Positions 1 to 64,000 of a DNA stretch of 64,000 nucleotides are shown piece by piece. Below the pieces are notes generated by a model that ran no database searches, was not told the DNA's origin, and saw only the letters and a program-made list of their open reading frames with translations. The stretch's first letter is position 1; every line of letters begins with the position of its first letter. This DNA is from Candidatus Iainarchaeum sp. (GTDB lineage Archaea > Iainarchaeota > Iainarchaeia > Iainarchaeales > GCA-2688035). The stretch lies in assembly GCA_017610205.1 (NCBI GenBank), contig JAFCCL010000006.1:58553-122552 (forward strand). The letters run 5' to 3'. A program made the position numbers and the translations under genes.

Positions 1-1
1 T

Positions 2-253
2 GAAACACTTTCAAACAATCAGGCAAGGGCAATAAAAAATTATGCAGCTGAGTTAAATCTGTGGATTTTGGTTTATTTGCTTTTGGCAGTAGCTATTCCA
101 ACTATGGGAGTAACCTTTTTGGTTATTCTTTCCGCATTAGGCGGTGTATCTATTGGACCAGAACTTATTATACTGATTGTATTGGGGGCATTTGCAATGC
201 AAATTATTTTGATTGGATTTGTCAAAAACAGAATGCCAAAGGTGATTGCATGA
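2..253 (+). CDS. T2SSF/TadB-like pilus platform protein, C-terminal end only
   Basis: The gene is cut by the window start; the reading frame is open from base 2 and stops at 251-253. About 83 residues remain, beginning ETLSNNQARA and continuing with two hydrophobic segments (WILVYLLLAVAIPTMGVTFL and a second near LIILIVLGAFAMQIILI). Membrane ends like this are typical of archaeal FlaJ/TadB/TadC (type II secretion F) platform proteins of type IV pilus machines. Its stop overlaps the next gene's ATG (ATGA), so the two are translationally coupled. Assignment rests mostly on the neighbour, which is a clearer member of the family. The ORF track showed only its last 61 codons. Confidence 0.6.
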   Translation, partial: ETLSNNQARAIKNYAAELNLWILVYLLLAVAIPTMGVTFLVILSALGGVSIGPELIILIVLGAFAMQIILIGFVKNRMPKVIA

Positions 254-1290
254 GTAAAACAGCAAGTGGAACATATGAAAGGGTGTGCAAAACAGTCTGC
301 GAAATTGTTCCACAGGAAAGAAGAGTTGCAAAAGTTTTTCCAAAGCTTAAGTATGCTGGCATAAAAGAAAATTTTGATGTCTGGATTGGAAAAAGAATGA
401 TTTTGGTTTTCTTTGCAGGAGTAATTGGATTTCTTTTGCCTTTGGCTCTTGGAAGATACTTTGCATTTCTTGACTTTTCAGCCTTTGTAATGCCTTTGTT
501 TGAAGCAATAGGTCTTGGAATTGCTTTTGCACTTGCAGCAGTGCTTGCAGTTTACCTTCATCTTTATTACACAATTGAAGGCCGTGCTTCAATGGTTGAA
601 GCAATTTTGCCTGACTTTTTGATGCTTGTAGCAAGCAATATTAGTGCAGGAATGACTCCTTTTTCAGCATTTAGGGAAGGTGCAAGGAAAGAATTTGGGC
701 CTTTAAGTGAGGAAATAAAAATTGCTTCTGCAAAAAGCCTTGGAACAAAAAGCTTTGGACTAGCCCTAAAACAGCTTACAGTAAAAATAAATTCAAAGAT
801 TTTGAGGGAAACAGTTTCATTCTTTGCACAGTCTCTGAAAAGCGGAGGCAAGCTCTCAAAGCTTCTTGAAACAAGCGCCCTTGACTTAAGAAGGACACAG
901 GAAATGAAAAAGGATTTGGCTTCAAGTACAAGAATGTATATAATGTTTGTTGCATTTGTAATAGTAATCGCAACCCCATTGCTTTTAGGAGTATCAATTC
1001 AATTCCTTGAAATGATTTCCACTGTACAGGGAGAGCAATTGTCACAGGGAAGCCAAGGAATTTCAAGCGTTACGTTTCTTTCATCAGAATTGAATGTAAA
1101 ACCAGCCTTTATGCTAAACCTTTCCTATATTTTGCTTACTGGAAATGCAATTCTTGCATCGCTCTTTATAGGAGTTATTGGAGGCGGAAAGGCAAAAATG
1201 GGCTTAAGATATACTCCTGCAATTCTAATTTCCTCAATAATTGTGTTTGTTTTCCTTGAACAAATTCTTAATTCAATGTTTGGAATTTAA
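250..1290 (+). CDS. Type IV pilus/Tad platform protein (T2SSF, FlaJ/TadC-like)
   Basis: 346 residues from the ATG at 250. The ORF track start at 61 reads the upstream gene out of frame and is rejected. Paired membrane segments lie near residues 50-108, a cytoplasmic helical domain (SMVEAILPDFLMLVASNISAGMTP, a T2SSF core feature) follows, and three more hydrophobic segments lie near 233-255, 290-315 and 325-345. This family sits in the inner membrane and couples the secretion ATPase to pilin assembly. The partial paralogue directly upstream gives the usual two-platform TadB-TadC arrangement, and a pilin gene follows. No ATPase gene is in view; it may lie to the left. Confidence 0.85.
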   Translation: MSKTASGTYERVCKTVCEIVPQERRVAKVFPKLKYAGIKENFDVWIGKRMILVFFAGVIGFLLPLALGRYFAFLDFSAFVMPLFEAIGLGIAFALAAVLAVYLHLYYTIEGRASMVEAILPDFLMLVASNISAGMTPFSAFREGARKEFGPLSEEIKIASAKSLGTKSFGLALKQLTVKINSKILRETVSFFAQSLKSGGKLSKLLETSALDLRRTQEMKKDLASSTRMYIMFVAFVIVIATPLLLGVSIQFLEMISTVQGEQLSQGSQGISSVTFLSSELNVKPAFMLNLSYILLTGNAILASLFIGVIGGGKAKMGLRYTPAILISSIIVFVFLEQILNSMFGI

Positions 1291-1312
1291 ATTAATCAAA
1301 CTTGCTCAAAAA

Positions 1313-1402
1313 GTAAGTATTTAGTTGGGTCTATCTTCAAGGCTCAGAAATGCGTTAAAACTGCCAAAATTGAAAAATAGCACTCAGTGACTAAATACGT
1401 AC
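1313..1402. repeat. Long inverted repeat between platform and pilin genes
   Basis: GTATTTAGT (1317-1325) and ACTAAATAC (1390-1398) are exact inverted copies. With one skipped pair the arms extend to GTA and TAC at 1313 and 1402. They enclose about 64 bases with no ORF. This could be a hairpin-ended small element or an RNA hairpin. No target-site duplication or RNA family is recognised. Confidence 0.3.
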
Positions 1403-1414
1403 CTCAAAAAAAAG

Positions 1415-1423
1415 CTTTATATA
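1415..1423 (+). promoter_or_regulatory. TATA box of the pilin gene
   Basis: CTTTATATA after an A-rich BRE-like stretch. A start site about 25 bases downstream would give a leader of roughly 30 nt carrying the strong SD GGAGGG (1464-1469), six bases before the ATG at 1476. Confidence 0.6.
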
Positions 1424-1475
1424 GAAGAAAACACTAATTAAAACCAGTTTTATTAAATTAAACGGAGGGAAAAAG

Positions 1476-1934
1476 ATGAAGTTTAAAGGTCAAGGGACAA
1501 CAGAATATCTGATAATCCTTGCAGTTATAATTGTAGTTGCATTGGTTGTTGTCGGCGTAATGGGCTGGTTTCCAGGACTTGGAACAGGCATTACAGAAAG
1601 CCAGAGCAAAGCATACTGGAAAAGCGCTTCGCCAATAGCAATAACCGACTGGAAAATCACAGGAACTGCAGCAGATGCCACATTCTCTTTACAGAATCTG
1701 ACAACCGACAAAATATCGGTTACTGAGATAACAATTGATGGCGCAGCAATTGGATTGGCAGACGTCAACATTGCAGCAGGAGACACCAACGGAAGCGTTA
1801 CAGGCTCAACAGGCATTGCATGCTCAAGCGGCTCAAGCTACCAATACAATATATCAATAAGCTATGATGTTGTAGGCGGAATTTCAGGCAAGACCGAAAC
1901 AGGGCAAAAGCCATTAGTTGGAAGCTGTCCATAA
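1476..1934 (+). CDS. Class III signal peptide pilin-like protein
   Basis: 152 residues. The N-terminus MKFKGQGTTEYLIILAVIIV has the archaeal class III signature: short basic leader, G|Q cleavage site before QGTTEY, then the hydrophobic assembly helix. The remainder is Thr/Ser/Gly-rich and beta-like, with two Cys in the last 40 residues. Known class III peptides are cut by EppA/FlaK-type peptidases and polymerise into type IV pili. The preceding T2SSF genes fit this. Own promoter and strong SD suggest high expression, as for a major pilin. A hairpin terminator follows. Confidence 0.85.
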   Translation: MKFKGQGTTEYLIILAVIIVVALVVVGVMGWFPGLGTGITESQSKAYWKSASPIAITDWKITGTAADATFSLQNLTTDKISVTEITIDGAAIGLADVNIAAGDTNGSVTGSTGIACSSGSSYQYNISISYDVVGGISGKTETGQKPLVGSCP

Positions 1935-1953
1935 AAAAAAGTGTTTTATTCAA

Positions 1954-1987
1954 TGGGAAGCATTGTACTTCCCACTATTTTTCATTT
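1954..1987 (+). terminator. Hairpin terminator after the pilin gene
   Basis: TGGGAAG (1954-1960) and CTTCCCA (1968-1974) form a 7-bp stem with a 7-nt loop, followed by a T-rich tract. Confidence 0.55.
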
Positions 1988-2011
1988 TGTTAAATTTAAG
2001 TAGGCTATATT

Positions 2012-2308
2012 CTAAAATATTGAAAAACCCATAAAAATAAAGTAAGCATAGAAAAACACCTGCGCAAGAATTAATGCAGACGAAGTAAAAATTGTCGACT
2101 TCCTGTTTTTTGAAAACCTTTTAACAAAATTCAGCAATAGTACAATAAGAAAAAGAATTAATGGAAGTGAAAGAATAAAAATGTTCAACACCCACTTTTC
2201 AGGAATTCCCCAAACAAACCAAGTTGAAATTATCTTGTAGGCAAAATTTACCCCAGGCAACACAGCCAGAAAAGAAATTACTATAAAGGCAAGGTTTAAT
2301 TTTTTCAT
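2012..2308 (-). CDS. Small membrane protein, unknown function
   Basis: 98 residues with three hydrophobic segments (near 5-25, 38-62 and 75-95) and a basic loop (KRFSKNRKS). The family is not recognised. It is convergent with the pilin gene and is the last ordinary-looking gene before the TA island, whose first repeat lies 40 bases from its start. Confidence 0.5.
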   Translation of the reverse strand: MKKLNLAFIVISFLAVLPGVNFAYKIISTWFVWGIPEKWVLNIFILSLPLILFLIVLLLNFVKRFSKNRKSTIFTSSALILAQVFFYAYFIFMGFSIF

Positions 2309-2347
2309 TCAAAAAAAGAAAAGGAACAAAACCTATTTAATTGAAAT

Positions 2348-2366
2348 GCCTCAGTCCGCCCATCTT
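2348..2366 (-). repeat. Truncated copy of the C/D sRNA 3' end (copy 1)
   Basis: GCCTCAGTCCGCCCATCTT is identical over 19 bases to the 3' end (second guide, box D, terminal stem) of the sRNA gene at 4699-4761. No C box accompanies it here. It marks the left edge of the MNT/HEPN module. Confidence 0.8.
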
Positions 2367-2396
2367 ATTTGAAAGATGAAGATTTAATTCCATTTT

Positions 2397-2846
2397 TTAA
2401 GAGTTCTTGGATTTAACGATGTCTTTTGCTTTTTCAATGAATTTTTCCGCTTTGTCATATAACTCGCTTAGGTTTTCCTCAAACTTCACTCTTGTGACAT
2501 TGTATTGAACTTCCTGTCTTAGTCCCCTCAACAAATCAAATAATGATAAGTCCTCTGAGCTGAGCATTCCTTTTTCGCTGAATTTTTCTTCCAGGTATTT
2601 CTGCAGGCAATAGTGGCTTTTCTCCTTTACTCCATGCAAATAAAGTATTGCTCTTGCTGCATGAAAAGCCGCATTGTACATTGCTATTGCAGCCATCTCT
2701 TCCTTTTTAATGTTTATTAAATCAAAACTTTCATTCAGAAAAAATTCAGCTTGTGCAAGATCCTGCAATGCAAGCCTCTTGCTTTTAGTGGTTTTCTTGA
2801 GTAATCCTTTCTCAAAACAATCATCAACCTCAGTCAAGTTCTTCAC
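2397..2846 (-). CDS. HEPN-domain protein, likely RNase toxin of an MNT/HEPN pair
   Basis: 149-residue all-helical protein. It carries RAILYLH, which matches the RX4-6H motif of catalytically active HEPN RNases, after the family's AAFHAA helix. In MNT/HEPN systems the HEPN protein cuts RNA and its nucleotidyltransferase partner inactivates it, in known cases by AMPylation. The gene start overlaps the end of the MNT gene by 17 bp, so they are coupled and the MNT is made first. A role as toxin is inferred from motif and pairing. Confidence 0.8.
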   Translation of the reverse strand: MKNLTEVDDCFEKGLLKKTTKSKRLALQDLAQAEFFLNESFDLINIKKEEMAAIAMYNAAFHAARAILYLHGVKEKSHYCLQKYLEEKFSEKGMLSSEDLSLFDLLRGLRQEVQYNVTRVKFEENLSELYDKAEKFIEKAKDIVKSKNS

Positions 2847-3387
2847 CTTCTAAGACAATTGATTTAGCCCTTATTTGCTGCAACAATTCTGTTTTCTCTT
2901 TTTCCATTAAATCAACTTTGCTTTTAGTCAACGTAATTAACTGCACATCTCTTTTTAGCTGGTTACTCAGCTCTCTTTTGATTTGGCTTATTAAAAGCGA
3001 ATCTGGCTTTTTTTTAAAATAAATTGCCAAATCAATATCACTGTCACCAGTCATTTTTCCGGTCGCAGCACTGCCAAACAAGTAAACGCCTAAAGGCCGT
3101 AACTTGACCAAGTTTTTAAATGGCCTGGTTATTGTGATTTCATGCACAAGAATAGTTCTCAGTATGCTTGTCGTTAGAGGATTATTATAATTCAGACTGA
3201 AAATTTTTCGGTTCTTTTGTTTTGCCACCACAACAATTTTTTTTAGTGCAAGCTTTGTCATTATTTTGTGAACAGTACTTGGAGCAAGACCTGTTTTTTC
3301 AGCAAGCTCTCGCAGATAGTATTTCTTATTCAAAAGAAGCTCTAATAGTCGAAATGTGCTTTCATTAAGAAAATCAATATTACCCAT
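2830..3387 (-). CDS. HTH-nucleotidyltransferase (MNT) antitoxin
   Basis: 185 residues from ATG 3387 (MGNIDFLNES). The ORF-track extension to 3441 runs through the promoter and is rejected. An N-terminal winged helix (residues 10-65, YYLRELAEKTGLAPSTVHKI) precedes a minimal nucleotidyltransferase domain with GSAATGKMTGDSDID: the GS at 105-106 and the DxD at 117/119 are the nucleotide and metal ligands. It is expected to modify and silence the HEPN toxin. The fused HTH could autoregulate through the symmetric sites around its TATA box. Confidence 0.85.
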   Translation of the reverse strand: MGNIDFLNESTFRLLELLLNKKYYLRELAEKTGLAPSTVHKIMTKLALKKIVVVAKQKNRKIFSLNYNNPLTTSILRTILVHEITITRPFKNLVKLRPLGVYLFGSAATGKMTGDSDIDLAIYFKKKPDSLLISQIKRELSNQLKRDVQLITLTKSKVDLMEKEKTELLQQIRAKSIVLEGEELD

Positions 3388-3398
3388 GTAATAATACC

Positions 3399-3422
3399 AA
3401 ACGTTCATATATAAAAACGTTT
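3399..3422 (-). promoter_or_regulatory. Promoter and candidate operator of the MNT/HEPN operon
   Basis: AAACGTT (3399-3405) and AACGTTT (3416-3422) flank the TATATA core symmetrically. The TATA centre is about 24 bases from the ATG at 3387, so the transcript would be leaderless or nearly so. A regulator bound here would block TBP. Confidence 0.5.
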
Positions 3423-3445
3423 CGTTCACACAGAAAAACAATAAA

Positions 3446-3464
3446 GCCTCAGTCCACCCATCTC
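3446..3464 (-). repeat. Truncated copy of the C/D sRNA 3' end (copy 2)
   Basis: Matches the 3' end of the 4699-4761 sRNA at 17 of 19 positions (GCCTCAGTCCACCCATCTC). It separates the MNT/HEPN module from the HicAB/hydrolase module. Confidence 0.75.
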
Positions 3465-3505
3465 TCTCGAAAAATGAAGAAAGACTTACAAGACCTTGAA
3501 AAGCA

Positions 3506-3736
3506 TTATTTTAGAAACTTAGCCAGTTCTTCAATGTCAAGGTTAGCTTGCCTTAGAATGGATTTCATTGTACCTGTTCTAATCACTTGTTTCAAAGGAA
3601 TAATAACAGTAAGCTTTCTTCCGCTTGCAAATTTCCTGAGCTTTACATGACTCCCCCTCTGCTTGACAGATTTAAAGCCAGCCTTCTCCAAAGCTTTAAT
3701 TACTTCCTTTCCTGAAAGAACTGGAAACTTAGGCAC
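3506..3736 (-). CDS. hicA: HicA-type mRNA interferase toxin
   Basis: 76 residues, full length for HicA. It has the dsRBD-like fold signature GSHVKLRK with the catalytic His, preceded by VIKALEKAGF and followed by TMKSILRQANLDIEEL. HicA proteins cleave mRNA and are blocked by HicB. The gene overlaps hicB by 8 bp and is translated after it. A second HicAB pair in this window (27937-28456) has the reverse gene order, so the two were not simply duplicated in place. Confidence 0.85.
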   Translation of the reverse strand: MPKFPVLSGKEVIKALEKAGFKSVKQRGSHVKLRKFASGRKLTVIIPLKQVIRTGTMKSILRQANLDIEELAKFLK

Positions 3737-3938
3737 AGGCTTTCACTTCAAAAGTAGTGACAAAAGGAGCAATATCTGAAAGCTTTATGTCCTTCTTGTC
3801 TTCCAAATAGAGTTCAACAGCCTCTTTCAAATTAGCCAGAGCATCTTCTATTGAATTGCCTTGCGAAGCAACATCAAGCTCAGGGCACAAAGCAACATAC
3901 TCGCCCTCTTCTTTACTAATTACTGCAGATAATCTCAA
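3729..3938 (-). CDS. hicB: HicB-type antitoxin
   Basis: 69 residues starting with TTG at 3938 (MRLSAVISKE). The start is fixed by GGTGAT a few bases upstream and a TATA-like TTAAATATA beyond that. The sequence EYVALCPELDVASQGNSIEDALANLKEAV is the typical HicB partial RNase-H-like domain. No C-terminal HTH or RHH is present, so DNA binding, if any, needs another part. It neutralises HicA. Confidence 0.85.
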   Translation of the reverse strand: MRLSAVISKEEGEYVALCPELDVASQGNSIEDALANLKEAVELYLEDKKDIKLSDIAPFVTTFEVKACA

Positions 3939-4079
3939 AATATCACCTAGTATATTTAATGGATAAACAGTATAAAAAAAGATTTGTTTCCCACCAATTT
4001 AACTCTAAAAATGAGCTCAGGCGTGCAATATGGTAGAAAGATAATATTTAATTGTTTAAGATGCATCATTCTGTTAAAG

Positions 4080-4679
4080 ATGACTCCGAAGAAAGCAATT
4101 AGAAAAAGAGAAGCTAGAGTAACACAAAATCTGAAAAAAACGCTTGCGAGATTAAGACCGAAGCTGAAACCTTTCTTAGCAAATCCAAAACCCATAACTG
4201 TCGAACAACTTCGAGCAGGCGACATACTATTTTTTAGGCCGAAATCTGATTCAGCTATTATAAGAAAGTGCCTTGCATATGGACACCCGTTTTCGCACAT
4301 GGCACTCTACATTGGAAATGGTAAAATGTTTAATTTGGCAAAAACCGCAAGACTGCCACTGGCCGAAACCGTGTTAGCAACTTATGGGGCACCCTTTGTT
4401 TTAAGACCGGAAATTACTAAGAGGCAAACAGAAAAAATTGCTGAAAAAGCAAAAGAGGCTGTTGGAGAAAAGCATAATAAAAAAGTAGAGAAGATGGTTC
4501 AGCTAAGCGAATTGACAAACATCGGATTCAAAAAAGCAAGAACCAAAGGATTCAACTGCACAAATGTAATATCATTTATTTTCTCAGAAGCAGGAATGGA
4601 CGTGACACCAGGGGTGCATCCTCTAAGAGCCGGACCCTCACATTTCCTCCGAAACAAAAGACTCAGAAGAATAAACTAA
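4080..4679 (+). CDS. Permuted NlpC/P60-like (YiiX/YebB-type) hydrolase
   Basis: 199 residues from ATG 4080; the upstream ORF extension lacks coding character. GDILFFRP, then HPFSHMALYIGNGKM, then FNCTNVISFIFSEAG show the order His-before-Cys that defines permuted papain-fold enzymes. His of SHMALY and Cys of NCTN are the likely catalytic pair. The N-terminus is strongly basic. Members act as peptidases, amidases or acyltransferases on unknown substrates. It lies in the same repeat-bounded segment as HicAB but on the opposite strand. Confidence 0.65.
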   Translation: MTPKKAIRKREARVTQNLKKTLARLRPKLKPFLANPKPITVEQLRAGDILFFRPKSDSAIIRKCLAYGHPFSHMALYIGNGKMFNLAKTARLPLAETVLATYGAPFVLRPEITKRQTEKIAEKAKEAVGEKHNKKVEKMVQLSELTNIGFKKARTKGFNCTNVISFIFSEAGMDVTPGVHPLRAGPSHFLRNKRLRRIN

Positions 4680-4698
4680 CCCAATAAAAATATTCACA

Positions 4699-4761
4699 GC
4701 CTCAGTCCGCCCATCTTTCTTCATTGCTTGCGCTCTGTGTCATCGTCAGTTCATCATCGGC
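4699..4761 (-). ncRNA. C/D box sRNA (2'-O-methylation guide)
   Basis: Read on the minus strand: terminal GCC, box C ATGATGA (4751-4757), 13-nt guide, box D' CAGA (4734-4737), 9-nt spacer, box C' ATGAAGA (4718-4724), 12-nt guide AAGATGGGCGGA, box D CTGA (4702-4705), terminal GGC pairing with GCC. Box order, the 12-nt D guide and the k-turn-closing stem match archaeal C/D sRNAs bound by L7Ae, Nop5 and fibrillarin. D' is a common variant, not a perfect CUGA. The rRNA or tRNA target was not searched. Confidence 0.7.
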
Positions 4762-4812
4762 AATTAAATTGTACTGCGAATGGCTTTAAAGAATAGGTAT
4801 TCTTACAATTTT

Positions 4813-4830
4813 AGAGGCTACCACGCCTCT
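4813..4830. other. Perfect 6-bp hairpin upstream of aspartokinase
   Basis: AGAGGC-TACCAC-GCCTCT lies 40 bases before the aspartokinase ATG. It could be a leader structure or chance. No T-tract follows. Confidence 0.3.
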
Positions 4831-4869
4831 CGGTTATCTTTTAAAGAAGTTTTAAACCCATTTTTTTTA

Positions 4870-6261
4870 ATGCTAACTGTAATGAAGTTTGGTGGTAGTA
4901 TTCTTTCAAGCGAAAGCCAGCTTAAGCGGGTTACCCAAGTTGTTAAAAAGCGCAGGGAACGGGAAGATGTTTTGATTGTTGTCTCTGCATTGAAAGGGGT
5001 TACCAATTCTCTTATTGGGATTGCAAACAAGGCACTTGAAGGCAGCGACTTCAAAGAAGAATTTGTAGCAGTAAAAAAACTGCATCTTGAAATGCTTTCA
5101 GGCATCAAAGCCAAGAATTATGTGAAAGAGACTGAGAAAGGGCTGCTTGAAGAGTTTTCTCTGCTTGAAAGGGCACTGCAGGGAATTTTGTGCCTTAAAG
5201 AGCTTTCTCCGAGAAGCCTTGATCTTGTGCAGACAGCGGGAGAGAGACTATGTGTTTTGCTTCTATTCGCCTATCTTTTGGATGAAAACATTCAGGCAAT
5301 TGCCTTTGACGGAAGAAAGCAGGGCATTGTAACAAACTCTGATTTTGGCAGAGCTAGGCCTTTGATGGATGAAACCAAAAAAAAGCTGGAAAAAACGAAG
5401 GGATTTGTACACAGCAATGTCCTGATTTTCCCAGGCTTTTTTGGAGTTGACAAGCAGGACAATGTTGTCAGCTTTGGCAGGGGTGGCAGTGATTTCAGCG
5501 CAGCAATTCTTGCAAACTTGTTCAGAGCAAACTCCTTGGAGTTGTGGAAGGACGTTGATGGCTTTTTAACCAGCGACCCAAAAATTGTTGAGGATGCTGT
5601 GGTTTTGTCAAATCTGAGCTACGAGGAGGCGGAGGAACTTGGCTATTTTGGGGCAAAAATCATTTACCCGCGAACAGTGGTTCCCTTGAAAGAAAAGGGT
5701 ATCAAAATCGTGATAAAAAACATCCAGAAACCTGACAAAATTGGAACAATTGTAAGTAATGAAAGACTTGAACAGAAGATAGTGGCCAAGTCAATTGCAG
5801 TCAAGAGAAACATTGCGAGCATAACACTAAGAAGCCCTATCTTTGTTGGTCAGGCAGGCGTTCTGGAAAAAATCTTTTATGAAATCGCCAAGGCTAACAT
5901 AAGCGTTGGCCTTGTTGCAACAAGCGAAACTGGGATTTCTTTCACAATTGACGAAAAAAGCCTGCCAAGGACAAGGGAAGCCATTTCCAGAATCGGCCTG
6001 GTTCTCGAAGAAGCTAGCTTTGACAAGGATCTTGCAATGGTGGGAGTAGTTGGAGAGGGGCTGAAGAAAAAACCTGGGGTAGCAGGATTTGTGTTTGGCT
6101 GCCTTGCAGAAAACAAGGTAAACGTTGAAATGATCTCTCAGGGAAGCAGTGGAATAAACATTTCTTTTATAATAAAAGAAAGTGATCTGCACAAAACAGT
6201 AAAGGCACTTCACAAGAAAATAATACAAAACCCAAAGATGAAAAATAGCCTTATTAAGTAA
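4870..6261 (+). CDS. lysC: Aspartate kinase
   Basis: 463 residues from ATG 4870 (MLTVMKFGGS); the 30 upstream codons are rejected because the kinase motif starts here. KFGGSILSS binds ATP; GRGGSDFSAA and the ELWKDVDGFLTSDPKIV block are the aspartokinase nucleotide and aspartate signatures. Two C-terminal ACT domains (about 310-460) are the usual allosteric sensors. It phosphorylates aspartate, the first step to Lys, Thr and Met. No other gene of these pathways is nearby, which is unusual, so its product may feed genes elsewhere. An inverted repeat, GTTTGG and CCAAAC near 6277-6303, may terminate it. Confidence 0.93.
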   Translation: MLTVMKFGGSILSSESQLKRVTQVVKKRREREDVLIVVSALKGVTNSLIGIANKALEGSDFKEEFVAVKKLHLEMLSGIKAKNYVKETEKGLLEEFSLLERALQGILCLKELSPRSLDLVQTAGERLCVLLLFAYLLDENIQAIAFDGRKQGIVTNSDFGRARPLMDETKKKLEKTKGFVHSNVLIFPGFFGVDKQDNVVSFGRGGSDFSAAILANLFRANSLELWKDVDGFLTSDPKIVEDAVVLSNLSYEEAEELGYFGAKIIYPRTVVPLKEKGIKIVIKNIQKPDKIGTIVSNERLEQKIVAKSIAVKRNIASITLRSPIFVGQAGVLEKIFYEIAKANISVGLVATSETGISFTIDEKSLPRTREAISRIGLVLEEASFDKDLAMVGVVGEGLKKKPGVAGFVFGCLAENKVNVEMISQGSSGINISFIIKESDLHKTVKALHKKIIQNPKMKNSLIK

Positions 6262-6316
6262 AGTAGGGTAAAAGTGTTTGGTTTTAGTGCCTCAAGCCAA
6301 ACTTACAAAAAAAGAG

Positions 6317-6353
6317 TATATTACCCTGAGCACATCAAGCTAATTATCAGATT
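6317..6353 (+). repeat. Direct repeat, left edge of VapBC module
   Basis: Shares the blocks TATATTACCCT, TCAA, GCTAATT and TCAGATT, in order, with 7133-7169. The pair brackets the VapBC operon. No C/D or tRNA features were found in it. Confidence 0.6.
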
Positions 6354-6398
6354 GGCAGTGGCAAAAGAATCAGGTTGCATAGGAGTTTAAAGAATAAC

Positions 6399-6410
6399 AT
6401 ATACGTATAT
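6399..6410 (+). promoter_or_regulatory. Palindromic TATA/operator of vapBC
   Basis: ATATACGTATAT is a perfect 12-bp palindrome in a TATA-rich stretch 36-47 bases before the vapB GTG. VapB-type antitoxins usually repress their own operon. Confidence 0.4.
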
Positions 6411-6445
6411 AAAGACTTTGTAAGTATATAATTATAGGTGATTTT

Positions 6446-6688
6446 GTGGGAAACGTGACAATTACCCTGGAAAATGAGGACGAGGAAACCCTTAGGTCAA
6501 TTGCCGGAAGCAAGTATAATAATAAAAAAGGCTCTTTGGCAAAAGTAGTCGGTGAGTCTATAAGACTACTTTCCAGCAAAACCGGAAAAAACAAGGCAAT
6601 GAAGAGGCAGTTCAAGTGGATGGACCAAGGATTTAACCTAGGAAAAATAAAAGTAAAGAACAGAGGAGAAATATATGACAGAAAGTAA
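6446..6688 (+). CDS. vapB: VapB-like antitoxin
   Basis: 80 residues with a GTG start after GGTGAT. The first 40 residues (VTITLENEDEETLRSIAGSKY, then LAKVVGESIRLL) look like a ribbon-helix-helix or related DNA-binding fold. The basic, aromatic C-terminus (FKWMDQGFNLGKIKVKNRGE) resembles VapB tails that insert into the PIN active site. It overlaps vapC by 14 bp. The role is assigned mainly from the partner. Confidence 0.7.
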   Translation: MGNVTITLENEDEETLRSIAGSKYNNKKGSLAKVVGESIRLLSSKTGKNKAMKRQFKWMDQGFNLGKIKVKNRGEIYDRK

Positions 6689-7115
6689 GGAATTGAAGCT
6701 TCTTGATTCAAACATCTTGGTTTACGCTTACGACAAAAGCGAGACAAAAAAGCATCCGATAGCAAGAGAACTTGTTAAAGAAAGATGGAAAAAAGAAGAT
6801 TCGGTTCTAAGCATTCAAAACCTGGCAGAATTCTATTCAGTTATCACAAGCAAAATAGAGAGACCTTTGGAGATTGACAAAGCAAAGCAAATTGTCTTAG
6901 ATTACATTGACGGCTTTGAGATACTAGGATACAACGAAAAAACAATCTTGGAAGCAATTAATGTGCAAGCAATTTACAAAATTCCTTTCTGGGACGCATT
7001 AATAGTTGCCACAATGGAAGAAAACAGCATTGACACAATAATAACAGAAAACGAAAAAGACTTCAAAAAAGTCAAGTGGATAAAAACAATAAACCCGTTT
7101 AAAAAGGCAGAATGA
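6675..7115 (+). CDS. vapC: VapC-family PIN-domain RNase toxin
   Basis: 146 residues. PIN acidic residues are visible in order: LLDSNILVYAYD, the Glu of LAEFYSV, FWDALIVA and the C-terminal ENEKDF. Such proteins cut tRNA, rRNA or mRNA and are inhibited by the cognate VapB. The whole operon lies between the direct repeats at 6317 and 7133. Confidence 0.88.
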   Translation: MTESKELKLLDSNILVYAYDKSETKKHPIARELVKERWKKEDSVLSIQNLAEFYSVITSKIERPLEIDKAKQIVLDYIDGFEILGYNEKTILEAINVQAIYKIPFWDALIVATMEENSIDTIITENEKDFKKVKWIKTINPFKKAE

Positions 7116-7132
7116 AACAACAACAAAAAAGT

Positions 7133-7169
7133 TATATTACCCTTAATACTCAAGGCTAATTGTCAGATT
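7133..7169 (+). repeat. Direct repeat, right edge of VapBC module
   Basis: Partner of 6317-6353. It starts 18 bases after the vapC stop. Confidence 0.6.
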
Positions 7170-7198
7170 ACCATTTTGCAATGTTTTGCCAGATTATT

Positions 7199-8779
7199 TT
7201 AAATCATTTTTTTGTCGATTTCTTTGATTGTTCCGTTGCTTACTTTTAGAATTCGTTGTGCAATTTTTTCAATGAAGTATCTGTCGTGAGAAATTGCAAG
7301 AATTGCACCGTTGTAATTCAAAAATGCGTTTTCAACAATTTCGCAGGCGTCAATATCCAGGTAGTTTGTTGGCTCGTCAAGCAAAAGCAAGTTTGGTTTT
7401 TTAATGAGAATTTTGAGAAGGTTTAGCCTGGATTTTTCACCCATTGACAGTTGAGAAATTGGCTTGGATACATCTTTATCAGTAACAAACCCAAGCATGG
7501 ACAATTGCTGGCGCGTTTTAGCACGGTCTTTAAACAAGGAGAATATTTCGTCGTACAAGGTGGCTTTGATTGTTAGGTCTTTGAGTTCCTGGTCTACATA
7601 ACCAAGCTTTGCCTTTGAGTCCAAAATCACTTTGCCAGAAATTGCCGAAACGCGGCCTTCGATTGTTTTGAAAAGCGTGCTTTTGCCTATTCCGTTTTCC
7701 CCAATTAAAACAGTTCGTTGGCCAAGACCAGCATTAAAATTTATGTTGGAAATGAGCGGTTTTTCATACCCTACACACAGGTCAACCAGGTCCAAAATCA
7801 CAACTGAATTAATTGGGGTTGCTTCAAAGGAGGTTTTGAATCTTGACTGGTCCAGGTCTGGTTTTTCAATAATTTTGCGCTTTTCCAAAAGTTTTTCACG
7901 ATATTTTCCTTGCTTGACTTTCTGGGGGCTTTTGCCAAGGCGGGCTATTTTGTCTTTTTGAATAGCAATGTATTTTTCTTCTAATGAGTAGGCTGCTTTT
8001 TGGGCTTTAAATGTTGCTTCACGCGTTTTTATGTATGCTGAATAATTGCCGTTGTACTTAATCCATTTTCCATTCTCTATTTTTAGAATAGTGTCGCACA
8101 CACTGTCCAAAAAATACCTGTCATGTGTGACCATAAGCACAGTTCCTTTAAAAGCGCGCAAGTGGTTTTCCAAAATACCTAAGCGTTTAAAATCAAGGTG
8201 ATTGGTTGGTTCATCAAGCAACAAAAAATCTGCGTCAGAGGATAAAATCTGGGCCAAGGCAATAATCGCGCGTTGTCCTGTAGAAAGTGAGCCAATGGAT
8301 TGGTTGAGCCATGATTCTTTAATCTCAAGAGTTTGTAAAGCGTATTTGATTTTGTTAATAGGAGGCAGGGTTTGGTGCTTTGCAATTTTTGCCTGCAATT
8401 CCACATAGAGCTCCATTAGCTTGCTTACTTTATTATTGTCTTGATGGATTTCTGGGCGTGAAAGAAGCTGCTCAATTTTGTGCAATTTTTTTTCAAACTG
8501 ATTTTGATGATGAATTGTGGCGCTTTCTCCAAGTGTTTGACACACTGTTTTATTCAAGTCCAAATCAACTTGTTGGGAAAAATAAACTGCTTTGCCATTG
8601 AATTCAATCTTGCCGTTGTAATCCACTTGGCCTAAAATTGCTTTGAGAAACGTTGTTTTTCCAACTCCGTTTCTGCCAATAAGACCTACTTTGGAACCAT
8701 CTGCAAGCCCCACGCTTTCGTCAAGCAGTATTTCCTTGCTGCCAAGAGAGATTGAAAGGTTTTTAACAGAAAGAGCCAT
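7199..8779 (-). CDS. ABC-F family ATPase (soluble, two ABC domains)
   Basis: 526 residues, no membrane segments. Domain 1 has Walker A GRNGVGKTT, signature LSTGQ and Walker B DEPTNHLD. Domain 2 has GENGIGKST, LSMGE and DEPTNYLD. A charged linker (near residues 250-300) separates them. ABC-F proteins act on ribosomes as translation factors or antibiotic-protection factors rather than in transport. They are common in bacteria and less so in archaea, so transfer is possible, though codon use looks local. It is divergent from the GH130 gene. Confidence 0.9.
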   Translation of the reverse strand: MALSVKNLSISLGSKEILLDESVGLADGSKVGLIGRNGVGKTTFLKAILGQVDYNGKIEFNGKAVYFSQQVDLDLNKTVCQTLGESATIHHQNQFEKKLHKIEQLLSRPEIHQDNNKVSKLMELYVELQAKIAKHQTLPPINKIKYALQTLEIKESWLNQSIGSLSTGQRAIIALAQILSSDADFLLLDEPTNHLDFKRLGILENHLRAFKGTVLMVTHDRYFLDSVCDTILKIENGKWIKYNGNYSAYIKTREATFKAQKAAYSLEEKYIAIQKDKIARLGKSPQKVKQGKYREKLLEKRKIIEKPDLDQSRFKTSFEATPINSVVILDLVDLCVGYEKPLISNINFNAGLGQRTVLIGENGIGKSTLFKTIEGRVSAISGKVILDSKAKLGYVDQELKDLTIKATLYDEIFSLFKDRAKTRQQLSMLGFVTDKDVSKPISQLSMGEKSRLNLLKILIKKPNLLLLDEPTNYLDIDACEIVENAFLNYNGAILAISHDRYFIEKIAQRILKVSNGTIKEIDKKMI

Positions 8780-8929
8780 GTATAATTATCATTTGCACAA
8801 ATTCTTTAAAGTATGTTAAAAATTATTTTTTTTTCCAGATTTCGTACTTATTACCAACTTACCATTGGCAAAATGTTGTCTTGCAAAAGAATTAAAAGCG
8901 TGGAATGCGTTATTTTTTTGGTTTTTTTA

Positions 8930-10030
8930 ATGCTTGTTGAGGAAAAGGTTTTGCTAAGACCAAAGGATGTCAAGCCTTTGGTAAGGGGCTGGGTTGTTAT
9001 GGGCGTGCTGAATCCTGCAGCTGTGAGGCTGCCGAATAAGAAAATAATGCTTTATACAAGGGTTTCTGAAATGCCAAAAGGACATATTGGAACAGGCTTG
9101 AAATGCCCGGTGATTGTTTCAGACAAGCAGGTGAAAAGAAAGGGCTACAAGCTTAGCAGCATGAAAATAAGCAAGGCAAAAATTGTTGGTGAAGAAGAAA
9201 ACGTAATCTATCTGAAGGATGAAACATGCAGGCTTAAAACAAGCTCGCATTTTCGCAGAATAATTTTGGACAAAGCAGGATTTGAAGTTGAAAAAATTGA
9301 TATGCTTCCAATTTTTACAGGAACCCATGAAGAAGGACAATTTGGTGTTGAAGATCCAAGCATTACAAAAGTCGGTGACAAATATTATATGACATATGTT
9401 TCTGTTTCACTGCACGAAGGAGTATGCACTTCAATAGCTGTTTCAAGCAACCTCAAAAATTGGAAAAGAAAGGGAATAATTTTCAGGGAACAAAACAAGG
9501 ATGTAGCCCTTTTTCCTGAAAAAATCAGGGGGCGTTTTGTTGCATTGCACAGACCGGAAGGATTTTTTGAATTCAGCCGCCCATCAATGTGGATTTCCCA
9601 TTCACCTGACTTAAAATACTGGGGTGAAGAAAAAAGCATTATGCAGACAAGACCTAATTCCTGGGAAACCGAAAGGGTTGGGGCAGGAACAACCCCTATA
9701 AAAATCAAAGAAGGCTGGCTGGAAATATACCACGGGGTGCAAAAAGACAAAAAAGGCAACAAGATTTACAGTGCCGGAGCAGTACTTTTTGACAGGAATA
9801 ATCCGACAAAAATAATTGCAAGAAGCCCAAGAACACAGCCTTTGTTCAAGCCTGAAAAAAGCTATGAAAAAAGTGGTTTTGTAAACAATGTTATATTTCC
9901 ATCAGAGGCAATTCCTGATTTGAATGGAAAAAATTTGCTTGTGTTTAGCGGGGCAGGCGATTCTGTTACAACTGTGAAAAAAGTTGCAATAAAAGACATA
10001 TTAAACCACATGCATTTTATTGGAAATTAA
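8930..10030 (+). CDS. GH130-like glycoside phosphorylase
   Basis: 366 residues from ATG 8930 (MLVEEKVLLRP); the longer ORF start is rejected. Five-bladed beta-propeller family features: RVS near the N-terminus, QFGVEDPSITKVGDKYYMTY with the family's catalytic-region Asp, RPSMWISHSPDLKYWG, and AGTTPIKIKEGWLEIYHGV. GH130 enzymes phosphorolyse beta-mannosides; no signal peptide is seen, so it should be cytoplasmic. It may work with the GH63-like and (alpha/alpha) enzymes at 14037 and 54880. The exact substrate cannot be read from the sequence. Confidence 0.85.
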   Translation: MLVEEKVLLRPKDVKPLVRGWVVMGVLNPAAVRLPNKKIMLYTRVSEMPKGHIGTGLKCPVIVSDKQVKRKGYKLSSMKISKAKIVGEEENVIYLKDETCRLKTSSHFRRIILDKAGFEVEKIDMLPIFTGTHEEGQFGVEDPSITKVGDKYYMTYVSVSLHEGVCTSIAVSSNLKNWKRKGIIFREQNKDVALFPEKIRGRFVALHRPEGFFEFSRPSMWISHSPDLKYWGEEKSIMQTRPNSWETERVGAGTTPIKIKEGWLEIYHGVQKDKKGNKIYSAGAVLFDRNNPTKIIARSPRTQPLFKPEKSYEKSGFVNNVIFPSEAIPDLNGKNLLVFSGAGDSVTTVKKVAIKDILNHMHFIGN

Positions 10031-10196
10031 TAAATGCCTAATTTAGCCAGATAATACCTACCTTTAGGGCTGTTTTGAGAAATTTTACAAAATAGTGCAT
10101 CAATTTTTACAATGGAAAGGCTTTAAAATCTGAATGTTTGATAAGATATTTGCTTAATTTTTAATGCTAATTGGGAAAATTTGGGAGGCTATTAGT

Positions 10197-10616
10197 ATGA
10201 CAGACAAACAAAATGACGAAAAAATATTGCCAGAAAATGGTGAAGAAACACCAGGAACAGAGGAAAAAATTGTTAAGGAAGAGGCTGCTGAAGTTGAACG
10301 TGATGATTTGCCTTTCCCAAAAGCAACAATTGTTAACATGCTTAGAAAGCATTTAAGCTCTGGAAAGCAAATTAAGGGCCAGGTAAAGGATGAAATGAAC
10401 CTTTGGCTTGGAAAAATGGTTGAAAGAATTGCCAAAAAAATGGACTCTCACCCTTATGCATATGTTGACGGCGGAATGCTAAGGGATGCAATAGAGCCAT
10501 ATGAAACAGTGCAGGAAATAGAGCTTGAAAAGGAAAGGATAGTAAAGCAGCTTGAAAGCATTAAGGCAGCTTGTGACATTCTGATAAGCGAAGTGGACAG
10601 GAAATTTAGAAAATAG
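10197..10616 (+). CDS. Divergent histone-fold protein with acidic N-tail and C-terminal coiled coil
   Basis: 139 residues; ATG 10197 is set by GGGAGG at 10183-10188. An acidic tail (residues 1-40) precedes a histone-fold-like block: LPFPKATIVNMLRKH, then VKDEMNLWLGKMVERIAKKM, then YVDGGMLRDAIEPYE. These line up as the three helices of the fold. A charged coiled coil (about 97-137) follows. Canonical archaeal histones lack these tails. It may bind DNA or act in transcription; the assignment is from pattern only and needs a profile search. Confidence 0.55.
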   Translation: MTDKQNDEKILPENGEETPGTEEKIVKEEAAEVERDDLPFPKATIVNMLRKHLSSGKQIKGQVKDEMNLWLGKMVERIAKKMDSHPYAYVDGGMLRDAIEPYETVQEIELEKERIVKQLESIKAACDILISEVDRKFRK

Positions 10617-10619
10617 ACC

Positions 10620-11180
10620 TTATTCTTTTTCAATTGCCTTTGAATATACCTCTGCGGTTCTTCTAAGGCCACTGAGAAAATTGTCTATTTTGCCGCTTTT
10701 TCTGAGGGCTGCATCAAAGCTAAGCAGGCCTGTCCTGCCCATCCCACTGGCAAAAGACTCAAAATTATTGGAAATCCCTTTTCCAAGTTGGAAGGCATCT
10801 ACTCCAAGAGCAAACCTGTCCTTGTAAAAGATTCTTTTGACAAATTTGGCAGAGTCTGGTCCCAATTTCCTAAAAAGCAGGTTAACGCTTGTGCCAAGAC
10901 CCATAAAGAAAAAGGACGTGTTGTTCTTTCCAAGCCCCATTGCAAACTTTACAGGCTGCCTGGCAATCAAAGCAATTATCAGCCCCTTTTGCCGCATTGA
11001 GTACTGCGTTGCCTTGTTTTGCTTTAAGGATTCGGCAAGAATGAATGCTTTTTCTTTTGTGGCAAGGTTTTCCCATTTGCCAGCCTTAAGATATAGCCTC
11101 CTTGTTTTAAGGCGCTTGAAGAAAAAGGCCTGAACTCCCCTTGTTCCAAGCACTCTTCTTTTTTGTTTTGGTTGATGCAT
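10620..11180 (-). CDS. Basic protein of unknown function, downstream of the sigma-like gene
   Basis: 186 residues, very basic N-terminus (MHQPKQKRRVLGTRG), a weakly hydrophobic central region (GLIIALIARQPVKFAMGLGKNNTSFFFMGLG) and a helical C-terminus. No family recognised. It follows the sigma-like gene by 72 bp on the same strand, so co-transcription is likely, and it is convergent with the histone-fold gene (3-bp gap). It could be a partner of the sigma-like protein; this is inference from position alone. Confidence 0.6.
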   Translation of the reverse strand: MHQPKQKRRVLGTRGVQAFFFKRLKTRRLYLKAGKWENLATKEKAFILAESLKQNKATQYSMRQKGLIIALIARQPVKFAMGLGKNNTSFFFMGLGTSVNLLFRKLGPDSAKFVKRIFYKDRFALGVDAFQLGKGISNNFESFASGMGRTGLLSFDAALRKSGKIDNFLSGLRRTAEVYSKAIEKE

Positions 11181-11252
11181 TCTTTATCACAATAAAATAA
11201 AACTTGTTTTTCTATTTATTTAAATCTTTTCTTCCAAAATTTCCACAAACCT

Positions 11253-12161
11253 TTATTTTTTCGGTTGCCGCCAGTGAATTCCGCGCAAAGATAAGGAAAA
11301 TCTTTTTATAATTGCTCCAGCATCTTTTTTGGAAAATGTTTTTCCTTTTGGCAAGCCTATGGCAAGCTTGAATTTTGGATTGTTCAAAAGCTTCAGCAAT
11401 CCTGAATTAAGCAAACTTGAAACCAGCGAAGGACTTATTTCCATGATTTCGGCAATTGCCCTTGTAGGAAGAGATTGCTTTGAAAGAAACCTAAGCCTTA
11501 AAACTCTGGCAGTGCGCTTGTCAAGGTATTGGACAAACGCCTTTGAAAGGTATTCACGCAGGTCATTTGCCTCTGCACGCTTGAGTGGATTGGAATGCCC
11601 TGCCTTTCCTTCAATAAGGTCAAAAAGCTTGCTTCCTTTACCTTTTCCGGTTTCAACAAGTTTATCCCCTGAAAAAGGCCTTATTCCGCGATGTGCAGAC
11701 CTTAGCCTTGAAATTAGGTTAATGGCAGAATCTCTTTCAGCAATTGTTTTTGATTCAAAAACTACTTTGTAAAGCCGTTCAATTCTTTTGTTTAATGCAA
11801 CCTCGTTTGAAATTAATCTCAAAACCTCTTTTGAAAGAGCAATTACCGGAGCTTTTTGCTCAAGCATTGTAATGACTTCACCCTTTGCCCTTGAGTAAGC
11901 AAATGTATTAAATTTAATGCCTTGTGATGGCTCAAACCTTGTATAAGCATCCATTACCCCAATAAAAGCCGCCTGTTTGAAATCATTTTTGGAAATACGC
12001 CCTGATTTTGCTACAGCATTATATTTAAAGAAAAGCCTGTTTGAAACATTGTCTGCAATCTTGTAAGCCTTCTTTACAAATTTTACATCAAATGTCTTTT
12101 GAACTTTCTTTTTCCTTGGTTTTGGTTTTTTTTGTTCACTTGGTTTTTTTTGGCTCATCAT
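11253..12161 (-). CDS. Bacterial-type sigma-70 family protein
   Basis: 302 residues. A Lys-rich tail (1-22) is followed by a region-2-like block (58-103): DFKQAAFIGVMDAYTRFEPS then GIKFNTFAYSRAKGEV, matching the core-binding and -10-recognition helices of FliA/WhiG-type sigma. A region-3/4 block follows (178-260): LFDLIEGKAGHSNPLKRAEA then LDKRTARVLRLRFL and the HTH LPTRAIAEIMEISPSLVSSL. Spacing and order equal those of bacterial sigma factors; a 40-residue C-terminal extension is extra. Region 1.1 is absent. Archaeal RNA polymerase uses TBP and TFB, so its partner is unclear. Flanked 78 bp upstream by a kinase gene on the same strand. Confidence 0.8.
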   Translation of the reverse strand: MMSQKKPSEQKKPKPRKKKVQKTFDVKFVKKAYKIADNVSNRLFFKYNAVAKSGRISKNDFKQAAFIGVMDAYTRFEPSQGIKFNTFAYSRAKGEVITMLEQKAPVIALSKEVLRLISNEVALNKRIERLYKVVFESKTIAERDSAINLISRLRSAHRGIRPFSGDKLVETGKGKGSKLFDLIEGKAGHSNPLKRAEANDLREYLSKAFVQYLDKRTARVLRLRFLSKQSLPTRAIAEIMEISPSLVSSLLNSGLLKLLNNPKFKLAIGLPKGKTFSKKDAGAIIKRFSLSLRGIHWRQPKK

Positions 12162-12239
12162 TCTAAAGAATAATTCCTTTTTAAGGATTTATAATCCTTG
12201 CTGTTTCAGCAAAATTCCAAAATTTGCAATACCTGGTTA

Positions 12240-12797
12240 CTACCCCAAAATTGCATTAACTTTTGCTGCAATTGCCCCTTTTGGATTTCTGAGCAGGAAT
12301 CCTTCAATTACTGAAAGATTGTGGCATTTTCTGTTGCAGGAAGCCTTTTCAAAGTCAATTATTACAGGCATTCCTTTTCTTACCAGAATGTTTTTGCCGC
12401 TTCCTGCAAGCTGACCGTGGTCCAGACCAATTTTGTCAAGGACCTTTGCCTGCCTTTGCAGCTCTTTGACAAAACGCTTTAGTCCTGTTTTTGAAGGGCC
12501 CGCAAAAATCCATTCTGAAAAGCACGAGCCTTCAATGAATTCCATTAAAACAATTCTTTTTTCAAGATCTGCATCAAATAATTTTGGGCCAATTCCAACA
12601 CCGTTTGCCTTTTTCAAATTTTCAGATTCCCTTTCAGCCATTTTAAATCGCGTACTGTCATGCCGTTCCATTTTGATTACAAAAAAAACTCCTTTTTTAT
12701 TCCTTGCAAGAAAAAGGTGGCTGCTAAAGCCCCTGTCAATCTTTTTTTCAAAGAAAAGCTTTTTTTTGAGCAGGAATTCTTTCAAAGTTGAATGCAT
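12240..12797 (-). CDS. Predicted protein kinase, COG2112-like
   Basis: 185 residues. Kinase elements seen: a possible ATP-binding Lys in FVIKMERHDS, a hinge at LMEFIEGSCF, the HxD-equivalent GLDHGQLAGSGKNILV with its Asn, and the DFG-equivalent IIDFEKAS. This small RIO/Bud32-like form is typical of archaeal COG2112. It should phosphorylate Ser/Thr or a small molecule. It is the first gene of a three-gene minus-strand group (kinase, sigma-like, unknown) with gaps of 78 and 72 bp, and is divergent from a KaiC-type gene. Confidence 0.7.
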   Translation of the reverse strand: MHSTLKEFLLKKKLFFEKKIDRGFSSHLFLARNKKGVFFVIKMERHDSTRFKMAERESENLKKANGVGIGPKLFDADLEKRIVLMEFIEGSCFSEWIFAGPSKTGLKRFVKELQRQAKVLDKIGLDHGQLAGSGKNILVRKGMPVIIDFEKASCNRKCHNLSVIEGFLLRNPKGAIAAKVNAILG

Positions 12798-12857
12798 AAT
12801 CTATTTATAGAAGAAAAGCAATTAATTACTTGTTTTGCTTTAAAAGGAGTGATTTTT

Positions 12858-13550
12858 ATGGAAGGAAAAATAACACTTGTGAAAACAGGAACACCTGGTT
12901 TGGACGAACTTTTTACAAAAGGCGGATTTGACCACAGTAGCAGCATTCTTGTAAGCGGAGAGCCAGGAGCAGGAAAAAGCATTGTTGCATTGCAATACAT
13001 TTACAACGGCGCACGTATTTACGGAGAAGCAGGAATTTATGTCACCAGTGAACAAAGCATTGAAAAAGTAAGGGAAAACGCAAAATCTCTTGGAATGAAT
13101 TTTGCAGAGCTTGAAGAAAAAGGGCTTGTAAAGCTAATGAAGATTCCAATAAATCGCGGCTATGAAATGGCTGACGATGAATTAATGCGCGAAATCAAAA
13201 AGGAAGAGGTAAAAAGGGTTGCAATTGACTCAATAACGCCTTTGGAAAATCTTTCACCGGACATTAGAGGATTTAGAGTAAGAATACTTGGATTTATTGA
13301 AACAGTTACCGCAAATAACATAACACTTTTGGTTACAGCTGAAAAGCGCAAAACAGATTTTGACAACATGGAGTTTTCTCCGGAAGACTTTCTTTTCGAC
13401 GGACTTATTATGATGGGAAGGCTTCGCAAGGCAGTAAGCTTTGAAAGAGTATTAAGCGTTATAAAAATGCGTGGAACAAAGCACAGCGAGGAACTGCATC
13501 CTGTTGAAATAAGCAATTCAGGGCTTGTGATTAAAAGCCTTGAAGAATAA
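12858..13550 (+). CDS. Single-domain KaiC/RadA-like ATPase
   Basis: 230 residues; ATG 12858 is set by AAGGAGTGA at 12844-12852. RecA-fold core: TGTPGLDELFTKGGF, Walker A GEPGAGKS, a Walker B strand VAIDSITPLE, and the KaiC-type ending with VIKMRGTKHS. Archaeal single-domain KaiC proteins act as signalling ATPases, often near archaellum, chemotaxis or regulatory genes. The 60-bp gap to the kinase gene has the near-palindromic CTATTTATAG (about 12802-12811), which could serve both promoters. Confidence 0.85.
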   Translation: MEGKITLVKTGTPGLDELFTKGGFDHSSSILVSGEPGAGKSIVALQYIYNGARIYGEAGIYVTSEQSIEKVRENAKSLGMNFAELEEKGLVKLMKIPINRGYEMADDELMREIKKEEVKRVAIDSITPLENLSPDIRGFRVRILGFIETVTANNITLLVTAEKRKTDFDNMEFSPEDFLFDGLIMMGRLRKAVSFERVLSVIKMRGTKHSEELHPVEISNSGLVIKSLEE

Positions 13551-13557
13551 AGTTTTG

Positions 13558-13602
13558 TTAATTGCTTAAAAACAACTAAGTTTATTAAAAAAAAGCAATT
13601 AA
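13558..13602 (+). terminator. 10-bp inverted repeat after the KaiC-like gene
   Basis: TTAATTGCTT (13558-13567) and AAGCAATTAA (13593-13602), 25-nt loop, followed by a T-run. It lies between convergent genes and may terminate both. Confidence 0.4.
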
Positions 13603-13672
13603 GTTTGTTTTTTAAAAAAAAAGATAATTTGGGCATTTTCATTGAAACACCCTTTAAAATAAAGCAAAACAT

Positions 13673-13828
13673 TTAGTCTGCTTCAGGAACTGCATCAGCT
13701 TCTGTTTCAGATTCAGTTTCCTCTTCAGATTCAGTTTCCTCTTCAGATTCAGTTTCCTCTTCAGATTCAGTTTCTCTATCTGTTTCTTCGTTAGGTGCTT
13801 CGCCTTCTTTCTGAAATTTTATATTCAT
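13673..13828 (-). CDS. Small acidic repeat protein (51 aa)
   Basis: Too short for the ORF track. ATG at 13828 follows GGGAGTGA at a good distance. The product starts MNIKFQKEGEAPNEE and carries four ETESEE-type units encoded by near-identical 18-bp tandem repeats. It ends AVPEAD. The strong SD and intact frame across the repeats argue for a real gene. Extremely acidic and probably disordered; function unknown. Confidence 0.6.
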   Translation of the reverse strand: MNIKFQKEGEAPNEETDRETESEEETESEEETESEEETESETEADAVPEAD

Positions 13829-14036
13829 TATAAATCACTCCCGATTGTTTTATTTTTCTAAAATAAATAGTTTAAAACTATTAAGCAACATTTTTACAAA
13901 AAAGCTTAAAAAAGGAATTTGGAGCAGGTTTCCCATAAAAAAAACGAAAGGAAATAAAAATGGTTGCAATGATTATTTTTCAAAAACTTTTCATTGTAGG
14001 AAATATTTAAGTAAGGGAAAGGGCTTTAGTTATTTC

Positions 14037-15509
14037 ATGCCTCTTTTCTATGGTGAAAAAAGGGCAATGAATGAAATTGCCTCAGTTCTTTCTTCGCAGT
14101 GGAGCAATGGAATGCTTCCGCAAATAAGATTTGTTCCAGGACAAACAGGCTACAGCCCTGATGAAGAAGAATGGGGAGTTACTGCAAAAATAAGCGGAAA
14201 CAAAAAAGTAAGGACTTCAGGAATTACACAGCCCCCGAACATTGCCTTTGCACTATGGAAGGTTTTTAACAGCTCGCAGAACAAGGAAGAGCTTGTGCCA
14301 GCCCTCAAAGAATTTTACCCAAAGCTCAAAAAATACCATTCATTTCTTTTAAAGGAGCGTGACCCTAAAGGAGAAGGTCTTGCGTCCGTTTTTCACCCAT
14401 GGGCAACTGGTTCTGATAACACTCCGTGTTATGACGAGCTTGTAAAAAGCGTGGGAAAAGATCTTAGAGAAAATGGATTTGAACAAAGAATAAAAAAAAG
14501 AAAAGATGCGATTTACGTTGACAAAAGCCAACGACCAAAAGAAAAGGATTACGAAACCTATGGAAGGCTGCTTGGCTTTTTTGTTGCAAAAAAGTATGAC
14601 CAAAAAAGACTCTGGAAAGAATGCCCTTTTGTTGTTCAGGATATTTTGTTTAACTGCATTTTTAAGGAATCACTTTCCGCAATGGCAAAAATTGCAGACG
14701 CTCTTTCTTTGGAAAAAGAAAAAAAGCTTGATGAAAAGCTTGCGTTAAAGGTTAAAAATGCAATAAAAAGCAAATTGTATGATGAAGAAACAGAACTGTT
14801 TTATTCTTTTGATGTAAAAGGGAACAAGCTGATAAAAATTGCAACAGTGCATTCACTTGCGCCACTTTTTGGAAAAATTGCATCCAAAGAACAGGCAAAT
14901 GCATTGATAAAGCATTTGAAAAGCGAAAAAGAATTTAATCCAAAGAACGGTTTTATGGTTCCAAGCGTTCCACTTAACGGAAAGGAGTTTAATCCAACAG
15001 GATATGCACGCGGACCTGTTTGGCCTGTGCGAAACTGGATTGTTATAAAAGGCCTGGAAAATTATGACAAGAAGTTTGCAAGAAATCTTAAAGAGGAAAC
15101 AATTGCATTAATTTCACAAGGCTTTAAGGGAATTGAAGAACTTGAAAGCCTTGCAGCTTCCCTAATGGAATACAACAGCTTTAATGAATCATTTACTACA
15201 CCCTCCAAAACACAGTACTGCCACGGATGGCTTTGGGATTCTGGATTTGCAGCAATTGGATGGAGTAGAGTAAGAAAAAAACCAGACCCAAGGATTTGGA
15301 AAAATGTGGAGTTGCGAAAGAAAGTACTTAGGAAAGAAGGAGCCAGTTCCGCTGAAATTAAAAATGCTCTTGGAAAGGAATTCCAAATGCCTTTGTTTGA
15401 TGAATACTTTACCCCAATTGCTTCAAAGAAAGGAGTGGCTGGAATGCCTTTGGGCTCTGAGAAAATGACCTGGACAGCTGCGCTGCTTCTTGACTTGCTT
15501 CATTCATAA
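14037..15509 (+). CDS. GH63-like (alpha/alpha)6 glycoside hydrolase
   Basis: 490 residues from ATG 14037; the ORF-track N-terminus (13845-14036) looks non-coding. Family features: SSQWSNGMLPQIRF, TSGITQPPNIAFALWK, ASVFHPWATGSDNTPCYDEL (likely catalytic acid), GPVWPVRNWI and FTTPSKTQYCHGWLWDSGFA. This is the GH63/mannosylglycerate-hydrolase-like toroid. The usual N-terminal strand seems short, so an older start may have been lost. Cytoplasmic. Convergent with the pyruvyltransferase gene, overlapping by 6 bp. Confidence 0.75.
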   Translation: MPLFYGEKRAMNEIASVLSSQWSNGMLPQIRFVPGQTGYSPDEEEWGVTAKISGNKKVRTSGITQPPNIAFALWKVFNSSQNKEELVPALKEFYPKLKKYHSFLLKERDPKGEGLASVFHPWATGSDNTPCYDELVKSVGKDLRENGFEQRIKKRKDAIYVDKSQRPKEKDYETYGRLLGFFVAKKYDQKRLWKECPFVVQDILFNCIFKESLSAMAKIADALSLEKEKKLDEKLALKVKNAIKSKLYDEETELFYSFDVKGNKLIKIATVHSLAPLFGKIASKEQANALIKHLKSEKEFNPKNGFMVPSVPLNGKEFNPTGYARGPVWPVRNWIVIKGLENYDKKFARNLKEETIALISQGFKGIEELESLAASLMEYNSFNESFTTPSKTQYCHGWLWDSGFAAIGWSRVRKKPDPRIWKNVELRKKVLRKEGASSAEIKNALGKEFQMPLFDEYFTPIASKKGVAGMPLGSEKMTWTAALLLDLLHS

Positions 15510-16559
15510 CAGTTTTTCTTTAAACAATTTGAAAGCAAGCTTTGACTTTTTCTCAGCCTTTTTCCTTTTTGCAAGAAGCCTTTTTCTTGAAGCAGGCAAA
15601 TTTTTGTACAACTTTGTTGTTTTTCTCGCAAGCTCTTCTGCCTTAAAACCCTGTTCCACTTCAAAACTTTGCCAGCCAAAAGCCTTTACAAGATTTCTTG
15701 TTTTTGCAGTAAAATCAATTGCAACAAACGGCTTTCCGATTACGGCGGAAAAAACAAGTGAATGAAAACGCATTCCGACAACAAGGTCAAACTTTTCAAA
15801 AGTTTTTGTCAGTTTCATTCCAAGAGGCTTGTATTTCAAAAGCCTTACCTTTTTGCTTTTAACACCTGAAAGAATTTTTTTGCAGAAGATTGTGTCATAC
15901 TTTTTAAAGAAAGGAAAAATTTTAATTCCTGCACTTGTGTCAGAAGAAACAAGGTCAATTGCTTTTGCAATCTTTTCCGCAAGTTGCTTGTCTTTTTTTG
16001 GTTTGAGCTCAAAAATTTCATAAAAGGGAATGGGACAGAAAAGAATTGCGTTCCTTTTTCTTCTATCAGGCTTTTTGCTTTCAGTAAAAGTTAAATCTGC
16101 AGAAACATAAATTTGCTTTTTAACATTAGCTTTCCTAAGCTGGTCCCTGCTTTCATTGTCCCGCATAATAATCAAATCGGAGTTTTCGCAAAGCTTTCTT
16201 GCAAGAGCCCTTCCTTTTGCTGTCTTAAGCTTGGTGGAACCAATTGAAAGCAAACAGGTTTTGACACTTGGTTTTTTTGCCTTCAAAAAAAACTTTACCA
16301 GATTTTCAAAACCTTTCAATCTGTAATCCTGGATTTGTGTTCCGCCGCCAAGAATAAAAAAATCATACTTTAGATTTGCAAGATTTGCTTTGGGGTTTAT
16401 GGCCTCAATCCCAAAAGCCGTCCTTGTTTTTGCAGGGTTTCCTGAAACAGCAATTGTTTTGATACTAAGCTTTTTGAACTGTTTGGCAATAACCTGCAGC
16501 ATTGCGTCATCACCAATATTATCTTTGCCATAATACCCATAAACTAAAGCGGTTTGCAT
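15504..16559 (-). CDS. Polysaccharide pyruvyl transferase (CsaB-like)
   Basis: 351 residues from ATG 16559 (MQTALVYGYYG). GKDNIGDDAMLQ at the N-terminus and FDLVVGMRFHSLVFSAVIGKPFVAIDF near the C-terminus are diagnostic of the family, with FILGGGTQIQD between. CsaB-type enzymes transfer pyruvyl ketals from PEP to surface polysaccharide sugars. It follows a glycosyltransferase gene by 50 bp on the same strand, consistent with cell-surface glycan synthesis. Confidence 0.88.
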   Translation of the reverse strand: MQTALVYGYYGKDNIGDDAMLQVIAKQFKKLSIKTIAVSGNPAKTRTAFGIEAINPKANLANLKYDFFILGGGTQIQDYRLKGFENLVKFFLKAKKPSVKTCLLSIGSTKLKTAKGRALARKLCENSDLIIMRDNESRDQLRKANVKKQIYVSADLTFTESKKPDRRKRNAILFCPIPFYEIFELKPKKDKQLAEKIAKAIDLVSSDTSAGIKIFPFFKKYDTIFCKKILSGVKSKKVRLLKYKPLGMKLTKTFEKFDLVVGMRFHSLVFSAVIGKPFVAIDFTAKTRNLVKAFGWQSFEVEQGFKAEELARKTTKLYKNLPASRKRLLAKRKKAEKKSKLAFKLFKEKLL

Positions 16560-16609
16560 GAAAATAAGAAAGCACATGGAATAATAAAAGCCTTTCTGCA
16601 AGCAGGGTG

Positions 16610-17788
16610 TTAGCCAAATTTTGCTTTGAATTGGACTTTCAATGATTGTTCTTTGCCAAGAACTTGGACAAGCTTGACCCAGTTTTTCTGCAATTGCTGG
16701 TATTTTTTCTTGTTCTTGTCTGCAAAGCTTCTTGCATCAAACAATGAAACCTTGATGTTTGCCAAGTGGATTTTTGCTTCAGAAAATTTTGCCGTGAAAA
16801 CAGAGCCTAAAAAAAGCAAAAGGTCTGTCAGCACAAGCTTTATGTAAATGCTTCTTTTGAGAAACATTCCAGGATAGGGGTCAAGCTCTTCTATTACGTT
16901 TGAAGGCAATTTTTTTTCTTTTATAAATTCAAGAATCTTCTTTCTCTCATAGATGAACCTGTAAGCATCCTTTCTCATGTAAACACACCAGTCAGACATC
17001 TTTTTGGGAGGAGGCAAATGCGTTATTGCAAGCTCTTTATCAAGGAAGAAGTACAAACCATAAGCTCTTGCGTTAATCAAAAGGTCCATATCCTCTCCAT
17101 AGGGAATAAGGGAATCAAACATAAGCTTGTGAAACAGGTCTTTGTGTAAAACTATGTTGCCTCCAAATGCAAAGCTTGTTTCCTTCAGCCTTGGTTCCTT
17201 GCCAATAATTGAAAAGGCCTTGTTCATGTTCTTTATTTTGTTCCAGAAAACATCCCACCAAAGCTTTTTCCAGTTCCAAGGCACAAGGTAAGAGCCGGAC
17301 CTGTCAACATAATAGCCTGCAACAGCCCCAACAAACTTTCCATCAAAGCACTTTCCAATGAACTCCCTGGCTTTCTTTAGGAATTTCTTGTCTTCAATCA
17401 ATTCATCATCATCCAGAAACATTATTATTGGCGAGCCAAGGAGGATGCCTATTGCAAGCCCAAAATTTCTGAAACAAGAGTAGTTGCCGATTGCTACAGA
17501 GCCCTTTAGGTCAGCTAAGCCTTTTGAGGAAATAAATTGGTGAAATTTTTTGACATCACGATAGCTTACTTGTGCAATTGGAAAGTGTTTTCTAAAAGGA
17601 GAAATTATTTTATCAATTTTTCCCCTTACCCTCTCATTGTACTCCAAATCATAGGTATTATTTATTATCAAAACGCGGAAATTTTTTTCGTTAAGTGAAC
17701 GAATACTTTCAAGCAACTGAACAAAGGTATTGTGCTTTAATTCGAGTCTTTCTCCAAAGGTTGCAATCACTATAAGCATTTCCTGCAT
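16610..17788 (-). CDS. GT-A fold glycosyltransferase
   Basis: 392 residues from ATG 17788 (MQEMLIVIATFGERLE). VIATFGE and the nucleotide-sugar site FLDDDEL, with GGNIVLHKDLF and PYGEDMDLLINARAYG, fit an inverting GT2-like enzyme. A hydrophobic segment near residues 325-345 may anchor it. Sugar and acceptor are unknown. It heads the pair with the pyruvyltransferase. Confidence 0.75.
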   Translation of the reverse strand: MQEMLIVIATFGERLELKHNTFVQLLESIRSLNEKNFRVLIINNTYDLEYNERVRGKIDKIISPFRKHFPIAQVSYRDVKKFHQFISSKGLADLKGSVAIGNYSCFRNFGLAIGILLGSPIIMFLDDDELIEDKKFLKKAREFIGKCFDGKFVGAVAGYYVDRSGSYLVPWNWKKLWWDVFWNKIKNMNKAFSIIGKEPRLKETSFAFGGNIVLHKDLFHKLMFDSLIPYGEDMDLLINARAYGLYFFLDKELAITHLPPPKKMSDWCVYMRKDAYRFIYERKKILEFIKEKKLPSNVIEELDPYPGMFLKRSIYIKLVLTDLLLFLGSVFTAKFSEAKIHLANIKVSLFDARSFADKNKKKYQQLQKNWVKLVQVLGKEQSLKVQFKAKFG

Positions 17789-17907
17789 ACTCAAAAACCA
17801 GAAATAAAGAAAGGCAAGCTTAATTATAACCTTATCCCCTAAAGCAAAAGCCAACGGCTTTTTGCAAAGAACATGTTTTTATAGTAAAAAGGGATTCTTT
17901 TTAATGC

Positions 17908-18672
17908 ATGGCAAACGATATCAAACCAAGGGTAACAGTAATAATGTCTGCTTACAATGCAGAAAGATTTGTTGCCGAAGCAATTGAATCTGTTTTGAAC
18001 CAGACAATGAAAAATTTTGAACTAATTGTAATTAATGACAACTCAAAAGACAAGACAGGAAAGATTTGCAAAAACTACAAGGATAAGAGAATCCATTATT
18101 TTGAACACAAGTACAACAAGGGGAAAAACCATGCAGTAAACTTTGCATTCAAAAGGGCTCGCGGGAAATATGCCTGCATTTTTGATGCGGACGACGTAAT
18201 GGTAAATTACAAGCTTGAGGCAAGCAGCAAGCTGCTTGACAAGCACCCGGAAGTAGGGCTTGTTTATGGAGACGCATGGATTATTGACGAGGCTTCTGAA
18301 ATTACTGGTCCGCTGTCTTTTCCTTCAAGGGCTAAAAAAAATATTGACGACAAGTTCCCTGATTTGAAATTTTCTATGGCAAAGTTGTGCAAGGGCGCTC
18401 TTTTCTCACAGGGCAGCACATTGTTTAGAATGGAGGCAATTAAGAAGGTTGGTGGCCTTGACGAAAAGTTAAAGGTTGCAGAGGACTGGGACCTTTGGAT
18501 TAGGATTGCGGAAAAGTACACTCTTTACTATATGCCAGTTCCAATGTACCTTTACAGAATAAACCCAAAAGGGCTCTTAAGCCAGGCACTGAAAGGAAAG
18601 TTTCACGAAAAAAGCAAGAAATTTGTTTTGAAGAAAATGCAGGAAAGGGCAAGGAAAGCGAAGAAATGTTAA
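17908..18672 (+). CDS. Family 2 glycosyltransferase
   Basis: 254 residues. Classic GT2 elements: VTVIMSAYNAERFVAEAIES, ELIVINDNSKDKT, the DxD-type CIFDADDVM, and AEDWDLWIRIAEKY. No membrane segment; the basic C-terminus may hold it at the membrane. Divergent from the neighbouring glycosyltransferase, 119 bp apart. Last gene before the second TA island; the 38-bp repeat starts 7 bases after its stop. Confidence 0.88.
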   Translation: MANDIKPRVTVIMSAYNAERFVAEAIESVLNQTMKNFELIVINDNSKDKTGKICKNYKDKRIHYFEHKYNKGKNHAVNFAFKRARGKYACIFDADDVMVNYKLEASSKLLDKHPEVGLVYGDAWIIDEASEITGPLSFPSRAKKNIDDKFPDLKFSMAKLCKGALFSQGSTLFRMEAIKKVGGLDEKLKVAEDWDLWIRIAEKYTLYYMPVPMYLYRINPKGLLSQALKGKFHEKSKKFVLKKMQERARKAKKC

Positions 18673-18679
18673 TTCTTTT

Positions 18680-18717
18680 AAACATTAAACACTTGCAACC
18701 GCTATAAGGGATACAAC
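18680..18717 (+). repeat. 38-bp direct repeat, left edge of TA island 2
   Basis: AAACATTAAACACTTGCAAC, continuing for 38 bp, matches 20173-20210 at 36 of 38 positions. The pair brackets a small ORF, an HTH gene and an AbrB/PIN pair. No tRNA or C/D features recognised; it may be part of an unknown RNA gene. Confidence 0.85.
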
Positions 18718-18721
18718 AGTT

Positions 18722-18994
18722 TTAATCAACTTTAATGCCAAGCAATTCATAAATCATTTGCTTTATTTCTGGAGCCCTTTTATGGTTCAAGGAAACATGC
18801 AAACCATAGCCTGTAGGCTTTTTGAAAAGAAGATTTTCCTTGATTAATTCTTCAGCAGCCCTTTTCACCAAAAGATGCTCTCTTGGCTTGAAACCCTTCT
18901 TAAGGTTGTCAAAAGCAGTATGGGAATTACCCCAGTTTCTTCTCCTTGCCAGTTTGAAAAGAAGCTTTGTCTTAACTAGCTCAAGAGAGTCCAT
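18722..18994 (-). CDS. Small basic protein, possible winged helix
   Basis: 90 residues. KPREHLLVKRAAEELIKENLLFKKPTGYGLHVSLN looks like a helix followed by a wing, as in small DNA-binding domains, but the family is not recognised. It is divergent from the HTH gene at 19047 and lies inside the 38-bp repeats. Confidence 0.5.
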   Translation of the reverse strand: MDSLELVKTKLLFKLARRRNWGNSHTAFDNLKKGFKPREHLLVKRAAEELIKENLLFKKPTGYGLHVSLNHKRAPEIKQMIYELLGIKVD

Positions 18995-19046
18995 TTGAAT
19001 AGACTTTGAAAGTATATTATTATAAACTTTGCTTTCAATAAGTTAA

Positions 19047-19373
19047 TTGGCGAAAAATATGGAAGAAGAAACAAATTTGGTAAGATTTTTTGGAGACAAC
19101 CCTTTTGTGAGAATGCTAGACGCATTCATAGACAACATTGGCGGAGAGTACAGCAAAAAAGAAGTACAAGAACTTGCAGGAATAAGCAAGGGTGCCTTGT
19201 TTAAGCACTGGAAAAAGCTTGAAGAGCTTGACCTTGTCAGGATTACAAAGACCTTTGGAAACACAAAGCTTTTCACACTAAACAAGCAAAACCCCCTAGT
19301 AAAAGACATCCTTCGCTTTGAAGCAAGAATGATTGAAGAAACAACGCCAAAGTCAGTAAAAGCAGTTGCTTAA
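19047..19373 (+). CDS. Winged-helix transcription regulator
   Basis: 108 residues from TTG 19047; ATG 19059 is an alternative. A TATA-like stretch near 19014-19026 favours the TTG by leaderless spacing. SKKEVQELAGISKGALFKHW is the HTH and LDLVRITKTFGNTKLFTLN the wing. The fold resembles the HTH that precedes archaeal MNT proteins, but no nucleotidyltransferase follows. It may regulate the adjacent modules, or be an antitoxin remnant. Confidence 0.7.
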   Translation: MAKNMEEETNLVRFFGDNPFVRMLDAFIDNIGGEYSKKEVQELAGISKGALFKHWKKLEELDLVRITKTFGNTKLFTLNKQNPLVKDILRFEARMIEETTPKSVKAVA

Positions 19374-19463
19374 AGCCAAAATAACCCAAAACCTACTTTT
19401 CCAAGGTTTAAAAACTTAAAACAAGTAAAGGCTTTTAAACATTAAAAACTTACTTTTTGGGAA

Positions 19464-19498
19464 AGTATTACTTTTTACAATAGTAATATTTATATATA
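19464..19498 (+). promoter_or_regulatory. Operator and TATA box of the AbrB/PIN operon
   Basis: Inverted TATTACT (19466-19472) and AGTAATA (19482-19488) sit directly before TTTATATATA (19489-19498), about 31 bases ahead of the start. The layout suits autorepression by the AbrB-type antitoxin. Confidence 0.5.
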
Positions 19499-19528
19499 AG
19501 TTGCACCTATATTGTATTGGTGATTTGT

Positions 19529-19768
19529 TTGGGCGAGAATGTTCTTGAAACCAGAATGACGAGCAAGGGCCAGGTCCTGATTTTAAAGGAAATAAGGGAA
19601 AGGCTTGGTTTGAGCAAAAGGCAGCAGTTCATTGAGAGAACCAAAGACAACAAGGTTATTTTGGAACCTGTGCCAAATCTAGTAGACCTTGGAGGAACCC
19701 TGAAAAGCATGGGCAAAAACAAAAGCATTAAACAGCTTATGAAAGAAGTAAAAGAAGGCTGGGATTAA
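19529..19768 (+). CDS. vapB: AbrB/MazE-type antitoxin (VapB)
   Basis: 79 residues from TTG 19529, chosen because GGTGAT precedes it by 5 nt, the same layout as vapB at 6446. LETRMTSKGQVLILKEIRERLGLSKRQQFIE is the swapped-hairpin AbrB DNA-binding domain. The tail (LGGTLKSMGKNKSIKQLMKEVKEGWD) is the toxin-binding part. It ends one base before the PIN gene. Confidence 0.85.
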   Translation: MGENVLETRMTSKGQVLILKEIRERLGLSKRQQFIERTKDNKVILEPVPNLVDLGGTLKSMGKNKSIKQLMKEVKEGWD

Positions 19769-19769
19769 G

Positions 19770-20156
19770 GTGCTTGTGCTAGATACCTACGCACTCTTCG
19801 AATGGCTTGTCTACCAAAACCAAAAATATAAGAAATACTTTGTAGAAATCAACGAAGAAGGCGCCCTCATCACCGAACTGGTTCTGATGGAATTCTACCA
19901 CAAGGTCCTGCACGGAAAAGGAAAAGAAGAGGCAAACCAGCTGTTCAACACCATAACAGCAAAAACAGAAACAATCAAGCTAAACAACGAAAGAATCAAA
20001 AAAACAGGCATAAAAAGAAGCCAAACACTAAAGCAAAAGAAAAAACTTTCCTACGCAGACTGTCTCAACCTTGTAATAGCAGAAGAATTCAACGCAAAAG
20101 TCCTGACAGGAGACAAAGAATTCAAAGGAATGCAAAACACGAAATTCGTGGAATGA
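19770..20156 (+). CDS. vapC: PIN-domain RNase toxin (VapC)
   Basis: 128 residues, GTG start. PIN acids appear in VLDTYALFEWL, LVLMEFYHK, SYADCLNLV and TGDKEF. It forms a toxin-antitoxin pair with the AbrB-type gene. It is only distantly similar to the VapC at 6675, so the two arrived separately. Confidence 0.88.
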   Translation: MLVLDTYALFEWLVYQNQKYKKYFVEINEEGALITELVLMEFYHKVLHGKGKEEANQLFNTITAKTETIKLNNERIKKTGIKRSQTLKQKKKLSYADCLNLVIAEEFNAKVLTGDKEFKGMQNTKFVE

Positions 20157-20172
20157 CAAACCACAGGGCAGT

Positions 20173-20210
20173 AAACATTAAACGCTTGCAACCACTATAA
20201 GGGATACAAC
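20173..20210 (+). repeat. 38-bp direct repeat, right edge of TA island 2
   Basis: Second copy, two mismatches to 18680-18717; it starts 17 bases after the vapC stop. The short CAACCACTA is repeated again just to its right. Confidence 0.85.
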
Positions 20211-20281
20211 CACTACTTTTCCACTACAAAAACAGGGGGCTTAAATAATGCTTGCCTCACAATTAATGTAGTGATTTTGTA

Positions 20282-20566
20282 GTGGAAGTTTTTTGGACAC
20301 AGCACGCATTGGAAAGATTTACTGAAAGGACCTTGCTTTATGGACTTTCAAGAACAGAGTTGGAGTTCGTAATCAAAAAGCAGGAAGTGAGAATTTCCAA
20401 AGGATTTGACAAAAAGTATAGAAAAGAATGCTTTGAAACAATTGGCATGGTTGCCAACAAGTTTTTCACTGTTCAAAAAGCTGAAGACAAAAAGAAAATA
20501 ATTGCGATTACCCTTTGGCAATCAAGCAAAAAGGAGGTTGAATTATGGTTTTCAAAACAAAAATAA
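20282..20566 (+). CDS. DUF4258-like toxin candidate
   Basis: 94 residues, GTG start. TQHALERFTERTLLYGLSR matches the HAxxRxxxR start of DUF4258, a RelE/BrnT-like group. The beta-rich end (KKIIAITLWQSSKKEVELWFS) fits that fold. The overlapping next gene encodes a zinc-finger/AbrB protein, an MqsRA-like arrangement. RNase activity is inferred from the family. Confidence 0.7.
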   Translation: MEVFWTQHALERFTERTLLYGLSRTELEFVIKKQEVRISKGFDKKYRKECFETIGMVANKFFTVQKAEDKKKIIAITLWQSSKKEVELWFSKQK

Positions 20567-20880
20567 AATGCCCAATTTGTGAGGGTGAAGCAAAACTGTC
20601 AAAAACAAGCCTGAAGATGTTCGGCGGCGTTGTTACACTAAAGGACAACCCAATCTATGAGTGCAGGAAATGCAAGGAAAAGTTCGCAACAGGCAAAACC
20701 GTTGACAAGACCGTGAAAAGAGCAAGAAAGGAATTCAGCTTTGCAAGAAAGCTTATTTCAACAGGCGGCTCTTTGGCAATTACAATCCCACCAGATCTGA
20801 CAAAATTCTACAAACTCAAAAAAGGGGAAGACATCCAGCTTATTCCGGCAGGCGAGCACTTGATGAAGGTTAAAGTGTAG
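20545..20880 (+). CDS. Zinc-finger plus AbrB-domain antitoxin candidate
   Basis: 111 residues; AGGAGG inside the upstream gene sets the ATG. An N-terminal MqsA/YgiT-type zinc ribbon (CPICEGEA, then YECRKCKEKF; two CxxC knuckles) binds the toxin in related systems. A C-terminal AbrB-like domain (LISTGGSLAITIPPDLTKFY) would bind DNA. Canonical MqsA uses an HTH here, so the AbrB end is a swapped part. Confidence 0.75.
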   Translation: MVFKTKIKCPICEGEAKLSKTSLKMFGGVVTLKDNPIYECRKCKEKFATGKTVDKTVKRARKEFSFARKLISTGGSLAITIPPDLTKFYKLKKGEDIQLIPAGEHLMKVKV

Positions 20881-21060
20881 GATAATATTAGATAAAAACC
20901 TACAGAATTAGCCTCAAAACAGCCTCAAATCCCCATTGTATATCCCATAACAACTATAAGTTTTTAAACATTTATATCCATCAATTTATTATACATTTAT
21001 TGAACGTAGATATCAATACCAAATTTTTAAAAACTAAAACAAACGGAGTGTGAGATATAA

Positions 21061-22704
21061 ATGGCTGAATCACAGCAACCAGTAGTATTTCTTCCAGAGG
21101 GAACAAAGAGAACAAGGGGAAGAGATGCACAGAGAATAAACATTTTGATTGCAAAAGCAGTTGCAAATGCAGTCAAGTCAACTTTGGGTCCAAAGGGAAT
21201 GGACAAAATGATTGTTGACGACCTCGGGGATGTAACAATTTCAAACGATGGTGCAACAATTTTGGACGAAATAAGCATAGAGCACCCTATTGGAAAGATT
21301 ATGGCAGAGGTTGCCAAAACACAGGATGATGCAGTAGGAGACGGAACAACAACTGCAGTTATTCTTGCAGGCGGTCTTTTGAAAGAAGCCGAAGGAATGC
21401 TTGACAACGATATCCATCCAAGCATTATTGTTAAGGGATATAGGATGGCGTCAAAAAAGGCAATAGAGTTTGCAAGAGATATCGCAGAGGAAATAAAATT
21501 TTCTGACAAAAAGGCATTGAAAAATATTGCAATGACTTCAATGACCGGCAAGGCAGCTGAATCAACAGAAGAATTGTCAGAAATTGTTGTAGAAGCCCTG
21601 TCAAAAATTGCAGACAGTGAAGAGGGCAAAATAGACATTGATATTGACAATGTAAAGGTTGAAAAAAAGCAGGGTGCATCACTTGCTGAAAGCAAACTAA
21701 TTGAAGGAATTGTAATAGACAAAGAAATAGTGCACAGCGGAATGCCAAAAAAGGCTGAAAATGCAAAAATTGCATTAATTGACGTAGCACTTGAAGTAAA
21801 AAGCACTGAAACAGATGCAAAGATTGAGATAACTTCGCCGGAGCAAATGCAGGCATTTCTTGACCAGGAAGAGGGAATGCTCAAAAACATGGTTGAAGCA
21901 ATCAAAAAGGCAGGCGCAAACGTTGTTGTATGCCAAAAGGGCATTGACGATTTGGCACAGCACTTCCTTGCAAAAGAAGGAATTCTTGCTGTTCGCAGAG
22001 TCAAAAAATCTGATATGGATGCACTTGTAAGAGCAACAGGCGGCAAGGTTGCAACAAGACTTGAAAGCCTTAACCTAAAAGATTTGGGAAATGCAAAGCT
22101 TGTGCAGGAAAGAAAGATTTCAGGCGACGCAATGGTCTTTATTGAAGGCTGCAAAAACCCAAAGAGTGTCTCGCTAATAATAAGAGGCGGTTCAGAGCAC
22201 GTAATTGATGAAGCCGAAAGAGCAGTGCACGACGCTTTGATGTCAACAGCCACGGCAATAAAAGACGGAAAAATTGTTGCAGGCGGCGGAAGCGCAGAAA
22301 TCGAAATTGCAATGCATCTAAGGGATTATGCAAAAAGCATTGGAGGCAGGGAACAACTTGCAATAGAAGGATTTGCAAACACAATGGAAGAAATTCCAAG
22401 AACCCTTGCTGAAACAGCTGGCATGAACCCATTGGATACAATTGTCGAGCTTAGAAGCAAGCACGCAAAAAATGAAGAAAAAAACATAGGAGTTGATGTC
22501 CTAAAAGCAAAGCTCTCAGACATGAAATCATTGAATGTCATAGAGCCATTGTCTGTAAAGACACAGGCAATAACATCAGGTGCAGAAGTTGCTGAAATGA
22601 TTCTCAGAATTGACGACATCATTGCAGGAACAAGCAAGAGCAAGATGGAAATGCCTCCAGGTGGAATGCCACCAGGAATGGGTGGCGGAATGGGAATGAT
22701 GTAA
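21061..22704 (+). CDS. thsA: Thermosome subunit (group II chaperonin)
   Basis: 547 residues, full length. LGPKGMDKMIVDDLGDVTISNDGATIL, GDGTTTAVILAG and the GGGSAEIEIA motif are diagnostic of archaeal/eukaryotic CCT-type chaperonins. The C-terminus has the Gly-Met tail (MPPGGMPPGMGGGMGMM). ATP-driven protein folding in the cytoplasm. GGAGTG precedes the ATG. No second subunit is in the window. Confidence 0.97.
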   Translation: MAESQQPVVFLPEGTKRTRGRDAQRINILIAKAVANAVKSTLGPKGMDKMIVDDLGDVTISNDGATILDEISIEHPIGKIMAEVAKTQDDAVGDGTTTAVILAGGLLKEAEGMLDNDIHPSIIVKGYRMASKKAIEFARDIAEEIKFSDKKALKNIAMTSMTGKAAESTEELSEIVVEALSKIADSEEGKIDIDIDNVKVEKKQGASLAESKLIEGIVIDKEIVHSGMPKKAENAKIALIDVALEVKSTETDAKIEITSPEQMQAFLDQEEGMLKNMVEAIKKAGANVVVCQKGIDDLAQHFLAKEGILAVRRVKKSDMDALVRATGGKVATRLESLNLKDLGNAKLVQERKISGDAMVFIEGCKNPKSVSLIIRGGSEHVIDEAERAVHDALMSTATAIKDGKIVAGGGSAEIEIAMHLRDYAKSIGGREQLAIEGFANTMEEIPRTLAETAGMNPLDTIVELRSKHAKNEEKNIGVDVLKAKLSDMKSLNVIEPLSVKTQAITSGAEVAEMILRIDDIIAGTSKSKMEMPPGGMPPGMGGGMGMM

Positions 22705-22740
22705 CGCTGAAAAAGCGTTACTTTCTTTTTTCTTTTTATA
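22702..22740 (+). terminator. Thermosome terminator
   Basis: TAACGCT-GAAAA-AGCGTTA (7-bp stem containing the stop codon) followed by a T/C-rich tract. Confidence 0.65.
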
Positions 22741-23257
22741 ATTTTTCCTTTTGTTTCAAATGTTCTTTGATAATTTCAAGAATTTTAAAATATTTTATTT
22801 CACACCCCATATCAGACAAAATATGAAATTCTAGGTCTATAATATGCGGCTTTTTAGTCCAGGTAGATATTATTTGTTTAACCATTAAAGTTGTTGAAGT
22901 GCCAATTGGGATAATGAAGTCCGACTTTAAGGCAAGGTGTTTGAATAAATCAGGAGTATTTCTGTAACCTATATGGTCTAACAGAATATTAACCTGAAGT
23001 GGGTTCTTTGATGCAATGTCTACAAATGATCTTTGTGCATCAGCTGAAGAACCAACACCATCAGCGCAGACAAATAACAGAGTCGTTTTTTTCCTGGTTG
23101 GCTTTTTAGCCCTGACAACATCTGGCATCTTTGAAGCCTCTTCACGCCTTAGCCTATTAAGCAAGGTCTTGCCAGCACCTGTAAGATAAAATTTTCCACT
23201 GATTTTGGAGGCAAGCCCTCTTCTAACTAGACCGATCTTTTTTTTCATTTGTAACAA
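22736..23257 (-). CDS. wHTH plus EIIB/phosphatase-like Rossmann domain protein
   Basis: 173 residues from TTG 23257, chosen from GGAGTGA five bases upstream; the longer ORF overlaps the divergent gene. The N-terminus (KIGLVRRGLASKISGKFYLTGAGKTLLNRL) looks like a winged helix. LLFVCADGVGSSADAQRSF resembles the P-loop of PTS EIIB or low-molecular-weight phosphatases. FIIPIGTSTT and IIDLEFHILSDMGCEIKYF follow. Function unknown. Confidence 0.5.
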   Translation of the reverse strand: MLQMKKKIGLVRRGLASKISGKFYLTGAGKTLLNRLRREEASKMPDVVRAKKPTRKKTTLLFVCADGVGSSADAQRSFVDIASKNPLQVNILLDHIGYRNTPDLFKHLALKSDFIIPIGTSTTLMVKQIISTWTKKPHIIDLEFHILSDMGCEIKYFKILEIIKEHLKQKEKL

Positions 23258-23329
23258 GAAAGTCACTCCGGTTAAAATTGTTTCTTTTGTGATTAATATT
23301 ATTAACCCTTTACACAACTTATTAATTGT

Positions 23330-23860
23330 ATGCAGGCAATTGCATTTACCGGACTGCCTCGTTCTGGAAAGGATACCGCTGCAGACTATCTTGTGAAAAA
23401 GCATGGTTTTAGCAAGGTTGTAATGAGTGACGAGAATGGCTTTGAGTTAAAAAAGCATGGTTTAAAGGATAACAAAATGGGTCGTTCAAGAATGGGAAAG
23501 GAACTTCGTGAAAAATTTGGATTGGACGTAATTGCAAGGCGTTCATTTGAAAGAGCCAAAAAAAGTGGCTTTGAAAGAGTTGTTTTTGTTGGAGTTAGGG
23601 GTGTTGAAGAAGTGAATTTTTTCAAAAAGGAAATTCCTGAATTTAAGCTTATAAAAATTGAATCGGTAAAAGGCAAAAGATTTGAGAGGAAAAGCAAAAT
23701 TGACGGCCAAAGCAAAGAACAGTTCTTTGAAAGAGAGGTCTGGGAAGAGGAAAAGTTTGGACTTGGCAAAGTTTTGAACGAAGCTAATTATACTATCGAA
23801 AATAATTCAACGATTGCCGAATTTCAAAAGGCAATAGACGAATTGATGCAAAACATTTAA
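23330..23860 (+). CDS. UPF0200-type nucleoside/CoA kinase-like protein
   Basis: 176 residues. P-loop FTGLPRSGKDTAADYL, then VIARRSFERAKKSGFERVVFVGVR and the basic KRFERKSKIDGQSKEQF lid are typical of archaeal UPF0200, a dephospho-CoA-kinase-like group of uncertain substrate. Divergent from the neighbouring gene. Confidence 0.75.
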   Translation: MQAIAFTGLPRSGKDTAADYLVKKHGFSKVVMSDENGFELKKHGLKDNKMGRSRMGKELREKFGLDVIARRSFERAKKSGFERVVFVGVRGVEEVNFFKKEIPEFKLIKIESVKGKRFERKSKIDGQSKEQFFEREVWEEEKFGLGKVLNEANYTIENNSTIAEFQKAIDELMQNI

Positions 23861-23897
23861 AAACATCAAATGCTTTTTAGATTCAGGTGATTAGTAA

Positions 23898-24623
23898 ATG
23901 GTTGATTTAAACCTGACAATAAGCCAATTTCTTGACAGCTTATACCAAGCACTTGTTGTAAACATCTGGGACGAATTTGTAGAAGTCGTTCCAGGAATTG
24001 TTGCGGCAATAATCATTGTGCTTATTGGTTGGGTACTGGCAAGAATAATCAAGCAGATTGTAATCAAAATTCTGCAGAGCACAAAGGTTGACAAATGGAT
24101 TGATGAGCAAAACCTTACGGCTGCAATTGGAGGAAAAGAGGTTTCGGGATTGATTGGAAGCCTGACCAAATGGTATGTTATAGGAATCTTCCTTGCACAG
24201 GCGGTAGGATGGCTCAATCTTGACATTTTTACAATCTACCTTGAAAGAATTTTTGTGTTCTCTAACAGCAACCCAAGCCCGATATTTTTCTCGTTGCTTG
24301 GAGGCATTGTTGTAATGGTAGCAGGATTGCTGGTTGCACGCTACTTCAGGAACCTTATTGAAGCAACAACATTCAGGGTAAAGAAAGCATTAGGATTAAT
24401 TGCAGAAGGAATTGTCCTAATCTTTTCAGGAATGCTTGCTTTGACATTAGTTGTGGGACCGGAAATAGCAAATGTGCTAATACGCTTGATAGAGCTTTTC
24501 TTAACTCCGTTCATTCAAGCCTTTGCATGGGTGCTTGCAATAGTAGTAGGAATAAGCATTCTTGTAAACTCAAAAAATGAACTTAGGAAAATTTCTTTAG
24601 AGTTAAAAAAGTCAATCAAGTAA
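23898..24623 (+). CDS. Conserved-TM-helix membrane protein (MscS-related, PF05552-like)
   Basis: 241 residues with five or six hydrophobic segments, each pair like VPGIVAAIIIVLIGWVLARIIKQIV, the repeat seen in Conserved TM helix proteins near mechanosensitive channels. The beta domain of MscS is missing. Likely a membrane channel or scaffold. A strong terminator follows. Confidence 0.65.
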   Translation: MVDLNLTISQFLDSLYQALVVNIWDEFVEVVPGIVAAIIIVLIGWVLARIIKQIVIKILQSTKVDKWIDEQNLTAAIGGKEVSGLIGSLTKWYVIGIFLAQAVGWLNLDIFTIYLERIFVFSNSNPSPIFFSLLGGIVVMVAGLLVARYFRNLIEATTFRVKKALGLIAEGIVLIFSGMLALTLVVGPEIANVLIRLIELFLTPFIQAFAWVLAIVVGISILVNSKNELRKISLELKKSIK

Positions 24624-24625
24624 AA

Positions 24626-24665
24626 AAAGGGGCTTTTAAAAACCCCTTTCTTTTTTTATTTTTTT
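24626..24665 (+). terminator. Strong hairpin terminator
   Basis: AAAGGGG (24626-24632) pairs with CCCCTTT (24643-24649), then a long T-tract. Confidence 0.7.
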
Positions 24666-24739
24666 TAAAGCTTTAAAACCCCCAAAAAGCAGGAATTAAA
24701 TAAATTATTAAACAAGTCCCCGTTTCTAATTTATTAGAA

Positions 24740-24827
24740 GTCACATCCTATTGTGCGAGTGATAACGAGCATATGGCATCGAGCGCCGTTAGGCGTGAAG
24801 ATGGCATTCGCACTCGCGGGGCGTGAC
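24740..24827 (+). ncRNA. GC-rich structured RNA candidate directly before tRNA-Ile
   Basis: GC-rich island in an AT-rich gap. Nested pairings: GTCAC (24740) with GTGAC (24823); GCGAGTG (24755) with CACTCGC (24811); CATC (24777) with GATG (24800); GCGCC (24783) with GGCGT (24792) closed by GTTA. GA steps on both sides of the inner stem suggest a sheared, L7Ae-type turn. It ends three bases before the tRNA, so both may share one transcript. A TATA-like AATTAAATAAAT lies near 24693. No known family matched by eye; a terminal ACA for an H/ACA RNA is not seen. Confidence 0.45.
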
Positions 24828-24830
24828 CGC

Positions 24831-24904
24831 GGGTCCGTAGCTTAGTCTGGCAGAGCATTGGTCTTATACACCAAGGGTCAGGGGTTCAAATCCTCTCGGA
24901 CCCA
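24831..24904 (+). tRNA. tRNA-Ile(UAU)
   Basis: Complete cloverleaf: acceptor GGGTCCG/CGGACCC, D stem GCTT/GAGC, anticodon stem TTGGT/ACCAA, loop CTTATAC giving anticodon UAU, T arm AGGGG-TTCAAAT-CCTCT, discriminator A, no encoded CCA. It reads AUA. Most archaea read AUA with a CAU tRNA modified by TiaS (agmatidine); a UAU isoacceptor is unusual. ileS lies 164 bp downstream. Confidence 0.92.
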
Positions 24905-25067
24905 ATTCAATTTTTTTTGGAGAGGTAAAAAAATACCCGTGAAAAAAAGCCATTAAAGAGGCTTTTACTGGTTTTATTGCCCAAATAAGGAATTTGTTTA
25001 AAAGGATTAATTAGTTAAAAATAATAAAAATGCGAATTTTTGTAAAGAAAGTAAAAAATGTGTTAAA

Positions 25068-27932
25068 ATGGCAAAAAAAAGGATTTTGGAACAATTTGAC
25101 CTCAAAAAAGAGGAAAGCGTAAGGCGTTTTTGGAAAAAGGACCAAATTCCTGAAAAGGCAAGAAAACAAAGCCAGAAGCAAAAAGAACCCTTTTATTTTA
25201 TGGACGGCCCGCCCTATGCAACCGGGCACATTCATATGGGAACTGCCTTAAACAAGGTTTTGAAAGATGTTGCAATGCGTTCCAAAAGAATGCAGGGATT
25301 TAATGTTTTTGACAGGCCAGGATACGACTGCCATGGGGTTCCAACAGAAAAAAAGGTTGAAGAAAAACTTGGCTTTAACAACAAACAGCAAATTGAAGAA
25401 TACGGAGTTGACAAATTTACAGAGCAATGCAGGCATTTTGCCACACAATTCATTGAAGTAATGAACAAAGAATTTGACAATATTGGAGTCTGGATGGATT
25501 GGAAAAACCCATACCTTACATTAGACGATGATTACATTGAAGCAATCTGGGGGTCTTTCAAAAAAGCCGATGAAAAAGGACTTCTTTACAAAGGGCTTTA
25601 CCCAGTGCACATTTGCCCACGCTGTGAAACAGTTGTTGCATTCAACGAAATTGAGTATACAAAACAAACAGATGAAAGCATTTACGTAAAATTTCCAGTA
25701 AAGGATGCAAAAGAAACATTTCTGGTAATTTGGACCACTACTCCCTGGACACTGCCTGGAAACACAGGCGTAATGGTAAACCCAAAATTCGATTACGCTT
25801 TTGTAAAACTAAGCAATGGCGAAACATGGATTGTTGCAGAAAAAAAAGTACAAAACTTAATGGATGCAATTGAAGCAGGCTATGCAATTGAAAAGATAGT
25901 AAAAGGAAAAGAACTTGAAGGAATGCAATACAAAAATCCATTGCAGAAAAAATTAAAATTGCCAGAACTTGAAAATGCTTACAGAGTTGTTATGAGCGAA
26001 AGATATGTCAACCTTGATGAAGGAACAGGACTAGTGCACTGCGCACCAGGACATGGCAAAGAAGATTACGAGGTTGGAAACAAAGCAGGACTGCCTGCAA
26101 TTTCACCGGTTAAATTAAACGGCTTGCTAAAAGAAGAAACAGGAAAATATGCAGGAAAGAAATGCAGAGTTGTTGACAAGGAAATTATTGAGGATTTGGA
26201 ATATGACAAAATGCTAGTGTACAAACACGAGCACACACATGATTACCCAGTGTGCTGGAGATGCAAAAGCCCTCTTTTAATGCTAAGCGTAAAACAATGG
26301 TTTTTGCAAATAAGAAGCATTCAGGAAAAAATGCTTTCATTAAACAAAGAAGTCAATTGGACACCGGCATGGATGAAGGACAGAATGCATAACTGGCTTG
26401 AAAGCATAAGCGACTGGCCTATTTCAAGAGCAAGATACTGGGGAACACCACTGCCAATATGGGTTTGTGACAAGTGTGAAAGCAAAAAAGTTATTGGAAA
26501 CAGAAAAGAACTCAGGCAATTAAGTGGTGTGAAAGAAATTGAAATGCACAAGCCAGGAATTGACAAAATTGAATTCGGATGCAGTTGCGGAGGAACAATG
26601 AAAAGGGTTCCGGAAATTCTAGACGTATGGTTTGATTCAGGAGTAAGCAGCTGGGCAGCATTGGGATTTCCAGAAAAAAAGGAATTGTTTGAAAAATTCT
26701 GGCCAGCCAATTTAAACCTTGAAGGAACAGACCAGTTTAGAGGATGGTGGAACTCGCAATTGATTCTTTCAACAATTTGCTTTGACAAGGCACCATTTGA
26801 AAACATTTTAGTGCATGGAATAGTACTGGACCTTCAAAAGAAAAAAATGTCAAAAAGTGTTGGCAACATTGTACAACCAAAGGAAATAATTGAAAAATAT
26901 AACAGAGACTACCTTCGCTATTATTTAGTAAGCACAAGCAAGGGAGAAGACTTTGCATTTTCATGGGATGCGTTTAAAGACATTCACAGATTCTTCAATG
27001 TATTATGGAACAGCTACAATTATGCCTTGCTTTACCTGGACATTGACCTTGAAAAGGCGGAAAAAATTGAATTAAAGGGACTGGAAGCAGAGGACAAATG
27101 GATAATAAGCAAGGTTGAAAGCTTGACCAAAGAAACCCTAAACGCTTACAACAATTTTACTTACTTTAAAGCAACAGCAGCAATAGAAGAATTTGTTTTA
27201 GAAGAATTAAGCAGAACCTACATCAAACTTGTAAGAAACAGGGAAGACAAGGAAAATGTAAACAAAACCCTGTCCTATGTTCTTGGCAAAATACTAAAAA
27301 TTATTGCACCAATCACCCCGCATATTGCAGAATACATTTACCAGGGATTTAAATCAGGCAAAATGCCTGAATCAATTCACCTGATTGAAATTCCACTGCC
27401 TGATGCAAAAAAGATTGACAAAAAGCTCGAAGCAGAATTTGAAAAAACAAAACAGGTTACACAGGCAGTGCTTTCATTAAGGGAAGAAAACAAGCTAAGG
27501 AGAAGATGGCCACTGCGTTCTCTTACAATAGTATCCAAAACAGGAAAAGAATTAAGTCACGTTAAAAAAGTTCTTGAAAGCAGCTGCAATGTGCAAAAAG
27601 TTTTGCTTGACAAAAAAAAGCCAAGAAAAGGAAAATACGCAGAAAAGGAAATAGAGGGCATTAAAGCATTTCTTGAAATTGACGCAGACCAGGAACTAAA
27701 AGAAATCTGGGAACTGCAGGAACTAAGAAGAAAAATACAGGATTTAAGAAAGCAGGCAAAGCTCATGCCAGGGCAAAAAGCAAAATTAAAAATTGCCTGC
27801 AGCAAGCCGGAATTTTTGGAAAAATTCAAAAAAGAAATTGAAACAGGAACAAACACAGAATTGGACCAGACAAAGAAAAAGCCCTCAGAAAAACTCCTTG
27901 AAAGGAAATTTGCACTACAGATTGTGAAGTGA
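25068..27932 (+). CDS. ileS: Isoleucyl-tRNA synthetase
   Basis: 954 residues. Class I motifs: HIGH-type GHIHMGTALN near the N-terminus and KMSKS in QKKKMSKSVGNI. The IleRS-type editing domain (TTTPWTLPGNTGVMV), WFDSGVSSWAALGFP and the C-terminal anticodon-binding region are all present. Cys motifs (CPRCE, CWRCKSPL, CDKCESKK with CSCGG) suggest bound zinc. It charges tRNA-Ile, including the UAU tRNA encoded just upstream. HicA starts five bases after its stop. Confidence 0.97.
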   Translation: MAKKRILEQFDLKKEESVRRFWKKDQIPEKARKQSQKQKEPFYFMDGPPYATGHIHMGTALNKVLKDVAMRSKRMQGFNVFDRPGYDCHGVPTEKKVEEKLGFNNKQQIEEYGVDKFTEQCRHFATQFIEVMNKEFDNIGVWMDWKNPYLTLDDDYIEAIWGSFKKADEKGLLYKGLYPVHICPRCETVVAFNEIEYTKQTDESIYVKFPVKDAKETFLVIWTTTPWTLPGNTGVMVNPKFDYAFVKLSNGETWIVAEKKVQNLMDAIEAGYAIEKIVKGKELEGMQYKNPLQKKLKLPELENAYRVVMSERYVNLDEGTGLVHCAPGHGKEDYEVGNKAGLPAISPVKLNGLLKEETGKYAGKKCRVVDKEIIEDLEYDKMLVYKHEHTHDYPVCWRCKSPLLMLSVKQWFLQIRSIQEKMLSLNKEVNWTPAWMKDRMHNWLESISDWPISRARYWGTPLPIWVCDKCESKKVIGNRKELRQLSGVKEIEMHKPGIDKIEFGCSCGGTMKRVPEILDVWFDSGVSSWAALGFPEKKELFEKFWPANLNLEGTDQFRGWWNSQLILSTICFDKAPFENILVHGIVLDLQKKKMSKSVGNIVQPKEIIEKYNRDYLRYYLVSTSKGEDFAFSWDAFKDIHRFFNVLWNSYNYALLYLDIDLEKAEKIELKGLEAEDKWIISKVESLTKETLNAYNNFTYFKATAAIEEFVLEELSRTYIKLVRNREDKENVNKTLSYVLGKILKIIAPITPHIAEYIYQGFKSGKMPESIHLIEIPLPDAKKIDKKLEAEFEKTKQVTQAVLSLREENKLRRRWPLRSLTIVSKTGKELSHVKKVLESSCNVQKVLLDKKKPRKGKYAEKEIEGIKAFLEIDADQELKEIWELQELRRKIQDLRKQAKLMPGQKAKLKIACSKPEFLEKFKKEIETGTNTELDQTKKKPSEKLLERKFALQIVK

Positions 27933-27936
27933 ACAA

Positions 27937-28164
27937 ATGAAACTGCCAATTATTTCTTCAGCAAAGGCAATCAAAGCACTTGAAAAGATTGGCTTTAAAG
28001 AAAATCACCAAAAAGGAAGCCATATTGTTCTTAGAAAAACAACTTTTCCATTTGCAAGAATTGTTGTTCCAAAAAGAAAAGAATTGCCAAAAGGAACACT
28101 GCGTGCAATAATAAGGCAAGCTGGATTGAACAAAGAAGAATTTACAAAACTTCTTGGAAAATAG
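27937..28164 (+). CDS. hicA: HicA-type toxin (second copy)
   Basis: 75 residues with the HicA fingerprint: KALEKIGFKENHQKGSHIVLRK with catalytic His, ending GTLRAIIRQAGLNKEEF. Its ATG lies five bases after the ileS stop, so it may ride on the ileS transcript. No flanking direct repeat was found for this pair. Gene order is toxin first. Confidence 0.85.
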   Translation: MKLPIISSAKAIKALEKIGFKENHQKGSHIVLRKTTFPFARIVVPKRKELPKGTLRAIIRQAGLNKEEFTKLLGK

Positions 28165-28240
28165 CTTTATTATTAATAATTTATATAACTTGTGTAAGAA
28201 TAGTAATATATACAACTTTTAGCAATAAATGTGATGAAAC

Positions 28241-28456
28241 ATGGATTTTAAAGTGGCAATTTCAAAGGATGAAGATGGTATTTACATAGCCGAATGTATT
28301 GACCTTCCAGGCTGTGTTTCAGATGGAAGCACAATGCAGGAAGCCAAAAAAAATGTCAAAGAAGCAATAGAAGCCTATTTGGAAAGCCTTGAAAAGCACG
28401 GTGAAAAAATTCCTTCAAAACACTCCGAGATTGTAAGAATAAGCGTCTGCACATAA
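28241..28456 (+). CDS. hicB: HicB-type antitoxin (second copy)
   Basis: 71 residues: FKVAISKDEDGIYIAECIDLPGCVSDGSTMQEAKKNVKEAIEAYL is a canonical HicB domain. No DNA-binding tail. The 76-bp gap to hicA is AT-rich and holds a TATA-like TTTATATAAC, so the antitoxin may have its own promoter. Confidence 0.88.
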   Translation: MDFKVAISKDEDGIYIAECIDLPGCVSDGSTMQEAKKNVKEAIEAYLESLEKHGEKIPSKHSEIVRISVCT

Positions 28457-28517
28457 ACGCAAAGTTTTTCTAATTCAACGGTAAACATAAGACTCCCCCT
28501 TTAAGAGGTGTTTTTTT

Positions 28518-29432
28518 ATGGAAAAAATCAAGGATATTGAACTAAACGGAAAAAATTCAAAAGAAATGGTCAATGAAATGAAAACAGTTGGCTTTCAGGC
28601 AACTCATCTGGCACAAGCTGTTGAACTTATAGAACAAATGAAAAAAGAAAACGCAACAATATTTTTGGGTTTTACAGCAAACTTAATGGCCTCAGGATTG
28701 AGGGGAATTGTAAAAGAATTGTGCAAAAAAAAGTTTGTTGACGCAATTGTAACAACTGCAGGAAGCATTGACCACGACATCATCAAAAGCAGCATGCCAT
28801 ACAATCTTGGAACATTCCAGGCAAACGATGTAGAACTGCACCAAAAAGGCATTAATAGAATTGGAAACATTTTTGTTGAAACAAAAGGATTTGAGCTCCT
28901 GGAAGAAAAAATGCAGCAATGGTTAAAGGAAATTTACAGCAAAGAAAAAATTGTCAGCCCAAGCCAGCTTACAAAATTCATTGGAGAAAAGCTTCCAAAA
29001 GAAAGCTTTTTGCACTGGTGCAATACAAACAACATCCCGGTGTTCTGCCCGGGAATAACAGACGGGGCAATAGGAATGCAAATGTATTTCTTCAAACAAG
29101 AACACGCAGACTTTGCAATGGACGTAACAAAAGACATGAAAGAGCTGGCAGACCTTGTTCTGACAGCAGACAAAACAGGCGCAATAATTCTCGGAGGCGG
29201 AATTTCAAAACACCACATAATCGGCGCAAACATTCTAAGAGAAGGACTTGATTACGCGGTTTACATTTCAACAGCTGCAGAATTTGACGGAAGCCTTTCA
29301 GGAGCACAAACAAGAGAAGCAAAAAGCTGGGGCAAATTAAAGGAAAGAGGAAACAGCGTGCAGGTAAACTGTGACGCAACAATTGCACTTCCCCTAGTCG
29401 CTACTGCTTTAAAGGAAAAAGGAGTACTGTAA
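28518..29432 (+). CDS. dys: Deoxyhypusine synthase
   Basis: 304 residues. TTAGSIDHDIIKS, NIPVFCPGITDGAIG and the catalytic-Lys block AQTREAKSWGKLK define the family. It transfers the aminobutyl group of spermidine to a lysine of aIF5A using NAD. GAGGTG precedes the ATG by eight bases. The SpeD-fusion gene follows 59 bp on, so spermidine supply and use are encoded together. Confidence 0.95.
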   Translation: MEKIKDIELNGKNSKEMVNEMKTVGFQATHLAQAVELIEQMKKENATIFLGFTANLMASGLRGIVKELCKKKFVDAIVTTAGSIDHDIIKSSMPYNLGTFQANDVELHQKGINRIGNIFVETKGFELLEEKMQQWLKEIYSKEKIVSPSQLTKFIGEKLPKESFLHWCNTNNIPVFCPGITDGAIGMQMYFFKQEHADFAMDVTKDMKELADLVLTADKTGAIILGGGISKHHIIGANILREGLDYAVYISTAAEFDGSLSGAQTREAKSWGKLKERGNSVQVNCDATIALPLVATALKEKGVL

Positions 29433-29453
29433 AAAAAAAAGGAATTGCTTGCA

Positions 29454-29495
29454 ATGATTACAACCAGTACTTGCAGTAAAGAGGAATTACAATGA
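29454..29495 (+). CDS. Possible 13-codon upstream ORF (uORF) of the SpeD fusion gene
   Basis: ATG 29454 opens MITTSTCSKEELQ and stops at TGA 29493-29495, overlapping the main ATG (29492) as ATGA. ATGATTACA occurs at both starts, so a small duplication may have created it. Translation is unproven. Confidence 0.25.
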   Translation: MITTSTCSKEELQ

Positions 29496-30502
29496 TTACA
29501 GTAATAACTTATTTGCTAATGTTTGCCTGCGGAGCATTTACAAAATTCGCAGACAATTTAATTGACGAACCATTCAAATCAAAATTTCCATGGCTGCAAT
29601 ATGCCACAGCTGCAATTTACGGAATTCTTGCAGGATACCTTGCAACAGGCTCAACAGAATTTGCAACACTAATAATTGCAATCACAATAGGAGTGTTGTT
29701 TGCGGGAAAAATTGATTCAAAAGCACACCAGCTTGCAATTGCAATAATTTTTGTAACAATTGCACTGCGAGGTTTGCCCTCAATAGACATTCTTCTGCTT
29801 GCAGCCCTTGTTATTCTTGGATTTCTTGACGACGCCTTAAACGATTTTGTAGACAATGCAAAAGAAAAAGGAAAACACATTAATTCAACAATAAGACACA
29901 TTGTAAGCGCAAGGCTTTCACTGGAAATCGGAACACTTGCATTAGGGCTTTGGACAGGAAACTTTGTTTACTTCCTTTCAATATTTTCATTCGACCTTGC
30001 ATACAACATTGTGGACAAGGCAATGCCGTTGTTTATGAAAATGTTTAATCCAGAATACGGGCCACAGCTGGTTGTTGATTTGTACAAATGCAATGCAAAA
30101 AAACTAGGTGACAAAAATTTTATCAAAAAAACGCTTGTGGAATTTCCTGCAAAAATCGGAATGAGAAAAATTTCCAAAGCATTTGTCTTCAAATACAATC
30201 CAAAAAACAAGGAAGAACAAGGACTAAGCGCATTTGTGCTAATAGCAGAATCACACATTACAATACACACATATCCACTAAGGCAGCTTGCAAAAATAGA
30301 TATAGTTTCATGCAAGGGATTTGATCAGGAAAAGGCAGCAGCAATGCTAAAAAAAACATTCAATGCAAAAGAAGCAGAAGCCAAATCACTCTACAGGGGA
30401 AAACACTATCCAAAAGACCTGAAAAAATCAGCAGAACTTGCAAAAAAAGAGCGCTCAAAAAGCACAGTTTGCAAAACGCAGGCAACTATGCTGAAGGAGT
30501 AA
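29492..30502 (+). CDS. speD: Membrane domain fused to S-adenosylmethionine decarboxylase (SpeD)
   Basis: 336 residues. Residues 1-180 hold about five hydrophobic segments with FLDDALNDFVDNAKEKGK between them; this domain is not recognised. Residues 187-310 are a full prokaryotic SpeD: GPQLVVDLYKCNAKKL, LIAESHITIHTYP with the pyruvoyl-forming Ser254 and His259, and KIDIVSCKG with Cys274. SpeD makes the aminopropyl donor for spermidine. Ordinary SpeD is soluble and about 120-140 aa, so membrane tethering is novel. It follows the spermidine-using deoxyhypusine synthase. Confidence 0.85.
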   Translation: MITVITYLLMFACGAFTKFADNLIDEPFKSKFPWLQYATAAIYGILAGYLATGSTEFATLIIAITIGVLFAGKIDSKAHQLAIAIIFVTIALRGLPSIDILLLAALVILGFLDDALNDFVDNAKEKGKHINSTIRHIVSARLSLEIGTLALGLWTGNFVYFLSIFSFDLAYNIVDKAMPLFMKMFNPEYGPQLVVDLYKCNAKKLGDKNFIKKTLVEFPAKIGMRKISKAFVFKYNPKNKEEQGLSAFVLIAESHITIHTYPLRQLAKIDIVSCKGFDQEKAAAMLKKTFNAKEAEAKSLYRGKHYPKDLKKSAELAKKERSKSTVCKTQATMLKE

Positions 30503-30662
30503 TTGCCCTAACAACCAAAACCAGTGCAATAACAGCAATTGCCGCACCAATAACAAATTCTGGCGAAAGCTTTGGACCGCTTGTATCTGCGTCAAAAAAC
30601 CTTACAATTCCCAAACTACTGCTTGGTCCGCTAACAGCAGGACCCCTATTTAACTTAACCAT
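30486..30662 (-). CDS. Sec61-beta preprotein translocase subunit
   Basis: 58 residues from ATG 30662 (MVKLNRGPAVSGPSSS); the ORF-track start is 11 codons too early. LGIVRFFDADTSGPKLSPEFVIG then one membrane helix (AAIAVIALVLVVRAI) is the archaeal/eukaryotic Sec61-beta pattern. A tail-anchored helper of SecY/SecE. TATA-like CTTTATATTG (minus strand, 30698-30707) lies about 40 bases upstream. Its 3' end overlaps the convergent SpeD gene by 17 bp. Confidence 0.85.
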   Translation of the reverse strand: MVKLNRGPAVSGPSSSLGIVRFFDADTSGPKLSPEFVIGAAIAVIALVLVVRAITPSA

Positions 30663-30764
30663 TTTAAAACACCAAAAATGCGCCAAAAAAGGCACAATAT
30701 AAAGATTTTAATAGTTGTTAAGATATAAAAATGATAACGTTTAAGAAAAAAAAGGCTGAAAACC

Positions 30765-31766
30765 ATGCAAAACGAAATACTGATACAAAATGGCATTAGG
30801 GCAATTATTCTAATAGCAATGATTTTTGTTTTACTATTTTTGCTGACATTTACAGGAGTAATAGGATGCAGTGAAATTCCAATGGCAGGAGAAGCATGGT
30901 GCGACGTTTACTGGACAATCAAAACCTATACAACAGGCGGACCACGCGTTCTAATAGTATACGGAGACTCAGGTCTTGGAAACCCAATAGGGTTTAACAA
31001 CGGAAGCCTTGAAGAACTTCTTGCAGACCCAAATCTTCTTTCGGTTCACGCAGATACACAGCATATTGACAACCTAAGCTACGGAGTTCTGCAAAACTAT
31101 GACATAGTAATAGTTGACAGGGCAAAAGAAATTGAAACAAAGCAATTAAGGATGTTTATAGACTATGCATCAAATCCAACAGGCGGAGTACTTGTATGGA
31201 CAGGTGATGCAGGAACCAAACTTGGACCAAATGACCACCCGGTTTACACAGAAGACAAAGATCCTTCCACAGATACAAATACAATCCTTGGACCATGGTC
31301 AAGAAGAGACGAAGATTACATAATTTCGTTTGATGAGCTTTTAGGAGTAAAGCCTGTTGACAATGAAAAAATTACTTTCTGCGAACTCTTTTCATGCCGT
31401 GAAGGAATGCCAATGCTGGCAGGAAATATTGAAACAGAACCAAGCGGAAACCACCCGCTTATAAGAGGAATTACAAGATCGCTGCCATTATATGTCTTCA
31501 AAGGAGAAGACTTTGGAATTGTTGAAACACTTTCAGGAGGAATTACAAACGAAGTCCTCTCCCTTGACTTTGGAAGCAAAATGAGCGTAGCCGGATATGA
31601 CCTCAACAAAAGTGTGCCACTAATTGTAACATCGGGAATCGGTGAAAGAATAATTTACTACGCGCTTCCCATTGAATACTATGCAAACCCCGAACTTGAA
31701 AAGGCAGGAAAAGCAACATACCTGCTTCCAATAGAAAACATGTACTACGGAATCATAAAAGGGTGA
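30765..31766 (+). CDS. Membrane-anchored GATase/ThuA-like domain protein
   Basis: 333 residues. One N-terminal membrane helix (AIILIAMIFVLLFLLTF), then an outside domain with PRVLIVYGDSGL, NYDIVIVDRAKEI and GGVLVWTGDAG, strands of a class I amidotransferase-like flavodoxin fold. No catalytic Cys-His pair is clear. Related in layout to the gene at 36434. Function unknown, likely envelope. Confidence 0.55.
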   Translation: MQNEILIQNGIRAIILIAMIFVLLFLLTFTGVIGCSEIPMAGEAWCDVYWTIKTYTTGGPRVLIVYGDSGLGNPIGFNNGSLEELLADPNLLSVHADTQHIDNLSYGVLQNYDIVIVDRAKEIETKQLRMFIDYASNPTGGVLVWTGDAGTKLGPNDHPVYTEDKDPSTDTNTILGPWSRRDEDYIISFDELLGVKPVDNEKITFCELFSCREGMPMLAGNIETEPSGNHPLIRGITRSLPLYVFKGEDFGIVETLSGGITNEVLSLDFGSKMSVAGYDLNKSVPLIVTSGIGERIIYYALPIEYYANPELEKAGKATYLLPIENMYYGIIKG

Positions 31767-31845
31767 AGCAACGCATTAAATAAAAAAATCTGGCAATTAA
31801 AAAAAACAAAGCATTAAATAAAAAAAAACCTTTAATTAACACAGC

Positions 31846-34254
31846 ATGCAACAAAAACACATTGCAACAGCACTAATTTTTATAGCCTTGATAAGCACAG
31901 CAAACGCAGCTACTTACTATGTGGCGCCCTACGGTAACGACGCGCATACAAAACAACAAGCACAAAATGCCACAACTCCTTGGGCCACCATAAACTATGG
32001 AACTAGCCAGCTATTAGCCGGCGATACTCTTTTGGTTAGAGAAGGAACGTATAGAGAAAGTGTTAATATAAAGGTAAATGGCACAGAAGCAGATAGAATT
32101 ACCATAAAAGCATATTTAGGAGAAAAGCCAATTCTAGAAGGCACGCAAGTCACAGGTGGTTGGGCAAAGTGCGTGTCTAAAGAGGAATGCCTTGACAATA
32201 TTAATTGGCAGAATATCTACTATGCAAAAACGAACATAAATCCAGAAGAAAAACTGTTTTTTGAAGATGGAGAATATCTACAAATAGCTCAAGAGCCTAA
32301 CCAAAGCGATCCTGCCTTAGAGCAGGTTAGCGAATTTAGCTCTCTTGAGAATGAAGGAAACAATTTTGGGCATCAAATAATAGCAATAAATCCAGGGCAA
32401 GCAGAAGTTGGTTCTTTTAGTATATCAGACCCAGATGGTTTTTATTCAACGTTGTTTAAAGAGGGGGAAACAATTATTGTAGGAATTAAAAGCGGGTCAA
32501 ATAAGAACAATGGAAACTACAGTTTGACAATGGATGCAACTAACCTTAATGGTACCACAACACTTACTGTTGATAGAGAGGTTTTTGATGCACTTTATGA
32601 TAACATTGAAGTTGAAAACCAGAGATTTTTTGTTGATAGTGATAAATTAATTCAAGATGATGATTATTGGAATGGAACAAAAATAAGATTTTGGTCTCAT
32701 GCAGCAAATAACTGGGTTGACACAAAATATGTGAAAAGATTTATCCAAGCCAGACACATGGTTGTTTTTGATGTTCCTCTTGGCTGGGCAGTTTCTCCTG
32801 GAGGAACAAGCCCTGATGCATATTCATTCCAAAACCATCCATTAATTTTAGATAAAGCAGATGAATATTATTATACCACACAGCCAGATATAGATGGGAA
32901 TTATACAGTTTATTTGTGGCCAAGAAATGCTTCAGATTTAGACAATAAAATCGGCATTTCTATTTTCATAAGAGGCTTTTACATTAATTCTAAATATGGG
33001 AGTTATGTAACTATAGACGGTTTTACTATTAGAAGCTATTCTGGGACTGAAGGGGGCACTCGATCAGGCGGAATTATCTGTCCCTATGGTTTTAACCATG
33101 AGAGTTTAATAATAAAAAATAACCTTGTTTATAACAACAAAGGGTATGGCGGGATTGCAATAAGTTCAGGCAATTATGATATAGTTGAAGGCAATCTTGT
33201 TTACAACATTTTGGATGGATTCGGAATTTTACTTGCAGGAACAAATGGAAAAGCAACAGGAAACAATATTACAAAAACAGGGAGGACCTGTCTTTATGTA
33301 AGTTTAAAAAAAGGGTTACTTACGAACAATGTTCTTGGTATCGGCTCTACCCATGCAAATGGAATAAGTATCTATGCAGGGAACGAAAATATTTTAGTGT
33401 CTGGCAACAGGTTTATGAATAACAACTTAACTTTTCAAAGCTGCCGCAATCTTACAATTTATAACAATATATTGGACAGCAAAGAAGGAAACTATGTTAT
33501 CGCAGACTGGAGCAAAAATGGAGAAAACGTTTACATTTTTAACAACATAATCACAGGCACTAGCAATAATGCTGCTCTTTATGCAACATCTCCAACAACC
33601 ACTTCTAAAAATAATATAATTGGAGGAAGCTCTACTATTAACAGAAGCCATAATATTTACATTGCAAGAGCTTGGAACCAAAAACCAAGTTATGGGTGGT
33701 TATTGCAGGAAGAAGAAATTGTTGCAGACGGAACAACAATATACGGTCCGGCATATACAGTTAATGACATTTTTCAGGATATTTCCACATCCTATGAATT
33801 AAAAGAAAACAGCATCGCAATTGACAAGGGGACAAACATTATAACCGAGTTACCGGATTATTTACAAGATCCATTTTTCGCAGAGGTTGATTTTTTAAAA
33901 GATATTGATGGAAATCCACGGCCACAAGGCAATGGATTTGACATTGGACCATACGAATTTCAAAGCAATGCAACGCAAACATGCGCTGGCACTGACTCAA
34001 ACTGTGGCACCTGGCCAAACTGCCAAAACTGCAACAGCCAAGACGGCTGCATTGAAACAGCTTACAGAAACTACAGCTGTGAAGGAACAAACTGCAGCTA
34101 CACAGAACAAGCAGACGACCCAAGATGCCAAGCAGTAGAATGCGTTGACCTAACAGCACTAACAGACCACATTTCCCAATGGAAACAAGGCAACCTAACA
34201 ATGCTTGCTCTAATGGAAAAGATTCAATTGTGGAAAGCAGAAACAGGATGCTAA
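31846..34254 (+). CDS. Secreted right-handed beta-helix protein
   Basis: 802 residues: signal peptide (HIATALIFIALISTANA), TYYVAPYGNDAHTKQQAQ and LLAGDTLLVREGTYRESVNI of the DUF1565/parallel-beta-helix start, many helix rungs (about 390-610), and a Cys-rich tail (TDSNCGTWPNCQNC). It ends in a dockerin-like helical stretch (LTDHISQWKQGNLTMLALME). The rung region uses more T-ending codons than the ends, suggesting a mosaic. A surface polysaccharide-binding or cleaving role is likely. Confidence 0.65.
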   Translation: MQQKHIATALIFIALISTANAATYYVAPYGNDAHTKQQAQNATTPWATINYGTSQLLAGDTLLVREGTYRESVNIKVNGTEADRITIKAYLGEKPILEGTQVTGGWAKCVSKEECLDNINWQNIYYAKTNINPEEKLFFEDGEYLQIAQEPNQSDPALEQVSEFSSLENEGNNFGHQIIAINPGQAEVGSFSISDPDGFYSTLFKEGETIIVGIKSGSNKNNGNYSLTMDATNLNGTTTLTVDREVFDALYDNIEVENQRFFVDSDKLIQDDDYWNGTKIRFWSHAANNWVDTKYVKRFIQARHMVVFDVPLGWAVSPGGTSPDAYSFQNHPLILDKADEYYYTTQPDIDGNYTVYLWPRNASDLDNKIGISIFIRGFYINSKYGSYVTIDGFTIRSYSGTEGGTRSGGIICPYGFNHESLIIKNNLVYNNKGYGGIAISSGNYDIVEGNLVYNILDGFGILLAGTNGKATGNNITKTGRTCLYVSLKKGLLTNNVLGIGSTHANGISIYAGNENILVSGNRFMNNNLTFQSCRNLTIYNNILDSKEGNYVIADWSKNGENVYIFNNIITGTSNNAALYATSPTTTSKNNIIGGSSTINRSHNIYIARAWNQKPSYGWLLQEEEIVADGTTIYGPAYTVNDIFQDISTSYELKENSIAIDKGTNIITELPDYLQDPFFAEVDFLKDIDGNPRPQGNGFDIGPYEFQSNATQTCAGTDSNCGTWPNCQNCNSQDGCIETAYRNYSCEGTNCSYTEQADDPRCQAVECVDLTALTDHISQWKQGNLTMLALMEKIQLWKAETGC

Positions 34255-34318
34255 AAAAAAACAAGAGAAAACAATTATATAGGAATTTGAAGCAATAGAA
34301 TTAAAGAAAGTGGAAAAA

Positions 34319-34576
34319 ATGGGTAAAAAAATTATTTTAGTGTTTGCTGCCTTAGTGATTTTGGCTGGTGGCAGCCTTGCTTCCGGTGTTTCAAGAAGCT
34401 TTAGCAGCAATGTTGAACCAGGAGCCGACCTCAAAGTAATGCTTATCGTAGAGACTGAAGGCGATGAAACTTACTATGCAATAGACGAATTGGTGCCAAA
34501 AGGCTGGACAGTAAAAAGCAGCGGAAGCGAAAGACCAAATAAGATAAAAGCAATAGAAGGAAAAATCGATGAATAA
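34319..34576 (+). CDS. Short exported protein, partial duplicate of the next gene
   Basis: 85 residues from ATG 34319: signal peptide, then SRSFSSNVEPGADLKVMLIVE and DETYYAIDELVPKGWTV. The next protein has SRNFSETTVEIDSNVTVTLT and SETYYAIDESIPTGWTV at the same places. It ends abruptly and overlaps the next start by 8 bp. Likely a truncated duplicate or a degraded 5' copy. Confidence 0.55.
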   Translation: MGKKIILVFAALVILAGGSLASGVSRSFSSNVEPGADLKVMLIVETEGDETYYAIDELVPKGWTVKSSGSERPNKIKAIEGKIDE

Positions 34577-36059
34577 CAAAGCTGTTTTGCTATTTGCAAT
34601 TTTTGTAATGTTTTTTGGAAGCGCTTATGCGTCAACAGTTTCAAGAAACTTTAGTGAGACAACAGTTGAAATTGACAGTAATGTAACTGTAACACTAACT
34701 GTTGACATTACCGGAAGTGAAACTTATTATGCAATAGACGAAAGCATTCCAACAGGGTGGACAGTGGCTTATGCTGATAACGAACCTGATTCAATACAAC
34801 AGTCAGGGCATATAAAATTGGTTGTGATAGAAAACGCGACAAACACGACACACACATACATTCTGACAGCACCAAACCAAGCCGAAACAACAACCTTTTT
34901 AGGCATATACATGCTTGAGGGAATGAACAATGAAGCGCAAATTTCTGGAGAAAACCAAGTAACTGTTGCTTCAGACAGCTGCGCAACAGATGATGATTGC
35001 CCTAGCCAAATATGCTGCAGCAGAATATGCATCAATCCAGCATGCAGCCTGAACTCAGATTGCGACGACGGAGACGCCTGCACAACAGACTCCTGCGGTG
35101 ATGGAGGCACCTGCACAGCAGCCTGCTCAAACACGCCAATAGAAGGATGTGGCGAAGAACCAGAGCCAGCATCAGGGCCAGGAGGCGGAAGCTCAGGAGG
35201 CGGTGGAGACACTGGCAACAGGTTAACCATCAACATAGAAGGAAGCTGCCTAAGGCAACCAATCACTATAACAGTACTAAACCAACAAGGAAATCCGTTA
35301 ACAGGAGCATTTACAAGAGTAACAAAAAACCGGACAACTGTTGAAACAAAAACAACAAACCAGACAGGAAAAAACACATTTGTATTTGAAGAACCAGGAG
35401 AATACACAATCTACACAACCAAACCAGGATACCATGCAAACACCAAAACAATCCAAGTCAGAGAATGCAAACCACCAACAGCACACTTCGAACAAGAAAT
35501 AAAAACAGGCCAAACACAAACAATAACACTAACAACAGATGACGGCAATACAATAACAGACTTCAACGTCCTGATAACATACCCAAACAATACAACAGCA
35601 CTGCTTGAAGCAAAAGATGGGGCGATAATACTGCCAGCAGAGGAAGCAGGAACATACACAGCAACAGTAACAACAACAGACTTTCAAACAACAGTAAACT
35701 TTGAAGCAACAACACCAATGCAAATAATCCCAAACATCAAACCAGACGCAAGACCAGTAGTCAGCGCAGTACTAGGAGAAGAAACAGTCCAAACACCAAA
35801 CTACCTAATCATATGGATACTAGCAGTAGCAATCATAAGTGGACTAATCATAGAAATAACAAAAGTCAAGCCAGGATGGTTCAGAATATTCATGGCAACA
35901 ACATACACAACCCTGCCATTAGTAGTAAATTACTACACAAACATCTGGATAGCCTTCGCAACAATAGCAATACAAACAGTAATCCTAACAGCACTATACT
36001 TCAACCAATGGAGAATAAAAAAAGCACTACAAGCAATAAGCAAACTTGAAAATAATTAA
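34569..36059 (+). CDS. Large envelope protein with Cys-rich, Ig-like and membrane regions
   Basis: 496 residues: signal peptide, a beta domain (1-130), a Cys-rich knot (CATDDDCPSQICCSRIC, then DCDDGDACTTDSC), a Gly/Ser linker, two beta-sandwich segments, then three membrane helices near the C-terminus (LIIWILAVAIISGLII onward). Codons are strikingly A-ending (ACA, CCA, AAA runs), unlike core genes. Surface or adhesion role inferred. Confidence 0.55.
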   Translation: MNNKAVLLFAIFVMFFGSAYASTVSRNFSETTVEIDSNVTVTLTVDITGSETYYAIDESIPTGWTVAYADNEPDSIQQSGHIKLVVIENATNTTHTYILTAPNQAETTTFLGIYMLEGMNNEAQISGENQVTVASDSCATDDDCPSQICCSRICINPACSLNSDCDDGDACTTDSCGDGGTCTAACSNTPIEGCGEEPEPASGPGGGSSGGGGDTGNRLTINIEGSCLRQPITITVLNQQGNPLTGAFTRVTKNRTTVETKTTNQTGKNTFVFEEPGEYTIYTTKPGYHANTKTIQVRECKPPTAHFEQEIKTGQTQTITLTTDDGNTITDFNVLITYPNNTTALLEAKDGAIILPAEEAGTYTATVTTTDFQTTVNFEATTPMQIIPNIKPDARPVVSAVLGEETVQTPNYLIIWILAVAIISGLIIEITKVKPGWFRIFMATTYTTLPLVVNYYTNIWIAFATIAIQTVILTALYFNQWRIKKALQAISKLENN

Positions 36060-36294
36060 AAAAAAATGTTTGATTAATGCGGCAATTTTTTTCAGCAAAT
36101 CTTTTCTTTGCTTTTTTGGAAACTTTTGTTTTCTTTGAAGCCATCTATAAAAATAAAGGAAAAAGAGAATTTAGTACTTTGCCTTCAAGAAGTTTTTAAA
36201 CAAGGTCCAACTTAAGCAAAATCTAATTAACCAACAAAAGTCCAATCCATGAAATGGCAACAGAATTTACCTACAACGCCAAGGAAAAGAAAAG
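36060..36294. other. Intergenic stretch, no supported gene
   Basis: AT-rich. A short minus-strand ORF from 36144 (MASKKTKVSKKAKK) soon degenerates and has no good SD, so it is not called. Confidence 0.5.
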
Positions 36295-36372
36295 CTTTAT
36301 AAATAACAAAAGACTTCTATTGACTTAGAGTGCCTCCCTCAAAAAGGAAAGGTTAAAAAGGGAGAAAAGCAC
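36295..36372 (+). promoter_or_regulatory. Promoter and leader hairpin of the 36434 gene
   Basis: TATA box CTTTATAAAT near 36295-36303 predicts a start near 36325-36330. The RNA would then open with a two-part hairpin: GTGC (36330) with GCAC (36369) outside, CTCCCT (36334) with AGGGAG (36359) inside. The remaining leader runs about 60 nt to the GGTGAG SD. Confidence 0.4.
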
Positions 36373-36433
36373 CAAATATTAATAGAATTATTAACATATT
36401 AATTGGAAAAAATTAACGAAGGTGAGTATTAGG

Positions 36434-37282
36434 ATGTATCCAGAAGACGCAGGAGGAGAACCGGCACAAGGTGGCGGAATGAAAGCAGGCGTTACAAGAA
36501 ATCTTGAGGCCCTAATTCCGTTAATTCTGATTGTCATAATAGCTGCATTCTTAGGTCACAAATTTGGATTGTGGACAATCCCATTTTTGGGAGGAGATAA
36601 TCAGGTCCAGATGCTGGTAGTAGGCCAGCCAAGTGTTGACCTGCTTGCAGACCTTGACAACCAGCGAGATTTGGTATACTACAGAGTAAAAGATGCTTCA
36701 GATTTAGATGCAGCACCACAAGAGCAGCTAGCTCAATATGACATTGTTTTGCTTGACCAGCATATGGGAATAACGCCATATGACAAAAGTGTCTCAAGGA
36801 CTTTTGGCGAAGCACTTGAAAACTATGTCAAAACAGGCGGAAAGCTAATAACCGTAATGGATTCAGGAATTTATAGATCTGGAGGAATTTACGGAACAGG
36901 GGTTGCATCAGACGTAATAGGTTGGAGAGCAACATTTGGCGATATTATACCAGTTGAATGTGATCTTGGGCCAAACGACATTCCGACATGCAAGCAGCCA
37001 ATTGCAACAACAGGCAAAATTTACAGGTTGGACTTTGACAACAAAATGATGGAAGGCATAGAAGTTGCCCCAGCAGACCCAAGATATGGTCCACTGAACA
37101 TACTAACATTTGATGTCAAACCAAACGGAAATCAGGTTGCCTACATAAAACATATTGCGACTGCAAGCAACTACCCAGGAATAGTTGAAAAAAATCTCCT
37201 AATAGGAAAAAGCATTTACTTCAACTACGACCCAGCTATAACTCCTGGAATCTGGCAAAACACTCTGGAATATCTGCGCTAA
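36434..37282 (+). CDS. Membrane-anchored GATase/ThuA-like domain protein (paralogue)
   Basis: 282 residues from ATG 36434, set by GGTGAG. A Gly-rich cytoplasmic tip, one membrane helix (ALIPLILIVIIAAFLG), then an outside flavodoxin-like domain: VQMLVVGQPS, QYDIVLLDQHMG, GGKLITVMDSGI. Same design as 30765-31766 but little sequence identity. Function unknown. Confidence 0.55.
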   Translation: MYPEDAGGEPAQGGGMKAGVTRNLEALIPLILIVIIAAFLGHKFGLWTIPFLGGDNQVQMLVVGQPSVDLLADLDNQRDLVYYRVKDASDLDAAPQEQLAQYDIVLLDQHMGITPYDKSVSRTFGEALENYVKTGGKLITVMDSGIYRSGGIYGTGVASDVIGWRATFGDIIPVECDLGPNDIPTCKQPIATTGKIYRLDFDNKMMEGIEVAPADPRYGPLNILTFDVKPNGNQVAYIKHIATASNYPGIVEKNLLIGKSIYFNYDPAITPGIWQNTLEYLR

Positions 37283-37519
37283 TGCAAAGGCATTCCAGCA
37301 ATTTTTTCTTTTTTAAAAAAAAACCAGGCACAGCCTTAGACAGTGTAGGGAATGATATTAGACATTGCATAATTCACTAATTACGATAAAATGGTAAAAT
37401 AAAACATATTTATAAAAAAAGGTTGTAGGCATATTTTTTTAGAAAAGGCAGTTTGCCTTTAAGAAATTAGATAACAGAATTTCAAAAAAAATAGCGTACA
37501 TCAGGGAGGTGTGCTTTGG

Positions 37520-37792
37520 ATGACTGGGGATAACATTGTTTTCGTTGGAAAAAAAGGAACAATGGCATATGTTTTGGCTGTTGTAACACAAATGAATCAG
37601 GGTGCAAAAATCATTCAAATAAAAGCCAGAGGAAGAGCAATCAGTCGGGCTGTTGACGTCGCAGAAATTGTAAGAAACAAGTTTGTGATAGAGAGCAAGA
37701 TTGACAACATAAACATTTCAACAGAAGAAATCAAAACAGAGGAAGGAACACCTTTGAAGGTTTCAGCAATAGAAATAACACTATCAAAATAA
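37520..37792 (+). CDS. albA: Alba-family nucleic-acid-binding protein
   Basis: 90 residues from ATG 37520, set by GGGAGGTG at 37505-37512. [18 protein letters not shown] and [24 protein letters not shown] are the Alba core with the basic DNA-contact strand. Alba coats DNA and RNA in archaea. TATA-like CATATTTATAAAA near 37405-37417 lies about 105 bases upstream. Confidence 0.93.
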
Positions 37793-37956
37793 TTGTTTTT
37801 GAAAGGAATTGATTCTTTCCTTTCAAACTTTCTTATTCTTTCTTGAAATACAGAAAAACAGCATAAACCTCGTTTCTGCACAAAAAGCCTGGTTTGAAAC
37901 CCAAAGTTGTACTCCCTTCTTGTGCAAACATCCTGAAAAGCAAAGCTTTATTAATG

Positions 37957-37993
37957 TCATGACACTATCATGATACATCATGTCAAGTCATGA
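37957..37993 (+). promoter_or_regulatory. Phased TCATGA operator array
   Basis: TCATGA at 37957, 37968 and 37988, with TCATGT at 37978: spacings 11, 10 and 10 bp, one helical turn each. It covers the predicted start site (TATA-like GCTTTATTA at 37945-37953) and the ATG at 37980. Confidence 0.55.
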
Positions 37994-38483
37994 TTCAACA
38001 AAGCAGCTTGAAGACCTGTTTGGGGACGCGGAGTTAGTCAAGAAAATTTCTCCAAAGTTTTCCGAACTGAGCCTTGATTTGCAGGAGATTAGCAGGCAGT
38101 GCAAAAACCCAATGTTTTTGGCAGTGTTGCTTTTCAAGCTTTCAGAGGAAAGGGAAAAGACAAACAAAATGCTTGAAGACATTCATGACAAGTTTGACCA
38201 AATAATGTTCAAAATGAAAACGGCTGAACTGGATCATACCCCTTTGCAGCAAAGCAGAGTTGACTCGCCTAGCTCAATTCTCTCAGAGCAGGACCAGATG
38301 ATAATGCACATGGTCCAATCAAATGGAAAAGCAACAGCCGAGGAAATAAAAGCGGAACTCGGCTATAAGGGAAGAAACGCAGCTTCCCAAAGATTGAACC
38401 GCTTATTCAAAGAAGGGCATTTAAGAAAACTACAATCAGGGAGGAAAGTATTGTATTTGGCAAGGAATACCCAAATTCCTTAA
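37980..38483 (+). CDS. Winged-helix DNA-binding protein, probable autoregulator
   Basis: 167 residues. The N-terminal half is helical (LEDLFGDAELVKKISPKFSE, then a coiled stretch near 50-80), probably for oligomerisation. The C-terminal winged helix is SEQDQMIMHMVQSNGKATAE then LGYKGRNAASQRLNRLFKEG and a wing (KLQSGRKVLYLAR). The phased TCATGA array over its own start suggests cooperative self-repression. Confidence 0.7.
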   Translation: MSSHDSTKQLEDLFGDAELVKKISPKFSELSLDLQEISRQCKNPMFLAVLLFKLSEEREKTNKMLEDIHDKFDQIMFKMKTAELDHTPLQQSRVDSPSSILSEQDQMIMHMVQSNGKATAEEIKAELGYKGRNAASQRLNRLFKEGHLRKLQSGRKVLYLARNTQIP

Positions 38484-38609
38484 CTCCCAACCCCCACCTC
38501 CTTCGCCAGATACATTTCCTCCCCTTAAATGCCCACCTCCTTTGCCTTAATAACTCTTCAAATTTTTTAAGAGATAGGTTTATATTTTTCCAATTCGTTT
38601 GTTTAACTT

Positions 38610-41201
38610 ATGGCAATTAAGGAAATTGGAAAGGGCGAAAATATTATTGGAAGAAGCCTTAAAGATCTTTCAAAATATGGAAAGGAAGGAACAGGATATC
38701 TTGGCAAGGTCTTAATGTCAAGCGGTGAAAGGCCTGTTCTTGGAAGCAAAATTCTTGTTGATGTTGCAAGACCACACCTTATGTTAATTTGCGGAAAGAG
38801 AGGTGGAGGAAAGTGCCTTGCAGGCGACACTCTTATTACAATGGACGACGGTTCGCTTGTAGAAATAAAAGACTTAGAACACGACTCACGTGGTGTTGTG
38901 TCAATGAATGAAAATTACAAAATTGGCAAAACACCAAAGCAAGAATTTTTCAAGCGACCAGTAGAAAAGCTTTTAGAGGTTGAATTTAGAAGCGGGCGAA
39001 AGATAAAGCTTACACCAGAACATCCTTTGCTTACAATTGAAGGCTGGAAACCCTTAGAGCAACTTTCAAAAGGCAGCAGGATTGCAACACCGAGAAAACA
39101 AGAAGTTTTTGGCAACGGGTTCTTACGCGAATGTGAGGTAAAGCTTCTTGCGTACTTAATTGCGGAGGGGCACATGGCAAGAAGGACTGTTTGGTTTAGC
39201 AATACCGATAAAAAAATAGTTTCCGACTTCAAACAAGCAGTACATGAATTCGATGAAAATTTGCAAGTTAATTTGAGCGGACAATACAATTGGCGTGTTG
39301 TAAACTCAAACCCAAAAACTAAAATTATAAAAGCCGTAAGAAAGAATGGAAAGTTTGCAAAAGGAACAAAGATTGCGCCAGTTAACACCCTAAGAAACTG
39401 GCTTAAAAACATTGAAGTATATGACTTGTTGTCACATGAAAAAACTATCCCACAAAAAGTATTGCAAATGCCAAAACAAAAACTTGCACTTTTCTTAAAC
39501 AGACTATTCAGCTGTGATGGCAGTATTTATTCAGAATCAGAAAGATATAGACTTAGTTATTCAAGTGTTTCCGAAAGACTTATAAGACAGGTACAGCATT
39601 TGCTACTTCGCTTTGGCGTGCTTTCAAAAATAAGGAAAAAAACAGCAGTGCTAGACGGAAAAAGCTTTGGTTCTTTTGAAATAGTAATTCAGGGCGAAAG
39701 CCTTGAAACTTTTCTGAAAGAAATCGGATTTTATGGAGAAAAAGAATTTAAACAACAGAAGGCATTGCTTGAAGTTCAGGCAATAAGAAAAAATCCGAAT
39801 CTTGACACTATTCCGAAAGAAATCTGGAAACAGTACAGGCCAAAAAATTGGGCAGAAATTGGAAGAAGCGTTGGATACAAAATACCAAAAAGCATGTGTG
39901 AAAGTATTCATTATGCACCATCAAGACAGAAAATGCTTCAGATAGCAAAAGTTGACGATTGCAAAATAATGGAACTGCTTGCAGAAAGCGATATTTTTTG
40001 GGATGAAATAAAAAAAATTACAGAATTAGCAGGAAATTTTGAGGTTTATGACATCAGTGTTCCTGAAAAACATAATTTTGTTGCAAACGATATTATAGTG
40101 CATAATAGCTATTCTATGGCAGTGCTTTTGGAGGAAATGGCTCGTGTTTCTCCAAGCGTAAGGCAAAGGCTTTCAGTAATAGTTATTGACACCGTTGGAA
40201 TTTTTTGGAGCCTTAAGATTCCAAACAAGGAAAATGTCAAAGGACTTTCAGACTGGGACTTAAAGCCTGCTGCAACAGACGTAAAAATAATGGTTCCAAA
40301 GGGAAAGCTTGGCTTTTACAAAGAAAAAGAAATTCCTGTTGACGGAGCTTTTACTTTAAAGGCTTCAGAGCTTGAGGCAGGGGAATGGATGGCTTTGTTT
40401 AGAATGAAGTGGTCAGAGCCTTCGGCCGTGCTTCTTGCAAGGGCTGTTGAAAACCTTAAGGAAACCCTTGGAACATATTACGGAATTTCTGACATAATTT
40501 CAATGGTAAAAAAGGACAATGAGTCTGACAGCAACACAAAGCAGGCTTTGATTAACAGGCTTAGGGCAGCACAGGCTTGGGGGCTTATTGAAAGGCAGGG
40601 AACAAAAATCAGGGATTTGGTAAAGCCTGGAAAGATTACAATAATTGATGTAAGCAGCTACAGGCAGGCAATTGGAATGGAGGGAACAAAGGACATTATT
40701 GTTGCATTGCTTGGAAAAAAGCTTTTTGAGGACAGAATGCTTTTCAGGAAAGAGGAAGAAATTAAAATGGTAAAGGGAGAGAAAAGGGAATCTTCAATGC
40801 CAATTGTCTGGATGTTTATTGACGAGGCACATATGTTTATGCCAAAGGATGAGGACAACCTTGCGTTAAAAGTATTGCTTGAGTGGGTTAGGGTTGGAAG
40901 ACAGCCTGGTTTGAGCCTTGTACTTGCAACCCAAAGGCCGAATAAACTGCATCCTGATGCAATAAGCCAGTGTGATTTGTTTATTTCCCACAGGATGACT
41001 GCAAAGCCTGACATAGATGCAGTTGGGGCTCTGAGGCCTAGTTATATGCATCAGGATTTTGACAAATATTTTGCAGAAATGCCAAGAAGCAAGGGGTTTG
41101 CATTAATAATTGATGACAACACTGAAAAAATCTGGATGATTAAGGTAAGACCAAGGCTTTCATGGGATGCAGGCGTTACTGCCTCTGCTTTTTTGAAATA
41201 A
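38610..41201 (+). CDS. HerA/DUF87-type ATPase precursor with intein
   Basis: 863-residue precursor. Exteins are residues 1-68 and 500-863, giving a 432-residue ATPase after splicing. The P-loop CGKRGGGK is interrupted directly before its Ser; splicing restores GKRGGGKS. Walker B is WMFIDEAHMFMP, and ATQRPNKLHPDAISQCDLF is the HerA/FtsK-like sensor. HerA-type hexamers pump DNA and work with NurA in end resection; no nurA is nearby. The ATPase should be inactive until the intein leaves. Confidence 0.9.
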   Translation: MAIKEIGKGENIIGRSLKDLSKYGKEGTGYLGKVLMSSGERPVLGSKILVDVARPHLMLICGKRGGGKCLAGDTLITMDDGSLVEIKDLEHDSRGVVSMNENYKIGKTPKQEFFKRPVEKLLEVEFRSGRKIKLTPEHPLLTIEGWKPLEQLSKGSRIATPRKQEVFGNGFLRECEVKLLAYLIAEGHMARRTVWFSNTDKKIVSDFKQAVHEFDENLQVNLSGQYNWRVVNSNPKTKIIKAVRKNGKFAKGTKIAPVNTLRNWLKNIEVYDLLSHEKTIPQKVLQMPKQKLALFLNRLFSCDGSIYSESERYRLSYSSVSERLIRQVQHLLLRFGVLSKIRKKTAVLDGKSFGSFEIVIQGESLETFLKEIGFYGEKEFKQQKALLEVQAIRKNPNLDTIPKEIWKQYRPKNWAEIGRSVGYKIPKSMCESIHYAPSRQKMLQIAKVDDCKIMELLAESDIFWDEIKKITELAGNFEVYDISVPEKHNFVANDIIVHNSYSMAVLLEEMARVSPSVRQRLSVIVIDTVGIFWSLKIPNKENVKGLSDWDLKPAATDVKIMVPKGKLGFYKEKEIPVDGAFTLKASELEAGEWMALFRMKWSEPSAVLLARAVENLKETLGTYYGISDIISMVKKDNESDSNTKQALINRLRAAQAWGLIERQGTKIRDLVKPGKITIIDVSSYRQAIGMEGTKDIIVALLGKKLFEDRMLFRKEEEIKMVKGEKRESSMPIVWMFIDEAHMFMPKDEDNLALKVLLEWVRVGRQPGLSLVLATQRPNKLHPDAISQCDLFISHRMTAKPDIDAVGALRPSYMHQDFDKYFAEMPRSKGFALIIDDNTEKIWMIKVRPRLSWDAGVTASAFLK
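38814..40106 (+). mobile_element. Intein with LAGLIDADG homing endonuclease
   Basis: 431 residues, Cys69 to Asn499. Block A CLAGDTLITMDDGS, block B KLTPEHPLLT, block F YDISVPEKHNFVAND and block G IIVHN followed by extein Ser500. Between them lie two LAGLIDADG-type motifs, LLAYLIAEGH and LNRLFSCDGSI, so the endonuclease looks intact. The Cys1/Asn/Ser+1 set is complete for splicing. Confidence 0.93.
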
Positions 41202-41221
41202 ATCCTTTGCGGCACAGGCAA

Positions 41222-41935
41222 TTATACTGACAGGTGTTTTTCAATGCTTTTGCCTTCAAGCACTTCACACAATCGGTCAAGCCTGAAAAGCCTTTCCTGA
41301 GGGGCATCAACAGCAAGGGTTTTTTTGTCATGCCATACAAGCTTCAGACCATCGCATTCAAGAGAAATGTTTGAAGCAAGCCTTTTAGAAGACATGTATT
41401 CCACAAACGCCTTTAGGTTTTTTGGCTTTAAAACAATGCCGTTTCCTTCAGCTTTGAGCTTTAGGGCGTTGGCTGTTTTTTCAATGTCAATGGTCCCGAT
41501 AAAACGGGGTTTGAACACCGCTTTTTGGATTGAAAAGGATTCCATTGCCTGTTTTGCAAACTTTGTTGCTGCCTTTCCGGTTTCAAAAGAGTAAAGCCTT
41601 TCAGTTCTGTGCTTTTCAATAAAAAGCCTTGCTCTTGCCTCGTTTTCAAAAAAGCCGTCAATCCCCTTTTTTAGCTTTTCAAGATTGCTAAAAAGAAGCC
41701 TTGCCTGTCCAACAATTTTCTTTCCCTTTAGTTCCTTTTCAAATTCTTTTGCAAGGCTTTGGGTTTTGGCAGATGCTTCTTCAAAAAGTGCAAGGTTTTC
41801 AAAAATTGATTCAATTTCTTTTGGAAGGTCTGAAGCCTCTTTCAGTTGCCTGTTTGCCCTGAAAAGGTTTTTTTCGGTTTCCTTAACCAAGTTGGCAAGC
41901 TTGGCTTTGCCTAAATTCTTTTCCATAACTCCCAT
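41222..41935 (-). CDS. Coiled-coil protein, unknown function
   Basis: 237 residues. Residues 1-110 are a charged coiled coil (KELKGKKIVGQARLLFSNLE); the C-terminal 100 look mixed alpha/beta (RFIGTIDIEKTANALKLKAEG). No signal peptide or family recognised. Next to tRNA-Val on the same strand. Confidence 0.55.
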   Translation of the reverse strand: MGVMEKNLGKAKLANLVKETEKNLFRANRQLKEASDLPKEIESIFENLALFEEASAKTQSLAKEFEKELKGKKIVGQARLLFSNLEKLKKGIDGFFENEARARLFIEKHRTERLYSFETGKAATKFAKQAMESFSIQKAVFKPRFIGTIDIEKTANALKLKAEGNGIVLKPKNLKAFVEYMSSKRLASNISLECDGLKLVWHDKKTLAVDAPQERLFRLDRLCEVLEGKSIEKHLSV

Positions 41936-41974
41936 TAAACAAAGGATTTTGAAATTATTAATTCTATCGGAAAT

Positions 41975-42046
41975 TGGACCCGGCCGGAATTGAACCGGCG
42001 ACCTTCGCCTTGTGAAGGCGATGTCATACCACTAGACCACGGGTCC
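41975..42046 (-). tRNA. tRNA-Val(CAC)
   Basis: Cloverleaf on the minus strand: acceptor GGACCCG/CGGGTCC, anticodon stem CGCCT/AGGCG with loop TTCACAA (CAC), T arm GCCGG-TTCAATT-CCGGC, discriminator A. No CCA encoded. Confidence 0.93.
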
Positions 42047-42112
42047 TGACTAATTAATTTTTCTTTAGGCAAATGTTTAAATATTAAATAAGCCCTAATC
42101 TTATTGGTTTAA

Positions 42113-43087
42113 ATGAAAAGATTGCTTTTTGCCTTAATTATTTTGCTTGCCGCAACAGGAGCAGGTGCTGCTTCAATTGATGTACAGGAAAGCATTCCTG
42201 CAAATACTGTCTGGAGCTTTTCAGTTACATTGCCAAACGGAACAGATTTTGATGATGCAGAGGTTTTGGTTGACGGAAGCAGGATTATTTCTTTCGAGAC
42301 TGTTGGTTCAAGCCAGACAATTCAAGCATTTGACGAGGACAGTTCAAGGCTTTTTTCAAGCACAGAGCCTGTTGGCAACACAGTTTATTTCCTTGTATCG
42401 CCTTTGGATGACGGAGAGCACAATATTGTTTTGAAGGTTGATGACAGCGAGGTTGACGAGGAAAGCGTTGACTTTTTTGAAATTTATGACGCTGATGAAA
42501 GGGCTGATTTGCAAAACCAGGTAACCAGCTTGAAGGGAAGCGTTAATACTCTTGTGTCACAATTTAACAGCATTGAAGAAAGTTTGGGAAGTGCTTTGAA
42601 AGAGGAAGACAGGCTTGCACTGCAGGCAAATATTGACAATTTGCAGGCGTCAATGTCTGAAGTTGAAACAGGTCTTGAAAGCCAAACCGGTGATAATCTT
42701 GTAAAAATAAATGCCTTGAATAAGTATTTGAATGAGCTTGAAATGAGAACAAATGAGCTTGTAAATCCACCGGTTACAGGAATTGGAATGGTGTCGCTTG
42801 GAAGCGTTGGAGCAGAAGCACAGGCTGGAATTCTTTTTGTAATTGTTGCCATTATAGCAGCTGTTCTTGTTGTAAAATTTAAGGACAAGCTTCCAAAAAA
42901 AGGTCTTTACAGTAAATCAAAAAGTGAAGCATCTGTTTTTTCACAGCATGATGAAGACATAGCAGACCAGGTTTTGACCGAGTCACAGAACGCTGAGAAA
43001 AGCGGAAAGTGGGCTATTGAAGGAGCAAAACCAGTAAAGCAGGAAAGAAAGCGCTTTAACGTAGGCGACCTTTTGAGAAAGGACTAA
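42113..43087 (+). CDS. Exported coiled-coil protein with C-terminal membrane anchor
   Basis: 324 residues: signal peptide (LLFALIILLAATGAGA), a beta domain (20-125), a coiled coil (130-215, QNQVTSLKGSVNTLVSQFNS), one membrane helix (AGILFVIVAIIAAVLVVKF) and a charged cytoplasmic tail. Layout resembles the exported proteins at 61764-63987. Envelope role inferred. Confidence 0.55.
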   Translation: MKRLLFALIILLAATGAGAASIDVQESIPANTVWSFSVTLPNGTDFDDAEVLVDGSRIISFETVGSSQTIQAFDEDSSRLFSSTEPVGNTVYFLVSPLDDGEHNIVLKVDDSEVDEESVDFFEIYDADERADLQNQVTSLKGSVNTLVSQFNSIEESLGSALKEEDRLALQANIDNLQASMSEVETGLESQTGDNLVKINALNKYLNELEMRTNELVNPPVTGIGMVSLGSVGAEAQAGILFVIVAIIAAVLVVKFKDKLPKKGLYSKSKSEASVFSQHDEDIADQVLTESQNAEKSGKWAIEGAKPVKQERKRFNVGDLLRKD

Positions 43088-43122
43088 GCAGCACTGTTTT
43101 TAAAGATTGATTAGGAGCACTA

Positions 43123-43320
43123 CTACGTTTGGTCTTCAATGAATTTTGCAATGCTTCTGTCATAGCTCGCTTCTGCTTTTTTACCGAAATAACAGGCTGG
43201 AAGTTCGCCCCGTTCTCGGTGGAATTTTATGCATTCGCAGCAGATTCCTTTCTTGTCACAGTCGTAAGTGCAGTTGCATTCGTTCAGGTTTTTTTCCTTT
43301 TGGCACTCCGTTTGAATCAA
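43123..43320 (-). CDS. DUF6485-like Cys-rich protein
   Basis: 65 residues with [21 protein letters not shown] and [12 protein letters not shown], a Cys pattern I know from small DUF6485-type proteins of archaea and anaerobic bacteria. Likely binds a metal. The first codons ([11 protein letters not shown]) may be trimmed. Confidence 0.7.
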
Positions 43321-43450
43321 AAAAGTAAGGGGTTGAAAAACTATTTAAATTAAGAAGGCATAATAATACTGGTTTTTATGTCTGTTGAAGATTGTGTAAT
43401 TTTCGGATTTTTTTGAAGGGCAACAGACCATTGTTCCTATTTTACCTCCA

Positions 43451-44002
43451 ATGAACGAGATTGTTTTTGCAATAATTTTTGTTGCAATAACCTTGTTTGT
43501 TGCATATGTTGCAATAAAGATTGTGCAAAAAATTGTGAAAAAAGCTGTTGAGAAAAGAGACTTTAATCCAGACATGAAATATCTTGCATACATGGGTGTT
43601 TCCTGGGTTGGATGGTTTTTGGTTGTTCTATGGCTTCTTGGCGAGTTTGGGCAACAGGAACTGGTTGTAGCAATGCTTGCAAGCGGGGGCATAATTGGCT
43701 TTGCAATTGCTTTGTCTGCCAAGGACAGCTTGGCAGGCATTTTTGGAGGGTTATTTTTGCTGCAGGACAAGGACTTTAGTGTAGGGGACAAAATAAAGAC
43801 AGGCAGTGTTGAAGGGAGAATTATTGAGATAGGCATGAGAAAAACAAGAATTAGTCTGCCAAACGGAGTAATAGAAATTGTGCCAAATTGCAAGATTGAC
43901 AATGGCGGATGGACCCTGTTTCCAAGGGAAAAACATAGAAAAGGGCCTTTTTTAAAACTCGAAGGCCGGGCAAAAAAAGATTTCCTTGAAAAAAAGAAAT
44001 GA
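43451..44002 (+). CDS. Short MscS-type mechanosensitive channel
   Basis: 183 residues. Two membrane helices, the pore helix (VAMLASGGIIGFAIALSAKDSLAGIFGG) and the MscS beta domain (FSVGDKIKTGSVEGRIIEIGMRKTRISLPNG) are present. The large C-terminal cytoplasmic vestibule is missing, ending in FLEKKK. It is shorter than usual MscS but within the range of minimal forms. Confidence 0.8.
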   Translation: MNEIVFAIIFVAITLFVAYVAIKIVQKIVKKAVEKRDFNPDMKYLAYMGVSWVGWFLVVLWLLGEFGQQELVVAMLASGGIIGFAIALSAKDSLAGIFGGLFLLQDKDFSVGDKIKTGSVEGRIIEIGMRKTRISLPNGVIEIVPNCKIDNGGWTLFPREKHRKGPFLKLEGRAKKDFLEKKK

Positions 44003-44070
44003 ATTTTCCAAAAAAAAGACCTGTTTTTTGGAAAAAAAAAGAAAAAGAATAGGGGGCAAAGACCCCACTT

Positions 44071-44106
44071 TTCAATTACTTGTTTAACCTTCAATTACTT
44101 GTTTAA
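44071..44106. repeat. 17-bp tandem duplication of a gene 3' end
   Basis: TTCAATTACTTGTTTAA occurs at 44071-44087 and 44090-44106. The second copy holds the stop codon and last codons of the 44095 gene, so its 3' end is copied just downstream. A GGGG/CCCC hairpin (44052-44066) follows as terminator. Confidence 0.6.
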
Positions 44107-44313
44107 TGCTCCGGCTAAGATTGCACCGAAAGACAGTATTGCTGCTGATAATACAGCAAAGTCTGCACTAGGAGCCATTCCAAAGACCATTTCGCTTCCT
44201 GCACCAATTACCCAAAGAGTTATGCCAAAGAATATTACTGCAAGAATAACCAGCATAATTGCGGCAAGAAGGGTCAAAACAAATACTTCAAGAAATTCTG
44301 TTACTGCGCCCAT
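44095..44313 (-). CDS. Small two-helix membrane protein
   Basis: 72 residues with two hydrophobic helices (FVLTLLAAIMLVILAVIFFGITLW and FAVLSAAILSFGAILAGAL). AGGAGGTGA is placed perfectly before the ATG, arguing for strong expression. Family unknown. Confidence 0.65.
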   Translation of the reverse strand: MGAVTEFLEVFVLTLLAAIMLVILAVIFFGITLWVIGAGSEMVFGMAPSADFAVLSAAILSFGAILAGALNK

Positions 44314-44440
44314 TGTTTCACCTCCTTTTGTGTTAAGGAAATTTATTAATGTTAAAAACTATGCAAGGTATGGTTTTTTGGTTTTTATAAGAGTTTGGAT
44401 TTGGAAAAAAACAGAACTTTTTAGGTAAATGGAAATTTGT

Positions 44441-44457
44441 GTGAGGGAGGACTCGAA
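44441..44457 (-). repeat. tRNA 3'-end fragment
   Basis: GTGAGGGAGGACTCGAAC reads, on the minus strand, as a T arm plus acceptor 3' strand. Allowing a 2-base gap it matches tRNA-Leu (45075-) in AGGGAGGA and TCGAACC. It abuts the relE stop. Confidence 0.5.
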
Positions 44458-44462
44458 CCAGA

Positions 44463-44732
44463 TCATTTGTACATCCTGTCTTTCTTTTTATCAACTTTCA
44501 ACAGTTCTATTTTTTTATCTTTCCAGTAAACGTCATAAATTACTCTGATTTTCTGAAGGCGAACGCGGTAAGTATTTTTGCTTCCGCTTAATTTGACAAC
44601 ATTAAATTCATCAACTGGCACAGGGCTTTCCTTGAGTTTGAGAAACAGGTCAAGAAGTCTCAGTTTGCTTTTTCGTTCAAGTTTCTCAATTTGTTTTCTT
44701 ATTCTCTTTGATGGCTTGAGTTCAAATGCCAC
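44463..44732 (-). CDS. relE: RelE/ParE-superfamily toxin
   Basis: 89 residues, complete: FELKPSKRIRKQIEKLERKSK helices, then VVKLSGSKNTYRVRLQKIRVIYDVYWKDKKIELLKVDKKKDRMYK, the RelE beta-sheet with the basic residues and C-terminal Tyr used for mRNA cutting. It should cleave mRNA on the ribosome. It follows its antitoxin by 6 bp. Confidence 0.87.
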   Translation of the reverse strand: MAFELKPSKRIRKQIEKLERKSKLRLLDLFLKLKESPVPVDEFNVVKLSGSKNTYRVRLQKIRVIYDVYWKDKKIELLKVDKKKDRMYK

Positions 44733-44738
44733 ATTTGC

Positions 44739-44939
44739 TCACTTTGAAAGAATAGAAAAAAGCTCTTTCTCGGAAATTGTTTCGCCATTCTTGATTTCTT
44801 GCCTTATCTTATTCAATTCTGCAAGCTCTTTTTTGCTTAGGTTTACTTCTGGAATTAGCTTCTTTTCAAGCTTACCAACCTTTTCTTCTAAGCTATTAAG
44901 CTTCCTATAAACCATTTGCAAAGTAACATTTTGAACCAT
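44739..44939 (-). CDS. RelB-like antitoxin
   Basis: 66 residues from ATG 44939 (MVQNVTLQMVYRKLNSLEEKV). An N-terminal helix and coiled coil, then LSKKELAELNKIRQEIKNGETISEKELFS, a short tail seen in small archaeal antitoxins of RelE. Role assigned from pairing. Confidence 0.7.
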   Translation of the reverse strand: MVQNVTLQMVYRKLNSLEEKVGKLEKKLIPEVNLSKKELAELNKIRQEIKNGETISEKELFSILSK

Positions 44940-44950
44940 AATTTCACATA

Positions 44951-44962
44951 GCAATATATTGC
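44951..44962 (-). promoter_or_regulatory. Palindromic TATA/operator of relBE
   Basis: GCAATATATTGC, a perfect 12-bp palindrome, contains the TATA element and lies 12-23 bases before the antitoxin ATG, fitting a near-leaderless, self-repressed transcript. Confidence 0.5.
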
Positions 44963-44989
44963 ACTGACTTTGATTTAAATTTATCGTTT

Positions 44990-45008
44990 GCAGGGAGGAG
45001 GATTCGAA
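44990..45008 (-). repeat. 19-bp copy of the tRNA-Leu 3' end
   Basis: GCAGGGAGGAGGATTCGAA equals 45075-45093, the T-loop and acceptor 3' strand of tRNA-Leu, 85 bases away. Confidence 0.85.
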
Positions 45009-45073
45009 AGCCGGAAAAATCCGGCTGAGATTTTCACTTCAATCCATCTCAACAGGGAACCTACGGTTCCCTA
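45009..45073 (-). other. Three-hairpin segment beside tRNA-Leu
   Basis: Between the two tRNA 3' ends lie AGCCGG/CCGGCT, TGAGAT/ATCTCA and AGGGAAC/GTTCCCT, back to back. Followed by the copied T arm, the order imitates D, anticodon and long variable arms of a class II tRNA. No matching acceptor 5' strand or anticodon loop of seven. A decayed or tRNA-like RNA is possible. Confidence 0.4.
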
Positions 45074-45157
45074 TGCAGGGAGGAGGATTCGAACCCCCGA
45101 ACGCACTAAGCGACAGCGTCCTAAGCGCTGCGGGTTTGACCGCTTCCCTATCCCTGC
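45074..45157 (-). tRNA. tRNA-Leu(UAG)
   Basis: Minus strand, 84 nt, class II. Acceptor GCAGGGA/TCCCTGC, anticodon stem CAGCG/CGCTG with loop CTTAGGA (UAG), long variable arm, T arm GGGGG-TTCGAAT-CCTCC, discriminator A. Intact gene whose 3' end is copied at 44990. Confidence 0.92.
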
Positions 45158-45242
45158 CAAACCATTAATTTAAGGTAATAAAAAATGTGTTTGGCAAAGA
45201 ATTAAAGCTTTGCCCTTTTGGCATTTTTCCATTTTGACATTT

Positions 45243-45821
45243 TCAAATTGAGTCAAGCAGTTCGTGCAATGCCTTTTCTTTAATCCAGTCCCCTAGTTTG
45301 TGTGTGGCTTTTGCCCTGTGGGAAATCTTGTTTTTTTCTGCTTTGGTCATTTCCACAATTGCCTTTTTGTACCCGTTTGGAATGAAGATTTTTTCGTAAG
45401 GCATTCTGTTAGCATTTGGTTTTATCACTTTTGAGGTTATCTTTCCTTCAAGTTTTCCTTCAAAGAATTTGTGCTCTGAACCGTCAAAAAAGCATATTGT
45501 GCAAAGGAAAAAGGCGTTTCTGTCCTTGCCTTTAAGCAATTTAAGCAGTCCTTCCAGCCCCAGGCTTTCAAACATTCGTTTGGGCTGGGTTCCTGGAAAG
45601 TTCTTGTAGGCCTTGAACCATACACCTGTGTCCTCTGTTATTACTGAGGTTCTAAGCTGTTCAAAGGCCTGTTTTGCCTTGTCCAAGGCAATCTTTTTAG
45701 GGCTTGTTGAGTCAATTTCTTCAATTTTTGGGTTTGCATGGTCAATTTCAAGACCGTATTCTTTGAGAACTTCTGAAACCTCTTCAACCTTGTGACTGTT
45801 TCCTGTTGCAAAGTAAAGCAT
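45243..45821 (-). CDS. XTP/dITP diphosphatase (HAM1/ITPA family)
   Basis: 192 residues. YFATGNSHKVEEV substrate loop, VITEDTGVWFKAYKNFPGTQ with metal-binding acids, PYEKIFIPNGYKK and the C-terminal SHRAKA. It removes deaminated purine nucleoside triphosphates from the pool. Confidence 0.95.
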   Translation of the reverse strand: MLYFATGNSHKVEEVSEVLKEYGLEIDHANPKIEEIDSTSPKKIALDKAKQAFEQLRTSVITEDTGVWFKAYKNFPGTQPKRMFESLGLEGLLKLLKGKDRNAFFLCTICFFDGSEHKFFEGKLEGKITSKVIKPNANRMPYEKIFIPNGYKKAIVEMTKAEKNKISHRAKATHKLGDWIKEKALHELLDSI

Positions 45822-45838
45822 TATTTTTTGACACCTTT

Positions 45839-46759
45839 TTATAGTTTGAAATATATTGCTTTAACTGCGTAATTGTACATTATTTCAAATATAAGAATCC
45901 ATGTTATTGCAAAGGCTGCTGCAAGCAAAAATGGCTCTTTTAGGAAGGGAATAAATAAGGCTGGTCCAAGTGTTGAAAGAATGAATGAAATTGCAATTCG
46001 GTGGTTTCTGAAAAAGTTTTTTGAAACCATTTTTTGCTTGTATTTGTGCTTTTCAGCTATTACAAAATCCATCAATGCAGTGTCCTCTGCCTTTTTGCCA
46101 ATTTCATTAATTATTTGATAGGCGTTTTCCTGATTGAACAAAAGGCCCCTTATGGTCATTGCATCCATTTTTTGCGAGGCAACTGTTTTAAGCAAAATTG
46201 GTTTTGGAATCCTGTTCCTGTACTTGCGCATTAAAAGCGAGAAATCTGATTCGTTTAATGGTTCTTTTATTATTTCCTCAAAAATTGCTATTTCCTGCGG
46301 CTGCCTTATTATTGTCCGGATTATTTCCGGCGGAATGCCTTGGCCTTTTGCTCGGTATGCACGAATTATTGAAAGTGTTAAACGTGGCGGAAGCAAGTTT
46401 TTGTTAAGGTGTTTTGCAACCTGCTTTATTGAAATTTCCTTGTTTTTTATTTTGGATACAATTCCGCGGATTTGAGAATCGTTTGAATAGTATCCCAAAA
46501 ACTTTCTTATTGGCATTATGTTTGCAATGCAAAAGCTTGCAAATGCAAGAATTAAAACAAAGGCTTCAAATTCAACAAAGTATTGAAGTATTAAAGGAAA
46601 ACCAAGCCATAGTAAAAAGATGAAGATTGCTGTGTGGTATAGGAATCGTGTTTCTTCAGGAATGTTCCAGCCGCGTTCTTCAAGCAATGTTAGGAAAACA
46701 TCTATTACGCTGAAAAAGGCGTTGTTTATTTTGTCAAAAAATCCCTTTTTTGGCTCCAT
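45839..46759 (-). CDS. Membrane protein with large cytoplasmic helical domain
   Basis: 306 residues. Two membrane helices near 45-95, a 140-residue helical domain (IKQVAKHLNKNLLPPRLTLS and later repeats of similar helices), then two more membrane helices at 250-300. No family recognised. It ends 18 bp from the HAM1 start and is probably co-transcribed with it. Confidence 0.55.
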   Translation of the reverse strand: MEPKKGFFDKINNAFFSVIDVFLTLLEERGWNIPEETRFLYHTAIFIFLLWLGFPLILQYFVEFEAFVLILAFASFCIANIMPIRKFLGYYSNDSQIRGIVSKIKNKEISIKQVAKHLNKNLLPPRLTLSIIRAYRAKGQGIPPEIIRTIIRQPQEIAIFEEIIKEPLNESDFSLLMRKYRNRIPKPILLKTVASQKMDAMTIRGLLFNQENAYQIINEIGKKAEDTALMDFVIAEKHKYKQKMVSKNFFRNHRIAISFILSTLGPALFIPFLKEPFLLAAAFAITWILIFEIMYNYAVKAIYFKL

Positions 46760-46934
46760 GTTAAAACAGTAATATTAGGCGATTGGAAATATTAAGCTTG
46801 CCTTTTTGCAAAAAGTGGTATTTTTGCAGGAAAAAAAAGGAAATTATTCCAGTGTAAAGGCAATTACAGATAGTGATAGAAGGTGGCAAAAGCAATAAAA
46901 AGCGAATTAACATTAGTTATTACAGGGTGTTTTT

Positions 46935-48005
46935 TTGGAAAAGATTGATTTCAAAAATGTTTTGGCTGAAAAAAAGGAAATTATTTGGAAAGAGTACCAA
47001 AAGTATTTGCCTGGAAGTACAAAGCCTGCCTATGCACAGGACAGGATTCAAGAATACAAGGCAGAGGATGAATTTTTCTGGAAAACTATTTCTGATTACC
47101 CTGAAAGGCAGGGAAAGTATATTAGAGGAAGCCTGATAATGCTTGCGTGTGAGGCAATGGGAGTTGACGAAAAAAAGGCTGCTTTAACTGCTGCAGCAAT
47201 GCAGGCAAGCGAGGACTGGATTTTAATCCACGATGATTTGGAAGACGGTTCTTTGGAGAGAAGAGGCAAACCAGCACTTCACCACATTTACAGCATGGCT
47301 CAAACAATTAATGCAGGAGATGCATTGCATATTGTAATGTGGAAAATGCTTCGCGACAACGAAAAGATTTTGGGAACTGAAAAAACATTTAAGGTCATGG
47401 ACGAAATGAACAAAATGCTAATGCGAACAACGTTGGGACAAAGTGTTGAAATAAAGTGGATTGAAGAAAACAAGCTTGATTTGGATGACAAAGATGTCTT
47501 TTTTGTAATTGGAGGAAAGACAACCTACTACACTATTTGCGGGCCACTAAGGCTTGGTGGAATAATTTCAGGAATGAACGAAAAGCAGCTTGAGGCATTG
47601 TTTGAATTTGGAGTTCCGCTTGGAAGATGTTTTCAAATAAAGGACGATTTGCTTGACCTTACATCAGACTTTGAGGGATTGAAAAAACAGGTTGGAAACG
47701 ACATTTTTGAAGGAAAAAGAACACTAATGCTTATGCACTTACTTAAAAATGCTAAAGGAAACGATTTGGAAAAAGTAAAAGAAATTTTGGAGAAACACAG
47801 GGAAGAAAAAAGCATGGAAGAAGTCAAATTTATTATTGATAAAATGCACGAGTATGACAGCATAAAGTACGGTGAGCAAAAGGTAGAAGAATTGAAAAAT
47901 CAGGCCCTTAAGGCATTTGAAGAAAAGCTTGGCTTCCTAAGCCACAAGCCAGGCAGAGCAAAGCTCAAGGCGGCAATTGATTTTATTCTTACAAGGAAAA
48001 AATAA
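46935..48005 (+). CDS. Polyprenyl (GGPP-type) synthase
   Basis: 356 residues, TTG start. First Asp-rich motif IHDDLEDGSLERRG and second IKDDLLDLTSDFEG, with GKRTLMLMHLL. Trans-prenyl chain elongation from DMAPP/IPP supplies archaeal ether lipids. The short first motif suggests a GGPP-length product, which sequence alone cannot fix. tgt follows by 17 bp. Confidence 0.92.
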   Translation: MEKIDFKNVLAEKKEIIWKEYQKYLPGSTKPAYAQDRIQEYKAEDEFFWKTISDYPERQGKYIRGSLIMLACEAMGVDEKKAALTAAAMQASEDWILIHDDLEDGSLERRGKPALHHIYSMAQTINAGDALHIVMWKMLRDNEKILGTEKTFKVMDEMNKMLMRTTLGQSVEIKWIEENKLDLDDKDVFFVIGGKTTYYTICGPLRLGGIISGMNEKQLEALFEFGVPLGRCFQIKDDLLDLTSDFEGLKKQVGNDIFEGKRTLMLMHLLKNAKGNDLEKVKEILEKHREEKSMEEVKFIIDKMHEYDSIKYGEQKVEELKNQALKAFEEKLGFLSHKPGRAKLKAAIDFILTRKK

Positions 48006-48016
48006 CCTGCCGGTGA

Positions 48017-49171
<1,155 letters not shown>

Positions 49172-49228
49172 TGCTTTTTCAAAAGAAAAAGGCAAAAAGT
49201 ATTTTAACTTTGAAGACATAAGTATTAT

Positions 49229-50080
49229 ATGATTGGCTTTTTTGAGATTGCAAGCGGGTTTGGAACCACTATTTTGCCGGTTGTTACAACAATTGCAATG
49301 ATTGCAGTTGTCTATGTTATATTCGGCTTTTTGCTCGGCATTGTGAAAAAAAATCTGCTCAAACTTGCCAAAACAAAAAAACAGGTTTCAAACGTTGAAA
49401 TTTTTTCAACAACAATAAAATACGTTTTTGTTGTTTTGCTTGTTTTAATTGCAGTCTTTTCATTCAGCGGAGACTGGACCGGACTGGGTTTGACACTTGG
49501 ACTGTTTTCAGCAGCAATTGGTTTTGCATTACAAAAGCCTATAACAGGAATCGCGGCATGGATTATGATTGTTACAAGAAGGCCGTTTGAAATAGGTGAC
49601 AGGATAATAATTGGAAGTGTAAAAGGAGATGTAAGAGACATTTCCTTGACACACATTACTCTAAAAGAAATCGGAGGAATTATTCAAACAGAAGAAAATT
49701 CCGGAAGAAGCATTATGGTTCCAAACAACCTGCTGTTTGAACAAAACATAGTGAATTACACACAACAGGACGAGTTTGTTCTATCACAAGTATTTTTTAC
49801 AGTAACATACAAAAGCGATTTGAACAAAGCAATGAAAATAGGAGTTCAAGCTGCAAAAAAGAGCATAAAACAATTTGCTGAAAGCGTAAAGAAAGAACCC
49901 TATGCAAGAACAAGCTTTCAGCCAAGCGGCATCAACATTTCAGTAAGATTTTTTGTTCCGGCAAAAAGAATGACTGAAATTTCAACAGAAGTGACAAACA
50001 CAGTGTTTGAAAAAATTGCAAAAGAAAAAAGCGTTTCCTTTGCCTACCCTCACACAGAAGTCATTTTGAACAAGAAATAA
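49229..50080 (+). CDS. MscS-family mechanosensitive channel
   Basis: 283 residues: three N-terminal membrane helices, the pore helix (LGLTLGLFSAAIGFALQKPITGIAAW), the beta domain (FEIGDRIIIGSVKGDVRDISL, MVPNNLLFEQNIVNYT) and a full alpha/beta C-terminal cage. Releases solutes on hypo-osmotic shock. Full length, unlike the short form at 43451. Confidence 0.92.
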   Translation: MIGFFEIASGFGTTILPVVTTIAMIAVVYVIFGFLLGIVKKNLLKLAKTKKQVSNVEIFSTTIKYVFVVLLVLIAVFSFSGDWTGLGLTLGLFSAAIGFALQKPITGIAAWIMIVTRRPFEIGDRIIIGSVKGDVRDISLTHITLKEIGGIIQTEENSGRSIMVPNNLLFEQNIVNYTQQDEFVLSQVFFTVTYKSDLNKAMKIGVQAAKKSIKQFAESVKKEPYARTSFQPSGINISVRFFVPAKRMTEISTEVTNTVFEKIAKEKSVSFAYPHTEVILNKK

Positions 50081-50091
50081 AAAAAAAAAGA

Positions 50092-50112
50092 ACAGGCACT
50101 TAAAGTACCTGT
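50092..50112. terminator. Bidirectional hairpin terminator
   Basis: ACAGG-CACTTAAAGTA-CCTGT between convergent genes, with an A-run on the left that reads as a T-run for the minus-strand gene. Confidence 0.5.
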
Positions 50113-50150
50113 CAAACTTACCTTATTTCAAATTAAATAATTGCTGTTGC

Positions 50151-51011
50151 TTACTGTATTTCGAATTGAACGCTTACTGTTGCACTGAACTCTATGTCAC
50201 CCGGCGTTATTGGTGTTGGCGCGGATTGACCTCCAGCATCCTCCATTGCATAGTTTCTTGCATAGGAAGGAGTAGAATAGCTTGAGCTTTCACTCGCACT
50301 ATAAACCTGCCCGACACCAATACCCAATCCAGACGCAATGCTTTGCGCTTTTATTCGCGCATTTTCAGAAGCATCCTTTAAAGCTATTGTCTTGAGCTCT
50401 GATTGTGTTTCCTTTGTAAGAGCAAAGCTTACGCCGCTTATGCTATTTGCACCGGCAGTCACAGCAACATCAATAACATTGCCTACATTTTCCAAATCAC
50501 GCACTGTTGCTCTGATTGTGTTTGTAGTTTTGTAGCCAACCGAAACCGACTTGCGCATGCTTTCATTCCACTCAAATTCCTCGCGCACATTGTAAGAGCT
50601 TGTCTCCAAGTCATCTTCGGCAATTCCTGCATTTTTCAAAGCAACCATTACCTGATTTGCCTGAACAGCGTTGTCGTTCTGGCTTTTGCTTGCGCTCTTG
50701 TCAAGGGTTTCAATGCTTAGAGTAATGTAAGCCAGTTCTGGACTTGCTGTCTTTGTTACTGTTCCTGAAACAGAAATCAGCCTTAGGCTTTCATCTGAAT
50801 CGGCTTCTGCAAAGCTTACAACACCTTCACCAAGATTTGACAACGAGCTCTCACTTTGTATACTGATTGTCTTTTCAAGGTAGTCTGGAATTTGAACGAC
50901 TATTGGTTCCTGACCTGCAGACTGGTTTGGTATAAGGAAGCCAAATCCTGCAACAATAATCAATGCAGCTGCAATAATCGAAACCGGCAAAATAATGTTT
51001 TTTTCAGCCAT
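50151..51011 (-). CDS. SIMPL-domain (DUF541) exported protein
   Basis: 286 residues from ATG 51011, set by GGAGGT. Membrane anchor or signal (IILPVSIIAAALIIVAGFGFL), then the SIMPL core: LISVSGTVTKTASPELAYITLSIET, YNVREEFEWNESMRKSVSVGYKTTNTI and DASENARIKAQSIASGLGIGVG. Outside the membrane; family function is poorly known (stress-related in bacteria). Confidence 0.88.
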   Translation of the reverse strand: MAEKNIILPVSIIAAALIIVAGFGFLIPNQSAGQEPIVVQIPDYLEKTISIQSESSLSNLGEGVVSFAEADSDESLRLISVSGTVTKTASPELAYITLSIETLDKSASKSQNDNAVQANQVMVALKNAGIAEDDLETSSYNVREEFEWNESMRKSVSVGYKTTNTIRATVRDLENVGNVIDVAVTAGANSISGVSFALTKETQSELKTIALKDASENARIKAQSIASGLGIGVGQVYSASESSSYSTPSYARNYAMEDAGGQSAPTPITPGDIEFSATVSVQFEIQ

Positions 51012-51187
51012 TTTGTTTTTACCTCCTTGCAAACTAAGAACGGGTTTTTTATTAAAAAGTCTTTGCTTTTGTTAGGAAAAAACCTTTCAGGGAATTTTTG
51101 AAAAAGATTCAATGAAAGCCCTTTTAATCGTTTATTGGTATTTTTTTGTAGGCAAGAACAAGACAAACCATCCAAAGGCAATAGATT

Positions 51188-51544
51188 ATGAACCTAAAAC
51201 TTTCAATCATGAATTTTCTTAAAATAACTTGGAAGAAAGCAGCCGCAATTGTCTTGTTTCCTCTTGCAGCATTTTTGATACTGCTTTTTGCCTTTGTGTT
51301 TGATGAAATCCTTGGTTTGGGAGGAAACGTAATCGTTAACACAATGTACTTGTTTGCGAATTATTTTTATCTTTTTATTTTCCTGCCGCTCACTTTTGTT
51401 GACATTGATTTTTCTTCCTCGCTTGTTTTAGGAATAGCCCTTGTACTAACAGTTGTCTGGGGGTATCTTTTGTCATGCACCCTAATTTTTGTCATGAAAA
51501 AAATCCTGAAACATAAAAAAATTGGAAAAAAACCAATAATTTAA
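51188..51544 (+). CDS. Small membrane protein
   Basis: 118 residues, three hydrophobic segments (IVLFPLAAFLILLFAFVF, LFANYFYLFIFLPLTF, LVLGIALVLTVVWGYLLS) and a basic tail. No family recognised. Confidence 0.55.
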   Translation: MNLKLSIMNFLKITWKKAAAIVLFPLAAFLILLFAFVFDEILGLGGNVIVNTMYLFANYFYLFIFLPLTFVDIDFSSSLVLGIALVLTVVWGYLLSCTLIFVMKKILKHKKIGKKPII

Positions 51545-51694
51545 GGCAATAACACCATATGGCACATTAGGCGATGATGAAGTAATAATCTATATTCACT
51601 ATAGGTAATAATAGGTGTTTGTATATTTTTATCTCAAAAAAAAACAGTATTAATACATCTTTTAGGCATTCACTTGTATTAGTACTGTGCTGTC

Positions 51695-52072
51695 CTATGC
51701 TTCGATTATTCCACCAAATCCAACTTTCCTTATACCGATTTTAAGAATTCCATCTGCCGTTCCGCTTACCAGCTGTCCTGCTTTTGGTGTAACGCCAGTA
51801 CTTGTTATTGATACTTTTATGTTTGTGTTGATTTTGCCGTCCTTGGCTTTTTGAATTTTCCCACTTAGCGCGTTCAACTCGAACTCGTTCTCAAACCTCG
51901 CCCTATTTAGGCCGCCGTTCGGTTCATGCAAAATCAACTCAAATTCCTTTATTTTTCCAGACCCACTTACCAGCAAGCCATATTCCATTTCGTTTTCTCT
52001 TACAAACTTTTCAAGTTCTCCAATTACCTCATAACCATCATTCAACCTTAGAATAAACGTTTTTTCAACCAA
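51695..52072 (-). CDS. PCC/DUF296-domain protein
   Basis: 125 residues: FILRLNDGYEVIGELEKFVRE, YGLLVSGSGKIKEFELILHEP and GQLVSGTADGILKIGIRK follow the PCC (plants and prokaryotes conserved) fold, a trimeric domain often found alone in archaea. No AT-hook. Function unknown. Confidence 0.75.
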   Translation of the reverse strand: MVEKTFILRLNDGYEVIGELEKFVRENEMEYGLLVSGSGKIKEFELILHEPNGGLNRARFENEFELNALSGKIQKAKDGKINTNIKVSITSTGVTPKAGQLVSGTADGILKIGIRKVGFGGIIEA

Positions 52073-52266
52073 AAAACCACCTCAATAAAAGGAAAGTTAA
52101 CTGCATCCAGCTTCCCGCCTCCAAAAAAAATATTTGCTAATAGTGTTATCCTGAAAATGTTGTTCTTTTTTCTTACCTTAAATGTTAGCCTTTTTGAATT
52201 CTTTTAAGGCGTTTTCTATTCTACTTATTTTACTGCTATTTTTTGCAGGAGTGTGTTTTTCTAAAA

Positions 52267-52833
52267 ATGCGTTACAGAATTGTTAACCTGGTTGCCTATT
52301 CAAATTTGCAGCAGACACTGGACTTGTATAATTTAGCATTAGCCATTCCAAATATCGAATATGAACCAGAGCAGTTTCCAGGAGCTGTTTTGAAAATTAA
52401 AGAGCCAAAGGTCAGCATGCTGTTATTCAAAAATGGAAAAATCATTGTCAGCGGCGCAAGCAGTGAAAAGCAAATTACTACAGGAATCAGAAAAGCGTTA
52501 AAGCTGCTTCATGAAGTTCAGCCAGAAATAAAGGTTAGAAGGAAAATCGAGTACAAGGTGGTCAATATGGTTGCTTCAGCCAGTTTGAACAAAAAACTTG
52601 ATTTGTTTGAATTGGCTCTTGGCTTAGACAATGTCGAGTATGAACCGGAACAATTTCCAGGAGCAGTAATGAAGATAACAGAACCAAAGGCAAGCATTCT
52701 TCTTTTCTTGAACGGTCAACTCATTTGCGCTGGAGTTAAGAACGAAAAAGACTTAAAAAAAGCGCTAAACAAAACAAGAAAATTTGTGAAACAAGCGTTG
52801 AAGAAAACAGGTGGTCAAGCTGCCAAAATGTGA
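52267..52833 (+). CDS. tbp: TATA-box binding protein
   Basis: 188 residues from ATG 52267 (MRYRIVNLVAYSNLQ). Two saddle repeats are clear: YEPEQFPGAVLKIKEPKVSM with LLFKNGKIIVSGASSEKQ, and YEPEQFPGAVMKITEPKASI with LLFLNGQLICAGVKNEKD. The basic tail (KQALKKTGGQ) replaces the acidic tail of many archaeal TBPs. It recruits TFB and RNA polymerase. GGAGTG lies upstream. It may be the only TBP or an extra copy; the window cannot tell. Confidence 0.95.
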   Translation: MRYRIVNLVAYSNLQQTLDLYNLALAIPNIEYEPEQFPGAVLKIKEPKVSMLLFKNGKIIVSGASSEKQITTGIRKALKLLHEVQPEIKVRRKIEYKVVNMVASASLNKKLDLFELALGLDNVEYEPEQFPGAVMKITEPKASILLFLNGQLICAGVKNEKDLKKALNKTRKFVKQALKKTGGQAAKM

Positions 52834-52845
52834 AAGGTATGGAGC

Positions 52846-53013
52846 GTGGATTTCCTCGAGCGTTACGCTATGCGTAAAATGCAGGAAGAGTTTGAAGAAA
52901 ACAGGGCTAAAAAGGATAGGATAAAGAAGGCATTATCCTTAGACTTATCAAAAACCAGAAAAAAATATGAGCCCAGAAAACCAATTGATGCAATTAAAGG
53001 CATAGTAAATTAA
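52846..53013 (+). CDS. Small basic protein (55 aa) after tbp
   Basis: Below the ORF-track limit. GTG 52846 opens a 55-codon frame: VDFLERYAMRKMQEEFEENR onward, then KKALSLDLSKTRKKYEPRKP and a short end. Highly charged and helical, no overlap with tbp (12-bp gap). ATG 52870 is an alternative start. Unknown function. Confidence 0.45.
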   Translation: MDFLERYAMRKMQEEFEENRAKKDRIKKALSLDLSKTRKKYEPRKPIDAIKGIVN

Positions 53014-53035
53014 ACATTAACACTTATATTTTCAA

Positions 53036-53055
53036 TAGGCAATGATGAGGTTAAC
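53036..53055 (+). repeat. Copy of the C/D sRNA 5' end
   Basis: TAGGCAATGATGAGGTTAAC is identical to the first 20 bases of the sRNA at 54305: terminal stem, box C and start of guide 1. It then decays (TTCTGCTTT; no box D). Confidence 0.85.
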
Positions 53056-53187
53056 TTCTGCTTTAACTGCAGGTTTTGATAAAAGACAATTGCAAATTTT
53101 CACTTATGAAACCGGTTTCAAACAAAGCATATATAGTGTTTCAAACAGTAAGGTTAACATTAACAAAATATCTGGAGATGATATTAA

Positions 53188-53724
53188 ATGAAAACAAGAT
53201 ATATTCTAGCCATTGTATGCGTCATGGCCATACTAATAGGCACGGCAAGTGGATCTGCACTATCAGGAACACTCTTTGATAAAAGCATTAAAGGCGACTT
53301 TGATTTGAAAGGAAAAATTGACACTGCAAGATTTGAGGCAAAAGCAGAAGTCATGGGAATGACAGTAGAAGAATTCAAAACATTCCTGGTAGAAGAATTT
53401 GAAGCAAAAGCAGAAGAAATGGGAATGACAGTAGAAGAATTCAAGGAATACCTTGTAGAACAGAAAAAAGGAAAATTCAGAGTACTTGAGGCAAAAGCAG
53501 AAGAAATGGGAATAACAATGGAAGAACTAAGAAGACGTATTGCAGAAGAAGGAAAAGAAGGATGGATGGACAAAAGAAGAGTATTCGAGGCAAAAGCAGA
53601 GGCCATGGGAATGACAGTAGAAGAATTCAAAACATTCCTGGCAGAAGAATTTGAAGCAAAAGCAGAAGAAATGGGAATGACTCCGGCCGAATACAAAGAA
53701 TCTTTTGGAAAGCAGAAAAAATAA
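53188..53724 (+). CDS. Exported protein with five 22-25-residue helical repeats
   Basis: 178 residues: signal peptide (YILAIVCVMAILIGTASG), then five units of the type FEAKAEEMGMTVEEFKTFLV from residue 49. The DNA of the units is nearly identical in places, so the repeats expanded recently. Each unit looks like a helical hairpin. It has no recognised function and sits 15 bp before a membrane regulator gene. Confidence 0.7.
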   Translation: MKTRYILAIVCVMAILIGTASGSALSGTLFDKSIKGDFDLKGKIDTARFEAKAEVMGMTVEEFKTFLVEEFEAKAEEMGMTVEEFKEYLVEQKKGKFRVLEAKAEEMGITMEELRRRIAEEGKEGWMDKRRVFEAKAEAMGMTVEEFKTFLAEEFEAKAEEMGMTPAEYKESFGKQKK

Positions 53725-53739
53725 AGACAGCGGTAAGCA

Positions 53740-54252
53740 ATGGAAAAAAACCCTTTTCATAAAACAGACAGTCATATAGATTTTGTCCAGCTAAAAAGAA
53801 AGAAGCAAGCAATCTATATGATTTTTCTATTTGTTTCCCTGTTTTCAATTTCGTTTATTTTCTTTTCAAACGCCATTACAGAAATTGATGTTACAGTAAA
53901 TGGCGAAACACCAGAGTATGTTGAAATACCGGCAATGTTTTCCACAATGCAAGTAATTTTTTTAATGATTCTCACTTTTGTCAGCACAGCGTGTTTTCTT
54001 TTGTTCTATATTGATTTCAACAAGGGCGATAAGAACAATAAGAAACAAAAAATTGCCAGCAGTGTTTTGGAAGGGGACAAGAAAAAATTGTATGAGATTA
54101 TACTGGAAAAAAATGAAATATTACAAAAGGACCTTGTTTACGAATCAGGTTTTTCAAAAGCAAAAGTAACCAGAATTTTAAGAAAACTGGATGACAAGAC
54201 ACTAATTGTTGTAAAGCCCTGGGGCAACACCAACAAAATAATAATAAAATAA
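53740..54252 (+). CDS. Membrane-bound winged-helix regulator
   Basis: 170 residues. Two membrane helices (AIYMIFLFVSLFSISFIFF and MQVIFLMILTFVSTACFLLFY) enclose a short outside loop. The cytoplasmic part is a winged helix: KKLYEIILEKNEILQKDLVY, ESGFSKAKVTRILRKLDDK, then wing VVKPWGNTNKIIIK. It could sense the outside directly; the exported repeat protein is the obvious partner (inference from position). Confidence 0.75.
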   Translation: MEKNPFHKTDSHIDFVQLKRKKQAIYMIFLFVSLFSISFIFFSNAITEIDVTVNGETPEYVEIPAMFSTMQVIFLMILTFVSTACFLLFYIDFNKGDKNNKKQKIASSVLEGDKKKLYEIILEKNEILQKDLVYESGFSKAKVTRILRKLDDKTLIVVKPWGNTNKIIIK

Positions 54253-54304
54253 AAGAAGCCAGCAAAAGCAACGAGTATAAAAATATTATAACCTATAAGG
54301 ATTG

Positions 54305-54369
54305 TAGGCAATGATGAGGTTAACACCTGCTGACCGAAAGGAATGACGATTAACTCAACTCTGAGCCTA
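54305..54369 (+). ncRNA. C/D box sRNA
   Basis: TAGGC, box C ATGATGA (54311-54317), 12-nt guide GGTTAACACCTG, box D' CTGA (54330-54333), 9-nt spacer, box C' ATGACGA (54343-54349), 11-nt guide TTAACTCAACT, box D CTGA (54361-54364), GCCTA pairing with TAGGC. All boxes are in order with archaeal spacing, and the D'-C' spacer is 9 nt as in the 4699 gene. Confidence 0.82.
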
Positions 54370-54405
54370 ATTTAAATTTGTTTCGCTTTTTCTTTTATTG
54401 CAAGA

Positions 54406-54852
54406 ATGGTGTTTGAAAAAGGCAATTTGAAGGTTGCGATTGTTTATGTTGCACTGCAGGTAATCATTTGGATAAAGTGCGCTGCGTTCTATTTGCTGTA
54501 CGGAGCAGGGCGTGTTGCAAACTTTAACAGTTTTTTGTTTCCGGCAGACGCAATTGCGTTCAATTTCTTTTTTCACGAAGCAATGCATGTTGGCATTGGA
54601 ATTCTTGCACTGTTATTTGGAAAGAATTTGAAAAAGATTGAGTGGATTAAGCTTATTGCAGTTATCTTTGTCGCAGTTATTATTCACAACCTCGCTTACT
54701 GGTTTACATGGTCACATGCAAGCATTGCCTATAGCGTGTTTGATTTTGCAAGCGACAGCTTAATGCTGCTCGGAGTTGTGCTTGCAGGATATTTACTTAA
54801 TAAGATTTGGATGCTGTTAAAAAAACGAAAATGTTCAAAGGAAAAGATTTAA
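54406..54852 (+). CDS. Membrane protein with conserved-looking histidines
   Basis: 148 residues, four hydrophobic segments. NFFFHEAMHVGIGILALLFG and VIIHNLAYWFTWSHASIAY place several His in or near the membrane, as in some metal or heme proteins. Family not recognised. Confidence 0.55.
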   Translation: MVFEKGNLKVAIVYVALQVIIWIKCAAFYLLYGAGRVANFNSFLFPADAIAFNFFFHEAMHVGIGILALLFGKNLKKIEWIKLIAVIFVAVIIHNLAYWFTWSHASIAYSVFDFASDSLMLLGVVLAGYLLNKIWMLLKKRKCSKEKI

Positions 54853-54879
54853 ATTGTTTCAGAGCTTTAGTCTATTAAC

Positions 54880-55950
54880 GTGATTGAAGAAAAAGAACTA
54901 CTTGAAGAACTAAGGATTTCTCCTGTTAACCTTTCCTATTTGGAAACACTTTCAGATAGTGTTGGCATGCGACAGCACGCAATTCACGGAATTCCAATGC
55001 TTGAAAGCGGATACACTGTTGACGACAATGCCAGGGCATTGGTTGCATTACTTGATTTTGGCGACTTGTTCAAAAAGGAGAGGGCAAGAGGGGAGTGTGT
55101 CAGGTATCTTTCGTTTTTGAATTTTATGCAAAAGCCAAACGGCTGGTTTCACAACGTACTTTTGTTTAACAGACAGTTTGAGAATGAGAGAGGAAGTGCT
55201 GATTGTTTTGGAAGAGCTCTGTGGGCTTCCGGAAGGGCGGCAAACAGCTGGCTTGCAGAAAACCACAAAATAAATGCCAAAAAGATGTTTTACAAAGCTT
55301 TGCCGTGGGTGCAGGGACTTGAGGATTCAAGGCCTGTTGCTTTTTCCATTATTGGACTGGCAGAAATGCTAAAAGCTGATGGAAACAATCGTGTTTTGCT
55401 TGAAAAAATAGAATTTTTGGCTGAAAAAATGTTCTGCTTTTTTGCAGAAAACAGTTCCGAAAATTGGAAGTGGTTTGAGGATATTCTTACATACGACAAT
55501 GCCAGGCTGCCTAAGGCAATGTTTGCTGCGTTTCATGCAACCGGAAGAAAGGATTTTTTGGATGTTGCAGAGAAAAGCTTTTGGTTTTTGGCAAGGCAAA
55601 CAGTTAAGGGAGAAATGTTTGAGCCAGTTGGTCAAAACGGATGGTTTCCAAAAGGTGGACAAAAGGCGTTGTTTGACCAGCAGCCAATTGAAGCCGCTTC
55701 AATGGTTCAGGCTGCAACCGCTGGCTTTTTTGCAACAAACAACAAGGATTACAAAAAAATTGCTTTAACCTGCTTTAACTGGTTTTTTGGCGGAAACAAG
55801 CTTGGAGCTGCATTGTATGACAAAAAAACAGGTGCGTGTTTTGATGGGCTTACGCCTAAAAATGTCAATTTGAATCAGGGTGCTGAAAGCTTGGTTGAAT
55901 TTCTGCTTGCAAGATTTTGCATTGAAAGAATGAAAAGACAGAAGATTTAA
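54880..55950 (+). CDS. (alpha/alpha)-toroid glycan enzyme, GH-like
   Basis: 356 residues, GTG start. HAIHGIPMLESGYTVDDNARAL is the signature seen in proteins paired with GH130 or glycosyltransferases. ADCFGRALWASGRAA, WFEDILTYDNARLPKAMFAA and FDQQPIEAASMVQAATAGF continue the toroid. Probably acts on mannosides or a glycan end; a GH130 gene is at 8930. Confidence 0.6.
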   Translation: MIEEKELLEELRISPVNLSYLETLSDSVGMRQHAIHGIPMLESGYTVDDNARALVALLDFGDLFKKERARGECVRYLSFLNFMQKPNGWFHNVLLFNRQFENERGSADCFGRALWASGRAANSWLAENHKINAKKMFYKALPWVQGLEDSRPVAFSIIGLAEMLKADGNNRVLLEKIEFLAEKMFCFFAENSSENWKWFEDILTYDNARLPKAMFAAFHATGRKDFLDVAEKSFWFLARQTVKGEMFEPVGQNGWFPKGGQKALFDQQPIEAASMVQAATAGFFATNNKDYKKIALTCFNWFFGGNKLGAALYDKKTGACFDGLTPKNVNLNQGAESLVEFLLARFCIERMKRQKI

Positions 55951-56001
55951 AATTCGTGTTACAGGCTAAGATTTAAATTTGCAAAAGCCCTTCTTTTTTT
56001 C

Positions 56002-56697
56002 ATGCAATGTGTGCTTAATTTTTCAGAGAACAAAAAAGAAGTACAGGAATTTCTTAAGGGCTTTTCTTGTCTTGAAACAAAAAGCCAGTACGAACTACTT
56101 AGATGCAAGAGTGGAAAAAGCGTTGTAACCCTGTACAAGAGCGGAAAGGTTCTGATTCAAGGAGAAGATTATGAAAAGATAAAGGAAAGGATTTTGACAG
56201 GCATTGAAGTAAAGGACGAGGTTGTTTTGGGAATTGATGAAACTGGCAGGGGAGAAGACTTTGGGCCATTTGTTGTGGCAGGGGTTCTGGCAAAACCAGG
56301 CAGTTTGAGGGAGCTTAGGGACAGCAAAAAAGTGAAGGATATTGAGAGAAAGATGAAGCTTGTTAAAGAAAATGCTTTGGGAATTGCAGTGATTTCATTT
56401 TCTGCAGAAGAGCTTTCAACAATGCACGAGGCAGGCAAAAACTTGAACGAAATTGAGGCAAAGGCAATTGGAGAAATTTGCTCCTTTTTTAAGGAAAAAG
56501 CAGGCAATGTAAAGGTTGTTGTTGACGGAAGCCCAATTAAGGGTTGTCCCAAAGAGGTTGTGTTTTTGATTAAGGGAGATGACCTAAACCCTGTTGTAGG
56601 GGCTGCAAGCGTTATTGCAAAAAATGTTCGCGATACCTCGGAAGACAATAGAAAAAGAAGTGGGTGGGGAACTTGGTCAAAGAAAAAGAAAAACTAA
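56002..56697 (+). CDS. RNase H (HII/HIII type) with N-terminal TBP-like domain
   Basis: 231 residues. Residues 1-70 (SGKSVVTLYKSGKVLIQGED) look like the DUF3378 TBP-like domain of RNase HIII. Then GIDETGRGEDFGPFVVAGVL, LRDSKKVKD, VVVDGSPI and LNPVVGAASVIAKNVRD give the DEDD active site. The last 20 residues (TSEDNRKRSGWGTW) do not fit; the +2 frame reads IEKEVGGELGQ, closer to the family, so a late frameshift is possible. Removes RNA from RNA-DNA hybrids. Confidence 0.8.
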   Translation: MQCVLNFSENKKEVQEFLKGFSCLETKSQYELLRCKSGKSVVTLYKSGKVLIQGEDYEKIKERILTGIEVKDEVVLGIDETGRGEDFGPFVVAGVLAKPGSLRELRDSKKVKDIERKMKLVKENALGIAVISFSAEELSTMHEAGKNLNEIEAKAIGEICSFFKEKAGNVKVVVDGSPIKGCPKEVVFLIKGDDLNPVVGAASVIAKNVRDTSEDNRKRSGWGTWSKKKKN

Positions 56698-57488
56698 TTG
56701 GAAAAGGAATTTTGGCAAGCACTTGTGCAATTGCATGGAGGATTAAGGCAACAATTGCCATTACCCTGATTTTGTTCGCGGCATATTTTTTCTTTTCACA
56801 GGGCAATCTTTTTATTGAAAAAAATATTCTTCTTTCAATGTCGTTCAGTGCAGGAACCCCCTTTAATATTATTTCATACATGCTGGCACACATGAGCATT
56901 TGGCATTTGATAGTAAATGTAGTAAGCCTTGTTCTTTTTGCGTCAATTGTTGAGCTTGCTTTATCTTCAAAGGATGTTGCAGGAATTTTTTTGTTTTCAG
57001 CAATTCTTACCGTTGCATTTTTTTCCTTTTTTAATCCAGGAATCGCACTTATCGGAGCAAGCGCAGGAGTCTGGGGAATTATGGCATCCGGTTTTGTGCT
57101 TAATGCCAAAAAAGCTGTTGCCGGACTTGCAATTATTATTACCTTGTTTCTTTTTTTGTTTCCTGTGGCGGAAATTGTTGTTCAACAGCAGGAAAATTCA
57201 ATGGTGCAAAACAATGCAGAACTTGAAACTTCTTTAGTGGAGGCTATTGAAACAGGCAACAAGGAACGTGAGGCAATAATTGCAATTGAAAAAAAGCAAG
57301 TGGAAACAGAGCTTAAGGAGTTTGGCGAAAGCAAGCAGCTTGCAGCAGGAGCAAAAATTGATCCTTTTCTACATTCCTATGCAGCCATTTTTGGAATATT
57401 TTATCTTTTGCTTTTTAGAAGAAAGGAAACTGAAAAATGCGTCAGAAATCAAAAACTATTCAGAGTTTTTCACAGGACAAAACACTAA
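56664..57488 (+). CDS. Rhomboid-family intramembrane protease
   Basis: 274 residues, GTG start overlapping the RNase H end. Six membrane helices; HMSIWHLIVNVVSLVLF (HxxxxHxxxN), the active Ser in IGASAGVWGI and the catalytic-type His in FLHSYAAIFG. An unusual charged insert of about 60 residues (QQENSMVQNNAELETSLVEA) precedes the last helix. Cuts membrane proteins. Confidence 0.85.
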   Translation: MGNLVKEKEKLIGKGILASTCAIAWRIKATIAITLILFAAYFFFSQGNLFIEKNILLSMSFSAGTPFNIISYMLAHMSIWHLIVNVVSLVLFASIVELALSSKDVAGIFLFSAILTVAFFSFFNPGIALIGASAGVWGIMASGFVLNAKKAVAGLAIIITLFLFLFPVAEIVVQQQENSMVQNNAELETSLVEAIETGNKEREAIIAIEKKQVETELKEFGESKQLAAGAKIDPFLHSYAAIFGIFYLLLFRRKETEKCVRNQKLFRVFHRTKH

Positions 57489-58099
57489 TTTGATGCCCTG
57501 AACACAAGGTCTCTGAGTTTTTTGTCACTTATTTCAGAAATGTTTGGCTTACTCTTTTTTTCAACAGGCTTTATTTTGTCAAGCCTTTGCTTTAAAGCTG
57601 CCATTTCAAGCCTTGTATTTTGTTTGAATTCAGAAAGGCTGTTGAGCTTTTGATTAAAATCTGCAGTATTGATTTTTTGAGAAATTGAACCGTTTTCATT
57701 GAGCTTTAGCAAAAGCTGTTCAAGCCTTGTAATTCGCTTGTTAAGATATTCCACTCGCTCTATTTGAGTTGCTTCTTCTAAAGGCATTGGTTTGACAACA
57801 GGCAAACTTCCTGCATATTTTGACCTCACAACAAGAGCTCTTTGCCCAGTTCCAGTAATTTCTCCTGTTTCCGAAAAATCATACTTTTGCTGAACTGCCT
57901 CCTGAACAGGCCGCATGGTTTCCTGAACAATTGGAAGCTCTTCCTGAACATATTGCCGGCTTTCCAAACCTGTTTCAACGCCATTAATTTCCTGCTGTTT
58001 TGCCATTGCTTTCAGCCTTTTTGGATCTGTAAGGCTTAAAAACGCATTTCCCATAAAAAGGGCAAGAATAAGCACACTTAAGAAAATTGTAGCAATCAT
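57485..58099 (-). CDS. Membrane-anchored coiled-coil protein
   Basis: 204 residues: one N-terminal helix (TIFLSVLILALFMGNAFLSL), a linker rich in Gln/Glu, and a C-terminal coiled coil (VEYLNKRITRLEQLLLKLNE). Convergent with the rhomboid gene (4-bp overlap). Unknown. Confidence 0.5.
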   Translation of the reverse strand: MIATIFLSVLILALFMGNAFLSLTDPKRLKAMAKQQEINGVETGLESRQYVQEELPIVQETMRPVQEAVQQKYDFSETGEITGTGQRALVVRSKYAGSLPVVKPMPLEEATQIERVEYLNKRITRLEQLLLKLNENGSISQKINTADFNQKLNSLSEFKQNTRLEMAALKQRLDKIKPVEKKSKPNISEISDKKLRDLVFRASN

Positions 58100-58156
58100 T
58101 TTTCCCCAACCAAAAGAAATTGTAATTGCTTGTTTTTTTAACCCTTTGCAGGCAAC

Positions 58157-58168
58157 GCCTAATCAAAG
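58157..58168 (+). repeat. 12-bp direct repeat, left edge of remnant island
   Basis: GCCTAATCAAAG, repeated at 58764-58775. This copy also lies in a hairpin CAACGCC/GGCGTTG. Confidence 0.55.
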
Positions 58169-58247
58169 GGCGTTGTTTAAAAACTCCTGGCAAATGATTA
58201 TTTCTGCACTTTTGTTTAAAAACTCTTTTAAGAGCTTATTTTTATGA

Positions 58248-58550
58248 ATGGCTGTCAAAGCAGAAGAAATACCTAACATTGAAACTTTGTTAAAAGAAGC
58301 CAAATGGCTTGAAGGTAAGACCCTTGCACAAGTTGCAGAAAATATAAAGGAAAGCGATGAGGATTCAAGGGTTAAAACAAAAGGTCATGTCGGTTATGTC
58401 ATAGAACAGGGTTTTTTGGCATACCAAAAAAACTGTGGTGCCAAACCAGATATAGAGCATTTGGGTGTGGAAATAAAGACCTGTCCCTTGAAATACAACA
58501 AGGCTAAAACTAGGCTTTCGGTGAAAAATATCACAAGCGAAGCAATGTAG
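58248..58550 (+). pseudogene. Truncated MutH/Sau3AI-type restriction endonuclease
   Basis: The first 90 codons match the family: KGHVGYVIEQGFLAYQKNCG then KPDIEHLGVEIKTCPLKYNK with the PD-(D/E)xK catalytic set. Family members run to 220 or more residues. After about codon 90 the sequence enters a transposase in another frame, so the 3' half is gone. No methyltransferase gene is nearby. Confidence 0.75.
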
Positions 58551-58750
58551 AAACAACCTTTCACATGATTAAACAAAAATTTGGCTCTGATTTAATGACA
58601 AAAAACCACCTTGCAAATGTAAATGAAATACTATGCAAGGTACTTTGCCATAACCTGTGCTGCCTGATATCAGCATACTATGAATTAAATGTAGAAACGA
58701 GTTTTTGCACACAGGTGCCAGAAAAGGTCAAGGAGGTGTTAGTGTACTGA
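58514..58750 (+). pseudogene. Transposase C-terminal remnant
   Basis: From 58514, in a frame different from the upstream gene: FGEKYHKRSNVETTFHMIKQ, KFGSDLMTKNHLANVNEIL, CKVLCHNLCCLISAYYEL. This is the C-terminal catalytic end of a DDE transposase (IS4/IS5/ISNCY-like). An in-frame stop at 58511 closes it on the left. The ORF track shows only its last 61 codons. Confidence 0.75.
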
Positions 58751-58763
58751 CTTTTTAAACAAA

Positions 58764-58775
58764 GCCTAATCAAAG
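58764..58775 (+). repeat. 12-bp direct repeat, right edge of remnant island
   Basis: GCCTAATCAAAG, partner of 58157-58168, 14 bases after the transposase stop. Confidence 0.55.
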
Positions 58776-58841
58776 CAAAAGCTTATTAAGAATTACTTGG
58801 GGTAAAAATAGTTTAGGACTGCTTTTTTTGCAGGAAGTTTT

Positions 58842-60158
58842 TTGGTGAAAAATTTGGAACAGGAAAGGAAAACAGAGAAAAAGGAAACCGTGCAGAAAAG
58901 CACGGAAAATGTTGTTAAAAGCTCAAATGTCGAAGCTAAAAAGGCAGGTGTTAATACTGCTGAAAAAAGCAATGTTAAAGCAAAAGCAAAAAATGCAGAA
59001 AAGAAAAATTTCGTTGCCTTTTTTGAAAAAAACACTTGGCTTATTGCAGGAATTGCATGCATTGCAATTATTGCCTTACTAGTCGTGTCTATTGGAACTC
59101 CTGAAACTGCAAACGTTAACGATTTTCAGAACACAGGAAGCAATGCTGAAAGCGTTATCAAAATGATTATAGTTTCAAGCAACAGATGCGCAGGATGCGA
59201 AGAAGCCAATTCTTTTGAGGTTCTTTTTAGTGCAGAAGGAATAAGATACAATGTTCAAACAATTGAAGAAAGCACAATTGACGGCCAAAGCCTTATTCAG
59301 GCACTTGGAATAAAAAAGCTCCCTGCATATGTAATTGAAGAAGAGAGCATTGGAAGCGATGCAACAGTTACAACATCTGCCGGAGAATTTATACCACTTA
59401 AGAAACTGCTTCAAATTTACGTAGGACAGGGAAAGGGAACTTACAATGAAGGAATTTTTCAGTTTCCAGAAATGGACTTGGATGAGATTACCAGACCAAA
59501 GATTCTTTTAGAGGAACCATGCGGAAATGCAGAAAATATAAACATACAGCTTTTTGCCGACCCATACGATCCAAACAGCATTAGAAGAAGTATGGATGTT
59601 CAAAATTTTGTTGAAATTCTTAAAGGACTAGACGATGTAAATGTTTCATTTGGTTACAATTATTTACCAACCTACAGCAGGTTGCTTGAAACCTATTGGA
59701 TAAGTCAGTTTGGAGGAAGTCAAGAGGTTGTAAGGGAAAACATAGAGGGAGCTGCACGTTATTTGGTGTGTGCAAACAGGGAATTTGAACTTAAAAATTT
59801 TAACAAGCTGCAGCAGGAAATGTATGCTTTATACTGTGATTTGAATGCAGCGGAAATGCCACATTATGGTGCCGAACAGCTTTCAAAATGCATTGACAGT
59901 AACCATTTCAATTCATTTATTACAGCCGACGAGCTTAAGGAACTTGAAAGAAAGGCAATGCTTTACGACGGCATAAAACTCAGCCAATGCCTTTTTACTG
60001 TTGAAAACACAAGGTTTCCTGCAAGCATTGAACTTGCAAAAAAAGTAGGAATCATTAGAACTCCAACTGTTTTGATAAACTGCCAGTATGAAGTTCGCAT
60101 AGAACACATGGGTAAAGCAGTTTGCAGAATAAACAACAACCTGCCTGTTTGCAACTAG
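58842..60158 (+). CDS. Membrane-anchored thiol oxidoreductase, two thioredoxin-like domains
   Basis: 438 residues, TTG 58842 or GTG 58845 start. A charged cytoplasmic tail, one helix (WLIAGIACIAIIALLVV), domain 1 with the CxxC motif IIVSSNRCAGCEEANSFE, and domain 2, DsbA-like with cis-Pro TPTVLINC but an unusual CxxC (LLEEPCGN). Extra Cys occur in pairs, fitting disulfide exchange outside the cell. Confidence 0.7.
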   Translation: MVKNLEQERKTEKKETVQKSTENVVKSSNVEAKKAGVNTAEKSNVKAKAKNAEKKNFVAFFEKNTWLIAGIACIAIIALLVVSIGTPETANVNDFQNTGSNAESVIKMIIVSSNRCAGCEEANSFEVLFSAEGIRYNVQTIEESTIDGQSLIQALGIKKLPAYVIEEESIGSDATVTTSAGEFIPLKKLLQIYVGQGKGTYNEGIFQFPEMDLDEITRPKILLEEPCGNAENINIQLFADPYDPNSIRRSMDVQNFVEILKGLDDVNVSFGYNYLPTYSRLLETYWISQFGGSQEVVRENIEGAARYLVCANREFELKNFNKLQQEMYALYCDLNAAEMPHYGAEQLSKCIDSNHFNSFITADELKELERKAMLYDGIKLSQCLFTVENTRFPASIELAKKVGIIRTPTVLINCQYEVRIEHMGKAVCRINNNLPVCN

Positions 60159-60182
60159 GGTTTGAAAAGAAGGCGTTTTTGC

Positions 60183-60776
60183 ATGCCGACTGTTTTTTTT
60201 AAAGAAGCAAAACTTGTTGTTCTTTCAAATGTTTATTGCCCAAGTGAAGACAGCTTTCTTTTGGCAGAAAATGTTAAAGTAAAAATTAATGCAAGCATGT
60301 TGGATATTGGAACAGGTTCAGGAATTCAGGGAATAAATGCCGCAATGCAGGGTGCTGGAAAAATTATAAGCACAGATATTAATGAAAGAGCATTGCAAAA
60401 TGCAAAGAAAAATGCCAAGGCAATTGGGTTTGGCAAAAAAATTGAATTCAGAAAAGGAAGCCTTTTTGATTGTCTAAAAAAAGAAGAAACATTTGATGCA
60501 ATTGTGTTTAACCCGCCCTACGTTATTTCGGATGAAAAAAAATACGCCGACATTGACGGCGGAGTTAAGGGAAGAGAGGTTTTGGACAAATTTTTGAAAG
60601 GGTTTGCAACGCATTTGAAAAAAGAAGGAAAATGTTTTTTCCTGCAAAGCAGCCTAAATGGACAGCTTGAAACAGTTGAAATTTTGAAAAAACAAGGGTT
60701 TGAAGCAGAAATTTTATCAAGAAAAAGGCTATTTTTTGAAGAATTGCTTGTTTTTAGAACATTTAAAGCCCTCTGA
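60183..60776 (+). CDS. HemK/PrmC-like (Mtq2-type) methyltransferase
   Basis: 197 residues from ATG 60183 (MPTVFFKEAK). VYCPSEDSFLLAENV, SAM site MLDIGTGSGIQGI, and FNPPYVISDEKK, the NPPY motif that places a Gln or N6-adenine amide. The short archaeal form methylates the GGQ Gln of aRF1. Sets release efficiency. Confidence 0.88.
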   Translation: MPTVFFKEAKLVVLSNVYCPSEDSFLLAENVKVKINASMLDIGTGSGIQGINAAMQGAGKIISTDINERALQNAKKNAKAIGFGKKIEFRKGSLFDCLKKEETFDAIVFNPPYVISDEKKYADIDGGVKGREVLDKFLKGFATHLKKEGKCFFLQSSLNGQLETVEILKKQGFEAEILSRKRLFFEELLVFRTFKAL

Positions 60777-60812
60777 ATAGATTTTAATTTGTTTTCAGGC
60801 TTAGGTTATTGC

Positions 60813-61706
60813 ATGCCGTCAAATGTTTCCTTCGAATATGAAAACGCAGTGAGTGAATACCAGCAGGCTAATTCTCCAGAGGCAAAGCTTGCCGCCTTGA
60901 TTAAAATGAAGAGTGCTGCTCCAAGCCACAAAGGCGGAGAGAATTTAAGAAAAGACATCAGCAAAAAGATTTCGTTGTTAAAAAAAAGTATTGACAAGAA
61001 AAAAAAGATTGAGAAAAAAAAAGGAAGCAAAGAAAGCATTGCGGTTAGAAAAGAGGGACTTGGACAAATTGTTTTGGTTGGATTGCCAAATTCCGGAAAA
61101 AGCACTTTGCTGAATACGCTTACAGGAGTTGACACAAAAGTAGCACCATATCCTTTTACAACAAAAAAACCAGTTGTTGGAATGATGGATTATTTTGGAG
61201 GAAAGGTACAAATTGTTGAATTGCCTGCAATTGTTAAAGGAAGCAGCAGTGGAAAAGCAGACGGTCTACAGGTTCTTTCAATTGCAAGAAATTCAGACGC
61301 CATTATTTTGGTTGCTTTAGGAAAAGAACAGGAAAAAGCTGTTGCAGAAGAACTTTTAAAAAGTGGAATTTGTCTTGACAAAAAGCAGGATGGGAAAGAA
61401 TTTAAAAAAAGCCTTTCAATTAATGCATTTGAAAAACATGATTTGGAAAAATTAAGAGAAAAAATTTTCAGTCTGCTTGACAAAGTGCTTGTTTATACAA
61501 AAAAACCAGGAAGCAAAGCAGACTATGACTTGCCACTGGGACTGCCACTGCATTCAACTGTAAAAGATGTTGCAAGACAGTTGCACAAAGACTTTGAAAA
61601 AAAACTCAAATTTGCAAGAGTTTGGGGCAGTGCAAAATTCCCAGGGCAAAGGGTTTCAAAAGAATACAAGCTTAAAAACAAGGACATTGTTGAAATCTGT
61701 GCATAA
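60813..61706 (+). CDS. DRG/Obg-like GTPase with TGS domain
   Basis: 297 residues from ATG 60813. Basic helical N-terminus, G1 GLPNSGKSTLLNTLTG, altered G3 (VELPAI), no clear NKxD, and a C-terminal TGS domain (FARVWGSAKFPGQRVSKEYK). The weak G3/G4 suggests altered nucleotide use. DRG proteins act on ribosomes. Confidence 0.85.
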   Translation: MPSNVSFEYENAVSEYQQANSPEAKLAALIKMKSAAPSHKGGENLRKDISKKISLLKKSIDKKKKIEKKKGSKESIAVRKEGLGQIVLVGLPNSGKSTLLNTLTGVDTKVAPYPFTTKKPVVGMMDYFGGKVQIVELPAIVKGSSSGKADGLQVLSIARNSDAIILVALGKEQEKAVAEELLKSGICLDKKQDGKEFKKSLSINAFEKHDLEKLREKIFSLLDKVLVYTKKPGSKADYDLPLGLPLHSTVKDVARQLHKDFEKKLKFARVWGSAKFPGQRVSKEYKLKNKDIVEICA

Positions 61707-61763
61707 GAAAACAACAGCAATTTGTTCAGCAGATTTTTATTCAGCAGGATTTTCTTCAACAAC

Positions 61764-62654
61764 CTATTCTTCAACAGGCTTTTCTTCAACAGGCTTTTCA
61801 AGCTTTTTTGAAGAACCTGAATCCCTCATTCTTGAAATAACTGCAACTGCAATAAGGAGGATTATTATTCCGCCTATTAGGTAAAGAATTGTTTGCCTGT
61901 TTTGAATTTCAACAGCAAAATATTTTTCAATCACGTGAGTTCCTTTGGAATCTTCAAAAACCACCTGCATTAACAGAGGAATTTTTCCGCTTACTTCAGG
62001 GTTTGCCACAAATAAAAATTCTTTTGCTTTATAGCCTTCGCCTGGATCAAGCGATGTTACAGTAACAACGCCTGCATTGGTTTCAAGCCCTTTAAAAACA
62101 ATTAGTTCTGCTTTTATGTTTTGAATCGGTTCTGTTCCCGCATTTTTAAGAGAAAGGGAAACTGAGCCTTCGCCGCCTGTGTCAAGAGCTGTTTTTGAAA
62201 GACTGGCGTTTATTTCCAGAGGATTTTCTTCAACCAGTACATAGGTTGCGCTTAGATTTGTGTATTCACCTATTCCGTAATCAACGTAAACAAAAAGATT
62301 GTTTGTGCTAAACTCTGTTGGCTTAAGTGTTACAAGCAACGATTCTTTTTCATGGGGTTCTATTAATTCAATTGTGGTTGCAAACATTGTTTTTTCCAAA
62401 CCATGGTCAATTAGTTTAAGACTTTCACCAACCGAAATTTTGAGCATTATGTTGCTTACAGGAATTTCCGAATCATTAAAAACCTCAATTTCATACTGAC
62501 CTGTTTCATCAATATAAAGGGATAAAGCAGGAATTCCAGGCTCTTTTGGAGAAATGTTGGCTAAAAGACTTGCATTGGCTGTTGAAAAAAGCAAAATTAG
62601 TGCAAAAGCCAGCAAAATGCAATTCTTTCCGGGTATTTTATTCATTCCAATCAT
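61764..62654 (-). CDS. Exported beta-sandwich protein with C-terminal anchor
   Basis: 296 residues: signal peptide (CILLAFALILLFSTANA), two or three CARDB/DUF11-like domains (FNDSEIPVSNIMLKISV, SVSLSLKNAGTEPIQNI), one helix (ILYLIGGIIILLIAVAVI) and the tail EKPVEEKPVEE ending at TAG. Beyond the stop the same repeat goes on (VVEENPAE). Overlaps the upstream gene by 17 bp, so both are one operon. Confidence 0.65.
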   Translation of the reverse strand: MIGMNKIPGKNCILLAFALILLFSTANASLLANISPKEPGIPALSLYIDETGQYEIEVFNDSEIPVSNIMLKISVGESLKLIDHGLEKTMFATTIELIEPHEKESLLVTLKPTEFSTNNLFVYVDYGIGEYTNLSATYVLVEENPLEINASLSKTALDTGGEGSVSLSLKNAGTEPIQNIKAELIVFKGLETNAGVVTVTSLDPGEGYKAKEFLFVANPEVSGKIPLLMQVVFEDSKGTHVIEKYFAVEIQNRQTILYLIGGIIILLIAVAVISRMRDSGSSKKLEKPVEEKPVEE

Positions 62655-63987
62655 TTAATTCACCATCTTCTTTTTCCCCGGAAACAAGCCCTGAAATTTT
62701 TTCCCTGTTTTTCAAGGCATAGATAATTATTAGTGCAATTATTAATAAAACAACACCGGTAAAAAGCAAATCTGTATCAAAAGGCGGATCTGGCTCTTGG
62801 AGTCCGTCAGAATAAACTTTTAATGCATAATTTTTTGAACTTGAGGCATTGCTTTCAGATTGTTCAAAAGAACCTGCTTGATAAAATCCTTTTGCCTTGT
62901 CCCAGTCCTCTTTTGCATTTGTCAAATCCGCCTGATTATTCCACATGAAAAAATAGTCCTCGTTTAAGAGAAGTGTTATAAGCTGTTCAAGCGAAGCCTG
63001 TCCTGTTTTTTCCAAAATCTCAGAATCTGTTCCGTAAAGAGCCTGCATTGCATTGTTTCTTCGCTCCCTTGTTGAAAGGTCTGCTGAAAGGGCATCAACA
63101 TTTGATTGGGTGTTTATGAAAATTTGGTTAAGCCTTTCTTTTAAACTAACAAGAAAATTGGTTTTTGAATTGAATTTTTGGATGCTGTTTGGAAGATTAG
63201 CCAAAGCATTCAGGCCCTGCTTTGTTTCCAACGGCAAATCTGTCGATGCAATTGCCTGCCTCAATTCCTCAAGTTTTTCAAAATAAGAAGGCTGTTTTTC
63301 ATCAGGGTCGTGAATTAAAAGGATTTTCAATTCACTAATCATATCAAAGTCTTGGTCGATCATTTCTTTAAATTCTTTAAGTAAATTTGTGTCTGGATTA
63401 CTTTCAAATCTTGTTTGGAAAGAAGACGTTTCAAGCAACGAGTCACTTAGAGCATCAACAATGTCACGCATTTCGTCAAGCCTTAAGATTAACGAGTCTA
63501 TATCTTGCTGCAGATCCGGAAAATCTTTAAGTTCAGACTTAACCGTGATTAAATCAGTTTTTTCGTTTTTTAAATCAGCGTTGAGTTGCAAAAAATCGCT
63601 CACGCTTGCCGCGTCAAAAAGCCACAAGTTTAGATAAAGCAGTCTGGCTTGTTCAGCAACATCAGTCTTCAAATCAACATAATTCCATAGAAAGTAAGCT
63701 GTCTTAATCAGGTTGCGCCTTGCAATTATTGAATCAGGCAAGACAGGATTTGTTCTGTCAAGAATCGGAATGAAACTAGTAACGCTATCTCCATTGGGAA
63801 CCATTATAACCCAATAAGCTTTTCCAGAATCGATTATCTTTACAACTTGGAGAGTATCCAAAGATTCACTGCTGTAAAAGAAATTATTTTGCTTTGTTGC
63901 AAAATTTATGGCATCCTGTGCACTTATTGCAAAAGCCTGCGAACACAAAAAAAGCAAAGCTAATGCTATCAAAAACCTTTTGACCAT
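62638..63987 (-). CDS. Exported coiled-coil protein with C-terminal anchor
   Basis: 449 residues: signal peptide (FLIALALLFLCSQAFA), an N-terminal domain (40-115), a long coiled coil (125-330), a tetratricopeptide-like stretch near 350-400 and one helix (LLFTGVVLLIIALIIIYAL). First gene of a two-gene operon with 61764. Function unknown; its promoter lies beyond the window end. Confidence 0.6.
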   Translation of the reverse strand: MVKRFLIALALLFLCSQAFAISAQDAINFATKQNNFFYSSESLDTLQVVKIIDSGKAYWVIMVPNGDSVTSFIPILDRTNPVLPDSIIARRNLIKTAYFLWNYVDLKTDVAEQARLLYLNLWLFDAASVSDFLQLNADLKNEKTDLITVKSELKDFPDLQQDIDSLILRLDEMRDIVDALSDSLLETSSFQTRFESNPDTNLLKEFKEMIDQDFDMISELKILLIHDPDEKQPSYFEKLEELRQAIASTDLPLETKQGLNALANLPNSIQKFNSKTNFLVSLKERLNQIFINTQSNVDALSADLSTRERRNNAMQALYGTDSEILEKTGQASLEQLITLLLNEDYFFMWNNQADLTNAKEDWDKAKGFYQAGSFEQSESNASSSKNYALKVYSDGLQEPDPPFDTDLLFTGVVLLIIALIIIYALKNREKISGLVSGEKEDGELNDWNE

Positions 63988-64000
63988 TGAATAGTAATAA

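Follow-up and report, generated by a model that had tools for sequence, protein, structure and literature searches.

A novel archaeal membrane domain fused to a SpeD-family decarboxylase and paired with deoxyhypusine synthase in DPANN archaea

Introduction

SpeD homologues in the genomes lacking SpeE are arginine or ornithine decarboxylases, those of DPANN archaea included (Li et al., 2023, PMC10407285). Among them, SpeDA is a pyruvoyl L-arginine decarboxylase that evolved from SpeD, and one of the SpeDA enzymes is of Diapherotrites (PMC10407285). In Haloferax volcanii, agmatine has been proposed as the substrate of deoxyhypusine synthase (DHS), with a ureohydrolase acting later (Prunetti et al., 2016, PMC5178350). 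This model has not been reconstituted in vitro, and the Haloferax DHS has lost a His along with spermidine binding (PMC5178350). An enzyme of the homospermidine pathway in Thermus couples two agmatines (PMC10981699).

The gene analyzed here joins an N-terminal membrane domain, which we name NTM, to a SpeD-family domain and lies next to a DHS gene. The SpeD half resembles SpeDA in the SpeD fold, in the self-processing Ser/His/Cys, and in its genomic setting, which has no SpeE but includes an enzyme that consumes agmatine and, nearby, a DHS-family gene. On the other hand, no fusion to a membrane domain has been reported for SpeDAs (the word “membrane” is absent from the text of PMC10407285), and SpeDAs cluster with speY (homospermidine synthase), whereas the partner of the fusion scores as a true archaeal DHS. 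The pathway of Haloferax is similar in comprising an arginine decarboxylase (predicted here), an agmatinase-like protein near aIF5A, and DHS without spermidine synthesis, but the decarboxylase is of the PvlArgDC type there; PvlArgDC is absent here and the membrane-fused SpeD would replace it. The canonical class 1b SpeD of Thermotoga maritima agrees with the fusion in fold and catalytic residues; the fusion differs in a loop insertion, SCK after the active-site strand, a Glu72 that is not kept, its position outside the clade of canonical enzymes, and the lack of a SpeE partner. Two SpeE-like proteins of Haloferax with an N-terminal transmembrane domain (HVO_0255 and HVO_B0357) likewise place a polyamine-type enzyme behind a membrane domain, but they belong to another enzyme family, their seven-helix membrane domain is unrelated to NTM, and their activity is doubtful. 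Finally, SpeD occurs in natural SpeD1-SpeD2 fusions in Omnitrophica and Desulfotignum (PMC10407285), in which the partner is a second SpeD homologue, neither a membrane protein nor DHS.

A survey of the literature on DHS, DPANN archaea, and membrane SpeD fusions, which covered mainly open-access journal papers, yielded no precedent. The catalytic domain and the pathway outline are of already known kinds; what lacks a precedent in the searched, mainly open-access literature is NTM as a family, together with how often it pairs with DHS and its joining to SpeD. No system that couples the formation of hypusine to the membrane is known to us. The FESNov family linked to DHS (PMC10849945), found in Thorarchaeia in a dys-rpl35a-elp3 cluster, appears unrelated to NTM.

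Results

The fusion gene and its locus

The window, i.e., the whole stretch of 64,000 nucleotides analyzed, comes from the genome of a Diapherotrites archaeon (1.37 Mb; 92% complete), in which the only SpeD found is the fusion. The closest named relatives of this genome are Diapherotrites, archaeon GW2011_AR10 among them. The intact ORF of the fusion encodes a protein of 336 aa, with membrane helices (approximately 185 residues) joined to a SpeD-family domain. The features of the locus are as follows.

25068..27932, + strand: long ORF of 954 aa, read as isoleucyl-tRNA synthetase; syntenic neighbour of the DHS-fusion pair within the same family
28518..29432, + strand: DHS of 304 aa, ending 59 nt upstream of the fusion; PF01916, PRK01221, and TIGR00321, with SWGK and KHH motifs
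29492..30502, + strand: fusion ORF, NTM plus C-terminal SpeD-family decarboxylase; full-length orthologues in 15 other distinct genomes
29492..30046, + strand: NTM domain, residues 1-185, polytopic membrane; model pLDDT 92.6, conservation over 88 homologues
30068..30400, + strand: SpeD / AdoMet_dc domain, residues 193-303; PF02675 E 1.9e-26, fold match to T. maritima SpeD
30251..30253, + strand: Ser254 codon, where self-cleavage is predicted to yield the pyruvoyl group; aligned to T. maritima SpeD
30266..30268, + strand: His259 codon, invariant in the fusion alignment
30311..30313, + strand: Cys274 codon, invariant in the fusion alignment

The first-pass annotation had described approximately 180 N-terminal residues of membrane helices, a SpeD half keeping Ser254, His259, and Cys274, and an adjoining DHS gene, and all of these were borne out. 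Residues 1-185 form hydrophobic helices, eight in the AlphaFold model, and the three catalytic residues are invariant in an alignment of eight fusions. The neighbouring gene matches PF01916 in a profile search (E 2.9e-109), passes the equivalog cut-offs of both PRK01221 (359.8 vs 350) and TIGR00321 (327.7 vs 304.25), and encodes the active-site Lys in the SWGK motif. An ORF of 953-962 aa upstream of DHS was found in G004, G005, G008, G009, G013, G002, and G028 as well; we doubt that the corresponding 954-aa ORF of the window belongs to the polyamine/DHS pathway.

Intact NTM-SpeD fusions were detected in 16 distinct genomes of three DPANN phyla, one of which, that of archaeon GW2011_AR10, is a closed chromosome. 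Besides AR10, the hosts represent further genera and families within the order of the window genome, one Aenigmatarchaeota genome, and two Micrarchaeota genomes, and four additional fusion genomes belong to the phylum of one of these two Micrarchaeota. The aligned fusions are 87% down to 40% identical to the window protein. DHS is directly adjacent on the same strand in 12 of the 16 genomes, and the other four have no DHS in the flanking DNA examined, which is cut by a contig end in one of them. In the two Micrarchaeota identified by name, DHS comes after the fusion; in the Aenigmatarchaeota genome and in Diapherotrites, DHS comes first. The existence and conservation of the fusion are confirmed, and its tie to DHS is much stronger than could be shown when the gene was first noticed. 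No fusion was found in plasmid and phage collections among the matches listed.

NTM family and its linkage to DHS

A search profile built from 19 NTM members matched 29 of the 87 genomes in the class of the window genome. Within the Micrarchaeota phylum it matched 97 of 301 genomes and within the Aenigmatarchaeota phylum 23 of 156, and NTM is present in Hydrothermarchaeota too. The majority of the copies stand alone, as genes encoding about 160-230 aa. It had been suggested to search the N-terminal domain alone and to build a structure model; modelled alone, the domain gave a confident fold (pLDDT 92.6, pTM 0.85, eight helices) with no relative in Pfam, NCBIfam, or PDB: none of the 19 members came near a Pfam or NCBIfam cut-off, the profile search against PDB gave no match, and the best Foldseek E-values were 0.41 (PDB) and 0.33 (BFVD viral models), with low TM-scores. 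PstC, ArtQ, and DUF3180 were rejected as relatives; they are far under the cut-offs and match one or two of the 19 members, most likely by chance similarity of hydrophobic sequence. As judged from these searches, NTM is a previously undescribed family of archaeal membrane proteins.

Eleven positions, namely G14, K18, D21, D25, K73, D75, D113, D/E114, R141, D168, and Y171, are conserved in at least 87% of the 88 distinct members, and nine of them are charged. Positive charges are concentrated near the C-terminus and in the loops that follow helices 1, 3, 5, and 6, and the loops between helices 2-3, 4-5, and 7-8 carry almost none, so that the positive-inside rule predicts a cytoplasmic location for the C-terminus of NTM and the SpeD half. 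In the model, the conserved charged residues would span from the middle of the membrane to that side. Such strong conservation of charge argues against NTM being a mere anchor. Known membrane hydroxylases use His clusters, and NTM was rejected as an archaeal deoxyhypusine hydroxylase because a single His is well conserved.

For 37 of the 88 distinct NTM genes, DHS is a same-strand neighbour at a distance of up to 300 nt, commonly with a 4-nt overlap; by our own estimate, a random gene in a genome of approximately 1,200 genes would adjoin DHS by chance in about 0.2% of cases. Another arrangement was found in G520 of the Aenigmatarchaeota phylum, in which SpeD and DHS are encoded in one ORF (L197:2027-3442, - strand; 471 aa in open frame; PF02675 1.5e-24, PF01916 2.1e-113) followed by NTM. 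Agmatinase, DHS, and the fusion are contiguous in G087, an arginase-family gene lies directly 5' of NTM in G195, and in G006 and G014 NTM adjoins a SpeD of canonical type in divergent orientation. The fusions, the adjacency to DHS, and the SpeD-DHS ORF beside NTM mark SpeD, DHS, and NTM as one functional unit in terms of gene organization, and NTM as a DHS-associated membrane protein family that is a separate gene in most of the archaea having it.

In the NTM phylogeny, 26 members with no DHS neighbour in the flanking DNA examined grouped together with 100% support, and the DHS-linked NTMs, including the fusions, were spread over several branches outside this group. The state “fusion” requires at least six changes on the tree, in which many branches are weakly supported, so that fusion, fission, or transfer is likely to have occurred repeatedly in the history of NTM-SpeD. 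The members of the 26-member branch neighbour KaiC and FAD-reductase genes or, in Hydrothermarchaeota, histidine kinase, KaiC-like, and cobalamin genes. This separate branch implies that NTM is not specific to polyamines. The charged signature is common to all branches, this one included.

Several of these loci have a recurrent gene order. In Hydrothermarchaeota (L080-L085), NTM lies beside a large KaiC-like ATPase, with histidine kinase and cobalamin genes following in L080 and a similar order in L082-L085. In L048, L050, L051, and L053 (G007, G016, G041, and G040, respectively), an NTM of the second branch stands between a gene of approximately 252 aa and an unknown one of approximately 125 aa; the former is a KaiC-like ATPase in L050 and L051, and an FAD-dependent reductase of approximately 410 aa follows the latter in L051.

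The single charged signature and the range of neighbours (histidine kinase, KaiC ATPases, geranylgeranyl-reductase-like, and cobalamin genes) would suit a membrane enzyme or sensor that serves several pathways, the fusion then giving the membrane state or a ligand control over the decarboxylase. We regard this possibility as rather unlikely: in the searches above, NTM resembled neither a family nor a fold of any known enzyme or sensor, and DHS is its largest single association. A transporter, either an importer of polyamine/agmatine or an arginine/agmatine exchanger, is similarly conceivable but doubtful. NTM would then supply DHS with its substrate, and SpeD would have been fused to it in lineages able to make the substrate themselves. 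This accords with the many genomes in which NTM adjoins DHS as a separate gene with no fused SpeD, with the conserved acidic and aromatic residues that line the helices, and with the lifestyle of these DPANN-type archaea, which are often host-dependent. On the other hand, the searches linked NTM to no family or fold of transporters, its conserved polar residues, confined to the cytoplasmic half in the model, do not cross the membrane, and the KaiC/FAD-reductase branch bears the same signature with no link to polyamines.

SpeD half and polyamine genes of the fusion hosts

The SpeD half matches PF02675 (AdoMet_dc) over residues 193-303 (92.9 bits against a cut-off of 25) and just passes TIGR03330, adenosylmethionine decarboxylase (79.1 vs 75.65). 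Ser254 aligns with the pyruvoyl Ser63 of T. maritima SpeD, to which the C-terminal half was matched by Foldseek (E 1.1e-7; TM 0.82 on target). In Diapherotrites and Aenigmatarchaeota, the fusions carry an inserted loop ahead of the cleavage site and read SCK instead of TCG, and the residue corresponding to T. maritima Glu72, presumably the binder of the AdoMet ribose, varies; the loop insertion is shorter in the Micrarchaeota fusions. Pro262 is kept in the fusions and may be the Pro that discriminates AdoMet decarboxylases (AdoMetDCs) in PMC10407285, where its position is shown only in a figure.

We analyzed a tree of 40 SpeD domains that contained five verified AdoMetDCs and, as the only possible proxy of SpeDA, HTVC104P, which is on a long branch and related by host to a verified pelagiphage enzyme. 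One clade, supported at 99/97, united four of the verified AdoMetDCs with the SpeDs that adjoin an aminopropyltransferase gene. All of the 16 NTM-fused SpeDs and the SpeD-DHS fusion were placed outside this clade. The SpeD of phage phiN3, the fifth verified AdoMetDC, was also outside on a long branch, and thus the position is not proof against AdoMetDC activity. A stand-alone SpeD in a 735-kb record of an uncultured phage (LR756501.1; L137:4986-5363), approximately 41% identical to the fused SpeD, was outside the main AdoMetDC clade as well and is possibly an arginine decarboxylase.

Ornithine decarboxylase (SpeDC) was rejected for the SpeD half, as the diagnostic Gln, Thr, Phe, and Tyr (PMC10407285), located by our own reading of three SpeE-fused SpeDC-like proteins, are all missing from the fusions. 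In the same archaeal order, ORFs of 414-438 aa with an N-terminal SpeDC-type (ornithine decarboxylase-like) domain were found in G052 (L049:4620-5864), G039 (L059:1123-2439), and G044 (L056:5174-6424). The remainder of the ORF in G052 reads as spermidine synthase, and a separate canonical-type SpeD lies beside the ORF in G052 and G039, apparently making up a compact route from ornithine to spermidine.

The gene inventory of the hosts relies on family searches in incomplete genomes, to which all the absences below refer. The proposal that SpeD feeds spermidine synthesis was not supported: no ordinary SpeE (spermidine synthase), the partner that the first-pass annotation had suggested looking for, was found in any of the 12 fusion hosts searched, and the fused SpeDs are outside the main AdoMetDC clade. 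The PF01564 matches in the hosts are small unrelated methyltransferases or ORFs of 490-720 aa with a long hydrophobic N-terminus, the latter resembling the SpeE-like proteins of Haloferax. The branched polyamine synthase BpsA is absent in 11 of the 12 hosts, the exception being G004, and the window genome, 92% complete, yielded neither ordinary SpeE nor BpsA. G004 appears to hold two SpeD systems in one cell, as it has, in addition to the fusion, a stand-alone SpeD that adjoins a gene resembling PLP decarboxylases and a domain of branched polyamine synthase (L060:4758-6374).

Ureohydrolase was found in nine of 10 hosts, with agmatinase as the best match in all of the six tested; the agmatinase cut-off was passed in two of the six, and the copy in the window genome scored lower (156.2 vs 174.3). 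All of the 10 hosts possess aIF5A, which is close to the ureohydrolase gene in G008, G013, and G028. PvlArgDC (pyruvoyl arginine decarboxylase) is absent in 10 of 10 hosts. PF02784, the sole PLP decarboxylase fold covered by the search, was found in three of 10 and is absent in the other seven, including the window genome. The latter fits the context of SpeDA, as it possesses an agmatinase-like gene and lacks SpeE, PvlArgDC, and PF02784. The His (in KHH) that the Haloferax DHS lost along with spermidine binding is kept in 37 of 40 DHS sequences. Agmatine supply for TiaS, an agmatine-using tRNA enzyme, was rejected as the reason for an arginine decarboxylase because searches of eight hosts yielded no TiaS.

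The SpeD half is rather probably an L-arginine decarboxylase similar to SpeDA, as gauged from the absence of SpeE and PvlArgDC, the agmatinase-like gene, the tree position, the precedent in PMC10407285, and the missing ornithine diagnostics. That it is instead a true AdoMetDC, with an unrecognised aminopropyltransferase making spermidine for DHS and the membrane domain only localising the enzyme, seems unlikely. The catalytic Ser/His/Cys and Pro262 are kept, TIGR03330 is just over its cut-off, the His of DHS is the spermidine-linked one, and G004, G008, G013, and G028 possess membrane-fused SpeE-like proteins that might serve as the aminopropyltransferase. However, the SpeE-like protein of L116 reads SEPSNP, in our own reading, at the site where we take the expected catalytic motif to be DSSDP, the BpsA of G004 has its own SpeD, Glu72 is not conserved, and the hosts and the tree provide neither an ordinary SpeE nor a place among the SpeDs linked to aminopropyltransferases.

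Separate genes in relatives had been named in advance as a sign of an assembly or frameshift join; NTM does exist widely as a separate gene, and a fusion-like frame in contig C51 of G002 is interrupted after 18 residues of SpeD, close to the end of the contig, yet we give practically no credence to an artefact, because the linker and both domains are conserved intact across 16 distinct genomes of three phyla, one of them a closed chromosome. As for the broken frame of G002 (L038:5748-6601), there is another copy in the bin, on contig C120, and strain mixture or a sequencing error may be involved.

Discussion

The fusions and the pairing with DHS suggest that the modification of aIF5A is organized at the membrane in these archaea, and it probably starts from arginine, as far as gene content can tell. 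As we infer the substrate, the role of NTM, and the site of reaction, the SpeD half would work on the cytoplasmic face of the membrane and decarboxylate arginine to agmatine, which the agmatinase-like ureohydrolase and DHS would turn into the aminobutyl group on aIF5A. This conversion may proceed via putrescine or, as proposed for Haloferax, DHS may take agmatine with the ureohydrolase acting afterwards. NTM would hold the pathway at the membrane, and a predicted conserved charged pocket in it, open to the cytoplasm, may bind or move the cationic substrate. The whole model, namely a self-processing, membrane-anchored arginine decarboxylase of the SpeD fold that forms a unit with DHS, is tethered by NTM, and serves to make (deoxy)hypusine on aIF5A, has in our judgement an even chance of being correct. 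The passing of TIGR03330 and the PF02784 decarboxylase in three hosts count against arginine as the substrate, and the spermidine-linked His kept in most DHS sequences counts against the direct use of agmatine by DHS.

More broadly, we tentatively propose that deoxyhypusine synthesis in DPANN archaea is associated with the membrane with NTM as a core partner of DHS, and that in some lineages NTM took up an arginine decarboxylase of the SpeD fold, giving a spermidine-free route from arginine that a membrane-bound complex would carry out. The finding bears on how archaea without spermidine modify aIF5A. The two fusion arrangements (NTM-SpeD beside DHS and SpeD-DHS beside NTM), together with the widespread pair of DHS and NTM, point to possible missing components of this modification, and provide a small set of proteins on which a spermidine-free route to modified aIF5A could be tested directly.
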